DNA from: Evansella clarkii
Lineage (GTDB): Bacteria > Bacillota > Bacilli > Bacillales > Salisediminibacteriaceae
Direction of reading: 5' to 3'
Length of the DNA stretch: 64,000 nt
NCBI RefSeq assembly: GCF_002019695.1
Contig: NZ_KV917376.1
Coordinates: 1,753,047-1,817,046 of the forward strand
Part shown: positions 1-64,000 of the stretch, piece after piece
Layout of the letters: each line of letters starts with the position of its first letter
How positions within the stretch are numbered: position 1 is the stretch's first letter
Translations under genes and position numbers: made by a program
Notes under the pieces: model-generated
Told to the model about the DNA's origin: nothing
The model's database searches: none
The model's input: the letters and a program-made list of their open reading frames with translations, nothing else

Positions 1-317
1 ATTTGTTCCAGCTGGCTGGCCAGAAGTTCACCATTTTCCCAGTTGCTTTTCGGAACGCCGGCTGTGTCGTGAAGTTCAAGAAAAACAGTTTGAAACTGTG
101 CCCCCGCAAGGCCATACATATCATTATCCCTGTACCAGAGAGCGGAGTCGTTTCTGAGCCCCTGAATAAAAACGATGACCGGCAGGGAAGAATCCAGGCC
201 GGAAGGGGCATTGCCGATCATAATAGTCCCAGGCTTCATTGGCTGGCCAATGATCTCTGCAAAATCGTCCCTGTTAAATACAGTTTGTGGCATGTTTACA
301 CTCCGGTTATCGTCCAT
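1..317 (-). CDS. lipase/esterase-like alpha/beta hydrolase, N-terminal part (cut by window edge)
   Basis: Partial gene reading leftwards off the window; about 105 residues are visible. The start ATG at 317 is preceded by AGAAAGGAAAT at normal spacing. A central stretch, LPVIVFIQGL, followed by W..NDMY and later NGELLASQLE, resembles the first strands and oxyanion-hole region of Bacillus triacylglycerol lipase/esterase proteins, where HGL is more usual than the QGL seen here. No signal peptide is visible at this start. The nucleophile Ser motif would lie beyond the edge, so the catalytic class is inferred. It is separated from the hpa genes by a hairpin and is probably not functionally linked to them. 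Confidence 0.6.
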   Translation of the reverse strand, partial: MDDNRSVNMPQTVFNRDDFAEIIGQPMKPGTIMIGNAPSGLDSSLPVIVFIQGLRNDSALWYRDNDMYGLAGAQFQTVFLELHDTAGVPKSNWENGELLASQLEQ

Positions 318-391
318 ATAGATTTCCTTTCTGGTTAATGACATTTGAAATTCGCAGTCAAGCATGGTCAACTTCTTCCTGCAAAAGCAGT

Positions 392-420
392 CCCCGCCTT
401 GGAGGGGGGACAAGACGGGG
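392..420 (-). terminator. hairpin downstream of hpaF
   Basis: CCCCGCCTTG and CAAGACGGGG form an imperfect 10-bp stem around a 9-nt purine-rich loop, just past the leftward hpaF stop. On the minus strand it is followed by CTGCTTTTG, a weak U-run. It is probably the end of the hpaG1-hpaG2-hpaF transcript. Confidence 0.5.
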
Positions 421-438
421 GCTATACGAGTATGAATA

Positions 439-828
439 TTATTTGTTTTTAAATCTCTGATGAATATTATTATGTTTATACGTCCCTGCTTCGCTGAATT
501 CAATGAGTTCAAGGGACAGGGCCAGATAACGTTTTTCGTATAGTACAGAGAAGTGACTTTTCATCGTCTCAAACAGTTCCTCGCAAACGGAATCTTTGTC
601 GTCTTTCGAGCGGCCTGCTCCAATTTTCAGGGAGGCATGGACAAAGGCGTCATTTTCTTCTCCATCAGCTATCTCGTAATCTTTCAATTCTATTGCCCGT
701 GAGCGGATGCCCCCGGGGGGAAAAATATCCTTTCGGGACAAAAGCACCGTGTTCACTTTTTTCAGCAGCTCAGGTATGTTTCCGTCTTCTTTAATGTTAT
801 CTGTGTATTCAAGAATGAAGTGGGGCAC
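439..828 (-). CDS. hpaF: 5-carboxymethyl-2-hydroxymuconate delta-isomerase
   Basis: 129 residues, the usual size for CHM isomerase. The protein begins MPHFILEYTDNI, typical of the family. The Pro directly after the initiator Met is the catalytic base in this tautomerase superfamily. The enzyme isomerises 5-carboxymethyl-2-hydroxymuconate to the oxo form in homoprotocatechuate meta-cleavage, after HpaD and HpaE have acted. It is the last gene of the leftward group hpaG1-hpaG2-hpaF, 51 bp after hpaG2. The product should be a small cytoplasmic trimer, judged from the family. Confidence 0.92.
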   Translation of the reverse strand: MPHFILEYTDNIKEDGNIPELLKKVNTVLLSRKDIFPPGGIRSRAIELKDYEIADGEENDAFVHASLKIGAGRSKDDKDSVCEELFETMKSHFSVLYEKRYLALSLELIEFSEAGTYKHNNIHQRFKNK

Positions 829-879
829 GGAAATTCAGCCTCCTTTTAAAATTGCCCAGAGTATGTGTCCATCCAGGCG

Positions 880-1638
880 TCACGTTCTTAGTGCTTCGTC
901 TGAAATAATCGTGTTTTCAAGCCTGCCGACACCTTCCACTTCGGTGACTACATTATCGCCAGGTTTTGTATCCACAGAGCCTTTAGGGGTACCTGTCAGG
1001 ATGATGTCTCCTTCGTTAAGCGTCATGAAACTGCTCAAGTATTCGATTAAATAGGGGATGGAAAATATCATATCTTTCGTGTTGCCCTCCTGAACTAACT
1101 CCCCGTTAATATATGTTCGTAATGACAGATTCATAGGATCTGCAATGTCTGAAGCATCCACAAACCAAGGACCTAGCGGCGTGCATGTATCCCGGTTTTT
1201 GACACGGAGGTTCGGGCGGTAATAGTTTTCAAGATAATCTCTTAAAGCATAATCATTTGCAACCGTATAGCCTGCCACATAGTTATAGGCATCCTCCCGG
1301 GAAACATTCCGGGCCTGGCGCCCGATAAGTACAGCGAGCTCACATTCATAATGCATATAGGTGACATCAGAAGGCCTGACTGTTTCTCCCCGGTGGCCAA
1401 TGAACGTGTTCGGCCCCTTTAAAAATACAAGTGGTTCGGCAGGCGCATTGAAATCGAGTTCCTTCGCATGATCCGCATAATTCAGCCCCAGTGCAAAAAC
1501 AGTCCCAGGCTCCACAGGCGGAAGCCAGGCTACTTCTTCCTGTGAGACAGTACGCCCATCCGCCAATCTGAGAGAATTGCTGTCCTTTTCTGTAGCGGAG
1601 TGGACAGTGCCTCCGTATACTACACGTGCTCGTTTCAT
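880..1638 (-). CDS. hpaG2: HpaG C-terminal-type subunit (FAH family isomerase/decarboxylase)
   Basis: 252-residue fumarylacetoacetate-hydrolase fold protein. The stretches YMHYECELAVLIG, YVAGYTVANDYALRDYLENY and ILTGTPKG carry the acidic metal ligands and turn motifs of the family and match the C-terminal half of enterobacterial HpaG closely. That half takes part in the decarboxylation/isomerisation of 5-oxopent-3-ene-1,2,5-tricarboxylate to 2-oxohept-3-enedioate. In E. coli both halves are fused; here they are two genes whose ends overlap by 4 bp (ATGA) with hpaG1, implying translational coupling. Cytoplasmic. Confidence 0.9.
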   Translation of the reverse strand: MKRARVVYGGTVHSATEKDSNSLRLADGRTVSQEEVAWLPPVEPGTVFALGLNYADHAKELDFNAPAEPLVFLKGPNTFIGHRGETVRPSDVTYMHYECELAVLIGRQARNVSREDAYNYVAGYTVANDYALRDYLENYYRPNLRVKNRDTCTPLGPWFVDASDIADPMNLSLRTYINGELVQEGNTKDMIFSIPYLIEYLSSFMTLNEGDIILTGTPKGSVDTKPGDNVVTEVEGVGRLENTIISDEALRT

Positions 1639-2426
1639 TTTGCCACCTCCTCTAAGTACTGCTTTTCCGGAACGATCTGATTTTTCAGCTGACCTATTTT
1701 TTCAATAACGATTTTCACTTCATCCCCGGCTTTTACAAGAGGAGGATCTTCCGGGACGCCTGCGAGGAGGACATCTCCTGTTCTGAGTGTCATAAACCCG
1801 GTGACATCAGCGATAAGGCGGGGGACAGAGCGAATCAGGTTTTCTGTATTGTTTTTCTGGCGGAGCTCGCCATTTACAAATACCTGTATGCCAAGTTTTC
1901 CAGGATCTCCGGCATCTTCTGCCTTTACGATCCACGGTCCGGCAGGGCAGAAACCGTCACGGCATTTCTCTTTAATGGCCGGCCGGAAAAAGCTGTCGTG
2001 AGGGATGCTTATGTCATTAACGACTGTATAGCCTGAAACATACTCTAAAGCTTCTGCTTCAGAAACCCGGGTTGCGTTTTTCCCAATGACTATCCCGAGA
2101 CATGCGCCTGCCTGCAGGTATTCTGTGTTTTCCGGCAAGGGAACAGGCGACCCGTATGCAGCCAGGGTGTTCGCAGGTTTAATATAAAGGATTGGGGCTT
2201 TCGGCTCCCCTTTATATGGAGGTTCATTAAGCTGATCTTTCATCTTTTCAAGGGCGCCTTTAAAGTTTAATAATGTCCCGTAAACAGTACCGGTAACAGG
2301 GGTATCAAAGGGTACTGAATCCGGTGAAATGAATTGGCCGTTTAATTCGGCTTTGTTATTTTGCAGATCTGCTGTGATTTCCTTATGTACCGGAGAACCA
2401 GGTAATTTTACTTTTGCGAGGATCAT
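1635..2426 (-). CDS. hpaG1: HpaG N-terminal-type subunit (FAH family)
   Basis: 263-residue FAH-family protein. It has an N-terminal domain of about 65 residues, then a KPANTLAAYGSPVPLP segment, then YLQAGACLGIVIGKNATRVSEAEAL, which corresponds to the HpaG N-terminal half. One acidic metal-ligand position found in HpaG2 (YECEL) reads QAGACL here, so the two halves are not catalytically equivalent. It pairs with HpaG2 immediately downstream (4-bp overlap). First gene of the leftward hpa operon; the 845-bp upstream region contains AT-rich palindromes and repeat elements. Confidence 0.87.
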   Translation of the reverse strand: MILAKVKLPGSPVHKEITADLQNNKAELNGQFISPDSVPFDTPVTGTVYGTLLNFKGALEKMKDQLNEPPYKGEPKAPILYIKPANTLAAYGSPVPLPENTEYLQAGACLGIVIGKNATRVSEAEALEYVSGYTVVNDISIPHDSFFRPAIKEKCRDGFCPAGPWIVKAEDAGDPGKLGIQVFVNGELRQKNNTENLIRSVPRLIADVTGFMTLRTGDVLLAGVPEDPPLVKAGDEVKIVIEKIGQLKNQIVPEKQYLEEVAK

Positions 2427-2504
2427 TCTTCAGACTCCTTCCGTGTATCTGGTGATTTAATAGTTAAGCTTTGTTAAAAACAAATGCTGAATTTTAATAG
2501 TAAG

Positions 2505-2598
2505 GTGATTGTAGATAAAAGTGTGATACGCCTTCGGGAATAGCATTAGCTGAAGCAATGCCCGAGGCAAGCGAGCGTCTTTTATCGAAAATCAACAG
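2505..2598. repeat. MITE-like family B, short copy (B3)
   Basis: On the minus strand this reads from GTTGATTTTCGATAAAAG through GACGCTCGCTTGC and CTCGGGCATTGCTTCAGC to GCTATTCCCGAAGGCG, ending in a mirrored TTTTATCTACAATC. The same ordered blocks, with about 110 bp more between them, occur at 47333-47541, so this is a deletion form of that element. Confidence 0.7.
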
Positions 2599-2629
2599 CA
2601 AATTTAACAAAACCAATAGGTTATTATAA

Positions 2630-2655
2630 ATGATATCATAAATCATATATTATTT
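2630..2655. promoter_or_regulatory. AT-rich palindrome upstream of hpaG1
   Basis: ATGATATCAT (2630-2639) is a perfect 10-bp palindrome followed by ATCATATATTATT. Similar ATCATAT/ATATGAT elements occur in the lysR-dapA intergenic region. It is a candidate GntR or LysR operator; inference only. Confidence 0.35.
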
Positions 2656-2696
2656 TAAAATTCGAATAAATCCCAAATATAAGTTTTAAATAAAAA

Positions 2697-2968
2697 GACG
2701 AACATTACTTTTCGATTGCAGCGTAAGACGGCGACTGTCTCTTCCTCTGCTCCTGCGGTTACTCGTCGCAAAAAGAGTTTTGCCAGCTTAGCTCCGTAGA
2801 ATATACATCGAGACAACTTGATGCATTTACGGTGAAGAAGATGCTCGTTCCTGCGGGTACAGTGCGAGCTGAAAATCCATTTTTGTCGGAGTTCAGCCGT
2901 CAAAAATTAGTTGAGGCCGTGCCCGCAGAACGCATCCGTCTGAAGCGTAAATCGAACAACAAAGTAAC
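2697..2968 (+). repeat. MITE-like family A, long copy (A1)
   Basis: About 272 bp. The left end TTTTCGATTGCAGCGTAAG-ACGG and the right end CCGTCTGAAGCGTAAATCGA form imperfect terminal inverted repeats of about 21 bp. Related copies lie at 35190-35263 (right end only) and 55462-55623 (inverted, shorter inside). The internal block with CTCCTGCGGTTACTCGTCGC resembles the start of the family B element at 11741. An open frame across it has no recognisable protein features. Confidence 0.72.
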
Positions 2969-3127
2969 TTTTTTATGAAGGGTTCATATTAAAATTGATA
3001 AACTTAACTTATGAAATTGATTCATTCTTATAATTTTTTTATGCAAAATACTGGGACAAAGACGATTGCTACCAAAAAGAAAACACCTTCCCTTGTATAG
3101 AAGATGCTCCGTGGTGTGTTATCCCGA

Positions 3128-3261
3128 TGTAAAACGTCCGTAAAACTCCCGCCTCAAAACATAAAGTGAGGCGAAGATGTTCAGGCGGTAGCTAACGGAC
3201 GCTAACATCCCGATTGGTTCAGTTGACAATCAGTGGGGGTGAAGAAAACCCTCACTGATTG
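3128..3261. other. nested stem-loop region between gntR and hpaG1
   Basis: GTCCGT/ACGGAC (about 3136 and 3195), CCGCCT/AGGCGG and GCCTCA/TGAGGC are nested complementary blocks. They are followed by a separate long hairpin CAATCAGTG...CACTGATTG (3227-3261) just beyond the gntR stop, which may act as its terminator although no clear U-run follows. No open frame is supported here. Confidence 0.45.
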
Positions 3262-3271
3262 AAGGTTCACT

Positions 3272-3931
3272 TTATATCGTTCCTGCTTTCCGTTTTTCGA
3301 AAGCAATTAATGTATTTAACTTATGCTGGCGGGAATAACTTTCAATCTCGGACATATCCTTTTTTTCCGTAAGAAGCTTAATAATCTGGTCGTGCTCCTT
3401 AACAGATTCCGGCGCCCGTTTCGGATAAAAGACCGCCCCTGTACGCCTGACTGTGTCCAGTCTTTCCCAAACCTGATTTATATTGTTGATTAAGTACTCG
3501 TTCGGGCAGTAGGAATAAATGATGAAGTGGAATTCTTTATTTCTTGAACCTATTACTTCCAGCTCATAATTCTTCACAGCTTCTCTCATAGTGTCATTGA
3601 TATTTACCAGCCGGGAAATTCCTTCTTCGGTTATAAAAGGGACGCTGAGCACAGTAGCGTATCCTTCAAGAAGAGCAAGCATCTCAAGGCTTTCTTTGTA
3701 AAGAGTATCATCAATGGCAAGGACAACCGCGCCTGAATTCGGGCGGTATTTAATCAGCTGATCTGCTTCAAGCTGATGAATTGCTTCCCGGACAGGTATA
3801 TGGCTTGAGCCGACCTCCTTTGCAATTTGATCAATAATAATCCGCTGCCCCGGTACATAGGTACCGTCTAAAATCCGTCCCCTGATCACTTCATAAGCAT
3901 ATTGGCGTTTGTTTAATTTTTTATAAACCAT
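3272..3931 (-). CDS. GntR-family (FCD-type) transcriptional regulator
   Basis: 219 residues. Residues 5-70 form a GntR winged helix (QYAYEVIRGRILDGTYVPGQ, then VGSSHIPVREAIHQLEADQL). The rest is an all-helical FCD-like ligand-binding domain with His residues at HFIIYS and KEHDQII that could bind metal or substrate. FCD regulators typically repress catabolic operons and respond to an organic-acid substrate; here the neighbours suggest a homoprotocatechuate pathway intermediate. An AT-rich inverted repeat, AATATATA/TATATATT, sits directly upstream (about 3937-3957) and could be an autoregulatory site. Confidence 0.85.
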   Translation of the reverse strand: MVYKKLNKRQYAYEVIRGRILDGTYVPGQRIIIDQIAKEVGSSHIPVREAIHQLEADQLIKYRPNSGAVVLAIDDTLYKESLEMLALLEGYATVLSVPFITEEGISRLVNINDTMREAVKNYELEVIGSRNKEFHFIIYSYCPNEYLINNINQVWERLDTVRRTGAVFYPKRAPESVKEHDQIIKLLTEKKDMSEIESYSRQHKLNTLIAFEKRKAGTI

Positions 3932-4100
3932 ATTTTAAATATATATTAAATTATATATTATGGCAATTCTGTTTCTTTAAGTAAATGATTGAATTTACAG
4001 AAAATTTTGTATAACATTACTGAAGGCGGGTATGGAGCCGTAGCTCCGCTGATCGCATTAATTAGGAAGGAGGTGTGCCAGCTTTACCGGGAGTGTTTCT

Positions 4101-5051
4101 CTATACTCCTGCCCCAGTGTTTTCAAACATCTTAAGAAAATACTTTGCTCCTTTAGATAAGTATCGATCCTTGAGCCAGATGACAGCAGACTTCGAAACG
4201 ACATCAGAATCAGTTATTACCTTGTATCTGAGATTTTCTGACGGGAAAAAATTAAGCGTTGATTTCGGAAGAACAGCAGCGCCTGCTTTTGCCGAAACGA
4301 GGGAAAGGATCATCGCTGCATCCGGGCATTCGCAGATTATATTCGGTTCAAAACCGTGTTTCCTGCACTCGTTGACAATCAGCTCAAACTGCCCGACACC
4401 ATTAACCCGGCGAAGCAGCAGAAGCGGCACACTCTCCAGGTCTTTCATCCGGATTGTTTCCTCTGAGGAAGAAGATGTGAACGGCAATGAAGGGCTTTCA
4501 ACAGTCGCAGCTGAATCTTCTGTTTGTGTAAAAAATTCATTTGAGTATACGAACACATAAGGTTCATCGGGCAGCGGCATGACAATGAAATCTTCTGAGG
4601 AATCAAGTGGGAGTCTCACAAGCCCAAGCTCGACTTCCCTTGTTCTGACAAGTTCGCTGATATGGAAAGTATCGCCCTCCCGAAGCTGGAAAGTTACTTC
4701 AGGGAAGTCATCACGAAAGGAGCGTATTCTTTCAGGCAGGAAGGAAAAGCAGGTTTTTACGGAACCTATAGAAATGATACCGCGGATTCCCTCACTAACT
4801 TCCTTTACTTCGCAGGCGGTGTCTTCCACGAGCTGAAGAATCTTTTCAGCTTTCAAAAAGAGTACTTTACCTGCTTCGGTAAGTTCCATTCTTTTTCCGT
4901 ACCGCTCAAGAAGAGGGGTGCCCAGTTCCTGTTCCAGAAGCTTAAGCTGCTGGCTTAAAGGAGGCTGGGCCATATGCAGCCTCTTTGCTGCACGGGTAAT
5001 CTGACCTTCCTGAGCAATAGTATAAAAGTACTTCAGCTGTTTAATGTCCAA
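4101..5051 (-). CDS. LysR-family transcriptional regulator
   Basis: 316 residues. The N-terminus MDIKQLKYFYTIAQEGQITR with AKRLHMAQPPLSQQLKLLEQ is a classical LysR winged helix (residues 1-60). A linker helix and a two-lobed effector domain from about residue 90 follow. It is transcribed divergently from the dapA-like/hpaE/hpaB/hpaD genes across a 159-bp intergenic region, the usual LysR activator geometry, so it probably controls the rightward hpa operon. The effector is unknown. A second regulator of another family (GntR) lies next to it. Confidence 0.9.
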   Translation of the reverse strand: MDIKQLKYFYTIAQEGQITRAAKRLHMAQPPLSQQLKLLEQELGTPLLERYGKRMELTEAGKVLFLKAEKILQLVEDTACEVKEVSEGIRGIISIGSVKTCFSFLPERIRSFRDDFPEVTFQLREGDTFHISELVRTREVELGLVRLPLDSSEDFIVMPLPDEPYVFVYSNEFFTQTEDSAATVESPSLPFTSSSSEETIRMKDLESVPLLLLRRVNGVGQFELIVNECRKHGFEPNIICECPDAAMILSLVSAKAGAAVLPKSTLNFFPSENLRYKVITDSDVVSKSAVIWLKDRYLSKGAKYFLKMFENTGAGV

Positions 5052-5069
5052 TCTGAGTGCCTCCTATGT

Positions 5070-5130
5070 ATATGATTTTCATATAGTTAACCAACTTTTT
5101 TAATATTTATCATATATGATTTCATATGAT
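5070..5130. promoter_or_regulatory. cluster of ATATGAT/ATCATAT palindromes (candidate operators)
   Basis: Three perfect or near-perfect palindromes: ATATGATTTTCATAT (5070-5084), ATCATATATGAT (5109-5120) and TCATATGA (5122-5129). They lie between the divergent lysR and dapA-like genes. The first is close to the lysR start, the others nearer the hpa promoter. They are candidates for binding by LysR or the GntR regulator. Confidence 0.5.
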
Positions 5131-5140
5131 ACATTGTATA

Positions 5141-5154
5141 TGAAACCGCTTACA
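5141..5154 (+). promoter_or_regulatory. catabolite-responsive element (cre)
   Basis: TGAAACCGCTTACA matches the CcpA consensus TGWAANCGNTNWCA at every fixed position. It lies 7 bp upstream of the proposed -35 box of the rightward hpa operon, predicting CcpA control of aromatic catabolism when preferred sugars are present. Confidence 0.7.
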
Positions 5155-5160
5155 GATTTT

Positions 5161-5189
5161 TTCGACAGTTAAAAAACTAATAATATAAA
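5161..5189 (+). promoter_or_regulatory. candidate SigA promoter of the rightward hpa operon
   Basis: TTCGAC (5161-5166), 17-bp spacer, TATAAA (5184-5189). The ATG of the first gene follows at 5211 with an AAAGGAGAG ribosome binding site. The suboptimal -35 suits an activator-dependent promoter. Confidence 0.45.
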
Positions 5190-5210
5190 TCTTTAAAGGA
5201 GAGAAAGCCC

Positions 5211-6146
5211 ATGCCAGCATATCAGGAAGCAAAACAAAGATTACGAGGTTCTATCGCCCCAATTGTTACTCCATTCAATGAAGACTGCTCCATTGACTTT
5301 GACACATTTAAGGACTTAATTAACTGGCATATAGAAAGTGGAAGCCATGCTATTTCTGTAACAGGGACTACCGGGGAGCCAAGTTCCCTTACATTGGAAG
5401 AGAGAAAGCAGGTTATGAAAACTGCCGCTGAAACAATTAACGGTCGAGTGCCGTTTGTGCCTGGAACCGGTTCTACAAACCATGAGGAAACTCTTCATTT
5501 AACACAATATGCCCAGGAAATCGGCGCCGATGGAGCTCTTGTCATCGTACCGTATTACAACAAGCCTTCTCAGCATGCTCTTTATAAACATTTTAAGGCC
5601 GTTGCAGAATCCGTTGAAATTCCAATCATTGTCTACAATATTCCGGGGAGAACCGCAACAAACCTTGAAGTGAAAACACTTGCGAAACTCAGCCAGGACT
5701 GCCCGAATATTATTGGTGTAAAAGAGTCCAATAAAGACTTTGAACATATTAACCGAGTACTTCTCCACTGCGGCCGGGATTTCCTGCTTTATTCAGGAAT
5801 TGAGCTCCTTTGCTACCCGATGCTTGCTATCGGAGGAGCGGGGCACATCAGCGCTACAGCGAATGTGGCACCGGACAAAGTAGCGGAAATTTACGATGCC
5901 TGGAAAGACGGAGATGTAGAGCGTGCACAGAATCTCCATTTTGAATTAATGCCTCTGAACGATGTGCTTTTCAAAGACACGAATCCTGCACCCCTTAAAG
6001 CAGCTTTAGGAATGATGGGGAAAATCAAGCCTGTCCTCCGCATGCCGATGGACCTGCCGGCACAGGAACTTCAGGACGAAATCAGAGAAGTTCTCGGCCA
6101 GTATCAGGAACTGCCTGAAGCAGTAGGGGTAAGTGATAAAGAATAA
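5211..6146 (+). CDS. DapA-family lyase in the hpa operon (possible HpaI substitute)
   Basis: 311-residue TIM-barrel protein of the dihydrodipicolinate synthase/N-acetylneuraminate lyase family. Visible landmarks: GTTGE (residues 52-56), Tyr142 in VYNIPGRT with Arg147, and the Schiff-base Lys171 in GVKES. Arg147 occupies the position of the dicarboxylate-binding Arg of true DapA. The gene leads the hpaE-hpaB-hpaD operon and has no lysine-pathway neighbours. It may perform the final retro-aldol cleavage of 4-hydroxy-2-oxoheptanedioate that HpaI does elsewhere; a DapA paralogue is the alternative. Spacing to hpaE is 147 bp and includes a repeat remnant and a hairpin. Confidence 0.8.
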   Translation: MPAYQEAKQRLRGSIAPIVTPFNEDCSIDFDTFKDLINWHIESGSHAISVTGTTGEPSSLTLEERKQVMKTAAETINGRVPFVPGTGSTNHEETLHLTQYAQEIGADGALVIVPYYNKPSQHALYKHFKAVAESVEIPIIVYNIPGRTATNLEVKTLAKLSQDCPNIIGVKESNKDFEHINRVLLHCGRDFLLYSGIELLCYPMLAIGGAGHISATANVAPDKVAEIYDAWKDGDVERAQNLHFELMPLNDVLFKDTNPAPLKAALGMMGKIKPVLRMPMDLPAQELQDEIREVLGQYQELPEAVGVSDKE

Positions 6147-6149
6147 TTT

Positions 6150-6215
6150 TTGTTGATTTTCACTTCAGGACACTCATGTGCCGCGGGCATTGAGCCCCGG
6201 CGGCTATACTAAAAA
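6150..6215 (+). repeat. MITE-like family B remnant (B2)
   Basis: TTGTTGATTTTCAC followed by CTCATGTGCCGCGGGCATTG matches the left end of the 11741-12042 element (TTGTTGATTTTTG and CTCGCGTGCCGCGGGCATTG). The right end is missing. It lies directly behind the dapA-like stop codon. Confidence 0.6.
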
Positions 6216-6220
6216 CCCAG

Positions 6221-6270
6221 CTGCCCGTCTTATTGAAGATAATATTTAAAGTGATACTTAAGGCGGGCAG
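6221..6270 (+). other. long hairpin between dapA-like gene and hpaE
   Basis: CTGCCCG (6221-6227) pairs with CGGGCAG (6264-6270), with CTTA/TTAAG pairing further in. No U-run follows, so it is more likely an mRNA-processing or stability element inside the operon than a terminator. Confidence 0.45.
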
Positions 6271-6293
6271 TCTTACTTAAGAGGTGATGCGAA

Positions 6294-7811
6294 ATGGCAA
6301 ACGGAGCAGTAGATAATAAAAGCACTGCCGTTCACAAAAAAGTGGACGATGTGAAACTGTACATTAACGGACAATTTAAAGAAGCTGCAAGCGGACGCTC
6401 GTTTGAAAATGTGAATCCCTTTACGAACGAAGTAATCAACAACGTGGCGGAGGGGGATAAAACGGAGATCGACGAAGCGGTTTCTGCGGCGGACAAGGCA
6501 TTTAAAGAAGGTCCGTGGGGGTCTATGAAACTCGCAGAGCGGATGAAATATATCGAACGGATCGCAGACCTCATCGATGAAGAAGTGGAAGAAATCGCGG
6601 TTCTTGAATCCCTTGATACAGGGCTTCCGATCAAGCAGACAAGGAAAATGACTGCCCGTGCAGCGGAGAACTTCCGTTTCTACTCCCGTATGGTGCAGAC
6701 AAAGCTTCATGGTGAAGCATACCAGGTAGATGATGAATTTATTAATTATACAGTTTACAAGCCTCTTGGCGTTGTAGGGCTGATTACTCCGTGGAATGCA
6801 CCGTTTATGCTTGAGACGTGGAAGGTGGCACCGGCGCTTGCTACTGGAAACACGGTAGTTTTAAAACCGGCGGAACTGTCGCCGCTTACAGCGAACAAGC
6901 TCGCGGAAATCATTGACAAAGCTGAATTGCCTGAAGGTGTATTTAACGTTGTCCATGGTTTTGGCGAAACGGCAGGGGCTTCATTAGTGGGCCACCCTGA
7001 TGTAAAAGCGATTTCGTTTACAGGGGAAACAGTGACAGGATCCACAATTATAAAAAATGCAGCTGATACATTAAAGAAAACATCGATGGAGCTTGGAGGT
7101 AAATCCCCGCTCATCGTTTTTGAGGATGCGGATCTTGACCGTGCCCTTGATGCGGCAGTATGGGGGATCTTCTCCTTTAACGGTGAGCGATGCACTGCCA
7201 ACTCCAGGCTGCTCCTCCATAAGAATGTTAAAGACGAATTCGTCGAAAAACTCAAAAAACGAGTAGAGAATATTAAAATTGGCGACCCGATGGATACGTC
7301 CACACAACTTGGTCCGCTTATTGAAAAGAACCACTTTGAAAAAGTGAAGAAGTATATCGAAATTGCCAGAGAAGAAGGCTGTGAAGTTGTGCAGGGGACT
7401 GTGCCGGAAGAGATGAAAGCTGGGAACTTTGTACCGCCGACACTTCTGTTAAACGCGACGAACGAGATGACCGTCAGCCAGGAAGAAATTTTCGGTCCGG
7501 TAATGGCAGTCATTGAGTTTGAAACGGAAGAAGAAGCAGTAGCTATGGCAAACGATGTGAAGTACGGACTTGCAGGTTATGTATGGACGAATGACATGAA
7601 GCGGGGCCACCGTGTTGCACAAGCTGTGGATGCAGGAATGCTCTGGGTAAATTCCCAGAACGTACGGGACCTAAGGATTCCTTTCGGGGGCATGAAAGAC
7701 AGCGGTATTGGCAGAGAAGGCGGCCACTTCGCCATCTTCGAATTTTACACAGAACCGAAAGTGATTCACGTAGCTATCAGTGACCACCATATCCCGCAGT
7801 TTGGGAAATAG
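6294..7811 (+). CDS. hpaE: 5-carboxymethyl-2-hydroxymuconate semialdehyde dehydrogenase
   Basis: 505-residue aldehyde dehydrogenase. TPWNAPFMLETWKVAPALA forms the cofactor-binding start, MELGGKSPLIVFEDADLD carries the general-base Glu266, and FNGERCTANSR contains the catalytic Cys300. Length and context fit HpaE, which oxidises the ring-cleavage semialdehyde to 5-carboxymethyl-2-hydroxymuconate with NAD+. An AAGAGGTGATGC ribosome binding site precedes the ATG. It lies between the dapA-like gene and hpaB; the 164-bp gap to hpaB is filled with a 21-bp periodic repeat array. Confidence 0.92.
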   Translation: MANGAVDNKSTAVHKKVDDVKLYINGQFKEAASGRSFENVNPFTNEVINNVAEGDKTEIDEAVSAADKAFKEGPWGSMKLAERMKYIERIADLIDEEVEEIAVLESLDTGLPIKQTRKMTARAAENFRFYSRMVQTKLHGEAYQVDDEFINYTVYKPLGVVGLITPWNAPFMLETWKVAPALATGNTVVLKPAELSPLTANKLAEIIDKAELPEGVFNVVHGFGETAGASLVGHPDVKAISFTGETVTGSTIIKNAADTLKKTSMELGGKSPLIVFEDADLDRALDAAVWGIFSFNGERCTANSRLLLHKNVKDEFVEKLKKRVENIKIGDPMDTSTQLGPLIEKNHFEKVKKYIEIAREEGCEVVQGTVPEEMKAGNFVPPTLLLNATNEMTVSQEEIFGPVMAVIEFETEEEAVAMANDVKYGLAGYVWTNDMKRGHRVAQAVDAGMLWVNSQNVRDLRIPFGGMKDSGIGREGGHFAIFEFYTEPKVIHVAISDHHIPQFGK

Positions 7812-7821
7812 TGTCCTGGAT

Positions 7822-7955
7822 GTAGATAAGGATTCGTGGAATTGCGAGACCCAGGGGAGGATTCGTACGAATTCGAGGGCGGATCGCACGAGTTATGAGG
7901 TGATTCGCACAACTTCGGGAGCAAACCGCACAGGTTTAGATTAATTGCGCAGTTC
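7822..7955 (-). repeat. 21-bp periodic TGCGAA array, minus orientation (C4)
   Basis: Read on the minus strand, cores TGCGCA, TGCGGT, TGCGAA, TGCGAT, TACGAA and CGCAAT follow one another at exactly 21 bp. The spacers share little sequence. It lies between hpaE and hpaB. The same core and period occur at 10569, 29995 and 58322. Confidence 0.75.
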
Positions 7956-7975
7956 AAATTAAAGGAGGGAACTAT

Positions 7976-9451
7976 ATGCCAGCTAAAACAGGCAAGGAGT
8001 ATATTGAACGGTTAAAGAAGGCGAAAAATAATGTTTACGTCCACGGGGAAAAAGTAGAAGATGTTACGGAGCACCCGGCTTTCAAAGGTGTTGTAAAATC
8101 AATGGCACGCCTTTATGATCTCCAGTATGAAAAGCCGGAAAAAATGCTTTACACTTCCCCATCCAGCGGTGAAAAAGTAGGGATGACTTTTCTGCAGCCG
8201 AAAACTATTGAGGATCTGATCAGAAGGAGAGAAGCAATTCAGGAATGGGCGCTTACATCCGGCGGAATGATGGGGCGGTCCCCTGATTACCTTAACTCGG
8301 AAGTTATGGCTATGGGGATTTCCAACGGACTTTTCGCTGAGGCCGACCAGATGTTTGCGGACAATGCGGCAAATTATTACGAGTTTGCAAGAGAAAATGA
8401 CATCAGTCTCACTCATACGCTGATCCATCCGCAGGTTAACCGTGCAAAAGCACAGTATGAGCAGAAGGACGCTAATGTAGCGCTTCACCTTGTGGAAAAG
8501 AATGCTGACGGCATTATCGTAGATGGTATTCGCCTGCTTGCAACACAGGGAGGCATTACAGACGAAATTCTTGTCTTCCCGTCGACGGTTAAGAAGGCGG
8601 GCGAACTGGACGATCCGTATTCCCTTGCTTTTGCTATTCCTAATAATACGCCTGGCCTGAAGTATATCAGCCGTGAATCCTTTGACTACGGCAAAAATGA
8701 ATGGGATCACCCTCTGTCTTCCCGGTTTGAGGAGGGAGATGCAATTGTTTCTTTTGAAAACGTTTTCGTGCCTTGGGAGAGAGTCTTTGTATGCGGCAAC
8801 TCTTCAATCTGTAACAGAACTTTCCGTGAGACAAACGCAGTTGTCCATATGTCTCACCAGGTCGTTTCAAAAAATGTAGTGAAAACGGAGTTCCTTCTGG
8901 GTACTGCTCTTTCGATTATGGACGCCATCGGAATCGATCAGTTCCAGCACGTGAAAGATAAAGGAACAGAAATTATGCTTACTCTTGAAGCGATGAAATC
9001 CCATCTGTATAAAGCAGAGCATAATGCGAAATTAGACAAGTACGGAACGATGACACCTGATTACTCCGCACTTGATGCAGCGAGAAACTGGTACCCGCGT
9101 ATTTATCCTAAACTGGTGGAAATTATCAGAGTACTTGGCGCATCGGGCTTAATGGGAATTCCAACACAGGCGGATTTTGAAAATGATGAAATCGGCCATC
9201 TGATCCACCGTGGACTTCAGGGCAAGAATATTGAAGGCTATGAAAGAGTACAGCTGTTCAGGCTTGCCTGGGATATGACAATGAGTGCCTTCGGAAGCCG
9301 GCAGATGCACTATGAATATTACTTCTTCGGTGACCCGGTTCGCATGGGTATGACATACTTTGATAACTATGAAAAAGATATGTATAAAGAAAGAATTGCA
9401 AGTTTCCTGAAAAATACGAGCGTGCCAAAGCCTAAGGCGACAGAAGTATAG
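7976..9451 (+). CDS. hpaB: 4-hydroxyphenylacetate 3-monooxygenase, oxygenase component
   Basis: 491 residues; family members are about 480-520. The N-terminus MPAKTGKEYIERLKKAKNNVYVHGEKVED and the later GRSPDYLNSEVMAM and LTHTLIHPQVNRAK segments are hallmarks of the FADH2-dependent HpaB/phenol hydroxylase family, which has an acyl-CoA-dehydrogenase-like fold. It hydroxylates 4-hydroxyphenylacetate to homoprotocatechuate using reduced FAD supplied by a separate reductase (HpaC). No hpaC is present nearby, so the reductase must be encoded elsewhere. Strong AAAGGAGGG ribosome binding site. hpaD follows 14 bp downstream. A related phenolic substrate cannot be excluded. Confidence 0.92.
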   Translation: MPAKTGKEYIERLKKAKNNVYVHGEKVEDVTEHPAFKGVVKSMARLYDLQYEKPEKMLYTSPSSGEKVGMTFLQPKTIEDLIRRREAIQEWALTSGGMMGRSPDYLNSEVMAMGISNGLFAEADQMFADNAANYYEFARENDISLTHTLIHPQVNRAKAQYEQKDANVALHLVEKNADGIIVDGIRLLATQGGITDEILVFPSTVKKAGELDDPYSLAFAIPNNTPGLKYISRESFDYGKNEWDHPLSSRFEEGDAIVSFENVFVPWERVFVCGNSSICNRTFRETNAVVHMSHQVVSKNVVKTEFLLGTALSIMDAIGIDQFQHVKDKGTEIMLTLEAMKSHLYKAEHNAKLDKYGTMTPDYSALDAARNWYPRIYPKLVEIIRVLGASGLMGIPTQADFENDEIGHLIHRGLQGKNIEGYERVQLFRLAWDMTMSAFGSRQMHYEYYFFGDPVRMGMTYFDNYEKDMYKERIASFLKNTSVPKPKATEV

Positions 9452-9465
9452 AGGGGGAAAAATAA

Positions 9466-10449
9466 ATGGACTTTAATATTCTTCGTACCGCAAGAGCAGT
9501 TCTTAATGTTACTGATCTGGAAGCTTCAAAGAAGTTTTACGTAGACGCGCTTGGTTTTATTGAAACAGAAACTGTGGGGAACAGGATTTATCTCAGGGGG
9601 CTGGAAGAACATACGCACCACAGCCTCGTTCTTCAGAAAGCAGAGACTCCAAGTGTGGAAGTAATCAGCTATAAAGTGTATGCAGAAGATCAGCTGCAGG
9701 CACTTGCAAAGCTTTTTGCTGAAAAAGGACTGGACGTTACCTGGGTGGAAGATGGAGAGCAACATGCAGTTGGCCGAAGCCTTCGGGTCCAGGATGTATC
9801 CGGATTACCGGTTGAATTTTTCGCTAAGATGGAGACGGTTGAACGGATGCTCCAGCGGTATGATCTCTATAAGGGAGCGAAAGTACAGCGAATTGACCAC
9901 TTTAACTGCATGGTTCAGGACGTGCAGAAAGCCTATGATTTTTACATTGAAGAACTTGGGTTTGCCTGTTCTGAGTACACAGCGACGGAGAAGGATGAAA
10001 TCTGGGCGGCCTGGCTGCACAGGAAGCCAAGTGTCCATGATGTTGCATTCATGAATGGCAAAGGGCCGCGCCTGCACCATATTGGCTTCTGGCTGAGCGA
10101 TCCAATGAGCCTGATTAATGCCTGCGACGTCCTGGCGTCTATGGGCTACACGAAGAATATTGAGCGTGGTCCTGGCCGGCATGGTTTGTCAAATGCATTC
10201 TTCCTTTATCTGCGGGATCCTGATGGTCACCGGATTGAGCTTTATAATGGAGACTATTTAACAAGTGATCCTGACTTCAAACCGATTAAATGGGATATTA
10301 ATGACTCAAGGAGACAGACGTTCTGGGGGCACGAAGCACCAGACAGCTGGTTTAACGAAGCTTCTGAGGTGCTGAATATACTTTCCGGTGAACCAGTTGC
10401 ACTGGCGGATGGTAAATTGAAACAGCGAAAGCCGACTTTTGTAATCTAG
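9466..10449 (+). CDS. hpaD: 3,4-dihydroxyphenylacetate 2,3-dioxygenase
   Basis: 327-residue type I extradiol dioxygenase made of two VOC modules (about residues 5-125 and 140-265). The probable metal ligands are His145 (RIDHFN), one of His204/His205 (PRLHHIGFW) and Glu258 (GHRIELYNGDY), matching the 2-His-1-Glu facial triad of homoprotocatechuate dioxygenases. It opens the ring of homoprotocatechuate to the semialdehyde used by HpaE. Tightly linked to hpaB (14 bp, ribosome binding site GAGGGGGAAA). Confidence 0.93.
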   Translation: MDFNILRTARAVLNVTDLEASKKFYVDALGFIETETVGNRIYLRGLEEHTHHSLVLQKAETPSVEVISYKVYAEDQLQALAKLFAEKGLDVTWVEDGEQHAVGRSLRVQDVSGLPVEFFAKMETVERMLQRYDLYKGAKVQRIDHFNCMVQDVQKAYDFYIEELGFACSEYTATEKDEIWAAWLHRKPSVHDVAFMNGKGPRLHHIGFWLSDPMSLINACDVLASMGYTKNIERGPGRHGLSNAFFLYLRDPDGHRIELYNGDYLTSDPDFKPIKWDINDSRRQTFWGHEAPDSWFNEASEVLNILSGEPVALADGKLKQRKPTFVI

Positions 10450-10464
10450 TAAGCGAGTAAACAG

Positions 10465-10510
10465 GCTGCGGTTCCGGCAATTGGGGATGCTGGCCGCAGC
10501 TTTGTTTTTC
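10465..10510 (+). terminator. rho-independent terminator after hpaD
   Basis: GCTGCGG (10465-10471) pairs with CCGCAGC (10494-10500), and CCGGCA/TGCTGG extends the stem. A TTTGTTTTT run follows. It ends the core hpa transcript before the RibF-like gene. Confidence 0.75.
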
Positions 10511-10568
10511 TGAGGAGTGTGAAAAACGGCGGGAGGATGCAGTTTTTATTTGTATTTTGGATCCTATC

Positions 10569-10660
10569 TGCGAAATCAGCGGATTAACCTGCGAAGTACG
10601 GGGCTCATCATGCGAAATCAGCTGGTCAACTTGCGAAATCACTCACCCAATTTGCGAAGC
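10569..10660 (+). repeat. 21-bp periodic TGCGAA array (C1)
   Basis: TGCGAA occurs at 10569, 10590, 10611, 10632 and 10653: five perfect cores at exactly 21-bp steps. Spacers are diverged. The array sits between the hpaD terminator and the RibF-like gene. Confidence 0.85.
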
Positions 10661-10736
10661 TGGATTCTATTCGTCTTCAAAACTTTAATTGATAAACCGT
10701 TAGATTGAAATAATTTTACGGACCGGGGGCAATAAC

Positions 10737-11639
10737 ATGAAAACAGTAAACTTAAGCTATTCTCCAGCTGATGAAAACTTAGATTGTAATCCGGAGCCAT
10801 GTGTAATGGCGCTGGGTTTCTTTGACGGAATCCACCGTGGCCACCGAAAGATAATCGAAACAGCAGGAAAGATTGCCAGGGAGAAAAACCTGAAGCTTGC
10901 TGTCATGACTTTTTCGCCGCACCCGAGCCAGGTAATACCGGGAAATAAAAAGATCGTTAACTACTTGACCCCGCTCCCTGCCAAAGAAAAATTATTCCGG
11001 GACTTAGGAGTAGAGATACTTTACATAGTTAATTTTAATAAAGATTTCTCGCGGCTTTCTCACGATGGATTCACTAAGCTGTTTTTAGAGGGGTTAAAAT
11101 GCAGGCACGCTGTGGCGGGCTTTGACTTTCAGTTTGGCTTTAAGGGACTGGGGAATATGGAATGGCTAACTTCTGCGGGGAAAAATAAGTTCGCCGTCAC
11201 AACAGTAACAAAGCTGACGGAACGGGATATAAAAATAAGTTCCACTCATATAAGACATCTCCTGGACTCAGGAAAAGTCGACTCGATACCTGCTTTTTTA
11301 GGGAGGCAATATGAGACATCAGGAATCATAGTCAAAAAAGCCTTCAAAGGTGCAAAAGGCAAATGTAGATTAGTAAGTATTGAAGCCGCAGAAGAATGCT
11401 ACCTGCCAGCAGACGGTTATTACCTTACTGAAATAAACGACGGTAAAAGGCTGTACAAAGGGATTTGTAATACATCAGGGGGGAATGTATTAGAAATACT
11501 CCTTTTTGAGTTTGCCCGGTTCGAAGCTGAAGAGGTAACTGTCAAATGGCTTGAAAAACAGACCGGCAGTTATTCAGAACAGGTAAAACAGGACCTGCAT
11601 GATTATAAGGCGAAGCGAGAGGCGACACGAGTAATATAA
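10737..11639 (+). CDS. RibF-like FAD synthetase / riboflavin kinase family protein
   Basis: 300 residues. VMALGFFDGIHRGHRKII is the nucleotidyltransferase phosphate-binding region (G-F-F-D-G-x-H-x-G-H) of prokaryotic FAD synthetases; KISSTHIRHLLDSGKVDS matches the SSTxIR motif of the adenylyltransferase domain. The C-terminal part (about residue 190 on) corresponds to the riboflavin-kinase barrel but looks diverged. Bacilli usually carry a housekeeping ribF in the rpsO-truB region, so this is probably a second copy. Its position beside the FAD-dependent hpaB suggests it boosts FAD supply; that link is inference. It has its own leader and terminator. Confidence 0.82.
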   Translation: MKTVNLSYSPADENLDCNPEPCVMALGFFDGIHRGHRKIIETAGKIAREKNLKLAVMTFSPHPSQVIPGNKKIVNYLTPLPAKEKLFRDLGVEILYIVNFNKDFSRLSHDGFTKLFLEGLKCRHAVAGFDFQFGFKGLGNMEWLTSAGKNKFAVTTVTKLTERDIKISSTHIRHLLDSGKVDSIPAFLGRQYETSGIIVKKAFKGAKGKCRLVSIEAAEECYLPADGYYLTEINDGKRLYKGICNTSGGNVLEILLFEFARFEAEEVTVKWLEKQTGSYSEQVKQDLHDYKAKREATRVI

Positions 11640-11655
11640 CAAGATAAAGGGTATA

Positions 11656-11689
11656 AAAAAGTACGGGTCCGCAGGGATTCGTGCTTTTT
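11656..11689 (+). terminator. terminator after the RibF-like gene
   Basis: AAAAAGTACG (11656-11665) pairs with CGTGCTTTTT (11680-11689), 10 bp with one G-U pair; the 3' arm supplies the U-run. Confidence 0.65.
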
Positions 11690-11740
11690 AGTGTTTCATT
11701 ATTTTTACAATAATTTATAACTGATACTCTATTTCCATAG

Positions 11741-12042
11741 TTGTTGATTTTTGCTCCTGCGATTACTCGTCGCAGGTAAATAACGCTACAGTACGCTCGC
11801 GTGCCGCGGGCATTGCTTCAAAGAGCGTTACTTCACCGAAAACGCGTCGATTTGTTTCGACGGATATTCTGCGAAAGCCTAAGCTGGCAGAGGAAGAAAC
11901 AGCTACCGTATGTAGAGACTTCTGTCTCTTCCTCTTAGAGCATCGCTTCGAAGCTGCATGTCGAGACAACTCGCAGTATTTCATGATGCTTTGCTCGTTG
12001 CTATTCCCGCAGGCGTCTTGCAACTTTCGCGTAAATCAACAA
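11741..12042 (+). repeat. MITE-like family B, long copy (B1)
   Basis: About 302 bp bounded by TTGTTGATTT and AAATCAACAA, a perfect 10-bp terminal inverted repeat. Inside are CTCGCGTGCCGCGGGCATTGC near the left end and GCTATTCCCGCAGGCGTCTT near the right end, shared with the other B copies. Its open frames have no protein-like features. The rest of the 600-bp gap between the RibF-like gene and gdh shows nothing recognisable. Confidence 0.75.
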
Positions 12043-12241
12043 TATATACAAAAATCAACATCAGCTCTTAACTAGCTTTTATTAAAGTCCACTTAGATGA
12101 CAGAAGACTATGGAAAATCTATACTTGAGACAGACAAACTGATTTTTTAGAAACCAGAACTAGTGAAAACATTAAGTAAACCAACGAGCGTGGAAAAATT
12201 AACGCGCCAGGAGTTAAAGCAATTGCTGTAAAAAGGAGATG

Positions 12242-13651
12242 ATGAAAATTAACAGGGAAGAGACGAGCGGTTTAATTGAAAGTGTTATGGACGATCTGGC
12301 TGAAAAGAAAGGGTTTCTTTCAATTACAGATGAAGCTGAACTGAGAAAAGTTTGCCGATCAGCAAAGGAAATTCTGAAAACCACGGATAAAATAATTAAA
12401 AGCTATATTCGCGTCTCGACGGATAAAGAAGGAATAGTAAGAATTCCCGCTTACAGAATACAGCACAATAATATCAGCGGTTTTTATAAGGGCGGCATTC
12501 GTTTCAGCGAGCATGTTAATGAATCAGAGGTGGAGAACTTAGCAATACTTATGACGTTGAAAAATGCTCTCCATCAGCTTCCTTACGGCGGGGCAAAAGG
12601 CGGGGTGCACGTAAATCCCCGAAAGGTGACGGAGAGGGAGCTTAATCTGATCAGCAAGAAATATGTACAGAGATTTAAGCCTGATATTGGACCGGACCAC
12701 GATATACCGGCTCCGGACCTTGGTACGAATGAAAAGATTATCGACTGGATGGTAGGGGAATATAAAACAATCCACCCTGGAGAACCTTACTTAGGTTCTT
12801 TTACCGGAAAAAGTGTCGAGAACGGTGGTGCTAAAGGCAGGAGGGAAGCAACGGGGATTGGCACGTTCCTGAGCTATTCCTGGTTGATGAATGAATGGTA
12901 CAAGAGTTTTTCAGATGGAGCCGGGGAGAACCTTGCCCGGAATAAACAATGGGAAACTATTCAGAGGCTCCATGAAAAAGCTTCAAATAAAATAGATATT
13001 AATGTAGCAGTTCAGGGGTTTGGAAACGTGGGCAGTGTTGCAGCTCTTGAGGCGTATAATTACACGAATCTAAGGCATAAAATTGTCGCGGTCTCTGACC
13101 AGCATGCAACACTGTATAGTAGCGATGGCCTTGATATTGAAACGCTGGATCAGTATGCTAAAATACATTTCAGCCTGCCGAAAACACAGGAAGAAGCGGA
13201 CAAACTGAACCTGGGAGCAGAAGTGCTGCCTCCGGAAAGTGTACTTACTTGTGATTCTGATGTACTTATTCTGGCAGCGATAGAAGATCAGGTACGTAAA
13301 GACAATATGAAAGAGATAAAAGCTGATATACTTGTGGAAGGTGCAAATGCTCCCGTCTCCCTTGAGGCAGATGAACATTTTGAGAATGTGGGGAAGGTAG
13401 TCATTCCTGATATTCTCGCCAACGCAGGGGGAGTGATTGTTTCTTATCTCGAATGGAAACAGAGCAGAGTGAAAGAAATGTATACGCGGGATGAGATCAT
13501 CGGGGAAATGTCCAGACAGATGAAAATGACATTTGACCGTGTATATGATGCATACTTTACTTCAGACAGTGATACGATGCGTTACCGTTGTTTTATGCTG
13601 GCGCTGGAACGCCTTACTTCGCTTCTGTATAAACAGGGGAAGCTGTTTTAG
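12242..13651 (+). CDS. gdhA: glutamate dehydrogenase (Glu/Leu/Phe/Val dehydrogenase family)
   Basis: 469 residues. FYKGGIRFSEHVNESEVENLA, LPYGGAKGGV (substrate and catalytic Lys region), DIPAPDLGTNE and the Rossmann entry VAVQGFGNVGS identify the family. It interconverts glutamate and 2-oxoglutarate plus ammonia. At about 470 residues it exceeds the common 420-430 of bacillary RocG/GudB; the extra sequence includes a polar insert around GENLARNKQWETIQRLHEKA before the Rossmann fold. Two ATGs overlap the AAAAGGAGATGATG region. I chose 12242 because an ATG at 12239 would sit almost on the ribosome binding site. A leucine-type dehydrogenase is less likely given the motifs. Confidence 0.85.
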   Translation: MKINREETSGLIESVMDDLAEKKGFLSITDEAELRKVCRSAKEILKTTDKIIKSYIRVSTDKEGIVRIPAYRIQHNNISGFYKGGIRFSEHVNESEVENLAILMTLKNALHQLPYGGAKGGVHVNPRKVTERELNLISKKYVQRFKPDIGPDHDIPAPDLGTNEKIIDWMVGEYKTIHPGEPYLGSFTGKSVENGGAKGRREATGIGTFLSYSWLMNEWYKSFSDGAGENLARNKQWETIQRLHEKASNKIDINVAVQGFGNVGSVAALEAYNYTNLRHKIVAVSDQHATLYSSDGLDIETLDQYAKIHFSLPKTQEEADKLNLGAEVLPPESVLTCDSDVLILAAIEDQVRKDNMKEIKADILVEGANAPVSLEADEHFENVGKVVIPDILANAGGVIVSYLEWKQSRVKEMYTRDEIIGEMSRQMKMTFDRVYDAYFTSDSDTMRYRCFMLALERLTSLLYKQGKLF

Positions 13652-13687
13652 CCAGTGAGGGTTTCAAAACAATCGGGAAAATTAATT

Positions 13688-13715
13688 AAGCCATCTGCCG
13701 TCGAGCGGATGGCTT
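13688..13715 (+). terminator. terminator after gdhA
   Basis: AAGCCATC (13688-13695) pairs with GATGGCTT (13708-13715), followed by TCATA; a compact hairpin 35 bp after the stop codon. Confidence 0.6.
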
Positions 13716-13894
13716 TCATATATGGATGGAGGCTGGCCGCTGCATTTCACAGGACCTGTCTTATCGTCCTGCATAAATCCTGAAGAGGAATGGAAGCTTT
13801 TGTATGTCTTGCACATATACTGTACTATAAAAGGAGTAAGGCTGCTTGTCTTAAAAGTAAATTATAAGGTAAAAGAGAAAGACAGGGATTAATT

Positions 13895-15343
13895 ATGGAC
13901 ATTTTATCTGTGTTTGTATCATTAGTGTTTTTAGTAAATATTCTGTTTGCGGCAGTCTTGATTTTTATCGAACGGAAAGATGCCAGAACAACCTGGGCAT
14001 GGCTGATGATCTTGTTTTTTATCCCGATTCTCGGTTTTATCATCTATATGTTTCTCGGACAGAATCTCACAAGAAGAAGGTTATTTGACTGGGAAGGGAT
14101 AAAAAAGATAGGGATTGAGGACTTGATCCGACTGCAGATGAAACAAATAAAGGATGCTGATAACTTTTATGATGATCCTGCTGTGGATAAATACCGGGAT
14201 CTGATTTATATGCATCTTGTGAACAATGATGCGCTCCTGACAAACAATAACAGAGTGGAAATCCTCTTTGACGGGCGAAAAAAGTTTGAAACGCTTTTGA
14301 GAGACATCCGTAAAGCGAAGAGTTTTATTCATATGCAGTATTATATTTTCAGGGATGACAACCTTGGCCGGGAGATTATTAATGCACTTACAGAAAAAGC
14401 GAAACAGGGCGTTAAAGTCAGGATTTTATATGATGAGCTGGGTTCCAGGAAATTACGGCCAAGAAAGTTCAGGGAATTGACGAAGTTCGGGGGAGAAGTA
14501 GGTGTCTTCTTTCCTTCCAAGCTGGCTCTGATCAATTTGCGTCTTAATTACCGCAATCATCGTAAGCTTGTAAATATTGACGGCCAGGTAGGGTATATTG
14601 GCGGTTTTAATGTAGGAGACGAGTATCTTGGCCTGAAAAAGAAGTTTGGGTACTGGAGAGATACACATTTAAGGATTCAGGGACAGGCTGTTGACGCTAT
14701 TCAGACGAGGTTTATTCTGGACTGGAACCAGGCTTCCAAACAGTATCATATCGAATACGAAGAACGATATTTTCCGGAAAAGAAGCCAAGAGGGAATGCG
14801 GCAGTGCAAATTGTATCAAGCGGTCCGGACTCAGAATGGGAGCAGATTAAACACGGATATATAAAACTGATCCTGTCTGCCCGCAAGTCCATTTATATAC
14901 AGACTCCTTATTTCATACCAGACCAGAGTCTGCTGGATGCGCTCCGAATCGCAGCTTTATCCGGTAAAGATGTCCGGCTGATGATCCCGAATAAGCCAGA
15001 CCATCCGTTTATATACTGGGCTACTTTGTCCCATGTTGGAGAGCTGCTGAAGGCAGGAGCGAAAGTGTATATCTATGAAAAGGGATTTATGCATGCGAAA
15101 GCTATTGTTATTGACAGGGAAATTAACTCTGTAGGTACAGCGAATATTGATATACGAAGTTTTAACCTGAATTTTGAAGTAAATGCATTTATATATGACA
15201 CTCAATCATCTGAAAGGCTGGCACAGCTGTTTGAAAAAGATATGGAGGATTCCACGCATTTAACCCAGGAGCTGTATGACAAACGATCTAAATGGATCCG
15301 GTTTAAGGAGTCGATTTCCCGGCTGCTGTCACCAATTCTGTAA
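13895..15343 (+). CDS. cls: cardiolipin synthase
   Basis: 482 residues, the usual Cls length. Two N-terminal membrane segments (about residues 3-22 and 32-53) are separated by FIERKDARTTWAW, characteristic of Cls. Two phospholipase D active-site motifs follow: HRKLVNIDGQVGYIGGFN and HAKAIVIDREINSVGTAN (HxKxxxxD). It makes cardiolipin from two phosphatidylglycerols in the membrane. Monocistronic with its own terminator. Cardiolipin is often abundant in salt- or alkali-adapted bacilli, fitting the presumed lifestyle. Confidence 0.95.
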   Translation: MDILSVFVSLVFLVNILFAAVLIFIERKDARTTWAWLMILFFIPILGFIIYMFLGQNLTRRRLFDWEGIKKIGIEDLIRLQMKQIKDADNFYDDPAVDKYRDLIYMHLVNNDALLTNNNRVEILFDGRKKFETLLRDIRKAKSFIHMQYYIFRDDNLGREIINALTEKAKQGVKVRILYDELGSRKLRPRKFRELTKFGGEVGVFFPSKLALINLRLNYRNHRKLVNIDGQVGYIGGFNVGDEYLGLKKKFGYWRDTHLRIQGQAVDAIQTRFILDWNQASKQYHIEYEERYFPEKKPRGNAAVQIVSSGPDSEWEQIKHGYIKLILSARKSIYIQTPYFIPDQSLLDALRIAALSGKDVRLMIPNKPDHPFIYWATLSHVGELLKAGAKVYIYEKGFMHAKAIVIDREINSVGTANIDIRSFNLNFEVNAFIYDTQSSERLAQLFEKDMEDSTHLTQELYDKRSKWIRFKESISRLLSPIL

Positions 15344-15356
15344 TTACAATACGGGA

Positions 15357-15400
15357 GAGTTCCGCCAAAAAGCTTAGCTCTTGGCGGAACTCTTTTTTTT
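15357..15400 (+). terminator. strong terminator after cls
   Basis: GAGTTCCGCCAA (15357-15368) pairs perfectly with TTGGCGGAACTC (15381-15392), then eight T residues. Confidence 0.9.
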
Positions 15401-15401
15401 A

Positions 15402-15442
15402 TGGGGCAGACCCCTGAACGAAAAGTTCAGGGGTCTGCCCCA
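15402..15442. repeat. perfect 18-bp inverted repeat directly behind the cls terminator
   Basis: TGGGGCAGACCCCTGAAC, loop GAAAA, GTTCAGGGGTCTGCCCCA. It lacks a U-run and immediately follows a complete terminator. A shorter GGGGTCTGGCCCC element occurs at about 20042, hinting at a REP-like family. Confidence 0.7.
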
Positions 15443-15464
15443 TTGCTATCAAGTTAATAGAACT

Positions 15465-15690
15465 GGACAAAACATTCGTGCCCTCACTCGGAGCAAAACC
15501 AATACTCAAGTAAAGAAAGCGATTTTCGCTCCCGAATCAGTGAAGCATTGCCCGAGGCAAAGAAAACACTGCTAAATCGAACGAAGTGAAGATTAAGCAG
15601 ATGTTGCACTTGTACCCTTGCGGTGAAAGTGGCTTCCCAGAGCGAAAGCCAGCATTACGATAACCAAGATCCGTTAACTTGATGGCAATA
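15465..15690 (+). repeat. family B-related element (B5)
   Basis: GCATTGCCCGAGGCAAAGAA, AACACTGC, GAAGTGAAGATTAAGCAGATG and TTGCACTTG (about 15544-15613) match, inverted, the interior of the element at 47333-47541. It lies in the 810-bp gap between cls and the nuclease gene. The remainder of that gap (15691-16153) holds only the nuclease leader; nothing else recognised. Confidence 0.6.
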
Positions 15691-16153
15691 GGGACTGGTC
15701 CCGTGATTTTTGTCAACCTGTGACTTTTTGGCATAAATATTTCCTGTAGGGGTGTAAAGGTATTTTAACAGGGACTTATGGCCTGAGGGGAGGTTGGTGA
15801 CTGGACAATCAAGAGAGGGCTACTGGAAACATAGAATTGATAAGGAGCAGATAGAGAGACAGAACGTTATTAAATCGCCAACATAATCAGAGCAGTTATA
15901 TTTATATAAATTTTAAATGAATTTCCTTCCAGATAACAGTCCTTTTCAATCCCTACAAAAGTCATATGAAAATTATTCTGTTTAAGATTCAGAAAAGTGC
16001 GCATTTACTTCTTGCGGGAGCAGAACTATAATGTAAGTGCTTTCTGGCGGGACAGGCTTTACTCCGCCTCGGGCCAGTTTAAATTCCCATAACCTATACT
16101 GGAATGGTGGAAACGGGAATTTGAGCTGAAAACTTTTTACAGGAGGGAAATAA

Positions 16154-19100
16154 ATGCCTTACCAATCATTTTGGTACCGTAAGTTTGCTGCAACGTTTTT
16201 AGCCGTGGTACTTGTTCTTTCTGGTTTTGGACCGGCAGCAGGCGCTGTGCAATTCACTTCAGCTGCTGCAGAGGGGGCTCCTGTACTTGACAGAACCCCG
16301 GCTGCTGATAATGAGAGCAGCGTCGGAGAAGCAGGAAAACGCGCAAACAGGACAGTGGAATCAGCAGAAATAATCGACTCAGTAAGTTTTTTAGCAGAAT
16401 TCGATAAAACATATCCAAAGGGCAGGGACATAAATGATTATCTTGACCTGCTCATCGTTACAGGAGACGGAACGGAAATAGTTCCTGAAATAACCTCCTA
16501 TGAAGTACAGCATGGAAGCCGCGAGAATGTAATTATTACACACACGAATGACGATTTAACAGGAACATACGGGACTTTATATGTAAATGATATTTCTGTC
16601 GGGTTTGATTTTGCTTCTATTTCAATAGCTGAACTAAGGGAGCAGGAGCTTGGCACAGTACATACGGTAACAGGGGTTGTTACCGCGCATTTTGAAGCTG
16701 GCGGCCAGACGAACATGTACATTCAGGATGATTCAGCCGGAATCCTTGTAAGAGGTACTGGCCTTGGCAGCATGTTCTCTATTGGGGACAAAGTCCGGTT
16801 TACCGGGGAACTTGACCATTTCCGTGACATGAAACAGCTGCTCGTAAATGATGGCGTTTCGGAACTCGTAGAAAGAAATGCGGAGCAGGTGACACCGGAA
16901 TTAGTAACTTCCGCCGACTTAAGTGATGAAGATACTGCAGAAAACCTTGAAGCCCGCCTTGTAATGGTGCAGGATGCTAGGGTGGAAAATAACATTGGTT
17001 TTAATGATTTCCAGGCAACTGATTCTGCCGGAGAGTTCCTCGTTCTCGGAGAGGCGGCAACAGTTAGAGAGCACACGGATTATGACTATATTATTGGTGT
17101 AGTAAACTATCATTTTTACGAACATAAAGTAATGCCTCGTTTTGAATACGATTTAATCGAAGATGCAGCAGTAGTGCAGCCAGTAATAGCATCTCCTGGT
17201 TCAGGAGAAGTGGAACAAGGCACAGAAGTTTTCCTTTCTTCTTTTACAGAAGGGGCTGAAATCTATTACACAGCTGACGGCACAGAGCCAACTTCAGAGA
17301 GCACACTCTATGAAGGGCCGATCGAAATTACTGAAGAAACAACGATTAAAGCAATTGCAGTAAAAGACGGGCTGACAGACAGTCCTGTCAGGGAATTCAG
17401 TTATACGGTGCTCCCGGAAGCAGGATCTCTGGAAATTTACGATATTCAGGGAGCTTCTCATATTTCTCCATATGAAAATATGGTAGTAAGAGAAGTGCCA
17501 GGGATTGTTACTTATACGCAAAACAACGGTTTTTATATGCAAAGCGCCGAATCAGACGGTAATGTAAATACGTCAGAAGGTATTTTTGTATATAATCCGG
17601 GCCACGGTGTGGCGGCAGGCGACTCAGTGCTTGTTGACGGACGTGTAGTTGAGTTTGAGGAGAGGGGCTACGATGATAATAATGATCTGACTACCACACA
17701 GATTGTTGGTTCATCTCTTGAAGTGGAATCAAGCGGAAATGAACTGCCGGATCCTGTGGTAGTGGGAGTGGACAGAGATATTCCTTCCGTACTCCTTGAG
17801 GATCCTGATAACTATGATATTTTCGATCCGGACACATTTGACGCGGAAGCAAACGCACTCGATTTTTATGAAAGCCTTGAAGGTATGCTTATAGAAATTC
17901 CAGGCCAGGTTACAGTAACAGGGCCGCAGCAGTATAACGAGCTTACCGTTATCTCTGAAGAATTTGACTTAAGCAACCGGACTCCGGACGGGGGGATTTA
18001 CCTCGAGGATGACGAGCCGAATATGGAAATTATGTTTGTAAATGTACCAGGTGGTACGGTTGCAAAAACAGGGGATTACTTTGAGGAGTCCATTCTCGGA
18101 GTTGTTGGATATAATTTCGGGAACTTTAAAATCCAGCCTGTGCAAGGTCTGCCTGAACTTCATGACGGCGGTACTGTTAGAAGAGATGAAACGACTATTG
18201 AGTTTGATGAAGATAAGCTTACGGTAGCGACTTATAATGTGGAAAACTTCTATCCTGGGGTTGGAAGTGAAAAAATCTTCAGGCTTGCTAATTCTATGGC
18301 GACTGAACTGAATGCGCCGGATATTGTTACACTTGTGGAAGTAATGGATAATGACGGAACGGCTGACAGCGGAAATACAGATGCAAGTGAAAGTTATCAA
18401 GTGCTAATTGACGAAATTCAGCGACTTGGCGGTCCGCAGTATGCTTATACGGATGTGGCTCCGGTTGACGGGGCAGACGGGGGCATCCCTGGTGGTAATA
18501 TTCGTGTGGGGCATATTTACAGGACGGATGGCGTGCATTTGCCGGCTGGAGAGATCGGCGGGCCGGAAGATGCTCTGGAAATTGATGAAGATGGCAATTT
18601 AAATTACATTTCCGGACGAATTGATCCGTCTAATGATGCATGGGAAAGTGCCAGGAAATCTCTCGTAACTGAATTTATTTTTAAAGGCGAATCAGTTTAT
18701 GTGATCGGCAACCACTGGAACTCTAAGCGTGGCGATACAGCAGTGTTTGGCATGGATCAGCCGCCTGTCCAGGTGAGCCGGGATCAGCGGGAAGAGATTG
18801 CAGAGGTTATCCATGATTTTATTGCGGAGCTGAAAGATAAGCAGCCGGAAGCAAATGTGGTCGTGCTTGGTGACTTTAATGATTTCCCTTGGTCGCCTCC
18901 GCTGCAAATTCTTGAAGGGGAAGGCATGCTCTATAACGCAATTTATGAGCTGCCAAGGAATGAACAGTTCACATACGTGTACAACGGAAATTCCCAGTCA
19001 CTGGATTCCATTGTTGTATCCAGCCACCTTCAGGAGGGGCTGAAAGCGGATATTATGCATATTAATTCTCAGTTCATGGAAACACACGGACGTGCCAGCG

Positions 19101-19879
19101 ACCACGATCCTATGATGGTGCAGCTGGAAATTCCGAACATTGATCCGGATTATGATATGGGAGATACAACCCCTCCGGTGATTGAATTTGTTGATCCTGA
19201 ATTGAATGAAGATCCGAAAATCGTTCTGACAGTGGGAGATTCATTCGAAGTGCCAGCGGTAACAGCTGTGGATAATGTTGATGGAGATCTGACAGACCAG
19301 GTTACTGTGGAAAATAATGTGGATACTTCCCGTGCTGGAACATATACGGTTAGATACATTGTGGAAGACGCAGCTGGAAACCGTGCCGTAAAAACGTTAA
19401 CGGTAATTGTTGAAACAGACGCAGCTCCTCTTGAGGAATTGGCCAATGGCTCGTTCGAAAGCTGGGTTGACGGCTATCCGGAAAACTGGGGAGGAAGCTC
19501 TACAAACATTGCAAGATCACGTGTTTCACAGTCAGCGGACAGCTATGATGGTGATCACTCTGTAAGGCTTGAAAACACAAGCACCAGCCATAACCGTTTT
19601 ACAACACAGCCTTATTCCATGGTAGAGGGTGTGACATATGAAGTGACCTTTATGGCAAGGGGAAATGGAGAAATCCGGAACGCCATGTTCGCTCCAGGAT
19701 ATCACGGTAATAATTACAGCAACTATTCTCCTTATACTGTACTGGACGGTGAGAACTGGCAGGAAATCACCTGGGAATATACGGCTCCGGGAAATGGAGA
19801 AGCACAGATTATCTTTTCGGTGAGAAGTACGAGCGGTGACCATGTGCTGGTGGATAATGTGCAGGTGCAAGTAAAATAA
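16154..19879 (+). CDS. secreted multidomain extracellular nuclease (ExeM-like)
   Basis: 1241 residues with a signal peptide (FAATFLAVVLVLSGFGPAAGA). Domains in order: an OB-fold (about 155-265, TVTGVVTAHFEAGGQTNMYI); a chitobiase/FN3-like domain (about 330-420, YYTADGTEPT and EETTIKAIAVKDG); a second OB-like region (about 440-680); an endonuclease/exonuclease/phosphatase domain (about 685-995) with ATYNVENF, VTLVEVMDNDG, VIGNHWNSKRGD, VVLGDFNDFP and the terminal SDHDPM; an Ig-like DUF5011 domain (about 1020-1095); and a carbohydrate-binding-like beta-sandwich to the end. The EEP motifs indicate a metal-dependent nuclease or phosphodiesterase, likely for extracellular DNA use. No LPXTG or SLH anchor is seen. 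Very acidic overall. Confidence 0.87.
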   Translation: MPYQSFWYRKFAATFLAVVLVLSGFGPAAGAVQFTSAAAEGAPVLDRTPAADNESSVGEAGKRANRTVESAEIIDSVSFLAEFDKTYPKGRDINDYLDLLIVTGDGTEIVPEITSYEVQHGSRENVIITHTNDDLTGTYGTLYVNDISVGFDFASISIAELREQELGTVHTVTGVVTAHFEAGGQTNMYIQDDSAGILVRGTGLGSMFSIGDKVRFTGELDHFRDMKQLLVNDGVSELVERNAEQVTPELVTSADLSDEDTAENLEARLVMVQDARVENNIGFNDFQATDSAGEFLVLGEAATVREHTDYDYIIGVVNYHFYEHKVMPRFEYDLIEDAAVVQPVIASPGSGEVEQGTEVFLSSFTEGAEIYYTADGTEPTSESTLYEGPIEITEETTIKAIAVKDGLTDSPVREFSYTVLPEAGSLEIYDIQGASHISPYENMVVREVPGIVTYTQNNGFYMQSAESDGNVNTSEGIFVYNPGHGVAAGDSVLVDGRVVEFEERGYDDNNDLTTTQIVGSSLEVESSGNELPDPVVVGVDRDIPSVLLEDPDNYDIFDPDTFDAEANALDFYESLEGMLIEIPGQVTVTGPQQYNELTVISEEFDLSNRTPDGGIYLEDDEPNMEIMFVNVPGGTVAKTGDYFEESILGVVGYNFGNFKIQPVQGLPELHDGGTVRRDETTIEFDEDKLTVATYNVENFYPGVGSEKIFRLANSMATELNAPDIVTLVEVMDNDGTADSGNTDASESYQVLIDEIQRLGGPQYAYTDVAPVDGADGGIPGGNIRVGHIYRTDGVHLPAGEIGGPEDALEIDEDGNLNYISGRIDPSNDAWESARKSLVTEFIFKGESVYVIGNHWNSKRGDTAVFGMDQPPVQVSRDQREEIAEVIHDFIAELKDKQPEANVVVLGDFNDFPWSPPLQILEGEGMLYNAIYELPRNEQFTYVYNGNSQSLDSIVVSSHLQEGLKADIMHINSQFMETHGRASDHDPMMVQLEIPNIDPDYDMGDTTPPVIEFVDPELNEDPKIVLTVGDSFEVPAVTAVDNVDGDLTDQVTVENNVDTSRAGTYTVRYIVEDAAGNRAVKTLTVIVETDAAPLEELANGSFESWVDGYPENWGGSSTNIARSRVSQSADSYDGDHSVRLENTSTSHNRFTTQPYSMVEGVTYEVTFMARGNGEIRNAMFAPGYHGNNYSNYSPYTVLDGENWQEITWEYTAPGNGEAQIIFSVRSTSGDHVLVDNVQVQVK

Positions 19880-19900
19880 CAGATTGGAAGCATGTTAGCG

Positions 19901-19928
19901 CAGGAGAGGAAGGTTCCTCTCCTGTTTT
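19901..19928 (+). terminator. terminator after the nuclease gene
   Basis: CAGGAGAGGA (19901-19910) pairs with TCCTCTCCTG (19914-19923), followed by TTTTCC. Confidence 0.85.
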
Positions 19929-20061
19929 CCATTTCCACCAATATATTAGTTGAAGGAACTACCGGCAGTAAGCCAAGAACAGGAAGAGCATAGTGTATAC
20001 CAAGTAAGTCATGAATTGTCAATAAGCACGGGCGAATTGTGCGGGGTCTGGCCCCGGACTT

Positions 20062-21189
20062 TCATCCGAAGTGGCCAGGACTTTCTGAGCTGCCGGCAGA
20101 CTGCTGCCCGGGAGAATGTTTTTCCTTTCTTCTTATCCTCCATATCAGAACAGCAAACATTACCGCGATCAGTAGTTCAAGCATAAGACCTAAGGTAGCC
20201 CAGGTGAAGATTTCAAAAGTATAGTTATGTATGGGGTTTTTAAAAAGGGCTATTGACATTACGCCTGCTAAAAGAGCAAGAGGGACTAGTTGCAGCCTTG
20301 ATTTTTTGTTTAAAACAATTTCCAGGCAGCGATGTATGCCGTACAGGGAAAAAGCCATTTTCGCAAAGACGGAAGGATAATAGAATGAAACTATTACTAA
20401 ATCGAGACGGTCCAGAAATTCAGTCAGCCGGATTTGCTGTACAAGCTGGTAGCTTGGATATAATGAGAAGCTGGTAATAACTGCACTAAGGACACTAATC
20501 TGTGAAAAAATCATGACAGATAACATAAACATCCCGATGGCCCCTCCAAGAATAAAAGACCTTCTTGCATCACCGATTGGCTTAACCATTGTAATAACCA
20601 GTATAAAAACAATCAGTTCCCCTGCAGAAGCAAGGCCTATAAAACCAGACTGAAGTATAGAGGGAATAGTCCCCAAACCGAGGACCGGCTCAAATCTGCT
20701 TAATTCAATTTGGGGAATTAAGGAGAGTGGCAAAAATATCATAATAATAATTAAGTACAGGAAATAAAGCTCTGTAAAACGGGCAATGACCTCAATGCCC
20801 GCCCATGCAATATATAAGATAGAGAGGACAAACAGCATAGTAATAACGAAACCGGGTGTTAAAGGAAGCAGGACATGCTTTGTGAAATTGGTAATTGTCC
20901 TGAGGTCCCTTGCAAGAATATGAAACAGGAACACAAGGACCAGTAAGGCAGTGCCTCTCGCGAGCAGGTGATTACCTCCCCATATACCATCGTAATTTTT
21001 TACTTTTTTAAATCCCCACAGCGCTATAGTTACTAATACGAAAATGTACCCGAACAACAAGGGAGGAATGACCCATGTGTTTTGCATGGACAAATCAATT
21101 AGTGCCTGGGGAACAGAAACTATTGTGGTAGAAACGACAAAATTGCCTGAAAGCAATGCAATTTGCAAATTAGAAATACGGGATGTCAT
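20062..21189 (-). CDS. gerXB: spore germination permease, GerAB/GerKB type
   Basis: 375 residues, strongly hydrophobic with about ten transmembrane segments, of the APC-superfamily germinant-receptor B subunit. It begins SRISNLQIALLSGNFVVSTT and has the GxxWGGNHLLARG-like loop region of the family. B subunits carry the germinant-binding pocket in the inner spore membrane. Its start overlaps the upstream 73-residue gene by 4 bp. Last gene of the operon gerXA-gerXC-small-gerXB. Confidence 0.9.
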   Translation of the reverse strand: MTSRISNLQIALLSGNFVVSTTIVSVPQALIDLSMQNTWVIPPLLFGYIFVLVTIALWGFKKVKNYDGIWGGNHLLARGTALLVLVFLFHILARDLRTITNFTKHVLLPLTPGFVITMLFVLSILYIAWAGIEVIARFTELYFLYLIIIMIFLPLSLIPQIELSRFEPVLGLGTIPSILQSGFIGLASAGELIVFILVITMVKPIGDARRSFILGGAIGMFMLSVMIFSQISVLSAVITSFSLYPSYQLVQQIRLTEFLDRLDLVIVSFYYPSVFAKMAFSLYGIHRCLEIVLNKKSRLQLVPLALLAGVMSIALFKNPIHNYTFEIFTWATLGLMLELLIAVMFAVLIWRIRRKEKHSPGQQSAGSSESPGHFG

Positions 21190-21407
21190 TTTCCAACCAT
21201 CCTTTCTGTAATGGAGCCGAAGGTGTTTGAGAGCAAGTCAGTGTAACGGAACATGACCTGGTCGTAAATTAGGAAAACAGAGGAAAGAGCAGTAATTATA
21301 CAAAAGGTAAGGAACAGCCATTTCTCCTTCTTATCATTTTTCAGGGTTTTATAGTTGAAAATTCCGGTTGCGAGTAAGAAGCCAATAATAAATAAAACCT
21401 CCAGCAC
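21186..21407 (-). CDS. small two-helix membrane protein in the germination operon
   Basis: 73 residues with two hydrophobic segments (LEVLFIIGFLLATGIFNY and WLFLTFCIITALSSVFLIYD) separated by KTLKNDKKEK, giving a hairpin topology. It lies 2 bp after gerXC and overlaps gerXB by 4 bp, so it is translationally coupled within the receptor operon. Small GerD-unrelated 'D-subunit' proteins with two helices are known to modulate some GerA-type receptors, and this one fits that pattern by size and position. Assignment is inference. Confidence 0.7.
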   Translation of the reverse strand: MLEVLFIIGFLLATGIFNYKTLKNDKKEKWLFLTFCIITALSSVFLIYDQVMFRYTDLLSNTFGSITERMVGK

Positions 21408-21409
21408 AG

Positions 21410-22573
21410 CTATTCATCCTCCCTTCCTAAAGACTGTCCAAATAAACCAAGGGATTCAATCTGGCTGTCTACGGTCACCTCCACCTCAATATCGGAGAGC
21501 ATTTCCCGCCAGTTGTCCTTCCATTCCTGCCATTTTTTTGACTCCTTGCGGTATAAAAGCCAGCCAAAACCGAAAGAATCTATTCCCTGGGTCTTGTTTT
21601 CCTCGATTACCGCCATCACATTTGATTTGATTTTTTCATTGATCTTATTTTCGGCTTCTTCTAATACACCAGGCTCCTCCAGATTGAGGTCAGACTGACT
21701 TTCAAGTATCCCGACTTTAGCGTTTATATCTACCAGTATTTTTGGCATCCCGTTAACTATTTCATAGTCCGTACTAGTGGACTGCTCCAGCACTCTTACA
21801 TCGAGTGTTTCTTCCTCCTTAATGGGGGTGGGCATTACGTTTCCGTTAAACTTTCCGAGCATCCAGAGCACTCCCTGGCTTTGAGCGTCATCAGTGATAT
21901 AGGCAAGCTCATCGTCTTTAAATATCCCTGCAGATTTAATCTGAATTTGTTTTGTTTGTATATCAGGGTTTCCTGTTTCATTTTCCACAAGGTCAACTAC
22001 AGGAATGATTGGGTCATTCCCTTCCTGTAACAGGTCATTGAGTATATCCCTCAGCGACTGCCAGTAATCATCCTGGGCGATCTCGCGTATTGCTTCACTG
22101 GGGAGCTGTTCAAGGTATGGATTTGTGTCAAGGACGTCTCTTCCTTTTTCCGTGGAAATCAGTATGAGGGTTGATAATCTGCTTTCCCGGGATCTGGTTA
22201 GATCATCAAAAACGGATTGTATGCCCTGCTTAGCCAGATCCTGGCCAATAACTGCTACTCTTCTGTGGCCGAAAGTCAGCCTTCGGGACATCCGTTTTTG
22301 AATTTTTCTGTTCGCATCCCGTATCGAAGAAGCAGCGCTGGAATCGATGTAGTAGGGCTGATCGCCCGACGTACCGCCTCCCCCACCTTCACTTCCAGCA
22401 CCACCGAGCTGGCTCGGGAGTGGTATCAAAATTGATGCCCGGATATCTGATTCTCCTTCCAGGTCCATGGCGGAGGCTGAAATAAGAGCTACATCATTAA
22501 GTTCTATACGGTCCCAGCATCCAGTTTGCACTATGATGAGAAAGAGTAAAAAGACGACCAATATTTTTTTCAC
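21410..22573 (-). CDS. gerXC: spore germination lipoprotein, Ger(x)C family
   Basis: 387 residues. A lipoprotein signal with lipobox QTGC (Cys19) precedes WDRIELNDVALISASAMD, the near-invariant start of GerC proteins. The acidic ENETGNPDIQTKQIQIKSAGIFKDD region and terminal GWLLYRKESKKW-like helix also match. It is the lipid-anchored C subunit of a GerA-type receptor on the outer face of the inner spore membrane. A Gly-rich loop near residues 55-70 is an insertion relative to my memory of the family. Confidence 0.92.
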   Translation of the reverse strand: MKKILVVFLLFLIIVQTGCWDRIELNDVALISASAMDLEGESDIRASILIPLPSQLGGAGSEGGGGGTSGDQPYYIDSSAASSIRDANRKIQKRMSRRLTFGHRRVAVIGQDLAKQGIQSVFDDLTRSRESRLSTLILISTEKGRDVLDTNPYLEQLPSEAIREIAQDDYWQSLRDILNDLLQEGNDPIIPVVDLVENETGNPDIQTKQIQIKSAGIFKDDELAYITDDAQSQGVLWMLGKFNGNVMPTPIKEEETLDVRVLEQSTSTDYEIVNGMPKILVDINAKVGILESQSDLNLEEPGVLEEAENKINEKIKSNVMAVIEENKTQGIDSFGFGWLLYRKESKKWQEWKDNWREMLSDIEVEVTVDSQIESLGLFGQSLGREDE

Positions 22574-22594
22574 AGTAAACCCCCCGGTGGCAGT

Positions 22595-24214
22595 TTATTT
22601 TCTGGCTTCAGGTGTCATTTCGTCTGTCTCACGCTTTAAATTCCCCCCGATGATATGCTTCGGCCTGTTTCTCATTGCCCACCATGGCATGCGGATAAAT
22701 ACATCCTTCAGTTCACCCACTGATAATGGTGAAAGGGGGGAAAGGTAAGGGATCCCGAATGATCGAAGCTTAATTAAATGAGTAGAAATCAATACGATCC
22801 CCACCACGATGCCGAATAGTCCAAACACAGAGGCGATGATCATCAAACCAAATCGCAGTAACCGGATTGTAATTCCAAAGGTGAATCTTGGGATGGTGAA
22901 AGACGCGATTCCTGTGAGAGACACGACAATAACCATCGGTGCAGATACGATTCCTGCTTCTACAGCTGCTGTCCCGATAACTAACGCACCTAAAATACTG
23001 ACAGCCTGGCCAATTGTTTTTGGCAGCCGCACCCCTGCTTCCCTTAGTGCTTCAAAAGCTATTTCCATAATCATCGCTTCTACGACGGCCGGAAAGGGGA
23101 TAGCTTCCCGGCTCGCTGCAAAACTGTAAATCAGAGTTGTAGGAAGCATCTCATGATGAAAAGTAGTCAGAGCGATATAAAGAGCAGGAAGAAACAAAGC
23201 AACCCCTAAAAAAAGAATCCTCAGCCAGCGGAGAAAGGTACTGATATAAAATCTTTCATAATAATCTTCACTGGCCTGCAGCATCTGCCAGAAGGTAACA
23301 GGAAGAAGCAGGGCGAAAGGGGTTCCGTCCACAAGTATGGCCACCCTGCCTTCCAGAAGGTTTGCAGCAACTGTATCAGGTCTTTCTGTTGCCTGAAGCT
23401 GCGGAAAGGGACTTGCCGGGGAGTCTTCAATTAGTTCCTCGATATATCCGGTCTCAAAAATACCATCGATTTCAATGCGGTCAAGGCGTTTCTCCACTTC
23501 TTCCACAAGCTCGCTGCTGGCAATACCATCCAGATAAGCAATTACTATATTGGTATTAGTTTCCTCGCCAACTTTTTTTGAGATGATCTTTAGTTTTTCT
23601 GATCTGATTTTCCGGCGGAGCAGAGAGACACTTGTACCGACATTTTCATTAAAACCTTCCCGTGGCCCACGGATACTGGACTCCGTATCAGGCTCTGAAA
23701 TGGATCTGTCTTCAAATTTCTTAGCATCCAGGACAAGGACTTTGTCTCTGTTCTCAGTAAATAACAGAGTATTTCCGTCAAAGAGCTGTTCCAGTGCATC
23801 TTCAAAGGTTGTCTGTTTGCTTACGTCTCCTATAGTCAGGATCTTTTCTTCAATCTCCTCAAAAGTCAGTGAGGGGCCTTTATATTTCAGCAGTTTTTCA
23901 AGAGCACTGAATTCAATAGCGTTCGTATCAATAAGGCCGTTAATATAAACGAGGCAGGCATTCTGTTCACCAATCTTAATTGGTCTGAATACAATGTCTG
24001 TGCTTTTTTCCAGTCTTTTCTTCAGGATAGAAATATTCGCAGTAAGGTGAAAACGAAGCGGTTCCTTTTCTTTTTTTCTGCTGTCGTTTTCATTCTTCTT
24101 CTTCTGCTTATCCTGTTGATCTGTGTTTTCGCTGCTTTCCGGGTTTTGCCCCGTCTCTTTACTATTGCTTTCTGTTTGTTTCGATTCCTGCTCTTTATTG
24201 CGCCCCTCTGCCAT
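22595..24214 (-). CDS. gerXA: spore germination protein, GerA family
   Basis: 539 residues from the ATG at 24214, which has a GGAG ribosome binding site 9 bp upstream; a longer reading from 24268 lacks one. The first 50 residues are extremely polar (Lys/Glu/Gln/Ser rich) as in other A subunits. They are followed by the soluble NTD with DIVFRP and YINGLIDTNAIE, the ERPDTVAANLLEGRVAILVDGTP core, and about five membrane segments from residue 310. First gene of the receptor operon. The soluble domain mediates receptor oligomerisation in characterised homologues. Confidence 0.92.
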   Translation of the reverse strand: MAEGRNKEQESKQTESNSKETGQNPESSENTDQQDKQKKKNENDSRKKEKEPLRFHLTANISILKKRLEKSTDIVFRPIKIGEQNACLVYINGLIDTNAIEFSALEKLLKYKGPSLTFEEIEEKILTIGDVSKQTTFEDALEQLFDGNTLLFTENRDKVLVLDAKKFEDRSISEPDTESSIRGPREGFNENVGTSVSLLRRKIRSEKLKIISKKVGEETNTNIVIAYLDGIASSELVEEVEKRLDRIEIDGIFETGYIEELIEDSPASPFPQLQATERPDTVAANLLEGRVAILVDGTPFALLLPVTFWQMLQASEDYYERFYISTFLRWLRILFLGVALFLPALYIALTTFHHEMLPTTLIYSFAASREAIPFPAVVEAMIMEIAFEALREAGVRLPKTIGQAVSILGALVIGTAAVEAGIVSAPMVIVVSLTGIASFTIPRFTFGITIRLLRFGLMIIASVFGLFGIVVGIVLISTHLIKLRSFGIPYLSPLSPLSVGELKDVFIRMPWWAMRNRPKHIIGGNLKRETDEMTPEARK

Positions 24215-24499
24215 CCCATACAACTCCAATAAATAGATTATTTGTAAGTTGCCCCTGCAACCGGCCAATTATCCAGAATCAGCCTTACAAATTTCCGTGC
24301 AGAAATTGCAGGGAGACAGACTCCATTGTCATCAAGTTAACAAAGCGAGGTGCCGTCAGGCGGCTTCTTCGCTCTGAGCTGCTGATAATATATTGTCTGA
24401 AATTTCCGAATTGTTATTGCGTTTTTTCTCTGAGCTTGTCATAATTACAATCAAAAGAAGCCATTTTAATTATTTCGCTGCTATTCAGGGGGAGAAATT

Positions 24500-27400
24500 G
24501 TGAGAAAGAACTGGTTAAAAGCGTGTAGTAAAAACAGATGCATGGGATATCTTCGTTATCTGCTTATTATTTTCATTGTGGTTCCCGGCATGCTCATACT
24601 CTCTCCCGGGGAAAATGCCAAGGCGGATTCTTCAGAACAGCACTTATTTCTGACAAATGAAGGGAAGAAGGTGGAACTTAATTCATATATTCAAATATTT
24701 GAAGATGAAGAAGGTTCATGGACAATTAACGGCATTCATGAAGAGCTTTCTGCTAAAGAATTTCATCCTGTGGAAAAGTGGACGCCAAGCCTGGGATATA
24801 CGAATTCGGTGTACTGGATAAAGCTTCAGATAACGAATACATCTTCAAAAGAAAGATGGCTCCTGGAACTTGATAATCCAACCATGGACTACGTGACCTT
24901 ATATTATCCCGACCCTCCAGGCGACCAGACAGCTTTGGATGAAGAAGACATGGGGTTCGCTGACGGCAATTACTCCGAGTCATCTGGTTTACAGTCAGAC
25001 TTATTTGTTTCAGCAGATGGTTTCCAGGCATTCCAATCTGGTGATCTTTATCCTTTTCAGCAGAGAGATTTAAATCATCGTAATTTCGTTTTCACCCTTT
25101 CTCTTCCGGTGAATGAAACAGTACCCGTGTACCTCCGATTTGAGACAGAAGGTGCTATGCAGATGCCCCTCACTCTCTGGCGGGATGGGGCGTTTATAGA
25201 AAAAGCACAAAAAGAATACACCTTCCTGGGCCTGTTTTTCGGACTTGCTTTAATTATGAGCGTGTATAATTTGTTCTTATTCTTTGCTCTCAAACACAAG
25301 AGCTATCTGCATTATGTAATTTTTATTTTATTAAATATTATGACCCATCTAACTTTTACTGGAATAGGTTTTCAATATTTCTGGCCGGAAGCAGTATGGT
25401 GGAATAACAGAGCAATCGTATTTTTCATGTGCCTTTCAAATATCTGGGCATTTGTATTTGTTAAAAATTTTCTCGACACAAGGTCACGCCAGCCTGTGTT
25501 TGACCGAATTTTTACAGGGCTGATCGCTTTTAATTCCATTATTCTGGGCTTATTGCTTTTTTCCTACCCGGCGGCGCTGAGGTTAATTATGTTCAGTCTT
25601 GTGCTGACCATTTTGTTTATCCTCGCTGCTGCAGTAATGAGCCTGAGATCTGGTTACAGGCCGGCGAGATTTTTTCTGCTGGGATGGTGTTTTTTCCTGA
25701 CAGGTGTCCTCATATCCAGCCTTGCTGATATAGGGCTCATCCCTTTAACCACGGTGACCAAATACGCCTGGCAGGGCTTTTTATCACTGGAGGTCATCTT
25801 ATTTTCTTTTGCTCTCGCAGATAAAATAAACATCATGCGGTCAGAAAAGGAAAAAGCAGAAAAAGAAGCTGTAAAAAGCCAGCAGCTTGCCTTACAGAGC
25901 CTGAAAAAGGCCGATAAACTAAAAGACGAATTTCTCGCTGTGACTTCTCACGAATTGAGAACCCCGTTAAATGGGATTATCGGGCTGACAGAAGCCACTC
26001 TTGAAGAGCGTGGTGAAAAGCTGCCTGAGAAAGCAGCGGAAAACCTTGAAATGATCAAGGTGAGCGGAAAAAGACTGGCACAATTAATTGATGATATACT
26101 GGATTATTCAAAGCTCAGCTATAATGCGTTAGATCTGGACAGGAAAGAAGTGTATTTAAAAGAATTAACCGATGTAGTAATGACAATCTGCCGCAGCCTT
26201 GTCGGAAACAAGGATGTAAAACTTATTAATAAAATTCCTCCATTAATCCCACCTGTATATGCAGACGAAAACCGATTGCAGCAAATTCTTTATAATCTTA
26301 TAGGCAACGCAGTTAAATACACAAATGCCGGTGAAATTACCGTAAGTGCGCTACAGATTGAGGATTATATTGAAATGAAAATAAGTGATACGGGAACAGG
26401 CATACCAGCCCATAAATTAAACACAGTGTTCTTACCGTTCAGCCGGGCGGAGGATACTTCAGCAGCCGGCTCTGGAAAAAATACAGAAGGCTCCGGTATC
26501 GGGCTGGATGTGACAAAAAGGCTTGTGGAACTTCATGAAGGTGAAATTAAAGCAGAATCAACCCAGGGAACAGGCACCGTTTTTAGCTTTACGCTTCCAA
26601 TTTTTAAAGTGAGCACATCAGAACAAGTGATACAGGAAACAGCAGCTGCTGCTATGCCAAAGTCTCCCATGCCTTCCCAGCCTCAGGAAAGGGTAATAAC
26701 AACAGCAGAGCAGGGGCAAATAAGAGTATTAATCGCTGATGACGAACCGGTTAACCGGCACTTGTTAAAGAGCCAGCTCTCAGCGAAAGGCTTTTTGATA
26801 ACGGAAGCAGCTAATGGGGCAGAAGCCCTTGAAAAATTAAGGAATGAGCCGCCCTTTGATTTGTTAATTGCGGATATAATGATGCCTAAATTATCAGGGT
26901 ATGAACTATGCCGGGAAATCCGGAATTTATATTCTCTTACAGAGCTCCCTGTACTAATGCTTACGGCGAAAAATCAAATTGAGGACCGGATCGCAGCTTT
27001 TGAAATGGGGGCAAACGATTATCTTGTGAAACCATGCAACAAACAGGAACTGCTGGCGAGAGTGAACACGCTTATCGAGTTAAAACGGTCAGCGACATCA
27101 GTCAGAAACTATGTATCCAGGCTGGACATGGCAAATAAAAAACTTGAAAAGCTCAATAATCAGCTTGAGGAAAAAGTCCGTGAGCGGACAATGGAACTCA
27201 CAAATTCTAACAAAAAACTGGAAAAAGTAAACGTCGAACTAAGGAAGCTGGAAGAATCGAAACGCCTGCTGCTGTCCAGCATCTCCCATGAACTGGGCAC
27301 CCCGATGACATTTATTCAGGGATACATTCAATCTCTTCAGGAAGGTGTTATTGCATTAGACGACAGGAGATATAATGAACTTGTGCAAAACAGACTTAAT

Positions 27401-27979
27401 ATGCTCGAGAGGCTGATTCAGGATATCTTTGAGCTTTCCAGATTTGAAACAGGGAAGATGACGCTGAATATTGAGGAAGTTATTCTGCCGGACTGGCTTG
27501 ATGACCTTTTTGAAAAATACAGCTTAATGGCTGAGGAGAAAGGAATCGTCTTCACGTACCCGGAGATTAACAGCCTTCCTGTAAAAGAAAAGGTTCTTGT
27601 ATATATTGATAGGGGAAGAATGGATCAGGTTTTTTCTAATTTAATCGGAAACGCTCTGAAACATACGGAACCGGGAGGGATAATTGAACTGCATATAACT
27701 GTGTGCCAGGGCAGTAACCATGCAGATAATGGGGCCGATTTTGATGGCAAGGTTGTGATGGAACTAAGGGATAATGGACAGGGCATCAGGGAAGAAGACC
27801 AGCCTCATATTTTTGAAAGATTTTATAAAGGAACTGCAGGTAGGGAAATAAAAGGAACAGGCCTTGGGCTTGCTATAACAAAGGAAATTATCGAGTACCA
27901 TAAAGGGAAAATCGCCGTGGAAAGTAAATGGGGGGAAGGAAGCAAATTCATCATAATGCTCCCCATAGTTCTGGAATGA
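24500..27979 (+). CDS. hybrid sensor histidine kinase with 7TMR-DISM sensor and two kinase cores
   Basis: 1159 residues from a GTG with ribosome binding site GGGGGAG. Layout: N-terminal hydrophobic segment (about 20-36); extracellular DISMED2-like beta domain (about 45-215); seven-helix 7TMR-DISM block (about 240-445); coiled coil; HisKA with His484 (TSHELRTPLNG); first HATPase domain (about 590-705, DTGTGIPAHKL); receiver domain (about 742-865) with phospho-acceptor Asp792 (IADIMMPKLSG); long coiled coil; a second HisKA with His930 (SSISHELGTPMTF); and a second HATPase domain (DNGQGIREEDQPHIFERFY). Two complete kinase cores flanking a receiver in one chain imply an internal phosphorelay. The cognate regulator follows 30 bp downstream. 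DISMED2 domains are thought to sense carbohydrate-like ligands. Confidence 0.9.
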   Translation: MRKNWLKACSKNRCMGYLRYLLIIFIVVPGMLILSPGENAKADSSEQHLFLTNEGKKVELNSYIQIFEDEEGSWTINGIHEELSAKEFHPVEKWTPSLGYTNSVYWIKLQITNTSSKERWLLELDNPTMDYVTLYYPDPPGDQTALDEEDMGFADGNYSESSGLQSDLFVSADGFQAFQSGDLYPFQQRDLNHRNFVFTLSLPVNETVPVYLRFETEGAMQMPLTLWRDGAFIEKAQKEYTFLGLFFGLALIMSVYNLFLFFALKHKSYLHYVIFILLNIMTHLTFTGIGFQYFWPEAVWWNNRAIVFFMCLSNIWAFVFVKNFLDTRSRQPVFDRIFTGLIAFNSIILGLLLFSYPAALRLIMFSLVLTILFILAAAVMSLRSGYRPARFFLLGWCFFLTGVLISSLADIGLIPLTTVTKYAWQGFLSLEVILFSFALADKINIMRSEKEKAEKEAVKSQQLALQSLKKADKLKDEFLAVTSHELRTPLNGIIGLTEATLEERGEKLPEKAAENLEMIKVSGKRLAQLIDDILDYSKLSYNALDLDRKEVYLKELTDVVMTICRSLVGNKDVKLINKIPPLIPPVYADENRLQQILYNLIGNAVKYTNAGEITVSALQIEDYIEMKISDTGTGIPAHKLNTVFLPFSRAEDTSAAGSGKNTEGSGIGLDVTKRLVELHEGEIKAESTQGTGTVFSFTLPIFKVSTSEQVIQETAAAAMPKSPMPSQPQERVITTAEQGQIRVLIADDEPVNRHLLKSQLSAKGFLITEAANGAEALEKLRNEPPFDLLIADIMMPKLSGYELCREIRNLYSLTELPVLMLTAKNQIEDRIAAFEMGANDYLVKPCNKQELLARVNTLIELKRSATSVRNYVSRLDMANKKLEKLNNQLEEKVRERTMELTNSNKKLEKVNVELRKLEESKRLLLSSISHELGTPMTFIQGYIQSLQEGVIALDDRRYNELVQNRLNMLERLIQDIFELSRFETGKMTLNIEEVILPDWLDDLFEKYSLMAEEKGIVFTYPEINSLPVKEKVLVYIDRGRMDQVFSNLIGNALKHTEPGGIIELHITVCQGSNHADNGADFDGKVVMELRDNGQGIREEDQPHIFERFYKGTAGREIKGTGLGLAITKEIIEYHKGKIAVESKWGEGSKFIIMLPIVLE

Positions 27980-28009
27980 AGAATAAACACATGGAAAGGA
28001 GATGTCGCT

Positions 28010-28729
28010 GTGTCCGGGGTAAAAATTATTCTTGCGGAAGATGACAGGGGCATAAGGGATTTGACGACTCTGTATCTTACGCAAAAAGGCTATGATGTTT
28101 TTAGCGCGGAAGATGGAAGGAAAGCAATTAAACTAATTGAAGAAATCCGTCCTGACTTAATGCTGCTTGATATTATGCTTCCTGGTATGAACGGCTATGA
28201 AATATGTGAGAAGGTAAGAGAGATAACAGATGCCCCGGTTATATTTCTCAGTGCAAAAAGGCATTCCGCTGATAAAGTGAAGGGTTTCGAGAGCGGTGGT
28301 GATGATTATATGACGAAGCCGTATAACATGGCGGAGCTGGAGGCAAGAATAAAAGCCCATTTACGAAGAAACACCAGAGTGGCGGAAAGAAAAATTAAAA
28401 GCTCTGTGCTGAAGTATGGGGAACTCTCGGTTGACACCAGCAGTTGTGAAGTATACATATCGGGTGAGAAACTCATTCTTTATGCAAAAGAGCTCCAGCT
28501 TCTTCTGCTGTTAATTAATCATCCTAACCAGGTATTCAGCGCCGAACAGATTTACGATCAAATTTGGGGATCAGATAAATTTGGCGACCTGAAAACAGTC
28601 ATGGTTCATATAAGTATGCTTCGAAAAAAGATAGAAAAGGACCCTTCACGGCCGGAATTTATTAAAACGGTGCGGGGGTTTGGTTATAAATTTAATGCCC
28701 CGTCAGAAACGATTGTCCAAAAAATTTAA
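28010..28729 (+). CDS. OmpR-family response regulator
   Basis: 239 residues from a GTG preceded by AAAGGAGATG. The receiver domain (about 5-120) has the acidic pair AEDD at residues 9-12, phospho-acceptor Asp54 (LLDIMLPGMNG), a Thr/Ser switch in IFLSAK and TKPY. The C-terminal winged helix (about 135-232) includes LYAKELQLLLLLINHPNQVFSAEQIYDQIWG-type elements and ends TVRGFGYKF. It is cotranscribed with the hybrid kinase. Targets are not known; the next gene is a riboswitch-controlled sinI-like gene, but its own promoter and leader lie between. Confidence 0.93.
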   Translation: MSGVKIILAEDDRGIRDLTTLYLTQKGYDVFSAEDGRKAIKLIEEIRPDLMLLDIMLPGMNGYEICEKVREITDAPVIFLSAKRHSADKVKGFESGGDDYMTKPYNMAELEARIKAHLRRNTRVAERKIKSSVLKYGELSVDTSSCEVYISGEKLILYAKELQLLLLLINHPNQVFSAEQIYDQIWGSDKFGDLKTVMVHISMLRKKIEKDPSRPEFIKTVRGFGYKFNAPSETIVQKI

Positions 28730-28792
28730 AATATTTTACCTATTTTTAACCTTGGTTCATTATAGTGAATTTAATGAAGACTATGGTGCTTC

Positions 28793-28912
28793 TCCTCCTG
28801 ATAAGGGCAAACCTGCTGAAAGGCAGGGACGCAAAGCTTCGGGTCTAAAGGGCTGCTTTCCTTAATATGGATAAGAGCCATATGACAGCCGGGCCGCCTG
28901 GTTGGCGAATGC
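28793..28912 (+). ncRNA. cyclic-di-GMP-I (GEMM-I) riboswitch
   Basis: The conserved GEMM-I pieces occur in order: GGGCAAACC (28805-28813), a TGCT-GAAA-GGCA tetraloop hairpin (28814-28825), GGGACGCAAAGC (28825-28836), GGTCTAA (28842-28848), a P3 stem GGCTG...CAGCC (28851-28855 and 28886-28890), then GGGCCGCC. The GAAA loop and ACGCAAAG segment are the tetraloop and receptor of the class. The aptamer lies 20-130 nt upstream of a sinI-like gene with no other gene between. TCCTCCT (28793-28799) is exactly complementary to AGGAGGA (28916-28922) in the ribosome binding site, suggesting translational control. Ligand and sign of control are inferred. Confidence 0.88.
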
Positions 28913-28930
28913 GGAAGGAGGAAAGGGTGA

Positions 28931-29062
28931 ATGCAAAAGGTAATCGAAACTGCTACTGAGAAAGAATGGGAGGAACTTTTACTCGAAGCAAAGAAAATTG
29001 GCCTGACACCAGCTGAAATCCGCAACTTTTTTCAAGGGCAAAAAGAACTGAACAGGGCATAA
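28931..29062 (+). CDS. sinI: SinI-like antirepressor (43 residues)
   Basis: 43-residue protein; a ribosome binding site GGAAGGAGG lies 9 bp upstream. KEWEELLLEAKKIGLTPAEI followed by RNFF aligns with B. subtilis SinI (EWVELMVEAKEANISPEEI then RKYL), the two-helix hook that binds the matching domain of SinR and relieves repression of biofilm matrix genes. It lacks the extra C-terminal tail of B. subtilis SinI. No sinR neighbour is in the window, so its partner is encoded elsewhere. Monocistronic: own leader with a c-di-GMP riboswitch and own terminator. Such control would tie antirepression directly to c-di-GMP level. Confidence 0.9.
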   Translation: MQKVIETATEKEWEELLLEAKKIGLTPAEIRNFFQGQKELNRA

Positions 29063-29080
29063 TCATTTTGCAGCTCATAT

Positions 29081-29122
29081 TGCATGGCAGCCAGTGAATG
29101 AAAAGGCGCATGCAGTTTTTTT
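29081..29122 (+). terminator. terminator after sinI
   Basis: TGCATG (29081-29086) pairs with CATGCA (29109-29114), with an inner GCC/GGC; then GTTTTTTTG. Confidence 0.7.
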
Positions 29123-29272
29123 GTTTTTATAATGTCGAAAATTGTTATGGTATAAATTTCCTGTACGAATAACTAAATGCATTGAAGGGAACAGAAGAAT
29201 AATAAGCTTGATGCAGCCAGCAAGATATGATGAAGGCAGGAATATTCGGATCAACTTAGGGAGGTTTTTAGT

Positions 29273-29914
29273 ATGTCTGAAGATAACAGAAATGCACTTG
29301 AAACAGCAACGTTTGGAATGGGCTGATTCTGGGGCCCTGATGCCCGGTTCGGTCATCTCAGAGGAGTTGTTAGTACACGAGTCGGTTACGCTGGAGACAC
29401 AACGGAGCAACCGACTTACAGAAAAATGGGAGACCATTCGGAAACACTGCAAATTGATTTTGATCCGAATGTGATTGATTATAATGAGATCCTTGAACAT
29501 TTCTGGTATAACCATAACCCTCGGCGACACGGCTACGGTGGACGCCAGTACATGTCTATTTTGCTGTATTCTTCCGAGGAACAAAAAGAACAGGCTCTCA
29601 GGAAAAAAGAAGCATTTGAAAAATCAGAAGGGATGCTTATTGAAACAGAAATATCCCCTTTGAGAGAGTTCTGGCTGGCGGAGGATTACCATCAAAAATA
29701 TTATTTAAAACGGTGGGCGTCTGCAACTGAGGCGGTGATGAGCCTGTATGAGGAACATGATGACTTTGTGAACGCCACACTTGCCGCACGGCTGAACGGA
29801 TTCATCAAAGGATTCGGGTCAATAGCGGCAATCAAGGAGGAGGTTCAGGAATGGGAGCTGCCTGAAGAAGAAAAAGCGAGATTAACAAACACTATTCGGT
29901 CAATTAAATGGTAA
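29273..29914 (+). CDS. msrA: peptide-methionine (S)-S-oxide reductase with in-frame TGA at the catalytic position (candidate selenoprotein MsrA)
   Basis: Reading from the ATG at 29273 (ribosome binding site AGGGAGG) gives MSEDNRNALETATFGMG, then TGA at codon 18 (29324-29326), then FWGPDARFGHLRGVV in the same frame to a stop at 29914; 213 residues in all. MsrA proteins have the nucleophile Cys in GCFW exactly where the TGA stands. The downstream sequence is a complete MsrA with QIDFDP and the H-N-P...RQYMSILLYSSEEQ region, without any frameshift or second stop. No other Cys is present, so there is no resolving Cys. A hairpin with a G-starting loop follows the TGA at a distance suited to a bacterial SECIS. 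The alternative is a point-mutated pseudogene or a sequencing error. Confidence 0.8.
29324..29363 (+). promoter_or_regulatory. candidate bacterial SECIS element downstream of the msrA TGA
   Basis: After TGA (29324-29326), CCG (29344-29346) pairs with CGG (29350-29352) around loop GTT. GATG (29339-29342) pairs with CAUC (29354-29357), and outer UC/GA-type pairs follow across a small bulge. The first loop base is G and 20 nt lie between the TGA and the loop, both as generally described for bacterial SECIS. Drawn by eye, not folded. Confidence 0.5.
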
Positions 29915-29923
29915 GGGAGGGGA

Positions 29924-29957
29924 AACAAGGCGAATGGATCCATTCGCCTTGTTTTTT
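29924..29957 (+). terminator. terminator after msrA
   Basis: A perfect 30-bp palindrome (29924-29953) of two 15-nt arms meeting at GGATCC, starting AACAAGGCGAATGG, and followed by TTTT. A full-length msrA transcription unit ends here. Confidence 0.85.
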
Positions 29958-29972
29958 ATTGGAGTGATTGCG

Positions 29973-30219
29973 CCCCCCCCCCCCCGGGTCTAGTTGCGAA
30001 AATGGAGGTTCTAGGTGCGAACTGCGCCCTTCTATTTGCGAAACGAGCCCCTTGTCGCCACACCCCCAGGTCTAGTTGCGAAAATGGAGGTTCTAGTTGC
30101 GAAATGCGCCCTTCTATTCGCGAAACGAACCCCTTGTTGCGAAAATCCCAGGTCTAGTTGCGAAAATGGAGGTTCTAGTTGCGAAATGCGCCCTTCTATT
30201 CGCGAAACGAACCCCTTGA
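29973..30219 (+). repeat. poly-C tract and 82-bp tandem repeats built from 21-bp TGCGAA units (C2)
   Basis: A run of 13 C (29973-29985) is followed by an 82-bp unit starting at 29987, 30069 and 30151 (last copy partial). TGCGAA or CGCGAA cores fall at 29995, 30016, 30037, 30077, 30098, 30119, 30138, 30159, 30180 and 30201. Each 82-bp unit is three 21-bp steps and one 19-bp step. Units 2 and 3 are almost identical, implying recent duplication. It lies between msrA and the ABC-importer operon. Confidence 0.9.
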
Positions 30220-30288
30220 ATTAGCCAAAAGCGTCAGACCGCCATTATACAAACAGAGCTTCTGCAGTTTTTCTGTGTGTAACTAATT

Positions 30289-30326
30289 TGTAACCGCTTT
30301 CATATACAATAGGTTTGCAATATTAT
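30289..30326 (+). promoter_or_regulatory. cre site overlapping the promoter of the ABC-importer operon
   Basis: TGTAACCGCTTTCA (30289-30302) is a perfect CcpA cre when read on the minus strand (TGAAAGCGGTTACA). It overlaps a possible -35 TTTCAT (30299-30304) with -10 TATTAT (30321-30326) 16 bp downstream, ahead of the ATG at 30353. CcpA binding here should repress transcription. Confidence 0.65.
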
Positions 30327-30352
30327 GAATTATCTAAAAAGGGGGATGTGTA

Positions 30353-31555
30353 ATGAATACTAAACGGATAATTGGGTTTGGAGCAGCGGCGGGGCTGTCA
30401 CTTTTGGCTTTAACTGCGTGCGGGGATAACGAAACTGCCTCTGAAAGCTCTCCAGTGAAAGTGGGGGTCCTCACCTCCCAGACAGGTCTTCTGGAAGCAT
30501 ACGGCAACCAGATGATCAACGGATTTGAAATCGGTCTGGATTACGCTACTGAAGGGACACGGGAAGTGGAAGGGCGTGAAATAGAAGTAATCCTCAGAGA
30601 TACTCAGACAGATCCTCAGGTGGCCGTGCAGCAGGCAACGGAACTTTTCGAAGACGAAGAGATTGATATTTTAGTAGGAGCTGCGGACAGCGGGGACACC
30701 CTGGCTGTTTTACCCCTGGCGGAAACTTATGAGCGGATAATGGTCGTGGAGCCAGCAGTAGCCGATGCAATCACAGGTGAGGAATGGAATCCTTATATTT
30801 TCAGAACAGGCCGTAACTCCTCTCAGGATGCTGTAGCAGGAGCGGCGGCAATCGCGGATGAAGGAACACGGATTGCGGTCTATGCTCCAAACAATGCTTT
30901 CGGGTTAAACGGGGCTGAAGCATTCATTGATGCAGCGGAAGATCTGGGAGCGGAAATCGTGCTGGAAGAATACCCGGCAATCGATGCAACTGACTTCACT
31001 GCCAGTGTCCAGCGGGTTATCGAAGCGGATCCGGAATACTTATTCGTTATCTGGGCCGGAGCGAACAGCCCATGGGGAACTTTTGCCGACATGGGGATTA
31101 AGGACAGGGGGATCACAATTTCCACTGGGGCACCTGATATCGCAGCACTGCACCTGATGGGAGATCTCGTTGGTATGGAAGGGTTTTCGGTTTACCATTA
31201 TTCACTTCCAGATAATCCAGTTAATGATTATTTAGTTGAAGAGCATATGGAACGCCACGACGGAGCTGTGCCGGACCTGTTTACAGCAGGAGGAATGGCC
31301 AGTGCGATAGCAGTAGTGGAGGCTTTGAAGCAGAGTGGAGGAAACACTGAAGCAGATGAGCTGAGGGATGTGATGAAAGGGATGGAATTTGAATCTCCTA
31401 AAGGTCCGATGACATTCAGAGAAGAGGATCACCAGGCGATGCAGACCCTTTATGCGGTCAGGCTGGAGGAAAGTGATGATTATGATTATCCGGTTCCAGT
31501 ACTGATAAGAGAGCTTTCACCAGATGAAACTGCACCGCCGGTCCGTAATCAGTAG
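30353..31555 (+). CDS. branched-chain-amino-acid-type ABC transporter substrate-binding lipoprotein
   Basis: 400 residues with a lipoprotein signal (lipobox LTAC, Cys23). PVKVGVLTSQTGLLEAYGNQMINGFEIGLD and the later YPAIDATDFTASVQRV and MGIKDRGITISTG segments belong to the LivJ/HAAT periplasmic-binding family. Such proteins bind amino acids, amides, urea or aromatic acids. The downstream ligase and condensing-enzyme genes argue for a carboxylic-acid substrate rather than leucine. Strong AAAAAGGGGGATG ribosome binding site; cre in the promoter. Net charge very acidic, as expected for a secreted protein of a salt- or alkali-adapted bacterium. Confidence 0.88.
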   Translation: MNTKRIIGFGAAAGLSLLALTACGDNETASESSPVKVGVLTSQTGLLEAYGNQMINGFEIGLDYATEGTREVEGREIEVILRDTQTDPQVAVQQATELFEDEEIDILVGAADSGDTLAVLPLAETYERIMVVEPAVADAITGEEWNPYIFRTGRNSSQDAVAGAAAIADEGTRIAVYAPNNAFGLNGAEAFIDAAEDLGAEIVLEEYPAIDATDFTASVQRVIEADPEYLFVIWAGANSPWGTFADMGIKDRGITISTGAPDIAALHLMGDLVGMEGFSVYHYSLPDNPVNDYLVEEHMERHDGAVPDLFTAGGMASAIAVVEALKQSGGNTEADELRDVMKGMEFESPKGPMTFREEDHQAMQTLYAVRLEESDDYDYPVPVLIRELSPDETAPPVRNQ

Positions 31556-31583
31556 AATCATGGCAGACCAGGAGGATAAAAAA

Positions 31584-32345
31584 ATGAGCGGGATACTGGA
31601 AACAAAAGATTTAACGATTAATTTTGGGGGGCACACGGCCGTGGACCATGTGTCCCTCTCCATTAAGGAGAAAGAACTTAAATCAATTATCGGCCCTAAC
31701 GGTGCTGGAAAAACAACTGTGTTTAACCTTATCTCGGGACAGCTGAAACCTTCAGCAGGGCAGGTTTATTTTAAAGGAAAGGAAATCGAAAAGCTCCCGC
31801 CCCATAAGCGTACAAAATTAGGTATAGGGCGTTCCTTTCAGATAACCAATGTTTTCCCGAACCTTTCAGTCCTGGAAAACGTCAGGCTGGCTGTCCAGTC
31901 GAAAGAAAATATCATGTACAACATGATCAGGCATTTTAAATATTTTTCCAGACTTGAAGACGAAGCGATGGGTTTTCTCGAAAAGGTGCAGTTAGACAAG
32001 AAGGCGGATCATCCCGCAGCTTCTCTGGCACACGGGGAAAAGCGAAAGCTGGAAATAGCTATACTCCTTGCCCTTGACTCGGAAGTTCTCCTTCTTGATG
32101 AACCGACTGCGGGAATGTCCCTGGAGGAAGTACCGGATATTATTGAGCTTATTAAAGAAATACGCGATGAAAGGGACAGGACAATAATTCTCATCGAACA
32201 CAAAATGGAACTTGTTCTTAATTTATCCGATTCTATTGCCGTTCTGTTTCATGGCAAGCTTCTGGCGGATGGAGATCCGGAAGACATAATGAAGAACGAG
32301 CAGGTGCAGTCGGCTTACCTGGGAGGTGACATAGCGGATGCTTAA
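31584..32345 (+). CDS. livG: LivG-type ABC transporter ATP-binding protein
   Basis: 253 residues from the ATG at 31584, which has AGGAGG at good spacing; an upstream in-frame ATG overlaps the lipoprotein gene and lacks one. Walker A GPNGAGKT, a Q-loop in SFQITNVFPN, a signature region that reads LAHGEKRKLEIAI (LSYGEQR in textbook LivG) and Walker B VLLLDEPTAGM. The C-terminal HKMELVLNLSDSIAVLFHGK extension is LivG-specific. It powers the importer together with the downstream LivF; overlaps livF by 8 bp. Confidence 0.92.
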   Translation: MSGILETKDLTINFGGHTAVDHVSLSIKEKELKSIIGPNGAGKTTVFNLISGQLKPSAGQVYFKGKEIEKLPPHKRTKLGIGRSFQITNVFPNLSVLENVRLAVQSKENIMYNMIRHFKYFSRLEDEAMGFLEKVQLDKKADHPAASLAHGEKRKLEIAILLALDSEVLLLDEPTAGMSLEEVPDIIELIKEIRDERDRTIILIEHKMELVLNLSDSIAVLFHGKLLADGDPEDIMKNEQVQSAYLGGDIADA

Positions 32346-33036
32346 AGTGAATCAGCTTCAGACGTATATCGAACAGTTTCATATTTTGCAAGGAGTTGAG
32401 TTCGAAGTTCCCGAGGGTCAGGTGACAGTAATCCTCGGGAGAAACGGGGCGGGTAAAACAACGACGATGCGCTCCATTATGGGGCTCACTCCCGCTAAAT
32501 CCGGAGAGATTCTGTTTCAGGGAAAAAACATTATGGCACTGCCTCCATACGTAACTGCTAAAAAAGGCATTGGTTATGTACCGGAGGACCAGGATATTTT
32601 CGGAACACTTACAGTGGAAGAAAATATGAGGGTGGCAATGCGAAAGGAAGATAAAGCCACTCTGGAAAGACAGGAATGGATTTTAAGCCTGTTTCCTGAC
32701 TTGAAGGCTGCCTGGAAACGAAAAGGCGGAAATTTATCCGGCGGGCAGAAACAGATGCTCTCCATTGGAAGAGCCCTCGTAAATGAAACGCCCCTTCTCC
32801 TTATCGATGAGCCTTCCAAGGGGCTTGCTCCGATTATGGTGAAAAAAGTAATGGAGGCTCTGCAGATTATTAAAAACGATACAACAGTCCTTCTCGTTGA
32901 ACAAAATTTTATGATGGCAAGCAGGATTGGGGACTATTTTTACATCCTTGACGAAGGCAGGACGGTATATCAGGGAGAAATGGAGCAGCTGAGGAAAGAC
33001 GAAGAGCTGCGGAAAAAATATCTTGGAATTTCCTGA
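32338..33036 (+). CDS. livF: LivF-type ABC transporter ATP-binding protein
   Basis: 232 residues. Walker A GRNGAGKTT, signature LSGGQKQM, Walker B LLLIDEPSKGL. The short form without LivG's C-terminal extension and QTYIEQFHILQGVEFEVPEG at the start are typical of LivF. GGGAGGTGA lies at the end of livG, so the two are translationally coupled. Confidence 0.93.
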   Translation: MLKVNQLQTYIEQFHILQGVEFEVPEGQVTVILGRNGAGKTTTMRSIMGLTPAKSGEILFQGKNIMALPPYVTAKKGIGYVPEDQDIFGTLTVEENMRVAMRKEDKATLERQEWILSLFPDLKAAWKRKGGNLSGGQKQMLSIGRALVNETPLLLIDEPSKGLAPIMVKKVMEALQIIKNDTTVLLVEQNFMMASRIGDYFYILDEGRTVYQGEMEQLRKDEELRKKYLGIS

Positions 33037-33060
33037 TAATAAAAGAAAGGAGCTGAGTTT

Positions 33061-33948
33061 GTGGAACTGCATTTAACATTAATTTTTAACGGTATCGCCA
33101 CGGGCATGCTGATCTTTCTTCTGGCCGCAGGGCTTTCTCTGATTTTCGGCTTAATGTCTGTACTGAACTTTGCCCACGGCGCCTTGTTTATGTTCGGCGC
33201 CTATGCTGGTACTTATGTGTATATCCTGCTTGGGGGCTGGGCTGGCGGCTGGAGTATTTTTTACTTTGGACTCGGGCTTCTTGCAGCAGCTGTGATTGGT
33301 ATCATACTTGGATTTATTGTGGAGAGGACAACTATAAGACAGGTGTATGGCGACCATCTGCGCCAGATTCTCGTAACTACCGGGGTTATGCTCGTAGTGA
33401 TGGAGCTTGTGAGAGTATTCTGGGGCTCCAACGTTATACAGGTGGGGAGACCTCAGGTGCTTGATGGGCGAACGGAAATGATGAACGTTCTGTTCGGGCA
33501 TTACCGTCTGTTTATTATCGCCTTCGGTGTCATTGTGCTTGTCGGAATGCTCATTATGCTGAAAAAATCTAAAATCGGCCTCGTTGTGAGGGCAGGTGTA
33601 GAAAATAAAGAGATGGTGCAGGCTCTTGGAATCAATGTAAGACGGGTTTTCACTTTTGTATTTATTTTCGGTACGACACTTGCCTGTATTGGAGGATTTC
33701 TGTGGGGGCCTTACCAGGGGCAGATAAACCCCAATATGGGCATGGATTTAATGCTCATTGCTTTTATTGTAGTGGCTATCGGAGGTATGGGGAGTGTTGG
33801 CGGATCAGCAGTTGCTGCCATTTTAGTAGGTCTGTCGGAAGCGTATATGGCTTATTTTTTTCCTCCAGGAGCTCTTGCGGTAAACATGCTTATCATGGCA
33901 GTTGTGCTGCTCGTAAAACCTACAGGACTACTTGGAGCAACGAGGTGA
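33061..33948 (+). CDS. livH: LivH-type ABC transporter permease
   Basis: 295 residues, GTG start behind AAAGGAGCTGAGTTT. About eight membrane helices. LAAGLSLIFGLMSVLNFAHGALFMFGAY is the diagnostic LivH opening, and ALGINVRRVF and AIGGMGSVGGSAVAAILVGL are the conserved cytoplasmic and helix motifs. Half of the heterodimeric permease with LivM, 4 bp downstream. Confidence 0.93.
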   Translation: MELHLTLIFNGIATGMLIFLLAAGLSLIFGLMSVLNFAHGALFMFGAYAGTYVYILLGGWAGGWSIFYFGLGLLAAAVIGIILGFIVERTTIRQVYGDHLRQILVTTGVMLVVMELVRVFWGSNVIQVGRPQVLDGRTEMMNVLFGHYRLFIIAFGVIVLVGMLIMLKKSKIGLVVRAGVENKEMVQALGINVRRVFTFVFIFGTTLACIGGFLWGPYQGQINPNMGMDLMLIAFIVVAIGGMGSVGGSAVAAILVGLSEAYMAYFFPPGALAVNMLIMAVVLLVKPTGLLGATR

Positions 33949-33952
33949 TGAT

Positions 33953-35017
33953 ATGAAATCAAATCTGAACGAGATGCCAAACAAAACAGAAACCACTCCC
34001 GACGTGCCCCGGCAGTTTCAGAGAAATACACTGATGAAGCAGCCGAATTACTGGATTTTCGCCGCAGTAACGCTGCTCATGATGGCTGTGCCTTTGTTTA
34101 CAAGCAGCAACTCGGTATTATTTATGCTCACCAACATATTTATTCTCGGTGTGTTTGCGATGAGCTATGATCTGCTCCTTGGGTACACCGGAATCATTTC
34201 TTTCGGGCACGCGATGTTCTTTGGGATCGGTGCCTACAGTATGGGACTGTCGCTGAGGTTTTTTGATAACGCAGAAGCAGGAGTGCTTGTGGCTCTTGCC
34301 GCTGCCATCGTCCTCTGTTTTATAGTCAGCTTCTTTGTAGGCTTGTTATCCCTGAGGCTGAGAGATACTTTCTACGCTTTGATTACCTTAGCGGTCGCCA
34401 CGATATTTCTCATCGCTGCAGAACAGTGGCGCAGCCTGACCCGGGGAAGCGATGGATTCAACTTTACGGCGGACATACCGAATAATCTATTCGGGTTTAT
34501 TAATCTGCTGGACCGGCAGACGGTCTATTACCTCGGTCTTGTATTCATCGTAGCGATGTTTTTAATAATGAGGCGTTTCATCTATTCCCCTGTTGGCAGG
34601 ACCTTGCAGGCTATCCGGGAAAATGAAAATCGTGTCGCATCCCTTGGCTTTAATGTGCTTCACTATAAGCTCATTTCCAATGTGGTTGCAGGTGTGATTG
34701 CAGGCCTTGCAGGAATTATGTACGCCTTTTCTATCAGGTTTGTAAACCCGCACAGTGTTCTTGGCGTGGAACTGACCATTGATGTACTGCTGATGACAGT
34801 TATCGGCGGGGTGGGTACCCTTGTGGGAGCCATCGTCGGAGCGGGAATTATTGAAATTTCCTCTCACTGGCTGATGGGCCTTCGGGATGTTCATCCTATA
34901 TTTGAAAGATGGGTTATCTTATTCGGGATAATTTTTATTCTTATCGTAATGTTCTTTCCAGCTGGAATTGTGGGGACGATCAGACAGAAATGGAAAGCAA
35001 GGAGGTCTTCTCTGTGA
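33953..35017 (+). CDS. livM: LivM-type ABC transporter permease
   Basis: 354 residues from the ATG at 33953 with a GAGGTGATGAT ribosome binding site; a longer reading inside livH is unlikely. The N-terminal 35 residues are polar, then about ten helices. MSYDLLLGYTGIISFGHAMFFGIGAY and AIRENENRVASLGFNV are LivM signatures. It is the second permease subunit. The TGA stop overlaps the GTG start of the next small gene. Confidence 0.93.
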   Translation: MKSNLNEMPNKTETTPDVPRQFQRNTLMKQPNYWIFAAVTLLMMAVPLFTSSNSVLFMLTNIFILGVFAMSYDLLLGYTGIISFGHAMFFGIGAYSMGLSLRFFDNAEAGVLVALAAAIVLCFIVSFFVGLLSLRLRDTFYALITLAVATIFLIAAEQWRSLTRGSDGFNFTADIPNNLFGFINLLDRQTVYYLGLVFIVAMFLIMRRFIYSPVGRTLQAIRENENRVASLGFNVLHYKLISNVVAGVIAGLAGIMYAFSIRFVNPHSVLGVELTIDVLLMTVIGGVGTLVGAIVGAGIIEISSHWLMGLRDVHPIFERWVILFGIIFILIVMFFPAGIVGTIRQKWKARRSSL

Positions 35018-35205
35018 CACAAAATATCACATCCTATGTGCTCAGGATTATCGAAACATACAATGACAAAGGAGAGCAGGAACGGAGAATTAAACTGCGC
35101 CATGTACAGACAGAGGAGGAATACTATTTATCTTCCCTTGAAGAAGTGCCTCATTTCATAGAAACCCAGCTTGAAAGAGTGAAAACATCAGCCGGCAAAA
35201 ATTAG
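35014..35205 (+). CDS. small hypothetical protein coupled to the importer operon
   Basis: 63 residues from a GTG that overlaps the livM stop (GTGA) and has AAGGAGG 9 bp upstream inside livM. The protein, TQNITSYVLRIIETYNDKGE then RRIKLRHVQTEEEYYLSSLE, looks like a compact alpha/beta domain with amphipathic ends; no family recognised. Its last codons (about SAGKN-stop) are written in a family A repeat element, so the original C-terminus may have been replaced by the insertion. Probably expressed with the importer. Confidence 0.6.
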   Translation: MTQNITSYVLRIIETYNDKGEQERRIKLRHVQTEEEYYLSSLEEVPHFIETQLERVKTSAGKN

Positions 35206-35263
35206 TTGAAGCTATGTCCGCAGAAAGCGTCCGTCTGAAGCGTAAATCGAACAACAAAGCAAC
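35190..35263 (+). repeat. MITE-like family A, truncated copy (A2)
   Basis: GGCAAAAATTAGTTGAAGC, then GTCCGTCTGAAGCGTAAATC, then GAACAACAAAGCAAC match the right end of the 2697-2968 element. The left half is absent. The copy overlaps the 3' end of the small gene and the leader of the KAS III-like gene. Confidence 0.75.
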
Positions 35264-35366
35264 ATTATTGATTCACCTGGCTAATAGTTTTGCTCTCTGT
35301 AAGTGTGGCCTGAAAAGGAAAGGGAAGATGCAAGCTCGATGGGCAGAGGAAAGGAGGCAGGATCAA

Positions 35367-36404
35367 TTGGCAGCAAACAATGGATTCATTGATCAAATAG
35401 GGATTCTCAGTTTTGCATCGTATTTGCCGGATGACCGGATAACAGGAAAAGAAATTGCCAGATTAAGCGGACTGCCTGCTGAAGTAGTAGAGCAGAAAAT
35501 GGGCATTAAGGAAAAAACGGTCCCGGGGCCGGATGACCATACTGTTCAAATGGGAGTTTGGGCCGCAGAGCGGGCGATCGCAAAGGCGAATATAGAAGCT
35601 GAGGAGATAGACTTAATCATCTATACTGGGGAAGAGCATAAAGAATATCCCCTCTGGACTGCGGGAATCTACCTGCAAAAGAAACTGGGAGCCGTCAACG
35701 CATGGGCTTTTGATGTTTCTTTAAGATGCTCCACGACGGTAATGGCAATGCATGTAGCCAAATCATTAATGCAGGCTGACAAGGAAATAAACACTGTACT
35801 TCTGGCTGGTGGATACAGAAACGGCGATTTTATTAACTATGAAAACCCCAGAACCCGGTTTATGTATAACCTCGCAGCAGGAGGAGGGGCAATTATATTA
35901 AAGAAAAACCATGAGGAAAATATTCTTCTGGAGACAGAGGTAATAACAGACGGCAGTTTTTCCGAAGATGTTTATGTTCCGGCAGGCGGAACGAAACAGC
36001 CGTTAACCGGAGAACTGCTGGAATCAGGTGCATACCAGCTTGATGTCCTTGATCCGGAAGGAATGAAACAGCGCCTGGAGCAAAAATCAATGGATAATTT
36101 TCTGGAAGTAATTCGGCAGTCCCTGGCAAAGAGCGGGTTTTCCGAATCCGACCTGGACTATCTGGCTATCCTTCATATGAAACGGTCTGCCCATAACCAT
36201 GTCCTTAAATCACTTGGCTTAAAAGAGGATCAGGCAGCATATTTAAATACAACGGGACATGCGGGCCAGTTTGACCAGATTATCTCCCTGGAAAAAGCGG
36301 AGGAGAGAGGCTTGCTGCAGGATGGAATGGTCATAAGCATGGTAAGCGCAGGAATCGGTTATGCCTGGTCAGCCAATACGATCAGATGGGGGCGGTCAAA
36401 ATGA
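35367..36404 (+). CDS. KAS III-like beta-ketoacyl synthase
   Basis: 345 residues from a TTG at 35367, chosen because AAAGGAGG lies 9 bp upstream; an ATG at 35328 with a weaker site is the alternative. Thiolase-fold condensing enzyme: GILSFASYLPDDRI opening, nucleophile Cys121 in SLRCSTTVMAMHV, His region ILHMKRSAHNHV, and NTTGHAGQFDQ where FabH has the Asn motif NxGNTSAAS. The Gly-His-Ala-Gly-Gln-Phe-Asp form is unlike housekeeping FabH and recalls acyltransferase-type KAS III relatives. It may condense or transfer an acyl group produced by the adjacent ligase. Overlaps the ligase gene by 4 bp. Confidence 0.82.
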   Translation: MAANNGFIDQIGILSFASYLPDDRITGKEIARLSGLPAEVVEQKMGIKEKTVPGPDDHTVQMGVWAAERAIAKANIEAEEIDLIIYTGEEHKEYPLWTAGIYLQKKLGAVNAWAFDVSLRCSTTVMAMHVAKSLMQADKEINTVLLAGGYRNGDFINYENPRTRFMYNLAAGGGAIILKKNHEENILLETEVITDGSFSEDVYVPAGGTKQPLTGELLESGAYQLDVLDPEGMKQRLEQKSMDNFLEVIRQSLAKSGFSESDLDYLAILHMKRSAHNHVLKSLGLKEDQAAYLNTTGHAGQFDQIISLEKAEERGLLQDGMVISMVSAGIGYAWSANTIRWGRSK

Positions 36405-37909
36405 AGTGGGATGTTGACTGGCTCGAGGCACGATCCCGTTTGTTTCCTGAGAAGACAGGTGTCGTGGATAGTGAGTCGGAGCAGGAGTGGACGTACAGGG
36501 ACCTGTATGTAAGAAGCTTATATGCAGAAGAGAAACTTAAAAATGCAGGGGTCCAAAATGGAGACAGAATTGCTTTTCTTGGGCCAAACCATATAAGCTC
36601 CATTGATTATATGTTTGCCGCAAAACGGATGGGAGCCGTTTTTGTCCCGCTGAACTGGCGTCTGGCAGAAGAGGAGCTCGCATATATCATTTCCGACTGC
36701 AGCCCCCGCGTTCTCATCTACCATGAGAAATTTTGCGATAAAGCAAGCTTGCTCCATTGCCCGGTAAAGATTTCTTCTGGTGGCGCGGATCCTGATACAG
36801 AGCTGGAATCCGATGTGGGATCCAGCCGTCCGGAAGCGGCTTTTGTGAGCATGGATGCCCCCTGGATGATCATTTACACCGGGGGAACGACAGGAAAACC
36901 GAAAGGGGTAGTCCTTACTAACCGATGTGTGTATACAAATGCAGTAAATACAATTATCAGCTGGGAAATCAGTTCTGACGATGTAACCCTTTCTGTTATG
37001 CCTATGTTCCATACTGGAGGGATAAACGCCCTCACATTGCCTGTTTTATTTGCTGGAGGCAAAGTGGTGCTCGCTTCCGGGTTTGAACCAGACAGGTCTG
37101 TTGAACTGTTGCGGAAATATGGATGCACGCTCGTTCTCCTGGTCCCGACAATGTATCATGACCTAATCCAGAGTGAAGCTTTCAGACAAGCCCTTTTTCC
37201 TGAAATGAAAGCATTTTTATCCGGAGGGGCTCCGTGTCCACTATCTGTTTACCAGGCATTTGCAAAGAAGGGACTTCCGTTTAAAGAAGGGTACGGCTTA
37301 ACGGAAGCAGGGCCGAATAATTTTTTTATACCTACAGAACGTGCACGGCTGAAACCAGGAACGGTAGGAAAGCCCATGGTTTACAACTCTGTGAGAATTG
37401 TAGATGATCAATTCCGGACGGTAAGCCAGGGAGAAGCAGGGGAACTGGCAGTTTATGGCGAACATGTATTTAGTAACTACTGGAAGAATGAAAAAGAAAC
37501 AGCCGGAGCATTCAAAGGAAGCTGGCTTCTCACCGGAGATATGGCAAGGCAGGATAAGGACGGGGACTATTATATTTTAGGCAGGAAAAAGGATATGGTG
37601 ATTACCGGAGGGGAAAACGTATATCCTCAGGAAGTGGAGCAGGTGATCAATGAGCATCCTGCTGTAAAAGACATCGCTGTTGTAGGCATACCAGATGAAA
37701 GATGGGGCGAAATCGTCACCGCAATCGTTGTTCCTTACGATGGGAAAATGGTAACAATTCATGCCATTGAAGAGTACTGTGCTAAGCGGCTCGCCCGTTA
37801 TAAAGTGCCAAAGAGAGTATATATAACTGACAGACTGCCTGTTACTCCTGTAGGAAAGATAGATAAAAAGCAGCTGGTATCTGCGTATGCTCCGACAGAA
37901 AGCGGATGA
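36401..37909 (+). CDS. AMP-forming acyl-CoA synthetase (ANL family)
   Basis: 502 residues from the ATG overlapping the previous stop (ATGA). Motifs in order: MIIYTGGTTGKPKGVVLTN (P-loop-like A3), EGYGLTEAGPN (A5), LTGDMARQDKDGDYYILGRKKD (A7-A8 hinge), GGENVYPQEVE and PVTPVGKIDKKQL with the catalytic Lys. It activates a carboxylic acid to its CoA thioester through an acyl-adenylate. Substrate unknown; medium/long-chain or aromatic acids are the usual range. Its position behind an importer suggests it traps the imported acid. Confidence 0.9.
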   Translation: MKWDVDWLEARSRLFPEKTGVVDSESEQEWTYRDLYVRSLYAEEKLKNAGVQNGDRIAFLGPNHISSIDYMFAAKRMGAVFVPLNWRLAEEELAYIISDCSPRVLIYHEKFCDKASLLHCPVKISSGGADPDTELESDVGSSRPEAAFVSMDAPWMIIYTGGTTGKPKGVVLTNRCVYTNAVNTIISWEISSDDVTLSVMPMFHTGGINALTLPVLFAGGKVVLASGFEPDRSVELLRKYGCTLVLLVPTMYHDLIQSEAFRQALFPEMKAFLSGGAPCPLSVYQAFAKKGLPFKEGYGLTEAGPNNFFIPTERARLKPGTVGKPMVYNSVRIVDDQFRTVSQGEAGELAVYGEHVFSNYWKNEKETAGAFKGSWLLTGDMARQDKDGDYYILGRKKDMVITGGENVYPQEVEQVINEHPAVKDIAVVGIPDERWGEIVTAIVVPYDGKMVTIHAIEEYCAKRLARYKVPKRVYITDRLPVTPVGKIDKKQLVSAYAPTESG

Positions 37910-37983
37910 TCCGCCATTTAGTGTGCAAATAACTGGCAAAAGGCTGAAAGAAAGTTAAGTTTTGCATGAGGGAAGGTGCCTGA

Positions 37984-40900
37984 ATGATGAATTCCTTATA
38001 TGGACAGATTTTAAAAACAAAGCTGGTTCCTCCCAGGATTACTGACCATATTCTGTTCCGTTCAGCATTGAGCAGGCGTTTTAAGGAGATTGGAAAAAAT
38101 GCAGTGACACTAATTCATTCAGGGCCCGGGTCTGGAAAAAGCACGGCACTGGCTTCTTTCCTTCGCTCTGAAAAGTACACTTACTGCTGGTACAGCGTAA
38201 CGGAGCATGATAATCATTTGTTCCGTTTCTTTCATTATATTGTGGAATCAGTGCGTGCGGAATTTCCTGCCTTTGCCCGGGAACTGGAATCGGAGTTCTT
38301 TCAGAAGCTCCAGATGGCAGGAGAACAGGATATTTATGCTGCCTGTGGCAAGTTTAGCAACGAATTGTTTGCCCTTGAGGAAGAAATCCTCCTCGTAATT
38401 GACGACTTCCATCTTGTTGAAAACTCCAGGGATATAGAAACTTTCATTAAATGGTTTATCCTTCATATGCCCGAGCATATCCATCTTGTTTTATCAGGCA
38501 GGTCCAGACCAGGATGGGAACAGCTGACAGCCCTCAAAATGAAGGGGAAGCTGTGTGAGCTGTCTGAGAAAGATCTCAGCTTCAGTAAAGAGGAGATTGA
38601 AGTACTGTTTGAAGACCATTATGGCTACAGGCTTCCTGATAACGCCGCCGGCAGAATCTATGAAAGGACGGAAGGCTGGATCATTGCGATTCAGATGATC
38701 TGGCAGCAGCTGAACGAAGGTCTTGAATTATCGGAAATTTTAGACAAAAACACTGGTAGTATGGTTGATCTGTTTTCGTTTATGGCCATGGAAGTGATGG
38801 AGAAACAGCCTGAAAACGTACAATCCTTCCTGAAGCAGTCATCCATTCTCGACACCATTACTGCAGAAACGTGCGCAGGAATATTTAAAAGGCATGATGC
38901 GGGGGAAATGATCAATTATCTGATTCATAAAAATCTATTTTTAATTCCGGAAGGAGGCAGCCAGTACCGTTACCATAGTTTATTTAAGGATTTTTTATAT
39001 GAGCAGTTGAAAGATCAGGGAAAGCTTGCTGATTCCCTCCATAAACGGGCAGGGGATTATTTTGCTGATTGTCGGCAGACGGAAGAGGCCGTGCACCATT
39101 ATAGGAAGAACAACGACAATTACTCTATTGCCAGACTGCTTCACGAACAAGGCGACTTAATGATGAAGCGGGCGAGCCTCGAAAGCCTTTTTCATATACT
39201 GAACAGCATACCGGAAACGATTAAAGACACTTATCATAAGCTCTGGATTTTTGAAGGGGATATTTACCGGTATCGCTCAAAGTATGAGCTGGCTCTGATT
39301 TGTTATAAACGTGCACAGGATAAAGCGGAAGCTGCCGGGGATCTCGAGGGAGAAAGCCTTGGCCTAGAGGGAATCGCTAAAATTTATCTGGACACGATTC
39401 AGCCAAAACAGGCTGAACAGTGGCTCAGGAAAGTAATAGATCTGGAGGAGCAGGAATACAACGGGGATTCCGGCCGGCTGATCCATCTTTACACATTAAT
39501 GGCGGAGAACTCCATCAACTCAGGCAGAGCTAAGGAAGCAGAGCATTGGTATGGAAAAAGCCGTAAAATTCACCTGGATTTCTATGAAGAAGAGCTTGAA
39601 GCAAGGATCCACTTAAGGACGGGAAGGTTTGCTTCCGCTCTTAAGATACTGGAGAAACCACTGTTTCTGGATGGGAGCGGAAAAATGGAACGGCTTCCCA
39701 GGTCCCACAGGGAAAGGGAGCTGCTGCTTTCCTTAGTCTACGCTTTTCTTGGAGATGGGCAGAAAGCTAAAGAAAGCGCGGAACGAGGAATTATGCAGGG
39801 GGTGGAAAACAAGTCCCCTTATGTAGAAGCCTGCGGGTGGATCAGGATGGGGCATGCGGTCCAGCTGACGAATGAGGGAGATACAAAGCTTGCTGAGCAA
39901 TGCTATAAGACAGCCCTCTCGATCATGGAAGAAATCAATATGTCCCGGGGAAAAGCAGAACCGCTTATGGGGCTCAGCTTCCTTTACGGCCGCAGGAAAA
40001 ACCTTAAGCTTGCCTTGCAATATTCGGAAGCCGCTTTGCAGGAAACTGAAAAAGTGGATGACCTTTGGCTGTCCAGCCTGATACGGGTCAGCAGGGGCAT
40101 CAGTTTTTTAACTTCAGAAAAGTACCCGGAAGCCGGTGAGGAATTTGCCATGTGCCGAAGTGGTTTTCAAAGATGCGGCGACAGCCATGGCCTTGCAGTC
40201 ACTCTCCTGTGGGAGTCCTTCCTGGCCCATCAGCGGCAGGATTGGCAGACTTTTTTCACTTCTATCAGCCATATGCTTAAACTCGTTGAAAATGAGGGTT
40301 ATGATCACCTCTTCCAGGAGAGGTGCTTACTTGGCCCAGGGGATGTGCAGAAGCTTTCCCCAATGCTGCTTGATGCCCAGCAGCAAATACTGGATGATTC
40401 CTATCTGGACCGGCTTCTTATTAACATGGGAATTGAAGATGTTGAAAACCACCCAGGATACACCTTAAGAATTAACACACTTGGAGGTTTTTCTGTGTAT
40501 CTGGGTGATGAGCTTGTTTCGGAAAAAAGCTGGAAACGGGAGAAATCAAAGGAACTGCTGCAGCTGTTTATTACTAAACGTAAATATCTTCTTCCAAAAG
40601 AAGAGGTTTTTCTTATCCTCTGGGAGGACCAGGATGGAAAGGTAGCAGAACGTGATTTTAAAGTGGCGCTGAACGCTCTGAATAAGGTTTTAGAGCCTAA
40701 GCGAAAAGCCCGCAGCCAGCCTTTCTTTATCCAGAGGCATGCTTCTTCCTATGGAATAAACCTGGCCGCGCCTTTTGAGCTTGATACGATTACTTTCGAA
40801 AGCGGAGTAATGAAAGGGCTTGGGGAAAAAGACAGTGAGAAAGCTGCCGCATTCTTAAGAAACGGCCTTCAGGCATATAAAGGGGACTATCTCCCAGAGC

Positions 40901-41220
40901 GAAGCAGTGACGATTGGTGTATTGAAGAAAGAGAGCGGCTTCAAGTGCTTTTCCTGCGGGGAGCTGAACGGCTTGCGGAACTTTGTATCGAAAGCAGCCA
41001 GTTTTACGAAGCAATCGACTTGTGTGAACAGATCATCGCAAAAGATAAATGCTGGGAAGAAGCATACAGACTGCTTATGAAATGCTATATGATGAAAAAT
41101 AACCGTTCCATGGCTATCAAATGGTTTGAGAGGTGCCGGAAAACGTTATTAGAAGAACTGGGAGTCCAGCCTATGAGAAAAACACTGGAAGATTATGAAC
41201 AGTTATTGGAGGGTGTATAA
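37984..41220 (+). CDS. large ATP-dependent transcriptional activator (MalT-like NTPase, TPR, BTAD)
   Basis: 1078 residues. The N-terminal STAND-type ATPase has Walker A GPGSGKST (residues 47-54) and Walker B ILLVIDDF, then arginine-finger-like SGRSRPG. The middle (about 370-790) is a helical TPR-like superhelix. The C-terminus has an OmpR/SARP-type winged helix (about 825-915, INTLGGFSVYLGDELVSEKS then WKREKSKELLQLF) followed by a bacterial transcriptional activation domain (about 930-1075). Proteins of this design are ligand- and ATP-dependent activators that assemble at promoters. It lies inside the operon-like cluster and probably activates it, with the imported compound or its CoA ester as a plausible effector. 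Confidence 0.87.
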   Translation: MMNSLYGQILKTKLVPPRITDHILFRSALSRRFKEIGKNAVTLIHSGPGSGKSTALASFLRSEKYTYCWYSVTEHDNHLFRFFHYIVESVRAEFPAFARELESEFFQKLQMAGEQDIYAACGKFSNELFALEEEILLVIDDFHLVENSRDIETFIKWFILHMPEHIHLVLSGRSRPGWEQLTALKMKGKLCELSEKDLSFSKEEIEVLFEDHYGYRLPDNAAGRIYERTEGWIIAIQMIWQQLNEGLELSEILDKNTGSMVDLFSFMAMEVMEKQPENVQSFLKQSSILDTITAETCAGIFKRHDAGEMINYLIHKNLFLIPEGGSQYRYHSLFKDFLYEQLKDQGKLADSLHKRAGDYFADCRQTEEAVHHYRKNNDNYSIARLLHEQGDLMMKRASLESLFHILNSIPETIKDTYHKLWIFEGDIYRYRSKYELALICYKRAQDKAEAAGDLEGESLGLEGIAKIYLDTIQPKQAEQWLRKVIDLEEQEYNGDSGRLIHLYTLMAENSINSGRAKEAEHWYGKSRKIHLDFYEEELEARIHLRTGRFASALKILEKPLFLDGSGKMERLPRSHRERELLLSLVYAFLGDGQKAKESAERGIMQGVENKSPYVEACGWIRMGHAVQLTNEGDTKLAEQCYKTALSIMEEINMSRGKAEPLMGLSFLYGRRKNLKLALQYSEAALQETEKVDDLWLSSLIRVSRGISFLTSEKYPEAGEEFAMCRSGFQRCGDSHGLAVTLLWESFLAHQRQDWQTFFTSISHMLKLVENEGYDHLFQERCLLGPGDVQKLSPMLLDAQQQILDDSYLDRLLINMGIEDVENHPGYTLRINTLGGFSVYLGDELVSEKSWKREKSKELLQLFITKRKYLLPKEEVFLILWEDQDGKVAERDFKVALNALNKVLEPKRKARSQPFFIQRHASSYGINLAAPFELDTITFESGVMKGLGEKDSEKAAAFLRNGLQAYKGDYLPERSSDDWCIEERERLQVLFLRGAERLAELCIESSQFYEAIDLCEQIIAKDKCWEEAYRLLMKCYMMKNNRSMAIKWFERCRKTLLEELGVQPMRKTLEDYEQLLEGV

Positions 41221-41224
41221 GAAA

Positions 41225-42130
41225 ATGGCGGAGATAGTATTGAAGTCTGTTGAACTTGATAATGGCGAGACTTTAGGCTACAGGGAACGGAGCGGGGGGG
41301 ATAAGGTACTTCTTCTGGTGCATGGCAACATGCAGTCCTCTAAACACTGGGATATATTGATGGAACGTCTGTCTCCGGAATTTAAAGTTTACGGGGTTGA
41401 TTTGCGGGGGTTCGGTATTTCCACCTATCATCAAAGCTTTGATTCTCTGAAAGAACTTGCGGGGGATTTGAAACAATTTGTGGATAAACTGGGCATAAGC
41501 CGTATGTTTTTAATGGGCTGGTCAACTGGAGGAGGTGCAGCTATGCAATTCGCGGCGGACTATCCACAGATGACAGAAAAGCTGGTTCTCCTTGCATCCC
41601 TTTCTACAAGAGGGTTTCCGTTATACAGAGTGAACGAAGCAGGGGAACCTGTACTTTCCGAACGTTTAAAAACGAAGGAAGAAATCAAAGGAGATCCGGT
41701 CAGATACATCCCTCTTTCCGGAGCTTATGCCACAAGAAATAAAGACATGCTGCGCACGGTCTGGGACAGCCTGATTTATACACATAACAAACCTGAGGAA
41801 GAGAAATATGAAGAGTATCTGGAAGATATGCTTACTCAGCGCAACCTTCTGGATATTTATTACGCAAATAACAGATTTAATATGAGCCGCCATCATAACG
41901 GACTGACAGAAGGAACTGGAGAGGTGGACAACATAAAAGCCCCTGTTTTAGTGCTGTGGGGAGAAAATGATCGTGTAGTTTCAAGGAAGATGACAGATGA
42001 AATTCTGGAGGACTTTGGAGATAAAGCGGAATTTGTTTTGCTGAAAAACAGCGGACACTCTCCATTAATAGATGACCTGGAGGGTTTAATAGCCGAAACC
42101 GAGAAGTTCTTGAAATCATACCTTTGTTAA
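41225..42130 (+). CDS. alpha/beta hydrolase
   Basis: 301 residues from the ATG at 41225, 4 bp after the regulator stop. LLLVHGNMQSSKHW is the oxyanion-hole strand; MGWSTGGGAAMQFA contains nucleophile Ser100; LWGENDRVVS supplies the acid and NSGHSPLIDD the His. The family includes esterases, thioesterases and C-C hydrolases of ring-cleavage pathways. Context allows a thioesterase or an ester hydrolase acting on the imported substrate; the sequence alone does not decide. Confidence 0.85.
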   Translation: MAEIVLKSVELDNGETLGYRERSGGDKVLLLVHGNMQSSKHWDILMERLSPEFKVYGVDLRGFGISTYHQSFDSLKELAGDLKQFVDKLGISRMFLMGWSTGGGAAMQFAADYPQMTEKLVLLASLSTRGFPLYRVNEAGEPVLSERLKTKEEIKGDPVRYIPLSGAYATRNKDMLRTVWDSLIYTHNKPEEEKYEEYLEDMLTQRNLLDIYYANNRFNMSRHHNGLTEGTGEVDNIKAPVLVLWGENDRVVSRKMTDEILEDFGDKAEFVLLKNSGHSPLIDDLEGLIAETEKFLKSYLC

Positions 42131-42248
42131 AGAGCCATGACAATTTTTACACTTGTATTGATTGTAGCGAGCGTCCTGTAGTGAAAAAATCAACATTTAA
42201 GTTTAATATAGCAAAATTAATAAAATGGTATAAAGGGAGAAGGGTATT

Positions 42249-42989
42249 ATGAAGCTCAAAGACAAAGTTGCGATTATTACTGGAGGAGCAGGCGGTATTG
42301 GCAGTGAAACAGCGAGGTTGTTCGGTAAAGAAGGGGCGAAAGTTGCCATCGCCGACTTTAGCGAAGACGAAGGGGAAAAAACTGCAGCAGAACTGAGGGA
42401 ATCTGGCATAGACTGTATTTTTGTGAAAGTGAATGTTGCAGATCCTCATAGTGCTGAACAAATGGCGGAACAGGTTACAGACCAATTTGGAAAAATTGAT
42501 ATATTGATTAACAATGCGGGGATTACAAGGGACGCGATGCTCAAGAAACTGTCTAAAGAGCAATGGCAGCAAGTGATTGATGTGAACCTTAGTGGTGTGT
42601 TTCATTGTACACAGGCGGTTCTTCCCTATATGACCGCCCTGGGGAGCGGCAGTATAATAAATACTTCTTCGGTAGTAGGCGTACACGGAAATGTAGGCCA
42701 GACAAACTATGCCGCCACTAAGGCAGGGGTTATTGGAATGACGAAAACATGGGCAAAAGAACTGGGCCCGAAAGGAATCCGTGTAAATGCCGTTGCTCCA
42801 GGATTCGTGGATACAGCGATGGTTGCTTCTGTACCGGAGAAGATTATGGAGACCCTCATTGAGAAGGTACCGTTAAAAAAGCTTGGCAGGCCGGAAGATA
42901 TCGCGAATGCTTACCTATTCCTCTCCTCAGAAGAAGCTGCTTACGTAAACGGAACAGTGCTTGAAGTAACCGGGGGACTTGTAATCTGA
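42249..42989 (+). CDS. short-chain dehydrogenase, 3-oxoacyl-ACP/CoA reductase type
   Basis: 246 residues. Rossmann TGGAGGIG (residues 10-17), NNAGITRDAML, catalytic Ser in INTSSVVG, YAATK, and NAVAPGFVDTAMV are classical FabG/PhaB features. It reduces a 3-oxoacyl thioester to the 3-hydroxy form with NADPH. Beside the KAS III-like enzyme and the ligase, this completes an activate-condense-reduce set. It is 118 bp behind the hydrolase gene, with its own AAAGGGAGAAGG ribosome binding site, and ends the cluster at a strong terminator. Confidence 0.9.
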   Translation: MKLKDKVAIITGGAGGIGSETARLFGKEGAKVAIADFSEDEGEKTAAELRESGIDCIFVKVNVADPHSAEQMAEQVTDQFGKIDILINNAGITRDAMLKKLSKEQWQQVIDVNLSGVFHCTQAVLPYMTALGSGSIINTSSVVGVHGNVGQTNYAATKAGVIGMTKTWAKELGPKGIRVNAVAPGFVDTAMVASVPEKIMETLIEKVPLKKLGRPEDIANAYLFLSSEEAAYVNGTVLEVTGGLVI

Positions 42990-43021
42990 GCTGATATGAG
43001 CATGCGCATCATTTTTCAAAC

Positions 43022-43063
43022 AAACAGAAAGCCTGCCCCTCATCTAAGGGCAGGCTTCTGTTT
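43022..43063. terminator. bidirectional terminator between the SDR and 5'-nucleotidase genes
   Basis: AAACAGAAAGCCTGCCC (43022 on) pairs with GGGCAGGCTTCTGTTT (to 43063) with one bulged A; T and A flanks suit both convergent genes. Confidence 0.8.
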
Positions 43064-43080
43064 CTGATATTATACGGGTT

Positions 43081-45009
43081 TTACTGGACGTTAATTCTTC
43101 CTTCCACTCCAGGTATCTGAATATCTTCTCTCTGAAGATAATCTATCAGCACTTCACTCAGAAGCTGGCCTGTATCGGAAGTTACCGGTGCACTGGCAAG
43201 CCACTCATACCCGTCTCCACCGCTCGCCATAAAGTCATTCGTAGCAGCAGTATAAGTAGCTTCCGGGTCTACCGGCTCTCCGCCAATATACATTTCAATG
43301 ACCCTGTCGCCAGCCGGGCGGGAAGGATCAAATGTATAGCTCATTCCGGAAACGTGGAAGAACCCGCCGTTTTCCGCTGGATATAATCGTGCCCCGTGTT
43401 CTGCACTTTGGAGGAGATCTGCTCCGGTAACTTCAATTTCCACCACAAAGTTGGAGAACGGGAATGCAGTAATAACATCGCCAATTGTTACGTCACCAGC
43501 AGAAATACTGTCTCTGATTCCGCCGCCGTTAGTAAAGGCAACATCCGCACCGGTGAGGTCTCTCATGGCATCAGTAATTAAGTTGCCAAGATTAGTTTCC
43601 TGTGTGCGAACAAGAGAACGTTCACCATTGAGATCGACATCAATAGTTGCAATAACCTCATCCATTGCTTCTCTTACTTCCGCCTCAATGTTTTCAAGCA
43701 TGCTTTGAATTGCCGGTTCTTCATCAAGGCCAGCATGGTCACGGGCAAGGAAACCATTAATACCTACAAGATCGTCTTCGTAAAATAGAACATGGTTAAT
43801 GCTTAACGCTTTGCCGTATTCCCACGCTTGTGTTATATAAGTTCCATCATGGAGCTGAGGGTATTCCAAAGTAGTATGGCTATGTCCGCCCAAAATCAGG
43901 TCTACTCCATCTATCTCCTGGGCGAGCTCCATTTCAACATCATACCCTGAGTGGGATAAAACAAAAATATGGTCCACTTCGTCCTGTACTTCCTCTACTA
44001 ATGACTGAAGGGCAGGAAGCTCATATTCAATGTGAAGCCCTTCCAGATTTGCAGGAGCTGTTTTTACCGTTGTATCCTGTGCTGTAATAGCAATCAGGGC
44101 GATCTCTTTTCCGTTAACTTCTACGATATCATAAGGATCAGTTAAAAACTCACCAGTCTCCTCATAAGTAACATTTCCGCTCATTACAGGGAAATCAGCC
44201 ATCTCCATTAATTCATGAAGACGCTCCTGGCCAAAGTTAAAATCATGATTTCCAAGGACCATAGCATCGTAACCCATTGCATTCATGAGATTAACAGCCG
44301 CAGCCCCTTCACTGAAGTTAACATAGTTAGTTCCGTGGAAAGTATCACCAATGTCAAAAAGGAAGGTATCATCATTTGCGGCTCGAACCTGTTCAGTAAT
44401 CGCCGCGATTCTTGCCATACCCATTTCTCCGTTTTCCTCATTGTGGAGAATACGTCCGTGCATATCGTTAGTCGCTACAATCGATATACGGTCAAAGTTG
44501 TCCGCGTATCGCGCAAGCATATCGGCCATATCGCCCGCTTTTAATGGAGCGTTTGGACGCAGTACATGTCCAGGATGGCCCACTACCAGATCCAGTGCGC
44601 TGGCAGCAGCAAGCTCATCTCTTGCCTCATTACTTACAGCGTTTGCGTCTCTGAACTGATTGAGATAGGAATGGTCATATTCATTCATTAAATTCAACGA
44701 TCTTACAAGAAAAACATATGCCTGTTCCCTCGTGATTTTTTCGTTGGCCCCGAATACATCATCTTCTGTTTCATCAATAATGTCTAATCTCATCGCTGCA
44801 TCCAGGTAAGGAGCAAGCTCATCCGGCACATCAGTAAAGGTAACGTCCTCTGTATCAGCATAAGGTGCAGTGTCTACTCCCATGGTATCAAGGAGTCCAG
44901 TGAGAAACTCCCCTTTTGTCACATGGCCTGGTTTGGAGGCTGCAGCAGGCTGCACTACAAGTGACAAAAGTAATAAAGTTGACAGGAGGGTAATAATACT
45001 TTTTTTCAC
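43081..45009 (-). CDS. SLH-anchored 5'-nucleotidase / 2',3'-cyclic phosphodiesterase
   Basis: 642 residues from a GTG with AAAGGGGAA upstream. Signal peptide ending AAAS (about residue 25). Two SLH-like repeats (about 28-170: FTDVPDELAPYLDAAMRLDI, ITREQAYVFLVRSLNL) should bind cell-wall pyruvylated polymers. Metallophosphatase domain (about 175-400) with ATNDMHGR, DIGDTFHG, VLGNHDF and GGHSHT; a C-terminal 5'-nucleotidase domain (about 440-620) with TNLGNLITDAM and NGGGIRDS. It releases nucleosides and phosphate from extracellular nucleotides and may work with the secreted nuclease encoded upstream. A cre-like site precedes it. Confidence 0.9.
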   Translation of the reverse strand: MKKSIITLLSTLLLLSLVVQPAAASKPGHVTKGEFLTGLLDTMGVDTAPYADTEDVTFTDVPDELAPYLDAAMRLDIIDETEDDVFGANEKITREQAYVFLVRSLNLMNEYDHSYLNQFRDANAVSNEARDELAAASALDLVVGHPGHVLRPNAPLKAGDMADMLARYADNFDRISIVATNDMHGRILHNEENGEMGMARIAAITEQVRAANDDTFLFDIGDTFHGTNYVNFSEGAAAVNLMNAMGYDAMVLGNHDFNFGQERLHELMEMADFPVMSGNVTYEETGEFLTDPYDIVEVNGKEIALIAITAQDTTVKTAPANLEGLHIEYELPALQSLVEEVQDEVDHIFVLSHSGYDVEMELAQEIDGVDLILGGHSHTTLEYPQLHDGTYITQAWEYGKALSINHVLFYEDDLVGINGFLARDHAGLDEEPAIQSMLENIEAEVREAMDEVIATIDVDLNGERSLVRTQETNLGNLITDAMRDLTGADVAFTNGGGIRDSISAGDVTIGDVITAFPFSNFVVEIEVTGADLLQSAEHGARLYPAENGGFFHVSGMSYTFDPSRPAGDRVIEMYIGGEPVDPEATYTAATNDFMASGGDGYEWLASAPVTSDTGQLLSEVLIDYLQREDIQIPGVEGRINVQ

Positions 45010-45036
45010 AAAAAATTCCCCTTTCCTCTATTAAAT

Positions 45037-45050
45037 TGCAATCGCTTTCA
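45037..45050 (-). promoter_or_regulatory. cre-like site upstream of the 5'-nucleotidase gene
   Basis: On the minus strand TGAAAGCGATTGCA fits the cre consensus TGWAANCGNTNWCA except for G at the W position. It lies about 30 bp upstream of the GTG, just past a TATATA -10-like box, where bound CcpA would block transcription. Confidence 0.45.
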
Positions 45051-45268
45051 GTATATAAGAGAAAAAGTGAAATTTGTATGAGCTAAGAGACATAAGGTTT
45101 TTTCCGGTCTCATCAAAAAAAGAGCAGACAGGACTTTTAACTATGATAATGTTCCTGGAAACGAGGGATTTGTTAACAATTTAAGGTTATATCACTAGTC
45201 CATTATTCATGCTTTGTCAGATAAATATATGTAGAAAATTCTGTGATCGACAGGAAATAAAGTTAAAA

Positions 45269-45290
45269 CAGGCGGGATAAACCCCGCCTG
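45269..45290 (-). terminator. terminator after the YjiH-type gene
   Basis: CAGGCGGG pairs with CCCGCCTG around a short A/T loop; on the minus strand TTTTAACTTTATTT follows. The rest of 45051-45268 shows no feature. Confidence 0.75.
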
Positions 45291-45310
45291 GTAAGTTATT
45301 TGAATGTAAG

Positions 45311-46756
45311 TTAAAACAACAGGTGCATAAATAATGCGACAATCGGAATCGCGATCAGAGTGCGCAGGAAGAAGATGATTATCAGATCTTTCACTTTTAC
45401 AGGGATTTTTGTAGAGAGCATAACTGCCCCGGTTTCAGAAAAGAATATGATCTGCACCATTGATAAGGCGGCGATAAAGTATGCAGCTGCCGGTTCAATC
45501 GTTCCAACCTGGTCGGCAATCATTAATACTGGAAGAAACATTTCCGCTATTCCGACAGTTATTGCCGGGGAAATTTCTGCAGCATTCGGAACAGCGAATA
45601 ACTGCAGGAGCGGGACAAAAAGCATTCCGATCCAGGTAAATACTGGTGTATACTCAGCGATTATCAAACAAGTAACGCCAATCCCTGTCAACATACAAAG
45701 CACCTTCGGAAGCACAGCAAGACCTTCAAGAAGGCTCCTTCCTGATTCTCTGAAGATGCTGCCGGCGTTATAGCCGCTTTCAGCTGCTCTTTTTACTGCC
45801 TTTTTAAACAATATTCGCTCAAATTTTGCTTCCTGCTTTCTCTCTTTCTTTGTCTGGACAGCCCCGTCATAATATTTGTCCGGTTTCTTTGCAATAGGAG
45901 GTATTCTTACCATAATCGCCGATACGAGAAAAGCGATAAAGAAAGAGGAGAAATAGACAGTGAGAAAGCGATCCATCAAACCTGCAGTAGAGATAACCAC
46001 CGCTGCAAAACCAATGCTCACAGCACTAAAGCTCGTTGCTATCGCAGCTGCTTCTCTTTTTGTATACGTATTGTTTTTATACAGGTTATTCGTAATGATT
46101 ACTGCTACGGAGGAAGAACTTACAAAGGAAGCGATACCGTCAACGGCACTTTTTCCCGGCACCTTAAAGACTGGTCTCATAAGCGGTTCGAGCAATGTAC
46201 CGACAAAATCAATTCCTCCATATCTTAAAATAAGCGGGATAAATACAGCACCAAGCGGTATAATCCATAGGACCTGTAAAGCGATACCTGACATTACTTC
46301 CCCTGTGTCTTCGCCAACAACAGGTGCAGGACCAGCAAATCCGGCAAAGCTTACATGCAGGCTGTAAAAAACAGCAAAAACTGCGCCTGCAAGGTATATA
46401 ATTATGTGAATGATTGTATCGTCCTTATAATACCGGCCTGCCCGGGAATTCTCCGGGGCGATATATTTTCCATATATACTGGCCGCAGCGTTAAGAGATG
46501 TAAGTACAGCAATTGCCCAAACACTGGCAAGCCCTGTAATATCAATAAAAAAGTTGTAAATATAACCAAAAAGTATTTCCGTTGTTCCGTTAATGGAAAA
46601 AGGAATGAAGAAAATCATTACTGCAATCGATGAGTAAAAAATGCAGCGTAATAGTCCGGTTATAAAATTTTTTCTTCCTGTAAGATTGGGCAAGGGCTTA
46701 AATTCCGTATCGCTATGCGATACGCTGTTAGTTTCCCCAGCAGGGCCATTTTTCAT
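45311..46756 (-). CDS. YjiH-type nucleoside-recognition (Gate) domain membrane protein
   Basis: 481 residues from the ATG at 46756, which has GAGGAGG 6 bp upstream; a longer frame to 46828 lacks a site. About ten membrane helices in two related halves: GSVAVWA-like GLASVWAIAVLTSLNAA and the Gate signature SFVSSSSVAVIITNNLYKNNTYTKREAAA. The soluble loop PIAKKPDKYYDGAVQTKKER is highly charged. Gate-domain proteins are thought to be transporters or regulators of nucleosides or ions; substrate unknown. Adjacent to the 5'-nucleotidase, it might take up the released nucleosides, but the two genes are separately terminated. Confidence 0.75.
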   Translation of the reverse strand: MKNGPAGETNSVSHSDTEFKPLPNLTGRKNFITGLLRCIFYSSIAVMIFFIPFSINGTTEILFGYIYNFFIDITGLASVWAIAVLTSLNAAASIYGKYIAPENSRAGRYYKDDTIIHIIIYLAGAVFAVFYSLHVSFAGFAGPAPVVGEDTGEVMSGIALQVLWIIPLGAVFIPLILRYGGIDFVGTLLEPLMRPVFKVPGKSAVDGIASFVSSSSVAVIITNNLYKNNTYTKREAAAIATSFSAVSIGFAAVVISTAGLMDRFLTVYFSSFFIAFLVSAIMVRIPPIAKKPDKYYDGAVQTKKERKQEAKFERILFKKAVKRAAESGYNAGSIFRESGRSLLEGLAVLPKVLCMLTGIGVTCLIIAEYTPVFTWIGMLFVPLLQLFAVPNAAEISPAITVGIAEMFLPVLMIADQVGTIEPAAAYFIAALSMVQIIFFSETGAVMLSTKIPVKVKDLIIIFFLRTLIAIPIVALFMHLLF

Positions 46757-46910
46757 CAAATACCTCCTCGATGTTTTTCTTCCATGCATCTCAGCGGTTA
46801 ACAGATGTTCTGCAACAGAACCGCTCACTTGGTTAACTGATATGGGAATTCTTTTTCCCGCTGAAAGATAAATTAAACGAGATACCTAAGGACAAAAAAG
46901 GCAGAAAAAA

Positions 46911-46937
46911 GAGAGGATGCCTCTGCACAACCCTCTC
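46911..46937 (-). terminator. terminator after the DUF1292 gene
   Basis: GAGAGG (46911-46916) and CCTCTC (46932-46937) form the stem; on the minus strand a TTTTTT run follows. Confidence 0.7.
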
Positions 46938-46954
46938 AGAATGTGTTTATTAAT

Positions 46955-47215
46955 TTAACCCTGAAAATTTTCTGGCTCATCAATATCCGCGTCAATAGCA
47001 ATGTTATATGCATCCATGAGGTTTTCTATTTCTTCGTCTGTTGCGGAAACGAGAGACTGACTGCCGTTTTCATCTTCTACTTTCATTACCATTGTCTCTT
47101 CCCCGGAAGTGAGCATTGCGTATGACTCGCCTTCCATGTCGAATAAGGCATCCACCTGAAAAACTTTTTCATTGCCCTGGTCATCCTGTACGGTAACATA
47201 ATCTTTCTCTGCCAT
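46955..47215 (-). CDS. DUF1292 family protein (YrzB-like)
   Basis: 86 residues from the ATG at 47215, ribosome binding site AGAGGTG. The protein EKDYVTVQDDQGNEKVFQVD then FDMEGESYAMLT matches the small acidic DUF1292 proteins common in Firmicutes. YrzB itself sits near the alaS-yrrL region in B. subtilis, whereas this copy stands alone, so it is a paralogue. Function unknown; strongly acidic and probably cytoplasmic. Confidence 0.85.
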   Translation of the reverse strand: MAEKDYVTVQDDQGNEKVFQVDALFDMEGESYAMLTSGEETMVMKVEDENGSQSLVSATDEEIENLMDAYNIAIDADIDEPENFQG

Positions 47216-47332
47216 AAACACACCTCTTTCCACGTAGATCAAAACCTGTACTTTAATAAATTGCCCTTTATTTTGCTTTTTAACAGCAAAATGGAGCGCC
47301 TATTTTTCATAATAAATGAAAGGCTTTGTAAA

Positions 47333-47541
47333 TCTTGTTGTTATTTCCGTTAAAAGACGCTCGCTTGCACCACAGGCATAAGCGCAACATCTGCTTAATC
47401 TTCACTCCGTTTGATTTCGCAGTGTTTTCTTTACCTCGGGCATTGCCTCAGCTACCTCAAAAGCAAAAAGTGCTTTCGAGGGGATCTTCGGCTAATGCTA
47501 TTCCTGAAGGCGTCTCGCGTTTTTAACTACAATCAACATAG
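47333..47541 (+). repeat. MITE-like family B, composite copy (B4)
   Basis: Left end TTGTTGTTATTTCCGTTAAA and AGACGCTCGCTTGC; right end GCTATTCCTGAAGGCGTC and TTTTTAACTACAATCAACA. The interior includes CAACATCTGCTTAATCTTCA and CAGTGTTTTCTTTACCTCGG, shared with 15544-15613 in inverted orientation. It is the non-deleted relative of 2505-2598. It fills the gap between the DUF1292 and Lrp genes. Confidence 0.75.
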
Positions 47542-47580
47542 TTCTAAAAGCAATATTCGTTTTTAACCGTCTAAATGAAA

Positions 47581-47609
47581 AAAGCATGCGGTGCTTAACC
47601 GCATGCTTT
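47581..47609 (-). terminator. terminator after the Lrp-family gene
   Basis: AAAGCATGCGGT pairs perfectly with ACCGCATGCTTT around a 5-nt loop; TTTCATTT follows on the minus strand. Confidence 0.85.
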
Positions 47610-47613
47610 ATTA

Positions 47614-48063
47614 CTATAGTTTTAACCCGGTACGGCTTTTAAATCTGCGGAGCAGGATGTGGCTTTCAACCCGGGTAATACCTTCAAGAGCGTACAGCTC
47701 TTCGTTTATAAAATGCTCCAGGGAAATAAAATCTTCCACAAGTACGTGCATATGCAGGGTGCTTGGCCCGGTCATCTGGTAGCAACTTGCCACTTTAGGG
47801 TTGTTTGCAAGGGTTTCTGCCACCTGTACAAGGGAACTTGGCTCACAGTCAACTTCAAAGAAAGCAGAAACGCTTCTGCCTACCTTTTCGGAATTAATGA
47901 CTACCGTGAATTTTTCTATAACTCCATTTTCAGAAAGCTGGTTAATCCGATCCCTGATTGATACCCGGGATAAATTAAGTTCTTTTCCTATATCTACGTA
48001 CGACATCCTTCCGTTTTCCATGAGCAGTTCTAATATTTTCTTATCTGTTGCGTCAATTTTCAT
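47614..48063 (-). CDS. Lrp/AsnC-family transcriptional regulator
   Basis: 149 residues from the ATG at 48063 (GAGGGTAAAG upstream). Residues 1-60 form the AsnC helix-turn-helix (DATDKKILELLMENGRMSYV, LNLSRVSIRDRINQL). The C-terminal RAM domain includes ASCYQMTGPSTLHMHV, the usual Gly-rich ligand loop. Such proteins act as octamers and respond to amino acids. It is 67 bp downstream of mqnD on the same strand, so cotranscription with the menaquinone genes is possible, though a functional link is not established. Confidence 0.9.
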   Translation of the reverse strand: MKIDATDKKILELLMENGRMSYVDIGKELNLSRVSIRDRINQLSENGVIEKFTVVINSEKVGRSVSAFFEVDCEPSSLVQVAETLANNPKVASCYQMTGPSTLHMHVLVEDFISLEHFINEELYALEGITRVESHILLRRFKSRTGLKL

Positions 48064-48130
48064 AACTTTACCCTCATTTCTATGGAAAGTTTTATTGAGT
48101 TTTGTGAATGGACGAACCGTCAGGCTCTCC

Positions 48131-48970
48131 TTATTTTTGCAGCAGAAGAGAAGAGAAGTCGATCTTCGAAACGAGTCCTTCGTCTGCAGCACGGTTAAGC
48201 AGGGAAGTTACAGCTGCATAGCCGTCTTTTCCAAGGTCTTCAGAAAACTCATTTACATATAAATCAATATGGGCTTTCGCCACGTCGCGGGACATTTCCT
48301 GCGCATGTTCCATCACATAATCTTTTGAAGCTTCCGGATTGTTCCAGGCGTACTGAACAGACTGCCTGATCCAGCTTTCGACTGCTTTTAAGTCTAGAGA
48401 TTTTTTTGCAATGATCGCTCCGAGAGGGATTGGCAGGCCTGTATCTTCTTCCCACCAGTCACCAAGGTCAGTCAGCATCGTTAAGCCGTATGCTTCATAT
48501 GTAAAACGAGCTTCATGGATAACAAGCCCTGCATCAACTTTCCCGTCTCTTACAGCAGGCATAATTTCATTAAATGGCATAACGATAATTTTTCCTGCTC
48601 CGCCAGGAATCTTCTGGGCAGCCCATAATCTGAAAAGTAAATAGGCAGTGGACCGCTCACTTGGTACAGCTACTGTTTTTCCTGACAAGGAAGAAGGTTC
48701 CGCGGCAGAGTCATTGCTTAATACGAGGGGGCCGCATCCGCGCCCGAGTGCTCCTCCACAAGGAATAAGTGCGTAGTCTTTATGGATCCATGGTAGGGCG
48801 GCGTAAGAAATTTTCATTATATCTGCTCTGCCATTGGCTTCGGCTAGATTATTTGTAACATCAATATCTGCATAAGTAACATCAAGCTCTGGAGCTCCAG
48901 GCACAAGACCGTGCACTAATGCGTGAAAAATAAAAGTATCATTTGGGCATGGCGAGAAAATGATTTTCAT
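48131..48970 (-). CDS. mqnD: 1,4-dihydroxy-6-naphthoate synthase (futalosine pathway)
   Basis: 279 residues. The opening KIIFSPCPNDTFIFHALVHG is diagnostic of MqnD, a type 2 periplasmic-binding-fold enzyme in the cytoplasm that forms 1,4-dihydroxy-6-naphthoate from cyclic dehypoxanthinyl futalosine. GGALGRGCGPLVLS and FNEIMPAVRDGKVDAGLVIHEAR are further conserved blocks. It begins directly after the mqnB stop. It means this bacterium makes menaquinone by the futalosine route rather than, or in addition to, the classical Men pathway. Confidence 0.93.
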   Translation of the reverse strand: MKIIFSPCPNDTFIFHALVHGLVPGAPELDVTYADIDVTNNLAEANGRADIMKISYAALPWIHKDYALIPCGGALGRGCGPLVLSNDSAAEPSSLSGKTVAVPSERSTAYLLFRLWAAQKIPGGAGKIIVMPFNEIMPAVRDGKVDAGLVIHEARFTYEAYGLTMLTDLGDWWEEDTGLPIPLGAIIAKKSLDLKAVESWIRQSVQYAWNNPEASKDYVMEHAQEMSRDVAKAHIDLYVNEFSEDLGKDGYAAVTSLLNRAADEGLVSKIDFSSLLLQK

Positions 48971-49654
48971 TTATAGTTCCTCCTTCAATATTCTTGCTGC
49001 TTCAGTTAATGAATCTAATGCTTCTTTTATTTTCCAGGACCCTTTATCCCGTGGGCCAACCTCATTTGATATTGCTCTGATCTCCATGAAAGAAACTGCA
49101 TTCTTATGTGCTGCCCAGGCAACGCCGAAGCCTTCCATTGCTTCCGCTGCCACTCCTGGTACACGTTTCTGGAGCTCTTCTGCAGTTTCGGCCGTACCGG
49201 TTGCAGTTGAAACAGTGAGGACAGGGCCTGTGCGAGCAGGAAGTCCTGCTTTAATAAAAGCTTCAGTTATTGTCTCGGCAAGATGTTTATTCACGGTGAG
49301 TCTGGAACATCCAAAACCTAATTCTTCCACAGGGAGAAAACCTTCCTGGGATTCAGCGCCAAAATCTGCAGCAATAATCTGGTCGGCTGCTACGATGGAA
49401 CCGATCTCTGCCTGTCCGGTAAAACCACCGCCGATTCCTGCGTTTATAACAAGATCGTATGTATCTTTTGCCAGGAAGCACGCAGCAGATACCCCTGCAG
49501 CGACAGGGCCTGCTCCGCCGGCTTCTACAGTAAATCGGCTGTCATTATTAAGTCCTTTAAGTAAGCTTTCTTTTTCAGCATCTACAGCTGTGATGATAAG
49601 AATTTTTGTGAATCGTCCAGAAACAGGACTTGTATTTTTTGAAGAAGTCATCAT
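48971..49654 (-). CDS. mqnB: futalosine hydrolase
   Basis: 227 residues. Nucleoside phosphorylase/MTA-SAH nucleosidase fold: ILIITAVDAEKESLLKGL at the start, NAGIGGGFTG, ADFGAE, and EAMEGFGVAWAAH with the Met-Glu substrate contact. It removes hypoxanthine from futalosine. Two ATGs follow AGGAGACAA (49654 and 49651); either could be used. Directly upstream of mqnD, which confirms the pathway. The other mqn genes (A, C, E) are not in the window. Confidence 0.9.
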   Translation of the reverse strand: MMTSSKNTSPVSGRFTKILIITAVDAEKESLLKGLNNDSRFTVEAGGAGPVAAGVSAACFLAKDTYDLVINAGIGGGFTGQAEIGSIVAADQIIAADFGAESQEGFLPVEELGFGCSRLTVNKHLAETITEAFIKAGLPARTGPVLTVSTATGTAETAEELQKRVPGVAAEAMEGFGVAWAAHKNAVSFMEIRAISNEVGPRDKGSWKIKEALDSLTEAARILKEEL

Positions 49655-49834
49655 TTGTCTCCTAACTCGTTACATCCTTTTAAAAATAGTTCTTACTAAA
49701 TATAGTAAGTGATAATTCATCTGTTGAAAAGTGAGCGGGCTGATTTAACTCTTTATATATTTTATGCCTTCTAAGCTGATGCTTATATTATACGGTTTTG
49801 GTTAGTTGAAAGGGATAATATAAAGAGCCTGGTT

Positions 49835-49915
49835 GTAACGAAAAAAGGGGATTCGTTACCTGAGTGAGCGAATGGTCCGAGCTGAGGTAATGAAAGGGGG
49901 AGGTTCGTTACCTGA
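49835..49915. repeat. TTCGTTACC repeats between mqnB and thrB
   Basis: TTCGTTACCTGA occurs at 49852 and 49904 (52 bp apart), with the inverted form GTAACGAA at 49835 and near-matches GGTAATGAAAG and GAGCGAATGG between. It has a GAA/TTC flavour like the 21-bp arrays but a different core. Function unknown. The remainder of the 350-bp gap is AT-rich, with no gene. Confidence 0.4.
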
Positions 49916-49921
49916 AGTAAA

Positions 49922-49949
49922 AAGCACAGCTTCATCTAAAGCTGTGCTT
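49922..49949 (-). terminator. terminator of the hom-thrC-thrB operon
   Basis: AAGCACAGCTT pairs perfectly with AAGCTGTGCTT around CATCTA; TTTTACTT follows on the minus strand. Confidence 0.85.
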
Positions 49950-50004
49950 AAAACTTCTATATGGAAAGGGATCTGATCTGCTGCTATAGAGCCAACAACT
50001 TACT

Positions 50005-50904
50005 TTATTCATACTCCACTTGAACCCCTTCTTCAGAAACCTTTAACAGTACTACCTCGTGTCCGGAGAAGGCCCCTGCCTCCTGGAGAGTATCTAAAAC
50101 TACCTGTCCGCTGCCAACGGGAGCAAAGCACAAAACTGTCGGTCCTGCTCCGCTGAGGGAAACGCCGTACACATCCTTTCCCTCCACAACTGCCGATATT
50201 TGATCAAGTTCCGGAACAAGGCGTTTACGATAGTTCTGATGAAAAAGGTCATTTCCCATCATTTTTCCTGCAAGAGGCCAGTTGTTTTGCAGCAAAGCAG
50301 CAACAAGGACATTGCTGATGCTGCTTGCAGCTACCGCTTCCGGAAATGTAAACTGCTCCGGCAGACTGTTCCGGGAATCTTTCGTCATCAATTCATATGG
50401 AGGAATGACGGCAACTATATCTACCTCAGGGACTCCCCCGGAAATAACATCAGTTGCATCTGCCCGGTGGCTCCCAATTACGAGCCCTCCATATAAAGAT
50501 GCGGCTACATTGTCCGGATGCCCTTCTGTAACAGAGGCCCGTCTTAATTTTTCCCCAGCATCCAGTTTTAAATCAAGAAGGACATTTGCAAGCTCGATTC
50601 CAGCAACGATTGCTGCGGCACTGCTCCCCATTCCCCGTGATAATGGAATTTCACTTTTAATGATGAGCTCACATGGGGGAAGAGTGCGCCCATAGTCAGA
50701 GGCGACAGAAGCAGCTGTCTGGTAAATTAGATTATCTTTATTGGCTGGCAGCCCATCGAGATTTTCCCTCGAACTGAAAGTTATCGACCATTCGCTGGCA
50801 GGGGAGACCTGAATTTTTATATACCGGTTCAATGCCATGCCTACGGAGTCGAAGCCTGGTCCCATATTTGCTGTGCTGGCGGGGACGGTAATGGTGAACT
50901 TCAT
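50005..50904 (-). CDS. thrB: homoserine kinase
   Basis: 299-residue GHMP kinase. [22 protein letters not shown] at the start and the ATP loop [18 protein letters not shown] are family signatures; [14 protein letters not shown] is the third GHMP motif. It phosphorylates homoserine for threonine synthase. Its ATG overlaps the thrC stop (ATGA), and it is the last gene of hom-thrC-thrB. Confidence 0.96.
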
Positions 50905-51974
50905 TGTTTTGCACTTCCGCTTCTCCCCAGTATTTCTCTGAAAACAACAGATTCATCGTTTGGCAGTTTAAAAGGTTTTACAAGGGCATGATCGATAGCG
51001 CAGTCAGGATCTTTCAGTCCGTTACCTGTTAAAACTGCTGCAATTTTTGCTCCTTTATTAATTTCCCCGCTGGCAAGCTGCTTTTTGATGCCAGCAATGG
51101 AGGCACAGGAAGCAGGCTCTGCAAATATTCCTTCTTCCCGGGCGAGGAGCTGATAAGCTTCGAGTATTTCCTGGTCAGTGACGAAATCAATTTTTCCCCC
51201 TGATTGATCTGCCGCATTCTCTGCCTGACTCCAGCTGGCAGGATTACCGATACGGATAGCAGTAGCGAGTGTTTCAGGGGACTCGATTACTTCTCCTTTA
51301 ACAATGGCAGCGGAACCTTCCGCTTCAAACCCTCTCATTTGAGGCAATCCGGAACCTTGAGCTTCATGGTATTCGGTGAAGCCCTTCCAGTAGGCGGTTA
51401 TATTCCCGGCGTTGCCCACGGGAATGGCCAGTATATCAGGAGCGGTTCCTCCGAGCTGGTCCACCACTTCAAAGGCGGCTGTTTTCTGTCCTTCAATCCG
51501 GAACGGGTTTACAGAGTTTACTAGTGCCACAGGGGAATCTTCGCAAAACTTCCGAACCATTTTTAATGCATCATCAAAATTTCCTTCAATCGCGTATACT
51601 TCTGCTCCGTAAACGATCGCCTGGGCAAGCTTTCCCATGGCGATTTTTCCTTCCGGGATGATGATGATACAGCGAAGGCCGGCCCGGGCAGCGTATGCAG
51701 CGGCGGAGGCAGAAGTATTGCCTGTTGACGCGCACATTACTCCTTCCGCACCTTCTTCTTTTGCTTTTGCAACAGCCATTACCATCCCTCTGTCTTTGAA
51801 TGAGCCAGTAGGATTGGCGCCTTCGTATTTTGCGTATATTTCTACTCCCCATTTTTCAGACAGGCGTTCAAGGGGGATGAGGGGAGTGTTTCCTTCCTGC
51901 AAAGTTAGAAGGGGAGTTTCCTCATTAACCGGTAAATATTCTTTATACCCTTTTAGTAATCCGTTCCATATCAC
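50901..51974 (-). CDS. thrC: threonine synthase
   Basis: 357-residue fold-type II PLP enzyme. [11 protein letters not shown] contains the PLP-binding Lys60; [19 protein letters not shown] is the phosphate-binding loop; [14 protein letters not shown] binds the cofactor as well. It converts O-phosphohomoserine to threonine. Its ATG overlaps the last base of hom and its end overlaps thrB by 4 bp, so the three enzymes are made together. Confidence 0.96.
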
Positions 51975-53272
51975 TAGCGCTCATCTCCTTCTACCCGGTA
52001 GCTGCTTTTTACATCCACGACTTCCTCCAGAAGGTCCAGCTGGCGGAGGACATTTTTATAATCACTCTTTGCAGCTTTATGGGTGACAATAATTATTTCT
52101 GCCAGCCCGCTGTTTTTCAAAGGGAGCTGCAGGATTTTTTCCAGGCTTATTTCCAGCTCGGAAAATAATGTAGTTAATGCGGCAAATGTGCCAGGTTTGT
52201 CTTTAGCGTGAATGCGCAGAAAATACTTTGCAAAAACTTCATCTTCTGTTTTCAGTTTTTTGACAAACTGGGGAATAACAGCACTGTTTCCGTTAACATC
52301 AAGGCGCATATTTTTCAGCACTTCCACAAGGTCGGAAACAACAGCTGTAGCAGTAGGAAGTTTCCCGGCCCCGGGCCCGTAAAACATCGTTTCACCAACA
52401 GCCTCGCCGTACACGTAGATAGCGTTGAATTCATTGTGAACTGAGGCCAGAGGATGAGCATCCGGGAGAAGCACCGGTTCTACGCTTACTTCTGCTTTAT
52501 CCTCAGTGCGGCTGGCAATGCCAACGAGTTTCATCGTGTATCCGAGCTGTCTGCAATATTCCAGGTCTTCTGCTGTAACGGATGAAATTCCGGATACGGA
52601 CACGTCATCCAGATCAATGTGCATGGAAAAACCGAGTGTTCCTAAAATTGCAATTTTTCTGGCTGCATCAAGGCCTTCTACATCCGATGTTGGGTCTGCT
52701 TCCGCGAAACCGAGTTCCTGTGCTTCTTTCAGCACTTCATCATATCCCCGGCCTTCCTGGCTCATCTTAGTGAGTATGTAATTGGTTGTCCCATTAACTA
52801 TACCCATCATTTTAGTGATTCTGTCAGAGGAAAGACCTTCCGTAAGACTTCTTAAAATTGGAATTCCGGCGGCAACGCTTGCTTCGTAGAAAAGATCGCA
52901 GCCATTTTCGGCAGCTGCCTGGAGGAGCTCTTTTCCGTGTAACGCCATCAGGTCTTTGTTGGCGGTTACTACATGCTTATGATTTCTGAGCGCCTTTAAC
53001 ACATGTTCCCGCGCAGATTCTATTCCTCCCATGACTTCAATGACAACATCGATTTCTGAGTCTTCGAGTATGTCGTCCGGGTTTATCGTAAGCCTTGATC
53101 CATTGGTCTGCACATCACGTTTTTTCTCTAGCTGGCTGACAAGGATTTTTGTAATTTTAACATTGCAGCCAACCTGGTGTTTCAATTTATCCTGGTGATT
53201 GTCTATAAGATGAACGACTCCGCTTCCAACAGTTCCTAAACCTAAAAGCCCTACAGAAATTACATCCTTCAT
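51974..53272 (-). CDS. hom: homoserine dehydrogenase
   Basis: 432 residues. [18 protein letters not shown] is the Rossmann NAD(P) loop; [13 protein letters not shown] and [14 protein letters not shown] are the catalytic domain; a C-terminal ACT domain (about 350-425, [20 protein letters not shown]) should confer threonine feedback control. First gene of the threonine operon. A good SigA promoter lies about 55 bp upstream. No T-box or other recognised riboswitch is visible in the short leader. Confidence 0.96.
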
Positions 53273-53327
53273 TTTTCCTCACCCTTTATGTCCATTTATT
53301 GTGTACCTTTGTCTTTGTATAAGAGAC

Positions 53328-53357
53328 ATTATAGGGTTTGAATACTATTAATTGCAA
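53328..53357 (-). promoter_or_regulatory. SigA promoter of the threonine operon
   Basis: On the minus strand TTGCAA (53352-53357), 18-bp spacer, TATAAT (53328-53333), leaving a leader of about 50 nt before the hom ATG at 53272. Confidence 0.7.
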
Positions 53358-53435
53358 CATGAAATTACCTGCGGGAGGATGGAACCTTAGAATCTGCTTT
53401 TTCCCAGGCTAGTGCTACTCAAGGACTTCGACAAG

Positions 53436-53449
53436 TGTAAGCGTTTTCC
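53436..53449 (+). promoter_or_regulatory. near-consensus cre upstream of hom/abgT
   Basis: TGTAAGCGTTTTCC fits the cre consensus TGWAANCGNTNWCA except for the last base. It lies between the divergent hom and abgT genes, about 80 bp upstream of the hom -35 and 327 bp upstream of abgT, so the target is uncertain. Confidence 0.35.
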
Positions 53450-53586
53450 TTTTCGGGGAAAATTTTATTTTTTTCAGAATAGAAAAACATAGAAGAAATA
53501 AGAGTTTAAGAGTTTATCTGGGTTGCACCTGAAAATTTTTTGCAGACAAATAAAAAAATCTGTGATAGTGTAAAAATACGGAATAA

Positions 53587-53605
53587 TTAAGGAAACATTC
53601 CTTAA
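53587..53605. promoter_or_regulatory. TTAAGGAA-ACA-TTCCTTAA inverted repeat in the abgT leader
   Basis: A perfect 8-bp inverted repeat with a 3-bp centre, 171 bp upstream of abgT. A second AGGAATCTTCCTTAAT copy lies at about 53721-53736. The sequence between also contains a GGCGG...CCGCC hairpin (about 53652-53671). It may be an operator for the regulator encoded at 60350, or an RNA structure in the leader. Confidence 0.45.
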
Positions 53606-53775
53606 ATGGTCGGAGTTCAAAAAGCGACTAAGAAACCCAGGAAAGAAAGGAGGCGGGCAAGACAGCCGCCGCACGCTTCCGGTTCTGTATGGTCCTTCCA
53701 GACAGCTCTTATCATTTATTCAGGAATCTTCCTTAATTACTCCATTCCACTACATATCAGAAGGAAGGTGTTTGT

Positions 53776-55317
53776 ATGACAGAACCAAATTTACAGCACG
53801 AGGGAACAGAGAAGAAAGGCTTATTTATGCGTTTTCTGGACGGAGTTGAAAAGGTCGGTAATAAACTTCCCCATCCGTTTATCCTGTTCGTGTATCTTGC
53901 TCTGACAGTTATTGTTGTTTCAGCGATTGTAAGCGTTTTTGGCGTAAGTGTTGTCCATCCTGGCACCCAGGAAGAAATGGCTATCCGCAGCTTATTATCA
54001 GGAGAAGGTCTTCGCTATATTATTGACTCCATGCTTGATAATTTTACAGGCTTTGCACCGCTTGGCCTTGTACTTGTAATGATGCTCGGTATCGGGCTTG
54101 CTCAGAAGGTAGGGCTGATTCAGGCGTTCATGAGAAAGTCGATCATTAATGCTCCTCCTGCGTTAGTTACATATGCTGTTCTTTTCGCAGGTGTAATCGG
54201 AAACCTTGCTTCAGATGCAGCATTTATCATTGTACCGCCACTGGCAGCGATGGTATTCTACGGGCTTGGGAGACACCCCCTGGCAGGTCTTGCAGCCGGA
54301 TTTGCCGGTGCCGGAGCAGGTTTTACAGCAAACATCTTTATTGCCGGAACAGACGCATTGCTTTCCGGAATATCTACAGAGGTTGCTCAGACAATTGACC
54401 CTAATATGATTGTTACTCCGGTAGATAACTGGTTCTTCATGATTTTCTCCGTGGTTATGCTTATGATCGTAGGTGCGTTCGTAACGGAAAAAATTATTGA
54501 ACCGAAGCTTGGCAAGTATGAAGGTGACGCGGAGAAGCGTCTTGAAAAAGTTACAGATGAGGAAAATCGCGGACTTCGCAACGCATTAATTACAGGCCTT
54601 ATATACATCGGACTCATTTTGCTTGTGCTTCTTCCGGAAAATGCTCCTCTCCGCGGTGAGGACGGTGGAATTGTTCCATCACCGTTTCTGAACGGTATAA
54701 TCCCGATCATCTTATTCTTCTTCATCTCTGTTGCTATCGCTTATGGTATGACTGTTGGAAAAATTAAAGGGACGAAAGATATTCCAAACTATATGGCGGA
54801 AGCAATGAAGGATATGTCTGCGTATATCGTCCTCATATTTGCAGCTGCACAGTTTATTGCTTACTTTAACTGGAGTAACCTAGGAATCTGGATTGCGGTA
54901 AACAGCGCGGAATTTTTACAGAATGCTAACTTAACAGGAATCTACGTGATTGTCGGCTTTACTTTGCTGACAGCTGTACTGAACTTGTTTATCTTCAGCG
55001 GCTCCGCCCAGTGGGCGCTTATGGCACCAATTTTTATTCCGATGTTTATGCTGCTTGATTACAACCCGGCATATGTCCAGCTGGCATACCGTCTTGGGGA
55101 TTCAGCAACAAACATCATTACACCGCTGAACCCGTATATGTTAGTGGTGCTCGCATTCATGCGTGACTATGATAAAAAAGCCGGGTTCGGAACATTGTTC
55201 GCAATGATGCTTCCTTACGCGTTGTTCTTCCTTGGCTTCTGGATCGTTATCTTTATCGCCTGGACGCTGCTTGGACTCCCGATCGGCCCAGGTGTGGAAA
55301 TGTATATTAACCAGTAA
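53776..55317 (+). CDS. abgT: AbgT-family transporter
   Basis: 513 residues. RFLDGVEKVGNKLPHPFILF is the diagnostic AbgT opening, followed by about eleven helices. GNLASDAAFIIVPPLAAMVF and FTANIFIAGTDALLSG are re-entrant-loop motifs, and FSGSAQWALMAPIFIPMFML and RLGDSATNIITPLNPYM are the second repeat. E. coli AbgT imports p-aminobenzoyl-glutamate; other members export sulfonamide-like drugs. Here two M20 hydrolase genes, one AbgA-like, follow, so import and hydrolysis of aminoacyl- or benzoyl-glutamate-type compounds is the likely role. AGAAGGAAGGTG ribosome binding site. Confidence 0.93.
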   Translation: MTEPNLQHEGTEKKGLFMRFLDGVEKVGNKLPHPFILFVYLALTVIVVSAIVSVFGVSVVHPGTQEEMAIRSLLSGEGLRYIIDSMLDNFTGFAPLGLVLVMMLGIGLAQKVGLIQAFMRKSIINAPPALVTYAVLFAGVIGNLASDAAFIIVPPLAAMVFYGLGRHPLAGLAAGFAGAGAGFTANIFIAGTDALLSGISTEVAQTIDPNMIVTPVDNWFFMIFSVVMLMIVGAFVTEKIIEPKLGKYEGDAEKRLEKVTDEENRGLRNALITGLIYIGLILLVLLPENAPLRGEDGGIVPSPFLNGIIPIILFFFISVAIAYGMTVGKIKGTKDIPNYMAEAMKDMSAYIVLIFAAAQFIAYFNWSNLGIWIAVNSAEFLQNANLTGIYVIVGFTLLTAVLNLFIFSGSAQWALMAPIFIPMFMLLDYNPAYVQLAYRLGDSATNIITPLNPYMLVVLAFMRDYDKKAGFGTLFAMMLPYALFFLGFWIVIFIAWTLLGLPIGPGVEMYINQ

Positions 55318-55349
55318 ACCACTTGAAGTGGCGAATGGATGTTATGCTG

Positions 55350-55380
55350 AAGGGAGCAGGTGAAAAACTTGGCTCCCTTT
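55350..55380 (+). terminator. possible terminator after abgT
   Basis: AGGGAGC and GGCTCCCTTT (about 55352-55380) form a 6-7-bp stem with a short following T run; a smaller CCACTT/AGTGG hairpin lies at the stop codon. Confidence 0.45.
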
Positions 55381-55461
55381 GGGTTTACTTATAAAATTTT
55401 TTCTGTCGAATCAATTTCATTATTCAAGATTCTCAACTTTAAAATGAATTTTATCTTAAAA

Positions 55462-55623
55462 TGTACTTTGTAGTTCGATTTACGCTTCAGACGGACGCGT
55501 TCTGCGGGCACGGCTTCAACTAATTTTTTCCGGCAAAACGCCGTCAAAAATGGATTTTCAGCTTTTCATGCTTTTCCCGCCAGAGTCGCCGTCTTACGCT
55601 GCAATCGAAAAGAAACGTTCGTC
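55462..55623 (-). repeat. MITE-like family A, inverted copy (A3)
   Basis: Read on the minus strand it starts GACGAACGTTTCTTTTCGATT and GCAGCGTAAGACGGCGACT, then GCTGAAAATCCATTTTTGACGG, AGAACGCGTCCGTCTGAAGC and GTAAATCGAACTACAAAGTA. The same ordered blocks occur at 2697-2968 with about 110 bp extra inside. Terminal inverted repeats are imperfect. It occupies the gap before the first M20 gene. Confidence 0.75.
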
Positions 55624-55764
55624 CTTTTTTATACAAAGTATATATATAATATTCATTCTGTCGGAAGGAGAAAAAGCTCTTTCCAACAAGCAAAATAGTT
55701 TCAATTTTTCAAAGGAACTAATAATTAATGAACTATACATACAAATTCGATGGAGGGATACATC

Positions 55765-56970
55765 ATGAATAAGCCAACTGTAAAAGGACAGGGAGAAAAA
55801 CATTTTGACGAAGTAGTTTCCATTCGGAGGCACTTTCACCAAAACCCAGAGCTTAGCGGCGAGGAAGCGGAAACGTCTAAAAAAGTTCAGGAAAAACTTA
55901 CCGAGTATGGAATTCCCTATAAAACCGGCTATGCAGAGCATGGAGTGCTTGGTGTTATTGAAGGAGGCAGGCCAGGACCCACTGTAGCGCTCCGGGCCGA
56001 TATGGATGCTCTTCCAATCCATGAAGAAAATGACCACCCGTATATTTCCAAAGTGCCGGGAAAAATGCATGCTTGCGGGCATGATGCTCACACGGCGATG
56101 CTTCTTGGAACAGGAAAAATTCTTAACAGCATGAAGGATGAGCTGCCAGGTAAAGTGCTTCTTGTTTTTCAGCCATCGGAAGAAATCACCCCAATAGGCG
56201 GCGCTCAGCCGATGATGGAGGACGGTGTCTTTGATGAACACAAACCAGACATGATTTTTGCCCAGCATGTATGGCCTGATCTTCCGGTTGGGCAGATTGG
56301 CTGTGTTCCAGGACCGATCATGGGGGCATCTGACAGATTTAAAATAGTTATTAATGGTGCCGGAGGCCATGCGAGTATGCCTCACCAGACTGTTGACGCA
56401 ATTATAGTTGCCAACAATGTGATCTCCAGTCTTCAGACAATCGTCAGCAGAAATGTGGATCCGGTCGACTCTGCGGTCCTGACAGTTGGCCGCATAGACG
56501 GAGGAAGCAGGTACAACGTCATCGCCAGCAAAGTGACGATTGAAGGAACGATCAGAACCTATAAACCGGAGACGAAGGAAATGGTGAAAAGACGGTTCCA
56601 TACAATCGTTAATGGAGTTGCTGAATCTATGGAGGCTTCCGCAAGCATTGAGTATTACGACGGATACCCGGCTACGGTGAACCATGCAGAATGGGCGGAA
56701 CATGTGACGGATACTGCGAAGGAAATGTATGGGGACAGTGCGGCTCCCGAAGTGAACCCTGTCCTTGGAGGAGAAGATTTCAGCCGGTTCCTTTTGAAAT
56801 ATCCTGGAGCTTATTTCTGGCTCGGTACAGCCCTTCCTGGAGTGGAAAAACAAAAGCCGCTCCATGACCCGCAGTTTAAAATTGATGAGCGGGCAATTGT
56901 TTACGGCACTGAGATGATGGCCCAGGTGGCTGTAAATGCTCTGTTTAAGGGAGCAGGTAAAAATGAATGA
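55765..56970 (+). CDS. M20 family amidohydrolase
   Basis: 401 residues from the ATG at 55765 (GGAGGGATACATC upstream; an ATG at 55750 precedes the ribosome binding site). MHACGHDAHTAMLLG carries the Cys/His/Asp metal-ligand cluster of the hippurate hydrolase/IAA-amino-acid hydrolase subgroup; SEEITPIGGAQPMMEDG includes the catalytic Glu; VLGGEDFSRFLLKYPGAYFWLG is the C-terminal motif. It hydrolyses N-acylated amino acids. It overlaps the next gene by 8 bp and lies behind AbgT, so it probably acts on what AbgT imports. Confidence 0.92.
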   Translation: MNKPTVKGQGEKHFDEVVSIRRHFHQNPELSGEEAETSKKVQEKLTEYGIPYKTGYAEHGVLGVIEGGRPGPTVALRADMDALPIHEENDHPYISKVPGKMHACGHDAHTAMLLGTGKILNSMKDELPGKVLLVFQPSEEITPIGGAQPMMEDGVFDEHKPDMIFAQHVWPDLPVGQIGCVPGPIMGASDRFKIVINGAGGHASMPHQTVDAIIVANNVISSLQTIVSRNVDPVDSAVLTVGRIDGGSRYNVIASKVTIEGTIRTYKPETKEMVKRRFHTIVNGVAESMEASASIEYYDGYPATVNHAEWAEHVTDTAKEMYGDSAAPEVNPVLGGEDFSRFLLKYPGAYFWLGTALPGVEKQKPLHDPQFKIDERAIVYGTEMMAQVAVNALFKGAGKNE

Positions 56971-58267
56971 TCAGATTAATAGTTTTATAGCCGGACAAAA
57001 GGAATTTCTTGATAGTTTGAGGAGGGACTTGCACAAGCATCCGGAAACTGGCTGGACGGAGTACTACACAACATGGCGGATAGCCAGTGAACTGGAAGTG
57101 CTCGGTTTTACATTGGCAGTTGGCCAGGATGTACTTGTTTCAGAAGCTCGGATGGGAGTGCCTGAGCCTGAAGAGCTTGCCGAGGCAGAGGAACGTGCTC
57201 GTTCCCTCGGTGTGCCACAGGAGTATGTCGTAAAAATGAGCGGGGGGCATACAGGGCTGGTTGCCTGTTATGATTCAGGAGTTGAGGGCCCGCACCTGGC
57301 CTTTCGTTTCGATATAGATGCTCTGCCGATAAAAGAGGCAGTTATTGACAGCCATCTCCCGGCTAAGGAAGGATTTTCTTCAAAGTGGGATGGCAGGATG
57401 CACGCCTGCGCCCATGACGGCCATACAACGATAGGTGTTGGACTTGCCCGGTTTATTTCCGAGGTGAAGAACGATCTGAAGGGAAAAATTACGCTTATTT
57501 TTCAGCCTGCAGAAGAAGGGAGCAGAGGAGCTGTTTCCATGGTGGAAAAAGGCTGGCTTGACGATGTGGATTACTTCCTGTCGGGCCATATAGGGATTAC
57601 TTCCATGGAAGTTGGTGCCATTGCAGCCGGAACAGACGGATTTCTGGCAACGAGCAAAATAAACGTTGTTTTTCGCGGAAAATCCGCCCATGCAGGAGTA
57701 GCTCCTCAGGATGGAAATAACGCCCTTCTGGCAGCAACATCTGCAGCTGTTCATTTGCACGGGATTTCCCGCCATTCAGGAGGGGCAACAAGGATTAATG
57801 TTGGCCGGATTGAAGCTGGCAGCGGAAGAAACATTATTTCCGACCTTGGAAAGCTGGAACTGGAAACCCGCGGAGAAACAACGGAGCTGAATGAGTATAT
57901 GGCTCAGGAAGCAAAGCGGGTGATTGAAGCTGCCGCAGCAATGCATAATGTGGAATCAGAAATCGAAGTTGTGGGGCAAGGGATCGGTGCAGAGAGTGAT
58001 GAGTGGTTTGTTGATGAGGTTGAGCGGGCTGTGGAAGGAAGCGCACGCATCAGCCGGGTGATTCCGAGATTGTCGCTAGGGGGCTCTGAGGATGCCACCT
58101 ATATGATGAAAAGGGTCCAGGAAAACGGCGGAAAGGCGACATACATGCTCTTCGGAACGCCACTTCCAGCAGGGCACCATCACCCTGAATTTGATTTTGA
58201 CGAAGGTGTACTGGCAGCAGGCGTGGAGACATATGCCAGGATGCTGATGAGGTATCTGGAAAAATAA
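56963..58267 (+). CDS. M20 family peptidase, AbgA/AbgB-like
   Basis: 434 residues from the ATG at 56963 (AAGGGAGCAGG upstream). Residues 14-40 contain DSLRRDLHKHPETGWTEYYT; DGRMHACAHDGHTTIGVG has the AHDGH version of the metal motif seen in p-aminobenzoyl-glutamate hydrolase AbgA; FQPAEEGSRGAVSMV includes the catalytic Glu-Glu. E. coli AbgA is 436 residues, a close length match. Together with AbgT this is the main evidence for p-aminobenzoyl-glutamate or related amide use. Confidence 0.9.
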   Translation: MNDQINSFIAGQKEFLDSLRRDLHKHPETGWTEYYTTWRIASELEVLGFTLAVGQDVLVSEARMGVPEPEELAEAEERARSLGVPQEYVVKMSGGHTGLVACYDSGVEGPHLAFRFDIDALPIKEAVIDSHLPAKEGFSSKWDGRMHACAHDGHTTIGVGLARFISEVKNDLKGKITLIFQPAEEGSRGAVSMVEKGWLDDVDYFLSGHIGITSMEVGAIAAGTDGFLATSKINVVFRGKSAHAGVAPQDGNNALLAATSAAVHLHGISRHSGGATRINVGRIEAGSGRNIISDLGKLELETRGETTELNEYMAQEAKRVIEAAAAMHNVESEIEVVGQGIGAESDEWFVDEVERAVEGSARISRVIPRLSLGGSEDATYMMKRVQENGGKATYMLFGTPLPAGHHHPEFDFDEGVLAAGVETYARMLMRYLEK

Positions 58268-58321
58268 TGTGTTTGTTTTGGAATATTGGGTGGCGTTTTA
58301 TATAACGAATCGGGCTGTGGT

Positions 58322-58660
58322 TGCGAAGTTGTGGCATTAACTTGTGATATAGGGATGCCAACCTGCGAAAAGAAGATTTCCATCTGCGAAAACAGGGTGC
58401 CAATATGCGAAGTGAGTTTCAACCTGCGAAAAGAAGGTTTCAATTTGCGAAAATAAGGTGCTAGCCTGAGAAAACAGGGTGCTAACCTGAGAAAACGGGA
58501 TGCTAACCTGCGAAAGTAGAGGTTCAATTCGCGAAACAGGAGACCCCATTCTCGAAATCAGTGTGTTTATTCTCGAACCCGAACCCAATTCTCGAAAACA
58601 GCACTTCCATTCTCGAACCAAGGGACCCAATTCTCGAAATCAACTTGTTAATTCTCGAAA
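58322..58660 (+). repeat. 17-unit, 21-bp periodic TGCGAA/CTCGAA array (C3)
   Basis: Cores fall at 58322, 58343, 58364, 58385, 58406, 58425, 58446, 58467, 58488, 58509, 58530, 58551, 58572, 58591, 58612, 58633 and 58654. Fourteen of sixteen steps are 21 bp and two are 19 bp. The core drifts along the array from TGCGAA (left) through TGAGAA and CGCGAA to CTCGAA (right), often preceded by CCAAC or CCAAT. It fills the 468-bp gap between two M20 genes. Confidence 0.92.
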
Positions 58661-58735
58661 CAAAACCAAACCCTATCAAATAATACCGCGGTTTCGCTTC
58701 ACAGATAGTAGAAATCTTATAAAGGATGAAAGCAT

Positions 58736-59980
58736 ATGAAAGAATGGCTGGAGAAAACGTTAAAAAAACTAAATTTAACAGATTCGATGATCCAAAAAGA
58801 TGGTTTTACCCGGCTTGGCTACAGCGAAGACGAGATGAAATCAATGGAAGTTTTTAAGAAGGTTTCAAGAGAGCTGGGGTTAACTGTACGAACTGATGAG
58901 GCAGGAAACGTAATCTCTCGCTGGGAAGAGGGCCCGCAAGCAAGCGGCCTGCCTGCAGTTACCTTAGGCTCCCACGTTGATACAGTTAAGCACGGAGGCG
59001 GATACGATGGAGTTGCTGGTGTACTTTGTGCCCTCGGAGCGGTGAAAAAGCTCAAAGATGAAGGCTATAAACCAGCATACCCTGTAGAGGTCATTTGTTT
59101 TGCCTCCGAAGAATCTTCCCGATTTGGAGTTTCAACAATTGGAAGTAAAGCGATGGCTGGAATTCTCGACCCAGATCAGCTGGCAATTATCGCGGATGAA
59201 AACGGAGTAACGATAAAAGAAGCTGTGGAAAGCACCGGGCTTGACTGGTGCGCAATCGGGCAAGCTGAGCGTGAAACTGATGAGATTAAAAGCTTTGCAG
59301 AGCTCCATATTGAGCAAGGCACAGTTATCGAAAACGCAGGTGCCCAGTTCGGAGCAGTATCAGCGGTAGCTTGCCCCATCAGACTGAAGCTGACGATTAA
59401 CGGGAAGATGGGCCACACAGGAACAACGCCCATGGGGATGAGGCAGGATGCTCTTACGGCGGCAGCACCTATTATATCCTTTGTTGCTGAAGAAGGAGCA
59501 AGGCTGTCCCGGGAGTCAGAAGACCGCCTTGTTGCCACGGTGAGTACGATAAATGCTATGCCGAATGCTATGAATGTGATACCGGGGATTGTGGAGCTCG
59601 GCATCGATATCCGCAGTGTTAACGATTCACTGAAGGAAAATATGGCGAGATTGATCTCTGATAAAGTTGTGAGTGTGGAAAAAGATTATACTGTGAGCAT
59701 CGAAGTGGAAGAACTCGTAAACAATCCTTCAGTCACCCTGGATAAAAATCTGATGGAATTACTGGCACAATTAGGGGAACAGGAAGGCTACCGATCCCAC
59801 GAAATGATCAGCGGTGCTGGCCACGATGTGATGAATATGGCAAAAAAATGGCCAGCGGGACTAGTGTTCATTCCATGCAGGGACGGGCTCAGCCACCATC
59901 CGGAAGAGCATGCCTCGCTGGAGGACCTGGAAATGGGGACAAACATTTTAACTGCTTATATAAAAAATGAAGCTGAGTAA
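58736..59980 (+). CDS. M20 family amidase (N-carbamoyl-amino-acid hydrolase/allantoate amidohydrolase type)
   Basis: 414 residues. LGSHVDTVKHGGGYDGVAGV contains the first metal ligands and FASEESSRFGVSTIGSKAM the catalytic Glu pair; AELHIEQGTVIENA and MGHTGTTPMGMRQDALTAAA are typical of the hydantoinase/carbamoylase (AmaB, AllC, UAB) subgroup, which hydrolyses N-carbamoyl or N-formyl groups. The terminal SGAGHDVMNMAKKWPAGLVFIP matches too. It is separated from the two upstream M20 genes by the 21-bp array, but on the same strand. Confidence 0.9.
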   Translation: MKEWLEKTLKKLNLTDSMIQKDGFTRLGYSEDEMKSMEVFKKVSRELGLTVRTDEAGNVISRWEEGPQASGLPAVTLGSHVDTVKHGGGYDGVAGVLCALGAVKKLKDEGYKPAYPVEVICFASEESSRFGVSTIGSKAMAGILDPDQLAIIADENGVTIKEAVESTGLDWCAIGQAERETDEIKSFAELHIEQGTVIENAGAQFGAVSAVACPIRLKLTINGKMGHTGTTPMGMRQDALTAAAPIISFVAEEGARLSRESEDRLVATVSTINAMPNAMNVIPGIVELGIDIRSVNDSLKENMARLISDKVVSVEKDYTVSIEVEELVNNPSVTLDKNLMELLAQLGEQEGYRSHEMISGAGHDVMNMAKKWPAGLVFIPCRDGLSHHPEEHASLEDLEMGTNILTAYIKNEAE

Positions 59981-59982
59981 GG

Positions 59983-60008
59983 AAAGGGAGACAGCGTCTC
60001 TCTTTTTC
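59983..60008 (+). terminator. terminator after the carbamoylase-type gene
   Basis: AAAGGGAGAC, loop AGC, GTCTCTCTTT, 10 bp with one G-U pair, then TTCTG. The rest of the gap to 60350 (about 340 bp) is AT-rich with no clear feature apart from a GTAAACTGCAG block near 60228. Confidence 0.85.
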
Positions 60009-60349
60009 TGTGTGGTTAACGATGTATTTATCGTTATAAAAAATCAGAGAAGCTGCACGGAGATTTCTTGAATACCCGAACCTCAGTAAATCTGAAGAGA
60101 AAGGTAATGCCAGACAGTTTCACATGCCAGACAGATTAAAAACGAGCACCGCACACCTGCTCACAATTAATTAACCTGCAGGACTTAAGTTGCAGAGTAT
60201 GTTATTTTTATAGTAGGCGTTACTGTAAGTAAACTGCAGTCAGCCGCCTTAGAATATTAAACCGTAATTATTAATGGAACTATTTTTCAAAATTAAACCA
60301 TTCAAACATACATAAATATGTTTTTCAACATCAGGAGGAGGAAGTTAAA

Positions 60350-61672
60350 GTGAGGATCAGGATTGGGGTGGTTGGCCCGACAGATTCGACAGAACGAATT
60401 CTGGATGTCTCAAAGAGCTTCGAAGATTATGAATCTCTGGAGATTATTTCATTTCCATACGAGCACACAAAGGAAGCGGCTGAGATTGTCCGTAAAAACA
60501 GGCACCGGATTGATCAATGGTTTTTTTCAGGGCAGGCTCCTTATTTTTTTGCAAAATCACAAGGAATATTAAAGGGTCTTGAAGTAAGTTATCCCCCATT
60601 GTACGGTTCCAGCCTCCTTGGAGCGCTCATAGAAATGCTGATGGCTAAGGGAAATCAGGTGAAAAACATAAGCCTGGATACAATTAAAAAATCGGAAGTG
60701 GCCTTTATAAGTAAAGCCCACTCCCTGGACGACTTTAACTTTCAAATTTTTTCATATGATGACTACAGGCCTCCGGAAGAAATCATTGCCTTTCATGAAA
60801 AGAACTTTAAGGAAGGAAAATGTGAGGTAGCGTTTACGTGCCTTAAAGAAGTTTATATGACACTCCAGGAACGGGAAATTCCATGTTACCGGATTATTCC
60901 TTCTCAGCTTGCTATAAAACTTGTCCTTCGTTATTTGAAAGAGCGGGGCGAGTCAGCGAGGTACCGCCAGTCTCAGATTGCAATTCACGGGTTTGAGGTC
61001 ATCCATACAAATGCAAGTGAGGAAGGCCAGTACTATTCTTATGAAATGAAGCGGCAATCTCTGGATTTGAAACATATGCTCCTTGATTTTGCCGAGAAGG
61101 TTCAGGGATCATTCGTTCAGATTGGCGATGGCTTGTTCTTCATATATACGACAAGAGGAGAAATCGACTCCCACTTTAATGATAAGTCCCTTTTTAAAAA
61201 GCTTTCGGAGATTCATCTGAAAAGTAAATTGAAGGTAAGAGTCGGAATCGGGTATGGTATTACGGCAGTAGACGCGGAACGGAACCTCCGTCTGGCACTT
61301 CATTATGCGGAAGAGCAGAAAGAAGCCGTCCTTGTCAGCGTTAATGAGGAAAAAGAGGTAAAACAGTTTACCGAGGCAGAAGTAAATTCAGCAATATCCT
61401 TTCAGCCGCGTAACTGGGGGGCTGAGTGGGAAGAAAAATTTAAAGATGCTCAGATTAGCCCGACGATTGTCAGCAAAATAGAGTCACTGGCCTTCCACTA
61501 TAATACAAATGTTGTAACTGTAAAAGAAGTTGCCAGCTGGCTTAAACGTACGGAACGAAACGCAAGGCGGATTCTTACAGAAATGGAAAGGCTCGGCATA
61601 GCAAAGGTCAGCGGCATGGAACAGCCTGGCAATGCAGGTCGGCCAAGAAAAGTGTATGAACTGAAGTTTTAA
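60350..61672 (+). CDS. transcriptional regulator with N-terminal sensor, GGDEF-like fold and C-terminal winged helix
   Basis: 440 residues from a GTG with AGGAGGAGG upstream. The first 200 residues (IRIGVVGPTDSTERILDVSK and on) look like a two-lobed alpha/beta receptor-like domain. Residues about 205-335 (QIAIHGFEVIHTNASEEGQY... IGDGLFFIYTTRGEIDSHFN... VRVGIGYGITAVDAERNLRL) have the layout of a nucleotidyl-cyclase/GGDEF fold, but the GGDEF motif is absent. The C-terminus (about 370-440, VTVKEVASWLKRTERNARRI then AGRPRKVYELKF) is a winged-helix domain. Its position suggests control of the AbgT/M20 genes. Family recognised only by architecture. Confidence 0.72.
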   Translation: MRIRIGVVGPTDSTERILDVSKSFEDYESLEIISFPYEHTKEAAEIVRKNRHRIDQWFFSGQAPYFFAKSQGILKGLEVSYPPLYGSSLLGALIEMLMAKGNQVKNISLDTIKKSEVAFISKAHSLDDFNFQIFSYDDYRPPEEIIAFHEKNFKEGKCEVAFTCLKEVYMTLQEREIPCYRIIPSQLAIKLVLRYLKERGESARYRQSQIAIHGFEVIHTNASEEGQYYSYEMKRQSLDLKHMLLDFAEKVQGSFVQIGDGLFFIYTTRGEIDSHFNDKSLFKKLSEIHLKSKLKVRVGIGYGITAVDAERNLRLALHYAEEQKEAVLVSVNEEKEVKQFTEAEVNSAISFQPRNWGAEWEEKFKDAQISPTIVSKIESLAFHYNTNVVTVKEVASWLKRTERNARRILTEMERLGIAKVSGMEQPGNAGRPRKVYELKF

Positions 61673-61679
61673 AATGAGT

Positions 61680-61712
61680 CTGAAAGGGGGAGTCTTCTTT
61701 CAGGCTTTTTTT
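61680..61712 (+). terminator. terminator after the GGDEF-like regulator
   Basis: CTGAAAG (61680-61686) pairs with CTTTCAG (61697-61703), followed by GC and seven T. Confidence 0.8.
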
Positions 61713-61917
61713 CGAGCTGAAACCGGTGCCGCTTAGAGCAGCTACCATATACTCTCGAAATCTCACGTTTACCCGCTCATTTAACATGGCACTTTGGTTC
61801 CAGGAACCCCGGTGCCAGGTTAAAACAACTTTTATCCACCTTCAACTTTATTCTCGGCTAAGACTGACCCGCCTATTGTCAGGTTTGCCACCAGTCGAAT
61901 GAAAAGGCTAAAATGAA

Positions 61918-61950
61918 AGAAGACACCGATAGGCTGGTGTCTTCTGTTTT
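61918..61950 (+). terminator. orphan terminator-like hairpin upstream of the Gfo/Idh/MocA gene
   Basis: AGAAGACACC (61918-61927) pairs perfectly with GGTGTCTTCT (61936-61945), then GTTTTCC. No gene lies between the previous terminator (61712) and this one. It may be a leader attenuator of the downstream gene or the end of an unrecognised small RNA. The sequence between contains an ACCGGTGCC-type repeat (about 61720 and 61813) and nothing else recognised. Confidence 0.55.
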
Positions 61951-62011
61951 CCTGCAGAGGAATCTCTCGGGATGAAAAAGTACAATCCACACTTATTAGG
62001 AGGAATGGCAA

Positions 62012-62971
62012 ATGAAATGGGGAATTCTTGGGGCTTCAGGTATTGCTGAAAAAGCGGTTGTTCCTGCACTTATCCGTGCGGAAAACACAGAAATAACAGC
62101 TGTTGCGAGCGGAAGCGGGAAAGGAAAAGAGTTCGCGGAAAAGTTTCAAATTAAAAAAGTTTACACCGATTATACAGAGCTCCTGAAAGATCCAGACGTG
62201 GAAGCAGTCTATATTTCCGTACCGAACCATCTACATAAAAAATGGACGATTGAAGCAGCAAAACATGGCAAGCATGTGCTGTGCGAGAAACCAGCGGCAC
62301 TTAACGCAGCAGACGCAGAGGAAATGCTGCAAATATGCAAAGATAATAACGTGCAGTTTTTAGAGGCATTCATGTACCAGTTTCATCCCCAGCATCTCCA
62401 GGTTAAAGATATTATCCAGTCAGGTGAAATAGGGGACGTTAAATTAATAAAAGCAGGATTTTCCTTTCCGCTGGACCTTGGGAAGTCTAACATCCGCCTT
62501 GATAAAGAAAAAGGCGGCGGAAGTCTGTTTGATGTAGGCTGCTACGGTATCCATTCTGTTCTTGATCTGTCCGCCAGCACGCCTGCTGAAATAAAAGCTG
62601 TCTCCGTAGTACATGAAGAGCTGCAGGTGGATACAAGTACTGTCGTTTCTTTAAAAATGGAGAATGGCATACTTGCACAAATAGATTCAAGCTTCGAGCA
62701 GCAGTTCCGCAACGAGTATATTGTCATTGGAACGAAAGGCAGTGTTACCGTGACAGATGCATACAGGCCCGATAAGCCAGGCGTGGGAACAATCATTATT
62801 AAGGATATGGAGACAGGGGATACACGCACGGAAAAACTGGACGGGGACACTTACCGGCTCGAAACAGAAGCTCTCACAGAGGCCGTTACAAAAGGACGCT
62901 CGCTGGAGCATTATCACCGGCTGACTCTGGAAACATTGAGGGTCATAGGAAAGTGTCTTGAAGAAGTATAA
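62012..62971 (+). CDS. Gfo/Idh/MocA family oxidoreductase
   Basis: 319 residues. KWGILGASGIAEKAVVPALI is the N-terminal Rossmann NAD(P)-binding motif; YISVPNHLHKKWTIEAAKHG and VLCEKPAALNAADAEEM contain the EKP motif with the catalytic-site Lys; GGGSLFDVGCYGIHSVLDL includes the D-x-G-x-H-like active-site segment. Family members oxidise or reduce sugar derivatives with NAD(P)H. The neighbour is galK, so a sugar role is plausible; substrate unknown. AGGAGGAATGGCAA ribosome binding site. Confidence 0.9.
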   Translation: MKWGILGASGIAEKAVVPALIRAENTEITAVASGSGKGKEFAEKFQIKKVYTDYTELLKDPDVEAVYISVPNHLHKKWTIEAAKHGKHVLCEKPAALNAADAEEMLQICKDNNVQFLEAFMYQFHPQHLQVKDIIQSGEIGDVKLIKAGFSFPLDLGKSNIRLDKEKGGGSLFDVGCYGIHSVLDLSASTPAEIKAVSVVHEELQVDTSTVVSLKMENGILAQIDSSFEQQFRNEYIVIGTKGSVTVTDAYRPDKPGVGTIIIKDMETGDTRTEKLDGDTYRLETEALTEAVTKGRSLEHYHRLTLETLRVIGKCLEEV

Positions 62972-62978
62972 TACACAT

Positions 62979-63008
62979 AGCAAGCGCTGACTTAGCGCTT
63001 GCTCTTTT
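62979..63008 (+). terminator. terminator after the Gfo/Idh/MocA gene
   Basis: AGCAAGCGCT (62979-62988) pairs perfectly with AGCGCTTGCT (62994-63003), then CTTTT. Confidence 0.85.
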
Positions 63009-63042
63009 AGTATTGGTTTTCAGGGGAGGAGTCCGCTCACGT

Positions 63043-63180
63043 GATTAATTAATTAATTAATTTAATAAAGTTAGTTTACCGAACCGTATTTTTTCGATAT
63101 AATAGCAACTGTAGAGGTGTCTCATTAATGGATACCCGCACACTTTATTAATTAAATAAATTAATTACCGGTTTTGATAC
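63043..63180 (+). promoter_or_regulatory. galK promoter region flanked by AT-rich inverted repeats
   Basis: SigA-type promoter: TTTACC (63075-63080), 17 bp, TATAAT (63098-63103). It is flanked by ATTAATTAATTAATTAA with TTTAATAAAG (63043-63070) and the inverted CTTTATTAATTAAATAAATT (63143-63162 on), about 75 bp apart. GATACCCG occurs twice (about 63131 and 63176). The layout suggests repressor binding to both arms with looping; inference. Confidence 0.5.
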
Positions 63181-63241
63181 CCGGAATTACTGGCATACTA
63201 CCTGTGTTGGAAGAAATTACTTTATATAAAGGATGAGTCTG

Positions 63242-64000
63242 ATGAAAGAGAAACTGCAAAAAGAATATACATCTGTTTTCGGAGCAGGCTCTGAGGCGGA
63301 GGAAAACGCACGTTTGTTTTTTGCCCCTGGAAGAGTCAATCTGATTGGTGAGCATATTGATTATAACGGCGGATACGTACTACCGGCGGCATTGAGCCTT
63401 GGAACATACGCGCTCACCGTGCCGCGGCATGACAATAAGGTGAGGTTATATTCGGTAAACTTCCCTGATAAGGGAGTCATTGAGTTCACACTGGATGAGC
63501 TTGTATACAAAAAAGAAGATGACTGGGCCAACTATCCAAAAGGTGTCCTTGCAGTATTTGCTGAAAAGGGTTATGCAGGAGAGACAGGGTTTGACGCTGT
63601 ATTTTACGGAAATATTCCAAATGGAGCCGGCCTTTCTTCATCTGCTTCCATTGAAGTCGTGACCGCTTTCCTCTGGAACGAACTTAACGAATTCAAAGCG
63701 GATCCGGTAACACTCGTTCAATGGTGCCAAAGGGCGGAGAACGAATTTATCGGGGTGAACTGCGGGATCATGGACCAGTTTTCCATCGGTCTTGGAAAAA
63801 AAGACAATGCCATTCTTCTTAACTGTGAAACACTTGAGTATAAATACAGTCCTTTGAAGCTTGGTGGCCATGTTCTCGTTATAGCTAATACAAATAAACG
63901 CAGGGGACTTGCAGATTCCAAATATAATGAACGGCGGAGCGAGTGTGAACAGGCATTGGCCGGGCTGCAGGAGAAACATTCCATATCAGCCCTGTGCGAG
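63242..64000 (+). CDS. galK: galactokinase, N-terminal part (cut by window edge)
   Basis: 253 codons visible, open to the window end. [20 protein letters not shown] is the galactokinase signature (residues about 20-40); [17 protein letters not shown] is the ATP-binding GHMP motif; [20 protein letters not shown] contains the catalytic Asp. I chose the ATG at 63242 because AAAGGATGAG gives it normal spacing; an in-frame ATG at 63233 lies within that site. It phosphorylates galactose in the Leloir pathway; galE and galT may follow outside the window. Confidence 0.95.

Follow-up and report, generated by a model that had tools for sequence, protein, structure and literature searches.

The window, a stretch of 64,000 nucleotides corresponding to C1:1753047-1817046 of the Evansella clarkii genome, contains a c-di-GMP-I (GEMM-I) riboswitch aptamer, a short sinI-like gene and a weak terminator-like structure, arranged in this order on the same strand:

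28797-28902, + strand: c-di-GMP-I (GEMM-I) aptamer (RF03167, 64.5 bits; RF01051, 70.1 bits)
28931-29062, + strand: sinI-like gene, 43 aa, starting with ATG (PF08671, E = 5.6e-11)
29079-29124, + strand: terminator-like hairpin and T run after sinI, weak (-12.0 kcal/mol, simple script)

The sinI-like ORF starts after a gap of 28 nt from the end of the aptamer. Residues 11-35 of its product match PF08671 (Pfam SinI) with 42.5 bits (cut-off 31.4, E = 5.6e-11), and Pfam revealed no other family and no HTH domain in the 43-aa protein. A profile of 50 such SinI proteins (alignment A2, containing 50 of the 51 family proteins, with L076 omitted) matched B. subtilis SinI (1b0n_B) with E = 7.9e-12. The window protein scored 26.9 bits against the cut-off of 80 bits for the NF046031 SinI equivalog. 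Judged by these scores, it is a member of the SinI family, and not assuredly the equivalog of Bacillus SinI.

A preliminary description of this DNA had placed a 43-codon SinI-like gene just 3' of the aptamer, as found here, and its coordinates and parts were correct apart from the weak terminator and the extent of the transcript. It had credited the gene with a terminator of its own and with being alone on its unit. 3' of sinI, a simple script did detect a hairpin (about 29079-29116, -12.0 kcal/mol) with a T run behind it, but a strict terminator scan of 28600-29400 found none, and the fold of 29063-29135 was no better than its shuffles (z 0.77). Upstream, on the + strand at window positions 24500-28729, are genes for a hybrid histidine kinase of the 7TMR-DISM type and for a response regulator carrying a Trans_reg_C domain. 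The latter gene stops at 28729, 67 bp short of the aptamer, and a search of 28600-29400 for sigma-70-like promoters was negative, so that the sinI unit might be transcribed by read-through from the kinase and response-regulator genes.

The next gene after sinI is msrA (29273-29914, + strand), with an in-frame TGA at the position of the expected catalytic Cys (FGMG-TGA-FWGPDARFG). Its product matches Pfam PMSR, with a 'selenoprotein MsrA helical' domain below the cut-off, and the genome contains one tRNA-Sec match over the cut-off (62.2 bits). The in-frame TGA, the Pfam names and the tRNA-Sec suggest that the msrA product is probably a selenoprotein. An 82-base repeat, present in about 2.9 copies (29981-30218, TRF score 406) and built from shorter 'TAGTTGCGAAA' units, lies between msrA and a periplasmic-binding-protein gene.

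A cmscan search of the whole window assigned 28797-28902 (+ strand) to RF03167 (c-di-GMP-I-GGC) with 64.5 bits, compared with a gathering score of 59 (E = 5.9e-13). This was the sole Rfam match over gathering in the window, a lower-ranked overlapping match of the same clan having been dropped by the program. The preliminary description had named a GEMM-I aptamer here and proposed an Infernal check with RF01051; this check gave 70.1 bits against a gathering score of 35, and the aptamer is above threshold with both models. R1, a model built from 51 sinI-linked aptamers including the window copy, gave 82.5 bits at 28796-28901. Across these 51 aptamers, 94.2% of the cells in the class I structure were paired, and two-sided changes were present in 16 of the 22 pairs. 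Either figure was matched by 0 of 500 shuffles; kinship among the sequences can by itself beat shuffles, but slid controls of the 51 aptamers were only 27-44% paired. A chance covariance match was rejected on the basis of the over-threshold scores and of structure figures beyond those of the 500 shuffles.

Three positions of the window aptamer were placed on Vc2 through the consensus structure, with the following probable counterparts:

28806, + strand: G28806, counterpart of Vc2 G20, a c-di-GMP contact (A1 column 11, G in 50 of 51)
28833, + strand: A28833, counterpart of Vc2 A47 (A1 column 38, A in 51 of 51; A4, 60 of 60)
28897, + strand: C28897, counterpart of Vc2 C92 (A1 column 107, C in 49 of 51)

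In the wider set (A4, n = 60), the G20 position is G in 59 sequences and the C92 position is C in 57. Two aptamers, L096 and L174, carry an A at the G20 position, a change familiar from cGAMP-sensing relatives. According to the available text of PMC4744006, residues G20, A47 and C92 of Vc2 contact c-di-GMP. From its sequence, the window element appears to be a c-di-GMP-I aptamer in which the c-di-GMP contact residues are present, and c-di-GMP is its predicted ligand.

To our count, PF08671 matches occur in 29 of 35 genomes of the host family (115 matches) and RF01051 matches in all 35. Among the 150 aptamers listed, at least 51 form aptamer-sinI pairs, with the SinI domain 53-81 nt 3' of the aptamer. 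Short sinI genes were defined as open frames of at most 89 aa, and the 35 other PF08671 rows (frame of at least 109 aa) were taken as SinR-type and kept outside the aptamer counts. Searching the 29 unpaired short sinI loci revealed nine more aptamers above 50 bits, with two weak matches (19.6 and 19.3 bits) and one partial match (12.4) left out, and an aptamer is present at 60 of the 80 short sinI genes of the family. At least one aptamer-sinI pair, and up to four, occurred in each of the 29 SinI-bearing genomes among the 35 searched.

SinR loci in named genomes were found by a genome scan with a SinR alignment, and the best 80 of 188 loci, a sample biased to close relatives, were examined. 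An aptamer was found at 60 of these 80, and at 59 of the 60 it lies 5' of a same-strand SinI ORF ending within 330 nt downstream; a short sinI is near SinR at 71 of the 80. The aptamer-sinI unit has the orientation of sinR in 44 of the 59 cases, and in 42 of these 44 the sinI stop codon lies 52-240 bp before the sinR start (position 5001). In the other 15 of the 59, the aptamer is opposite to the sinR strand, yet 5' of a short sinI on its own strand. The genera involved include Evansella, Salipaludibacillus, Alteribacter, Sutcliffiella, Fictibacillus, Lederbergia, Cytobacillus, Peribacillus, Neobacillus and Salibacterium. The family of the 80 named loci was judged from the record name, with one Paenibacillus, one MAG and one uncultured Bacillaceae among them. 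L180, with a weak partial aptamer match (42.5 bits), was excluded from the pair count; its record is named B. subtilis, its SinI closely resembles that of Lederbergia L174, and the name may be wrong.

No RF01051 match was found in 14 control genomes, including B. subtilis, and a search for plasmid copies of the aptamer-sinI unit gave just one 60-base match, in an Aeromonas record. The idea of an isolated curiosity was rejected, because the arrangement recurs at 60 of 80 family loci and at 59 of the best 80 of 188 SinR loci. The observation that the aptamer lies directly before sinI, recurrently across the family and in other named genera, is confirmed.

The E. clarkii genome contains seven c-di-GMP-I aptamers and four PF08671 matches, one of which is the C-terminal part of SinR. 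A second aptamer (C1:4750450-4750537, - strand) lies directly 5' of a second sinI, which converges with the genes for a 112-aa SinR and a 92-aa SinR-like HTH protein. No aptamer was found at a third sinI-like gene (C1:3350097, L202). The 112-aa SinR matches B. subtilis SinR (1b0n_A) with E = 2.3e-40, and the SinR that the preliminary description had called for is encoded at full length. The likeness to the B. subtilis sinI-sinR system (PDB 1b0n) consists of the SinI domain and a full-length SinR; B. subtilis, unlike E. clarkii, has no RF01051 match. In B. subtilis, sinI is under the control of Spo0A.

The window sinI, one of three genes for short SinI proteins in this genome, is distant from sinR, and a further HTH protein of the genome resembles SinR. 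It is conceivable that the aptamer is real and that the small protein targets a SinR-like paralogue instead of SinR, with an output that differs from the SinR regulon. The PF08671 match, present in the genome's SinR, is absent from the 92-aa SinR-like protein, which argues against this reading, and we consider it unlikely. Binding of SinR by the window SinI is the interaction we would predict. A search of the genome for PF12389 (TasA-type) proteins found none, and the SinR operator pattern GTTCTYT-N0-8-ARAGAAC occurred at one palindromic site, versus two for the reversed control.

The genes 3' of the other five aptamers encode GGDEF, GGDEF-EAL, MotA, LuxR-type and DUF192 proteins. With a simple script, a terminator-like hairpin (-7.7 kcal/mol or better) was found after four of these five, and the best hairpin within 130 nt of the fifth (L021) was -1.4 kcal/mol. 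The aptamers 5' of the GGDEF and GGDEF-EAL genes (L020:3114-4871, - strand; L023:1549-4134, - strand) suggest feedback onto c-di-GMP, the signal itself. A c-di-GMP-I aptamer and a terminator-like hairpin also lie before motA (L022:8425-9539, + strand), and motility may be under the same c-di-GMP signal through this aptamer. In total, 12 GGDEF matches are present in the genome.

The region joining the window aptamer to sinI contains complementary tracts that could form an expression platform:

28793-28798, + strand: candidate anti-Shine-Dalgarno (SD) tract UCCUCC, with six standard pairs to 28917-28922
28797-28800, + strand: 5' strand of the closing helix P1, sharing C28797 and C28798 with the candidate anti-SD tract
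28895-28898, + strand: CGCC arm of an alternative hairpin, including the counterpart of C92 and base 1 of the 3' P1 strand
28904-28907, + strand: GGCG, the other arm of this hairpin, pairing with 28895-28898
28917-28922, + strand: SD sequence GGAGGA; the SD scan chose GAAGGAGG, 9 nt before the ATG

No terminator was found between the aptamer and sinI by a simple script (28891-29020), and in the 51 family leaders the start codon follows the aptamer end by 19-44 nt, suggesting that translation is the likely step of control. We assign a probability of roughly 0.7 to the reading that a class I c-di-GMP riboswitch here governs how a SinI-type antirepressor is translated, with the ligand acting as an ON signal that lifts SinR repression and a turn towards biofilm as the predicted outcome. 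In the absence of ligand, a tract touching or within P1 would pair with the SD; in many copies, a small hairpin would also sequester the 3' P1 strand, and sinI would be silent. Upon binding of c-di-GMP, P1 would close and the SD would be released, and the SinI produced would bind SinR and lift its repression. Support comes from the aptamer and its contact residues, the SinI domain, the SinR encoded in the genome, the recurrence of the aptamer-sinI pair and the GGDEF, GGDEF-EAL and MotA genes behind other aptamers of the genome. The wiring from c-di-GMP through SinI to SinR proposed in the preliminary description is supported as far as sequence goes, given the contacts, the SinR, the 12 GGDEF matches and the recurrence.

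Since the SD is predicted to be masked by one P1 strand or by a tract touching it, the ligand should switch sinI translation ON, a direction predicted from folding with mixed controls. In the 51 family leaders, comparison of free and aptamer-closed ensembles showed that closing of the aptamer opens the SD in 46. SD opening rose by 0.200 on average, whereas 15 shuffled versions of the upstream tract gave 0.055-0.153 (baseline gain about 0.10), and in 38 of the 51 leaders the gain exceeded the locus's own shuffle mean. Pairing of the SD to the upstream region was 0.385 in the family, compared with 0.150-0.268 in shuffles.

A second set, without L163 (which has no upstream sequence), gave a positive gain in 50 of 58 leaders, with a mean of 0.267 versus 0.136-0.202 when shuffled (baseline about 0.16). 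For the 49 leaders outside the first family, a figure that drops nine loci of presumed first-family genera, the gain was 0.275 versus 0.143-0.215. In the free state of the second set, SD opening was unremarkable (0.331, versus 0.326-0.379 shuffled), and the SD-upstream pairing of 0.227 had 2 of 15 shuffles as high. The closed state stands out (SD opening of 0.599 versus 0.490-0.560), so the gain in this set derives from the closed state.

The strand masking the SD (SD base paired at 0.5 or more) was the 3' P1 region in 32 of the 49 outside leaders and the 5' side in 11, with 6 showing neither; the corresponding numbers for the 51 family leaders were 15, 26 and 10. The closed-state gain in the second set fits a different masking layout there, and two masking layouts with the same logic support an ON switch. 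Two further controls were negative. When upstream anti-SD tracts were exchanged between loci, their pairing with the SD was not significantly weaker (-9.04, against -9.24 for a locus's own tract; 5251 of 20000 permutations did equally well), and the SD-masking 3' hairpin showed no two-sided changes in 22 distinct leaders of other genera, a set picked by folding. In four leaders (L058, L094, L092 and L103), the SD was mostly masked despite a closed aptamer.

For the window itself, the possible P1 pairs are G28800-C28898, C28798-G28900 and C28797-G28901, and P1 is absent from the free fold. In transcripts ending at 28922-28960, the UCCUCC:GGAGGA helix formed at 0.79-0.96 in the free fold with the SD 0.02-0.07 unpaired, and the pairing of CGCC (28895-28898) with GGCG (28904-28907) was 0.46-0.50. 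With the whole ORF folded in, UCCUCC:GGAGGA dropped to 0.02 and the SD was 0.40 unpaired. The window SD was 0.28 unpaired in the free ensemble versus 0.50 with the aptamer closed, and the free ensemble lay 14 kcal/mol below the aptamer-closed state. By our own arithmetic, nanomolar binding pays about 12-13 kcal/mol at equilibrium. This is less than the gap, and the ON model therefore needs co-transcriptional folding, or tertiary or Mg2+ terms absent from the calculation.

The same riboswitch could in principle work with the reverse sign, with the ligand closing P1, an SD:anti-SD helix stacking on it, and sinI turned OFF. The geometry of the window would allow this, as P1 has the anti-SD tract immediately on its 5' side and the SD on its 3' side, and the helices could stack; L071 and L058 also keep the SD largely masked when the aptamer is closed (0.35 and 0.11 unpaired, respectively). 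However, closing lowered SD opening by more than 0.2 in 0 of 51 family leaders and in 1 of 58 second-set leaders, and in 32 of the 49 outside leaders the SD pairs with the region of the 3' strand of P1, which is incompatible with simultaneous closure of P1. In B. thuringiensis, sinI is up at high c-di-GMP according to the available text of PMC7793685, by a route that is not known to be an aptamer. On this evidence, we regard the OFF direction as quite improbable.

Highly improbable, in our estimation, is that the window aptamer is a c-di-GMP-I-GGC variant that responds to a different ligand: RF03167 won the clan competition in the window and was above its gathering score at five of the seven aptamers of the genome, but RF01051 gave more bits than RF03167 at all seven and was the best rank of the other six, and the A47 position is A, not the G of RF03167, in the window copy and in all relatives compared (51 of 51; 60 of 60). 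We read 'GGC' as referring to G at the A47 position from the printed RF03167 consensus, and with A28833 at this position the GGC label is unsupported for the window copy. A GGC variant with another ligand was rejected on the retained A47, the higher RF01051 score and the RF01051 ranking of the other genome aptamers.

The preferred reading, a c-di-GMP-I riboswitch that would turn on sinI translation, has partial precedents. Vc1 and Vc2 of Vibrio cholerae and Bc1 of B. thuringiensis share with the window the aptamer class and the G20, A47 and C92 contacts, and Vc1-dependent expression drops when c-di-GMP is lowered, according to the available text of PMC4744006 and PMC11218506. As described there, two terminators form part of a long platform in Bc1, and Vc1 has no apparent terminator or anti-SD; the window, in contrast, has a platform of 28 nt with a candidate anti-SD touching P1.

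A precedent on sinI itself comes from Bacillus methanolicus MGA3, where the sinI 5'-UTR was listed, as (c-di-GMP)-sinI, with a putative riboswitch for c-di-GMP, one of 41 putative riboswitches derived from RNA-seq and comparison with Rfam (PMC4342826). In the available text, that report covers one species in a table row and a sentence, with no mechanism or test, whereas here the arrangement occurs in two copies in the E. clarkii genome, in 29 of 29 SinI-bearing family genomes and at 59 of the best 80 of 188 SinR loci. The preliminary description knew of no aptamer on B. subtilis sinI, and RF01051 found none there; the putative one in B. methanolicus (PMC4342826) was the only c-di-GMP riboswitch on sinI seen in our literature search, which extended to the text of few papers and in which no report on the breadth or mechanism of a sinI riboswitch was seen. 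The link between a c-di-GMP riboswitch and sinI is not wholly new, and its kind is known; the interest lies in the target, the breadth and the short translational platform.

In Paenibacillus sp. FSL P4, a c-di-GMP-I element is described as 'antisense' to a SinR-like gene in the available text of PMC9943018, and resembles the present case in that a GEMM-I aptamer adjoins a SinR-type regulator. The interpretation given there is that the regulator is controlled in antisense, whereas in 15 of the 59 pairs here the aptamer is opposite to sinR and before a sinI on its own strand. The Paenibacillus element might alternatively belong to a short sinI that went unannotated on the strand of the riboswitch.

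A broader proposal, for which we see about even odds, is that direct control of SinI translation by c-di-GMP represents the standard Sin wiring in Bacillaceae, with at least two masking modes and up to four sinI copies per genome, that it sets the SinI:SinR ratio in aptamer-sinI-sinR pairs, and that the aptamer-less B. subtilis lost it. In textbooks, SinI/SinR is the switch for biofilm formation in Bacillus, and c-di-GMP generally signals a sessile way of life; to our knowledge, the two are not known to meet in B. subtilis. If the reading proposed here is true, a single RNA, with no protein receptor, would join c-di-GMP to SinI/SinR in many Bacillaceae, and the B. subtilis model of sinI control should be transferred with caution to aptamer-bearing Bacillaceae. 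The route from c-di-GMP to the biofilm genes in Bacillaceae would then become testable by one reporter fusion.
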